The notes below the pieces were generated by a model that saw only the letters and a list, made by a program, of their open reading frames with translations, ran no database searches and was not told the DNA's origin. A program made the translations under genes and the position numbers. This document shows, one piece after another, positions 1-8,973 of a stretch of 8,973 nt of DNA (position 1 is its first letter; each line of letters opens with the position of its first letter). Source of the stretch: Candidatus Schekmanbacteria bacterium (GTDB lineage: Bacteria > CSSED10-310 > JACPHN01); the NCBI GenBank assembly GCA_016188575.1, contig JACPHN010000202.1:1-8973 (forward strand). Reading direction: 5' to 3'.

Positions 1-210
1 CACCGCGGCGCCACCGTCTCCGAGCGGCGCGCTGCGGGCCGCGTAGACGCCATCGGCCGCGTCACCCGCGACCACCTGCCACGCCTCCGCGGGGCTCATT
101 TCCCACGGCAGCGCGGCGAAGGTGCCGGATTCGAAGGAGTCGCCCGCGGCGCGCACCGGGCTCGGGACGGCGATCAGCACGAACAGGCAGGTGGTCGCCG
201 CCAGATTCAC
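1..210 (-). CDS. Exported protein, N-terminal part only, candidate phase-variable gene
   Basis: A minus-strand frame is open from 210 to the left edge (70 codons, no stop), so the gene is truncated by the window. From the GTG at 208-210 it reads VNLAATTCLFVLIAVPSPVRA, then AGDSFESGTFAALPWEMSPA and on. This is a hydrophobic core followed by a likely signal peptidase I site (VRA, residues 19-21). The mature start, with DSFESG and a Trp-rich stretch near residues 36-45, resembles the beginning of secreted beta-sandwich or lectin-like surface proteins; that family reading is inference. The frame continues upstream through the CT tract only to a TAG at 256-258, and GTG 210 has no Shine-Dalgarno and no positive residue in its n-region. 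A far better start, ATG 251-253 with GGAGG at 259-263, lies one base out of frame across the (CT)11 tract. The gene may therefore be in an OFF state or translated poorly from GTG. The function is unknown. Confidence 0.65.
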   Translation of the reverse strand, partial: MNLAATTCLFVLIAVPSPVRAAGDSFESGTFAALPWEMSPAEAWQVVAGDAADGVYAARSAPLGDGGAAV

Positions 211-212
211 GC

Positions 213-234
213 AGAGAGAGAGAGAGAGAGAGAG
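213..234 (-). repeat. (CT)11 dinucleotide microsatellite at the 5' end of the exported-protein gene
   Basis: The plus strand carries eleven perfect AG units (CT on the coding strand). They are continued by AAGGGA, giving an uninterrupted 28-base purine run at 213-240. The tract lies between a strong ribosome site with ATG (251-263) and the signal-peptide frame beginning at 210. From the A of the ATG to the G of the GTG codon is 43 bases; 12 or 9 units would make this 45 or 39 and join the two frames. At 10 units the ATG frame meets a TGA directly after the tract. At 11, the present number, the ATG frame gives a 63-residue product ending at 62. Dinucleotide tracts of this length are prone to slipped-strand mispairing. 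Confidence 0.95.
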
Positions 235-250
235 AAGGGACGCGCCACGA

Positions 251-263
251 CATGCCTACCTCC
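251..263 (-). promoter_or_regulatory. Ribosome binding site and ATG ahead of the CT repeat
   Basis: On the minus strand GGAGG (259-263) lies 5 bases before an ATG (251-253). The ATG opens MSWRVPSLSLSLSL, where the Ser-Leu run is coded by the CT tract. With one extra CT unit this start would give a signal peptide with Arg at residue 4 and a long hydrophobic stretch, which is more typical than the uncharged n-region obtained from the GTG at 210. The site is the best initiation signal between the end of the upstream gene and the exported-protein frame. Confidence 0.6.
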
Positions 264-360
264 GGCGAGATCGAGGGCCACACTACCCCGAACGCTAGGC
301 CCAATCGATGGTGCGACGCAAGGGGAGCGGGCGGCCTGAATCCACCGGCTCGCGGCAGAT

Positions 361-383
361 GCGTTGAGCGGGCAGCTCAACGC
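361..383 (-). terminator. Perfect 9-bp stem-loop at the end of the PseG-like gene; possible transcript end
   Basis: The arms GCGTTGAGC (361-369) and GCTCAACGC (375-383) are exact inverted repeats with a 5-base loop. The right arm includes the stop codon (377-379) of the PseG-like gene. No T-run follows on either strand, so this is not a standard intrinsic terminator. It could assist Rho-dependent ending, protect the 3' end of the long transcript, or separate it from the exported-protein gene that starts about 110 bases further on. The role is inferred. Confidence 0.4.
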
Positions 384-1456
384 TCCGGTGGAACCGAGCC
401 GATCTTTGCGCTGCGCTTGCGCTGCTCCACGGCGCCAGCAAGGCGTCGGGCAACCGCCGCCGCGCCGCCGCCAAGACCCAGTTGCAGCGCGACCGCTCGC
501 ATGCCTGCGCGCCGCGCTCCATCCGCAAGCAGGGTCTCCACCGCACCGGCCAAAGCTGCCGGTGACACCCGCTCCGCGAGACCGAGGCAGAGGCTTCCGC
601 CCGCTGCACACAAATCCTCTGAAGCTTGCAGATGAGCGGCAGAGAGACACAGGTGCAGCGCCGGCACGCCGAGCGCGGCGAGCTCGAGAGCCGTGACGCC
701 ATAGGACACCAGTCCGAGCGCGCACTGACCCATGATCGGAGCGGGATCGTCAGCGGCAACATGCACTTCGTAAGGATGGCGACCGCGCTGTAGCCCCGCT
801 TCGATGGCGGCACGCTCCGCAAACGCCGGCCCCAGCAGGACGCTCAGCGTCACCGGACACGCGACGAGCTCCATGGCGGCGCCCGCGCGAGCGGTGAGGC
901 CGGCCGGATCCGAGCCCCCCATCGCGATCAGCAGGCGAGGAGGCTCGTCCCGCGGTGCGGGCGCCGGCAAGCGAAAGGCCCTCCGCAGCACGACCCACTC
1001 CCAGCCGGCAACTACCGTCCCCGAGAAGCCGCTCCAGTCGAGCGCAGCGGCGGCGCGTTCCGAGTGAAAAAACGCCAGCTCCGCGCCGAGCCGGGCCCGG
1101 ATCGGCGTGTCGATGGTGGCAAGCACCGCGCGGCGCCGGCGCCACAGCGCCACCAGGCGCTCCGGGACATCGCGCACCGCGTCGACAATGACGGCATCGG
1201 GCGAAACCCGCTCGGTTATCGCCTCGAGCCAGGTTTCCTCGGACTCGCCCGGCCGCATCGGCTCGGTCGCGAACCCCGCACGTTCGACGAGCGCCCGACC
1301 GGCCTCTCCCTCGCGCACCGCGAATGCGCATCGCCACTGGTAGGCGTCGACCAGCTCTCTGGCCAGCGCGACGCAGCGCACGACGTGCCCAAGACCCATC
1401 GCCCAGTCGCCGTCACAGCGAACCAGCACCGACGCCGTGCCTTCTGCGTTCGCCAT
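377..1456 (-). CDS. PseG/SpsG-like nucleotide-sugar hydrolase or glycosyltransferase-fold protein
   Basis: This 359-residue protein resembles PseG (UDP-2,4-diacetamido-2,4,6-trideoxy-beta-L-altropyranose hydrolase), a GT-B-fold enzyme of pseudaminic acid synthesis, and the spore-coat SpsG group. Residues 12-32 contain the family signature R-x-D-x5-GLGHVVRC-x-ALA, with His24 matching the catalytic His (H17) of Campylobacter PseG. The second domain starts near 174 with LLIAMGGSDP (175-184), and the nucleotide-binding stretch SYGVTALELAALGVP is at 251-265. A short basic tail (EQRKRSAK) ends the protein. The ATG at 1454-1456 is chosen because GGAGG lies at 1467-1471 with 10 bases of spacing and the homology begins directly after it; the open frame runs on upstream to 2137 but without homology. 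It follows the phosphoesterase after 49 bases. No other Pse-pathway gene is in view, so the substrate is open. The family assignment is firm, the exact reaction is not. Confidence 0.8.
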   Translation of the reverse strand: MANAEGTASVLVRCDGDWAMGLGHVVRCVALARELVDAYQWRCAFAVREGEAGRALVERAGFATEPMRPGESEETWLEAITERVSPDAVIVDAVRDVPERLVALWRRRRAVLATIDTPIRARLGAELAFFHSERAAAALDWSGFSGTVVAGWEWVVLRRAFRLPAPAPRDEPPRLLIAMGGSDPAGLTARAGAAMELVACPVTLSVLLGPAFAERAAIEAGLQRGRHPYEVHVAADDPAPIMGQCALGLVSYGVTALELAALGVPALHLCLSAAHLQASEDLCAAGGSLCLGLAERVSPAALAGAVETLLADGARRAGMRAVALQLGLGGGAAAVARRLAGAVEQRKRSAKIGSVPPER

Positions 1457-1505
1457 TTCGACGGTCCCTCCGAATCCGGCGCAACCCACGCGATTCCCGC
1501 TCGCC

Positions 1506-2432
1506 CTACCACATCGCCGCTGCGTCACCGAACCATCGACTGACCTGCACGCCGCCCGCCGGATCCCACGCCACCCACCGCTTCCGCGAGTAGTTGCAGC
1601 CGACATTGATCCAGCATCGGCCCGCCTCATCCAGAACCTCGCGGTCATGGTGCGTGTGGCCGCAAGCCACCAGCCGAACCTTGTCGCTCTCCATGGCGAT
1701 CTCTCCGATGCGCACCGTCCCCGCCACCCCATGAAACCAGACGTTGGCCACGAGCGGCTTGTCCAGGCCGAGCGGATGATCGCGAACCACATCGATATGC
1801 CCGCCCGTATGGGTGATGATGGCGATTGCGGTGATCGCAGGGTCGTCCTGCAGGCCACGCACATCTTGCTCCAGCTTCGCGGTGCACGATCGCGAAAAGT
1901 CCGCCAGATCGAATGCCCCATCGCGGTCCCAGAAAAACGTGTAATCGCTCCATACGAACGTGCGAAAACGGCCCACGCGGAACGCCTGCAGCACCTCCGA
2001 GCGGTCCGCGTCACTGGCGAGCGCGCCAACGTCGGCCATCGTGAAGTCGTAGCCACCGTACGACCCCGCGATCCCGAGCGCGCCACCATGAGGCAGCGCC
2101 ACGCGTAGCGGCGCCACGTCCAGCATCTGAAATCCATGCTCGGCCGCGATCCGCGGCAGGACTGCTCGGTAGTGATGCCAGGTACCCTGCCCTGAGCCCG
2201 GGTGTGTCCACAAGTCGTGATTGCCCGGGACGAGTGCTTTCACCCCCGGAAATCGCGCGAACTCCCCGAGACACTCCCGCAGCCCGATTCCATCGATCTC
2301 GCCGATGTCGCCCGCCAGCACCAGCACGTCGTCGCGCTCGGCATTGCTCAGAAAGTGCCCGGCAAGCTCGCGGGTGACCCCCTTGCTACCTGGGTTACCA
2401 TGGTGGACGTCAGCGGTGATCCACACTCTCAC
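1506..2432 (-). CDS. Calcineurin-like metallophosphoesterase
   Basis: A 308-residue cytoplasmic protein (no signal peptide) with the complete dinuclear-metal motif set of the calcineurin-like phosphoesterase superfamily: D8-x-H10, G41-D42, G70-N-H-D73, H208 in THTGGH, and G258-H259-T-H261 (GHTH). It would hydrolyse a phosphomono- or diester; the substrate cannot be read from sequence. GTG 2430-2432 is chosen as the start because the first beta strand (VWITADVHH) begins at once and AGGA lies 9 bases upstream (2442-2445). A longer frame reaches 2528 but adds only low-complexity residues. The start overlaps the end of the M16 gene by 23 bases, which suggests translational coupling. The family is certain, the biological role unknown. 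Confidence 0.88.
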   Translation of the reverse strand: MRVWITADVHHGNPGSKGVTRELAGHFLSNAERDDVLVLAGDIGEIDGIGLRECLGEFARFPGVKALVPGNHDLWTHPGSGQGTWHHYRAVLPRIAAEHGFQMLDVAPLRVALPHGGALGIAGSYGGYDFTMADVGALASDADRSEVLQAFRVGRFRTFVWSDYTFFWDRDGAFDLADFSRSCTAKLEQDVRGLQDDPAITAIAIITHTGGHIDVVRDHPLGLDKPLVANVWFHGVAGTVRIGEIAMESDKVRLVACGHTHHDREVLDEAGRCWINVGCNYSRKRWVAWDPAGGVQVSRWFGDAAAMW

Positions 2433-5400
2433 CAGGTATCGTCCTCTCGGCAGAGGCGGCGGTTTGCACCGACTGAGCGCGATGATAGGAGAAGAGGTCA
2501 TCCGCCCCCATCTGCTCAAAGGCGCCAAGCACTCGCAGCCCCGTCAGGTCGATGCGGTCGGCATCGCCCACAACCGCTACGGTCAGGGGCTTTTCCGCAA
2601 AACGGGCAGCAAAGCCCGCGACCTCCTGAAGCGATAGTACTTCCGTCTTCGCCATGATTTCCGGACGCGGATCGTCACGGTAGCCCCTGCGCACCCAACC
2701 GTCCACCACTGTCGGCACGGCGCGAAAACCAATGCGATTGCTGAGCATGGCCTGCAGAGATGCTTCCTTCGCCTCCGTGAATCTCTGCGGGAGCACCGGA
2801 AGGTGCCGAATCAGATCCAGCAGGAGCCGCGTGGACTCGACGGTCTTGTCCGCCTGGGTGCCGAGATAACCGTGCAACCCGTTCTGATCATCAGCTTCAC
2901 TTCCCGCACTGTACCTGCAGGAGGCGGCATAAGCCAGCGCCCGCGCCTCTCGGATCTCCTGGAAAATTATGCCACCCATGCTGCCGTCCACATACTCGTT
3001 GTACATGCCATAGATCGGCACGTTTTCGAGATCGAGGATTTCATCTCCCGCGGTAACGGCAACCAGCGACTGAACGCTTTCGTGGTCGACGAACAATACC
3101 GTGTCGGCTCCTCGGTCCACGTAGCGCTCGGGCGGTAGCTTCGGCGGTGGCGTCAGGGTTTCGCGCTGCGCCGCCACGAGCGCGCTGATGTCGCCGGCCG
3201 ATCCGCTACCGACGTAGTACGTCGTTCGCGCGTACTGCCGCAGGTTGCCGAGAGCACGGGAGACGTCCGCGAGCGACAGCGCGGTCACTTCGACATTCGT
3301 GGGCGCGCGGAGAAACGGGCTCTCTTTGCCCAGCATCGCAAAGAGACCGAGGCCGTTTGCGAGCACCTTGGGATTGTCGAGATCTCGCTCGCGTCGCGCG
3401 ATGGTGTTCTCGGCCCACTTCCGGAGATCGTCCGGAGCGAGCTCCGGCGTGTACAGGCGTGCCACGAAGAGCTCCCAGGCCGCGCTGAGATGGCGTTCAG
3501 GACCGTCGAGGCCGGCCACAAGACTGCGCGGTGTGCACGAGTAGCGCAGCGACACGCCCATGGCGTACAGGCTGCGTTTGAGTGCGCCAGCGTCCATTCC
3601 CGCAGCGCCGGCCTTATCCAGGAGGTCGACCGCAAGGCACAGCTTCCCGTCGTGATCGCTGCCGACATCGAACCGCAGCGCCAGATCGAAAATGTCGTTG
3701 TACGGGTTGGCGGCCACGTACAGTGGGCCGGCCAAAGTCTGCTGCACCTGGTAGTCTGCGCCAGCCGAAAGGAACTTCGGAGCGATGGCGGTGGTCTTCA
3801 TTGCCGCGATCTCGTTGAACAGCACCGAGCGCTTCGCGGCGTCGAGATCCAGGTGCGTAAAGGCCGGGGCCGTTACCTTCGGGATTTCGGGCGTGCCGTT
3901 GCGGCGATAGCCGGCGGCGAAGCTCGGCCCGAAGTAGCGATTCGCCACGCGCACAATGTCGTCGCGCCTGAGTCGGCGCATGCGCTCCAGCCTGCCTCGG
4001 TGGTCATCCCAGCTCACGCCGCGGACGAACGCCGTGAACATTTCTTGAACGCGACTGCTGCTTGACTCGGCCGTGCGCTTTTGGCTCACCTCGAAATTGG
4101 TGACGATGGCGTCGATGTCCTCCTGGGAAAACTCGCCGCCCCGAAGTTTCGCGACTTCCGCGAGCAACAGGCTCTCCACGTCCTCGAGAGCCTGGTCGGC
4201 GCGCGGAATCGCCTGCAGAATCTCGGCGCCCGTCTCGACACCCGTGAAGGCATACGACCCTGCGTGGCGCACCTTCTGTGTCTGCGTCAGGTCGAGGTTG
4301 AGCAGCCCCGTCGTGGAGTTGTCGAGGATCATGTCCAACAGTGTCAAGGCGTCAGCGTCCGGATGGTTGTCGCCGACAGTCTGCCAGGCGAGCATGACCT
4401 GCTCCTCACCCGAGTGAGCAAGTTCGACCCGGTGCACGCCGGTCAGGGCAGTCGGCTGCCGAGACTCCCGTTTTGGCGCCACCTTGGGCAGCCAGCGGCC
4501 GAGCTGAGCGTTGAGGACGGTCAGGGCTGTGGCCGGCTGAAAGTCGCCAGCGAGGATGACGGCCATGTTCTCGGGGACGTACCACCTGGAGTAGAACTCC
4601 ATCATCTTGCTGAGTGAGGGATTCTTGAGGTGCTCGACAGTGCCGATCGTGGGAACGGCGTAGGGGTGGCCGCGGAAAAGTGGTTCGAAGACGGCGGCGC
4701 GGAGTGCTCGGCCAGGATTGTCGAGCGCCCGGTTCTTCTCCTCGTAGACGGTTTCGATTTCGGTCTGGAAGAGACGAAACACGGGGTTTTCAAAGCGGTC
4801 GCGCTCGGTAATGGCCCAGCGTTGGAGCTGATTGGACGGGATGTCAGCCATGTAGACTGTATAGTCCACGGACGTCGCAGCGTTGACCGCTTGAGCGCCG
4901 ATAATATCGTACACCTTCTGCAGGTCGTTGGGGATGGCATAGCGACTGGCCGCGACGTTTTCCCGATCGATTTCCGCGTAGATTTGCTGGCGGCGCTGCT
5001 GATCCTGCGTTGCGAAGAGATCGTCGTAGAGCTTCTGAATGCGGTCGAGGTGGGTGACCTCGGTCGCGAAATCCGTGGTGCCCAGACGCCTGGATCCCTT
5101 GAACAGCATGTGCTCCAGGTAGTGGGCCATGCCGGTAGCTTCAGGCGGGTCCTCGGCGCTGCCAGCCTTGACCGCGATGTAGGCGACGATTCGCGGTTCC
5201 TCGTGGTGCTCGCTGAGGTATACCGCCAGGCCGTTATCCAACCTGTGCACCTCGACGCCCAGGGGATCGGCCGGAAGGGCGGGAGTCGCCGCGGCCACGA
5301 CTTGGGTGTCCGGCACTGCGGGCTGCGGGGATCGGCGGGGCGGCGCGCATGACGGCAACGCGATCAGAAGAATCAGGATGGCGAGAGACGCAGCGAAGAG

Positions 5401-5556
5401 GCGTGGCGCGAAGGCGGCGTGAATCCACCATCTGCTTGACGTCGACGCGACAGCGCCCCCCTCCGTTCCTCCCCCCGTGGGCGTGGGGAAGTGACGTGGG
5501 GGGTCTTCGCCATGCGCTTTCCGCCCGGCTTGCCCGCTCAAGCAAGCGGAGCTCAC
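2410..5556 (-). CDS. M16 (pitrilysin/insulinase) zinc metallopeptidase, predicted lipoprotein
   Basis: A 1048-residue double-length M16 protease. A hydrophobic segment at 53-69 ends in LPSC (Cys70), a lipobox, so the enzyme is probably lipid-anchored in the periplasm or outer membrane. The inverted zinc motif HYLEH lies at 145-149, and the third ligand is probably Glu273 in TEIETVYEEKN (E266-x6-E273, as in pitrilysin). The gap between them is enlarged by an insert near 165-235, which I recall from a known bacterial subgroup. The second half (about 605-1020) lacks HxxEH and is the usual inactive lobe, with IREARALAY (868-876) carrying the Arg/Tyr pair typical of M16 C-terminal domains. It likely degrades peptides in the envelope. 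The GTG at 5554-5556 overlaps the rsfS stop (GTGA) and has GGAGG at 5564-5568, 7 bases upstream. The 45 residues before the hydrophobic segment are unusual (Gly/Pro/Thr-rich), and the only other in-frame start is a TTG at codon 6. Confidence 0.92.
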   Translation of the reverse strand: MSSACLSGQAGRKAHGEDPPRHFPTPTGGGTEGGAVASTSSRWWIHAAFAPRLFAASLAILILLIALPSCAPPRRSPQPAVPDTQVVAAATPALPADPLGVEVHRLDNGLAVYLSEHHEEPRIVAYIAVKAGSAEDPPEATGMAHYLEHMLFKGSRRLGTTDFATEVTHLDRIQKLYDDLFATQDQQRRQQIYAEIDRENVAASRYAIPNDLQKVYDIIGAQAVNAATSVDYTVYMADIPSNQLQRWAITERDRFENPVFRLFQTEIETVYEEKNRALDNPGRALRAAVFEPLFRGHPYAVPTIGTVEHLKNPSLSKMMEFYSRWYVPENMAVILAGDFQPATALTVLNAQLGRWLPKVAPKRESRQPTALTGVHRVELAHSGEEQVMLAWQTVGDNHPDADALTLLDMILDNSTTGLLNLDLTQTQKVRHAGSYAFTGVETGAEILQAIPRADQALEDVESLLLAEVAKLRGGEFSQEDIDAIVTNFEVSQKRTAESSSSRVQEMFTAFVRGVSWDDHRGRLERMRRLRRDDIVRVANRYFGPSFAAGYRRNGTPEIPKVTAPAFTHLDLDAAKRSVLFNEIAAMKTTAIAPKFLSAGADYQVQQTLAGPLYVAANPYNDIFDLALRFDVGSDHDGKLCLAVDLLDKAGAAGMDAGALKRSLYAMGVSLRYSCTPRSLVAGLDGPERHLSAAWELFVARLYTPELAPDDLRKWAENTIARRERDLDNPKVLANGLGLFAMLGKESPFLRAPTNVEVTALSLADVSRALGNLRQYARTTYYVGSGSAGDISALVAAQRETLTPPPKLPPERYVDRGADTVLFVDHESVQSLVAVTAGDEILDLENVPIYGMYNEYVDGSMGGIIFQEIREARALAYAASCRYSAGSEADDQNGLHGYLGTQADKTVESTRLLLDLIRHLPVLPQRFTEAKEASLQAMLSNRIGFRAVPTVVDGWVRRGYRDDPRPEIMAKTEVLSLQEVAGFAARFAEKPLTVAVVGDADRIDLTGLRVLGAFEQMGADDLFSYHRAQSVQTAASAERTIPGESVDHR
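5471..5503 (-). other. C6/G6 inverted repeat inside the N-terminal extension of the M16 gene
   Basis: CCCCCC (5471-5476) and GGGGGG (5498-5503) could pair around a 21-base loop. The purine-rich GGGGGGAGGAACGGAGG follows on the coding strand. The segment codes for Pro/Thr/Gly-rich residues (about 18-34) ahead of the lipoprotein signal. Its composition looks more like intergenic sequence than like the rest of the gene. The functional meaning is uncertain. Confidence 0.3.
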
Positions 5557-6086
5557 TCCTCCTCCTCCTCGTACTCGTACTCGACAGGGGGAAAGTCACC
5601 CTGGCCCATTCCTTCGGGTTCGTCATAACCATCGGCCATGGCGTCATCGCCGGCGGGCTCCGCGGGAGGCAAGGCGACCGGCACCTCCGGGCACTTTGAC
5701 CAAAGGCGCTCGAGGCGGTAGTGCTCGCGCGCTTCCCGGGAAAAGACGTGGAAAACGACGTCGTAGCAGTCGAGAACGATCCACTGTCCGGCATCGTACC
5801 CGTGGACGAACGCCGGGCGGTGCTCGGTGGGCTTCAGCTCGTCGCGCACTGCGTCGCCGATCGCTCGGATGTGGCGGTCCGACCGCCCGGAAACGATGAC
5901 GAAATAGTCGGCGATCGTGGACTCGGCGCCGATGTACAGGACGACGAGGTCTGAGCCTTTCTTGCTCAAGATGGCCGCAATGACTTCCTCAAGCCATTCC
6001 GGAGTGGGTGGGGCGACGACGGCAGGCTGCGGGTGCTCCTGCTGTAGGGCATCGCCAGGTGTTTCGACAGTGGCGGGAACGCTCAT
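5553..6086 (-). CDS. rsfS: Ribosomal silencing factor RsfS
   Basis: RsfS (YbeB/Iojap family) binds ribosomal protein L14 on the 50S subunit and blocks joining with 30S, lowering translation under starvation. The core spans about 30-135 of 177 residues and shows the family landmarks TIADYFVIVSGRSDRHIRAI (57-76), WIVLDCYDVVFHVF (102-115) and YRLERLW (123-129). It is clearly longer than the roughly 105-residue E. coli protein. The extra length is a Pro/Gln-rich N-terminus of about 30 residues and an acidic C-terminus ending in EYEYEEEEE. ATG 6084-6086 overlaps the nadD stop as ATGA, and AAGGAG lies at 6098-6103 inside nadD. The stop overlaps the GTG of the M16 gene. Tight coupling to nadD is common in bacteria; the M16 gene as the next partner is not. 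Confidence 0.95.
   Translation of the reverse strand: MSVPATVETPGDALQQEHPQPAVVAPPTPEWLEEVIAAILSKKGSDLVVLYIGAESTIADYFVIVSGRSDRHIRAIGDAVRDELKPTEHRPAFVHGYDAGQWIVLDCYDVVFHVFSREAREHYRLERLWSKCPEVPVALPPAEPAGDDAMADGYDEPEGMGQGDFPPVEYEYEEEEE
5556..5570 (-). promoter_or_regulatory. (GAG)5 tract: acidic tail of RsfS and ribosome site for the M16 gene
   Basis: Five consecutive GAG codons end rsfS and run straight into TGA. In the overlapping frame they supply several phased GGAGG Shine-Dalgarno cores before the GTG start of the M16 gene; the one at 5564-5568 is 7 bases away. A single short repeat thus codes for protein and sets initiation of the next gene. Confidence 0.6.
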
Positions 6087-6817
6087 TTGTAAAGCTTCTC
6101 CTTTTCGATGAGATGCCGTACCGGTTCAGGCACCAGGTAGCGAACGCTCCGCCCCTCACGGATTGCGGCACGTATGCCGCTCGAGGACACGTCGAGGGCA
6201 GGGGCTTCCAGAAAGCGCACGCGCGCCCCCTGGGAAGGCGACGCGGAGAGCGCGGGCACCGCTTGGCTGCGTGAATCTAAAGCGCCGTCGACAGCAATGC
6301 CGAGCGCGCTGCGAGTTTCGGACGACAGGTGGGAAAGGCACGCCGGTGCATTGCTCCCGGGCCGGGAAAGCACGATGAAGGTGACAAGCGCCAGGAGCTC
6401 CTGGTGCCGGTGCCAGGTCTCGATTTCTGCAAAAGCATCCATGCCCAGAATGAGCTGCATTTGAGTCGGCTCGTCCTGGCGCGCCTGTAATGCCGAGACC
6501 GTGTCTACGGAGTAGGAAGGACCCGGACGCCGTAGCTCGTCGTCGATCACGCGAAAACGCGGGTGATCGAGCGTCGCGAGCTGCACCATGAGATATCGTT
6601 GTTCCGGGGAGGGCATCTTCATGTGCTCGGCGGCACGCCGCTTGTGCGGCGGCAGCGCCGACGGGATGAACCAGATCTCCTCAAGGTGCTCGCGTTCCTG
6701 CGCGAAAGCGGCGCTGGCAAGATGGCCGATGTGGATGGGATCGAAGGTGCCGCCGAAGAGCCCGATTCGGCGCGGACACGGCGAAGGGGGATCGGGCGAG
6801 TAGTCAGGGTTCGTCAT
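6083..6817 (-). CDS. nadD: Nicotinate-nucleotide adenylyltransferase
   Basis: NadD transfers AMP from ATP to nicotinate mononucleotide, giving deamido-NAD in NAD biosynthesis. The 244-residue protein shows the nucleotidyltransferase motif GGTFDPIHIGH (22-32), the substrate-loop motif GPSYSVDT (99-106), GMDAF (125-129) and DVSSSGIR (209-216), the counterpart of the ISSTxIR motif. A stretch near 153-200 is somewhat longer than in E. coli NadD. ATG 6815-6817 is chosen because it precedes the first beta strand by 16 residues. Its ribosome site is weak, and an in-frame ATG at 6920-6922 would add 35 residues with no family resemblance. The end overlaps rsfS by ATGA, and the start is 111 bases after obgE. 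Confidence 0.93.
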   Translation of the reverse strand: MTNPDYSPDPPSPCPRRIGLFGGTFDPIHIGHLASAAFAQEREHLEEIWFIPSALPPHKRRAAEHMKMPSPEQRYLMVQLATLDHPRFRVIDDELRRPGPSYSVDTVSALQARQDEPTQMQLILGMDAFAEIETWHRHQELLALVTFIVLSRPGSNAPACLSHLSSETRSALGIAVDGALDSRSQAVPALSASPSQGARVRFLEAPALDVSSSGIRAAIREGRSVRYLVPEPVRHLIEKEKLYK

Positions 6818-6928
6818 CGGCACCGTGCCCGCAGGCTGGGAAGTGGTTAGGGCGCGCGACCTCCAGCCGAGGCGTAGGCCAACGTCGCCCAGACAGCGGC
6901 GAGGGGAAGCTCGATGCGGCATCGTTCG

Positions 6929-7948
<1,020 letters not shown>

Positions 7949-8200
7949 TTAGACTGGAATAATGCTCACGCATTTCCGGGCGCGTTTGGTCTCGAATTTC
8001 ACGATCCCATCGATCTTGGCGTATAGCGTATCATCGCTACCGCGTCCGACGTTCTCACCCGGGTGAAACTTGGTGCCGCGCTGGCGAACGATGATGCTAC
8101 CGCCGGTGACGGTCTCACCGCCGTAGCGCTTGATGCCCAGTCGTTGCGAGTTGCTGTCGCGGCCGTTCTTGGAAGATCCGACGCCCTTCTTGTGTGCCAT
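7949..8200 (-). CDS. rpmA: 50S ribosomal protein L27
   Basis: L27 lies at the peptidyl-transferase centre, and its N-terminus reaches the tRNA ends. The 83-residue product begins [20 protein letters not shown] and contains [16 protein letters not shown], the usual bacterial L27 pattern and length. The N-terminus is the plain form, without the cleaved extension seen in Firmicutes. AGGAG at 8207-8211 lies 6 bases before the ATG. It follows rplU after 26 bases and abuts obgE. The rplU-rpmA-obgE order is widely conserved, and the three genes are presumably transcribed together. Confidence 0.98.
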
Positions 8201-8226
8201 GTTGATCTCCTAAAGCGGTGACCCGA

Positions 8227-8547
8227 CTACGCCTCACCGACTGCTATCGCATCGATCTCCAGGGCGGTGAACGGCTGCCGATGATTCTTGTGGCGCCGAT
8301 AGCCCTTGCGCCGCTTGTACTTGAACCCGAAGACCTTCTTTGCCTTGCCGTGTCCCACGATGTGGGCTTGGACGGTGACGCTCGGGACAACAGGTGCGCC
8401 AACACGGACGACACCGTCGCGCGAGATGAGCAGCACATCCGTCAGCGATATGGGATCGCCGACGTCACCCTGCAACTTCTCCACGCGCACGCGCTCGCCT
8501 TCCGCAACGCGCACTTGTTTGCCACCGGCTCGCACGATCGCAAACAT
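8227..8547 (-). CDS. rplU: 50S ribosomal protein L21
   Basis: L21 is an early-assembling 23S rRNA-binding protein of the large subunit. The 106-residue product starts MFAIVRAGGKQ and has the basic RNA-binding stretch FGFKYKRRKGYRRHKNHRQ in its second half, as in the family. Two ATGs lie six bases apart (8551-8553 and 8545-8547). The second is chosen because AAGGA (8555-8559) lies 7 bases from it but only 1 base from the first, and because L21 proteins normally begin M-[FY]-A-I. It is the first gene of the minus-strand cluster, behind the promoter at 8669-8697 and a leader of about 115 bases. Confidence 0.97.
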   Translation of the reverse strand: MFAIVRAGGKQVRVAEGERVRVEKLQGDVGDPISLTDVLLISRDGVVRVGAPVVPSVTVQAHIVGHGKAKKVFGFKYKRRKGYRRHKNHRQPFTALEIDAIAVGEA

Positions 8548-8554
8548 TGCCATA

Positions 8555-8559
8555 TCCTT
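8555..8559 (-). promoter_or_regulatory. Shine-Dalgarno site that fixes the rplU start
   Basis: AAGGA on the minus strand is 7 bases from the ATG at 8545-8547 and 1 base from the ATG at 8551-8553. Spacing therefore favours the inner ATG. Confidence 0.7.
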
Positions 8560-8583
8560 CCAGTGCCAGAGAGAAACGGAATG

Positions 8584-8635
8584 GCACCCTGCTGTTGGCC
8601 GACGGCGGGAAAGATCGTGGCCGCTCCGCGGGTGC
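8584..8635 (-). promoter_or_regulatory. Nested inverted repeat in the rplU 5' leader
   Basis: GCACCC and GGGTGC (8584-8589 and 8630-8635) can pair as an outer stem. An inner GGCC/GGCC pairing (8597-8600 and 8619-8622) lies within it. The element sits between the predicted promoter and the rplU ribosome site, where autoregulatory leaders of ribosomal protein operons occur. It does not match a leader structure that I can name, and the stems are short. Confidence 0.35.
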
Positions 8636-8668
8636 GTTCACATGATTATCGGGAAGCCCGGAGCGCTT

Positions 8669-8697
8669 AAAGTAGCTTTTTGCACGCTGGATGTCAA
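8669..8697 (-). promoter_or_regulatory. Sigma70-type promoter for the rplU cluster
   Basis: On the minus strand a perfect -35 TTGACA (8692-8697) is followed after 17 bases by TACTTT (8669-8674), which matches three of six -10 positions. Transcription would start near 8661, leaving a leader of about 115 bases before rplU. It is the only such match upstream of the cluster and is correctly placed to drive all eight minus-strand genes. Confidence 0.6.
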
Positions 8698-8796
8698 GAT
8701 CGCGGCAGGCCCTGAATCCTGTACCCTTCTGGGGCGAATCGATGCTCGAAGGAAAGTGCCAAGCGGTTCGGTACCTCCCGGGAACACCGCCAAAAT

Positions 8797-8838
8797 CCTG
8801 CGGCTAGACCGCCTGCGGTGGATCCAGAGCACCTGCGG
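8797..8838. repeat. Three direct CCTGCGG repeats upstream of the plus-strand promoter
   Basis: CCTGCGG occurs at 8797-8803, 8812-8818 and 8832-8838, with start-to-start spacings of 15 and 20 bases. The last copy ends just before the -35 candidate at 8843. The copies could be protein-binding sites controlling the divergent gene, but in GC-rich DNA a chance cluster is possible. Confidence 0.35.
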
Positions 8839-8842
8839 CGCC

Positions 8843-8871
8843 TTGATGCCCGCCGCCGCCCGCGCTAGACT
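8843..8871 (+). promoter_or_regulatory. Sigma70-type promoter for the divergent plus-strand gene
   Basis: TTGATG (8843-8848) and TAGACT (8866-8871) are 17 bases apart, and each matches four of six consensus positions. The -10 is about 55 bases before the ATG of the plus-strand gene, giving a short leader that includes its ribosome site. Confidence 0.5.
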
Positions 8872-8925
8872 CGAGGATGCCGGCTCGTCACGACTGCTGG
8901 TCACAGCCAGAAGGAGGTTCTCGGG

Positions 8926-8973
8926 ATGCGAAAGGTGGGGGGGGTACGGCCGGATCGTCGCCGTAGCCGTGGC
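8926..8973 (+). CDS. Unidentified protein, first 16 codons only
   Basis: The ATG at 8926-8928 is preceded by a full AAGGAGG (8911-8917) at 8 bases of spacing, one of the best ribosome sites in the window. The frame stays open to the right edge and reads MRKVGGVRPDRRRSRG. This strongly basic N-terminus could be the n-region of a signal peptide or the tip of a nucleic-acid-binding protein. Too little is present to name a family. The gene is transcribed away from rplU. Confidence 0.6.
   Translation, partial: MRKVGGVRPDRRRSRG

Follow-up and report, generated by a model that had tools for sequence, protein, structure and literature searches.

Simple repeats at the starts of a family of putative exported proteins suggest slipped-strand phase variation in an uncharacterised bacterium

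RESULTS

A CT tract separates the start codon from the signal-peptide frame

The window, by which we mean the whole stretch of DNA analysed, is the entire contig C44 (8973 bp) of a 9.2-Mb genome that has been assembled in 275 contigs. At each of its ends lies the beginning of a gene that runs off the contig (Table 1). Between them we found genes for an M16 peptidase, RsfS, a NadD-like cytidylyltransferase and Obg, together with those for ribosomal proteins L27 and L21, which were assigned by sequence. The RsfS-like protein has an acidic tail, EYEYEEEEE, that is encoded by short CTC and CTCGTA repeats (positions 5553-5583, minus strand).

The original prediction described, at the left end, GGAGG and an ATG followed by eleven CT units and a signal-peptide frame shifted by one base relative to the ATG, and it read this arrangement as a phase-variable exported protein in its OFF state. 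All of the elements were confirmed in the sequence, and the reading frames bore out the one-base offset. Tandem Repeats Finder reported the tract at 213-235 as 11.5 units with a 100% match, and 11 CT units occupy positions 213-234. The tract is not a product of chance: (CT)11 had a mean of 0.00 and appeared in 0 of 200 dinucleotide-preserving shuffles. The frame that extends from 210 to 1 on the minus strand is open and signal-peptide-like; it leaves the contig at residue 70 of the domain frame, short of the stalk that is found in longer members of the family. The frame of the ATG itself terminates at codon 64. The calculation that nine or twelve repeats would join the two frames was correct, and the product foreseen for the ON state was matched by a paralogue with an in-frame tract on contig C77, which reads MSWRIPSLSLSLCVNLAATTCLFVPIAVPSPARA. 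This C77 copy has a further frameshift downstream. The gene at the right end of the window is a second member of the same family, and it is out of frame by alignment with the related copy on C260.

Table 1. Coordinates of the repeat-associated features at the two ends of the window
Feature	Position	Strand	Remarks
Shine-Dalgarno GGAGG	259..263	(-)	From sequence; conserved across all MSWR-type paralogues
ATG start codon, frame MSWRVP(SL)n	251..253	(-)	Start region conserved among paralogues
T(CT)11 tract, read as Ser-Leu whatever the frame; putative ON/OFF switch	213..235	(-)	
Remainder of signal peptide and first 46 residues of MAM-like domain (SFESGTFAALPW...)	1..210	(-)	
Alternative start GTG	210-208	(-)	
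Conserved upstream block of MSWR-type copies	264..325	(-)	Homology at background past about 120 bp
Shine-Dalgarno GGAGG of second family member	8913..8917	(+)	
Start (MRKV...) of poly-G-type family member, runs off contig	8926..8973	(+)	Family domain present in the related C260 copy
G8 tract at the equivalent position, directly after MRKV	8937..8944	(+)	G7 or G10 in four other copies

The window copy belongs to a family of separately located genes

When the 70-residue sequence encoded by positions 210-1 was used as a query, about 30 good relatives were detected in the source genome, mostly at contig ends, and a profile of the domain gave about 37 matches. We mapped and tabulated 35 start sites of one exported-protein family. 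Most copies have a common layout, in which the Shine-Dalgarno sequence and the start are followed by a small number of charged codons and a simple repeat; next come a hydrophobic stretch and a MAM-like domain that opens with SFE[ST]G..LPW. According to their first residues the copies can be divided into the types MSWR, to which the window copy belongs, MPRRVM, MTQR, MSRR and MRKV, with some single variants. Identity between the upstream flanks of different copies is kept for ~60-120 bp and then drops to background. Since the flanks are unrelated past about 120 bp, the copies represent separate loci, and contig C44 breaks at a family gene because assemblies break in repeated genes. The position of nearly all copies at contig ends of a fragmented draft could raise the suspicion that the repeats are an artefact of assembly, but this is extremely unlikely: the tracts lie inside contigs, the upstream flanks are unique, and the tracts recur at many loci with differing lengths, framed by conserved codons. 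Neither the family nor long CT tracts were found in the relatives that we searched, which share only the phylum with the source genome, and a viral collection contained no relatives. Distant homologues of the domain occur across many phyla.

Repeat tracts are concentrated at family starts and vary in length

Genome-wide tract counts were obtained by pattern searches. Family starts accounted for 14 of the 16 (CT)7+ sites in the genome; one of the other two lies within a type III mod gene and one at the beginning of another reading frame. Searches of seven other genomes of the same phylum gave no (CT)7+ site. The tracts consist of CT, GT or G depending on the subfamily; some copies mix CT with GT, and the MRKV type has G7, G8 or G10. 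Repeat number varied among paralogues whose flanks are conserved, a comparison that is restricted to paralogues in the absence of a second strain. In MSWR copies with downstream flanks that are 93.5-97% identical, the distances from ATG to GTG were 35, 39, 43 and 49 nt, and the tracts of C118 and C189 differed by 6 nt. Since a CT repeat encodes Ser-Leu in every frame, it may build the core of the signal peptide at any length, so that only the later frame changes.

Two further tracts were observed outside this family. The Deltaproteobacteria MAG Zod_Metabat.1445 (G104; L106) contains (CT)20 between a start codon (MIGRWAA), which it directly follows, and a stretch resembling a signal peptide; that genome has several long CT tracts and is possibly a parallel case. 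On C86 of the source genome, near position 9974 (L010 2957-3661), a frame MSIM(RE)n of unknown family contains an AG tract of ~13 units, which is in frame as assembled.

In the MSWR copies and in many of the MPRR type, a GTG follows the tract in the domain frame (at 210 in the window) and could serve as the start of translation, in which case the tract would be untranslated or would tune expression. Rheostats that depend on repeat length are known, for example in H. pylori sabA (PMC4081817). A start at this site is very unlikely. The tract is all pyrimidine and therefore no purine-rich ribosome site is possible before the GTG, the resulting peptide would be without the positively charged beginning of a signal peptide, and GGAGG, the ATG and the codons as far as the tract are conserved.

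Out-of-frame copies are under the same purifying selection as in-frame copies

In nine copies the frame of the ATG continues through the signal peptide (C153, C162a, C162b, C211, C258, C4, C67, C77b and C77a, the last of which is in frame through the signal peptide but frameshifted later). Most of the other copies are out of frame. Several clearly in-frame copies have tracts that are short or interrupted, and on these grounds some ON copies may be locked. We considered whether the family is decaying, with dead out-of-frame copies in which microsatellites have merely expanded. Copies with long tracts are nearly all out of frame, and further frameshifts or stops interrupt a few copies (C67, C4, C162b, C77 and C102), as would be expected from decay. 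However, the pooled pN/pS in the domain was 0.32 for OFF/OFF pairs, 0.30 for ON/ON pairs and 0.30 for mixed pairs. The equal purifying selection in OFF and ON copies indicates that the former have been selected as proteins and are not simply dead, which is as expected for reversible switching and not for old pseudogenes. Decay is also opposed by the conservation of starts, Shine-Dalgarno sequences and flanks, by long frames that stay open behind the switch, such as the 930 codons that persist behind the out-of-frame start of C195, and by the near absence of (CT)7+ tracts elsewhere in the genome. We therefore regard it as unlikely.

The distribution of frames is skewed. Among CT tracts of at least 13 nt for which the frame is known (n = 16), one is in frame, 13 are at +1 and two are at +2; every poly-G copy whose frame is known is likewise offset by +1. 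Free slippage predicts about a third of copies per frame, and the observed skew is greater than this, with the reservation that common descent lowers the effective number of copies. Selection for few ON copies would shrink the in-frame class and would leave the preference of +1 over +2 unexplained. Deletion-biased slippage from copies that were recently ON is one possible source of the preference, and recoding at the repeat is another. In the case of recoding, copies would be held at +1 on purpose and expressed when RNA polymerase or the ribosome slips on the repeat. The common offset favors this idea, as do the length differences among MPRR copies, which are net multiples of three, and the reasoning from sequence that (CU)n and G runs permit realignment without mispairing. 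We nevertheless hold it to be highly improbable, considering that in-frame copies (C211 and C258) and +2 copies occur and that relatedness by descent inflates the count. It is also very doubtful that selection keeps most long-tract copies one dinucleotide off so that slippage on CU or G runs gives low, noisy expression. If slippage during expression were the true explanation, the repeat would be a family-wide recoding device instead of, or beside, a switch at the DNA level.

Longer members combine a MAM-like domain with zinc-metallopeptidase motifs

In the proteins of the in-frame copies C211 (1129 residues) and C162a (1164 residues), the signal peptide and MAM-like domain are followed by a Thr/Pro-rich stalk and then a hydrophobic segment, with a zinc motif in the C-terminal part. 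For the window copy, a stalk, a hydrophobic segment and a protease motif can only be inferred from these longer members. A C-terminal HExxH motif was present in four of them, namely HEVGHAIGAAH in C211, HEGGHSIHIIHY in C162a, HEMLH in C195 and HEVAH in C143, and C211 has the metzincin zinc motif HExxHxxGxxH. The motif of C143 sits behind a further frameshift. No obvious repeat was seen at that frameshift (L026, about 3890-3990). A Pfam search with C211 gave Reprolysin_5 with an E-value of 1.7e-4, under the curated cut-off, and comparison of the C-terminal region with PDB sequences resulted in weak matches to metzincins, by sequence only. Searches of full-length members against Pfam and NCBIfam detected no confident domain; the MAM-like domain had no Pfam family match at cut-off, and a profile search of PDB sequences with this domain gave no match.

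The structure models that we used were of homologous domains from other genomes and not of members from the source genome. The homologue model (pLDDT 89) matched the MAM-like domain of VesC (Z 15.3), the MAM domain of meprin (about 14) and the gingipain K1 adhesin (12.7), and it also resembled carbohydrate-binding modules. Judged through its homologues, the mature domain may adopt a MAM/cleaved-adhesin-like jelly-roll fold, a beta-sandwich. The proposal of a surface antigen or adhesin needs correction in one respect: the zinc-metallopeptidase motifs in four longer members indicate that the protein is probably no plain adhesin.

A type III restriction-modification locus is also interrupted by a repeat

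On C194 (L112 1253-3170; L124) an (AG)9 tract splits the gene for a type III mod methyltransferase. RhuM and Res genes come after it, and the Res gene also appears frameshifted. This restriction-modification system is probably phase-variable, and the source genome appears to use simple repeats as switches beyond the exported family.

DISCUSSION

The neisserial opa genes form a multi-copy family in which the hydrophobic section of the signal peptide is encoded by a CTCTT repeat, and the majority of copies are OFF at once; Opa is a small beta-barrel adhesin. The family described here is likewise multi-copy, has its repeat in the same section of the signal peptide and has most copies OFF, but in the window copy the repeat is a dinucleotide and not a pentanucleotide. 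The opa precedent invoked in the original prediction therefore holds for the structure of the family, and the closer precedent for the repeat is the (CT)n of Helicobacter pylori oipA and sabA. The number of CT repeats in the signal-peptide region of H. pylori oipA sets the gene ON or OFF (PMC10564699). As in our family, the CT repeat of oipA, sabA and babB is located just past the start, in the signal-peptide region, and the paralogues switch separately, which for our family is an inference. The Helicobacter Hop proteins are porin-like, unlike the MAM-like exported proteins found here, and no Pfam or NCBIfam match to a Hop outer-membrane protein domain was obtained with full-length members. 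Compared with Hop, this family also has far more copies, includes GT and poly-G versions, and resides in a high-GC genome of 9.2 Mb. The proposed switch would work like the (CT)n repeat of H. pylori oipA, in a family structured like opa, but the protein family is unrelated.

Gingipain cleaved-adhesin domains, Vibrio VesC and meprin MAM show similarity to the N-terminal jelly-roll fold as modelled from homologues, and also pair such a domain with a protease; they differ in the type of protease and in domain order, and the family here is without a Pfam match. For the type III system the nearest counterpart is the mod gene of Mycoplasma mycoides, which contains AG repeats (PMC3498834). In both cases an AG dinucleotide repeat splits the mod gene, located in its 3' part at C194 and at about nucleotide 320 in Mycoplasma mycoides. 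We found no direct precedent in the literature for gene families switched by repeats among uncultured environmental bacteria, although such cases may exist.

We consider it probable that the truncated gene at the left of the window, of which the 5' end is present, is a slipped-strand phase-variable contingency gene, with variation within a population as yet undemonstrated. The interpretation as an exported protein in the OFF state is supported by ~35 loci of the same layout, by varying tracts and mixed states, by selection on OFF copies and by the MAM-like fold of a homologue. The anatomy, the family size, the differences in tract length, the frames and the purifying selection were observed directly. 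Switching itself is inferred. Replication slippage on (CT)n would gain or lose dinucleotides and, because two is not a multiple of three, each step would shift the frame between the ATG and the signal peptide with the mature domain. One frame class is predicted to give a continuous Sec-type signal peptide with (Ser-Leu)n in its hydrophobic stretch, and hence an exported protein; in the other two classes translation would stop after a short aberrant peptide. The ~35 separately located paralogues, with CT, mixed CT/GT or poly-G at the equivalent position in different subfamilies, may switch independently, in which case the assortment of exported binding and proteolytic proteins in a cell would change at random, with most members OFF at once. 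Export, like switching, is an inference, and so is function, which is probably the binding and processing of surface or polymer substrates. That phage, predators, a host or changing substrates drive the variation is similarly inferred.

Switching of surface proteins by simple repeats has been documented mainly in small-genome, host-adapted pathogens. Here, the 9.2-Mb genome of an uncharacterised bacterium encodes about 35 apparently switchable exported proteins, along with a type III restriction-modification system that can probably switch as well. In such genomes, assemblies break exactly at the genes that vary. Should sequencing reads confirm the variation, the family would rank with the larger repeat-switched ones known, and one would have to ask which pressure sustains it, whether from phage, predators, a host or changing substrates.
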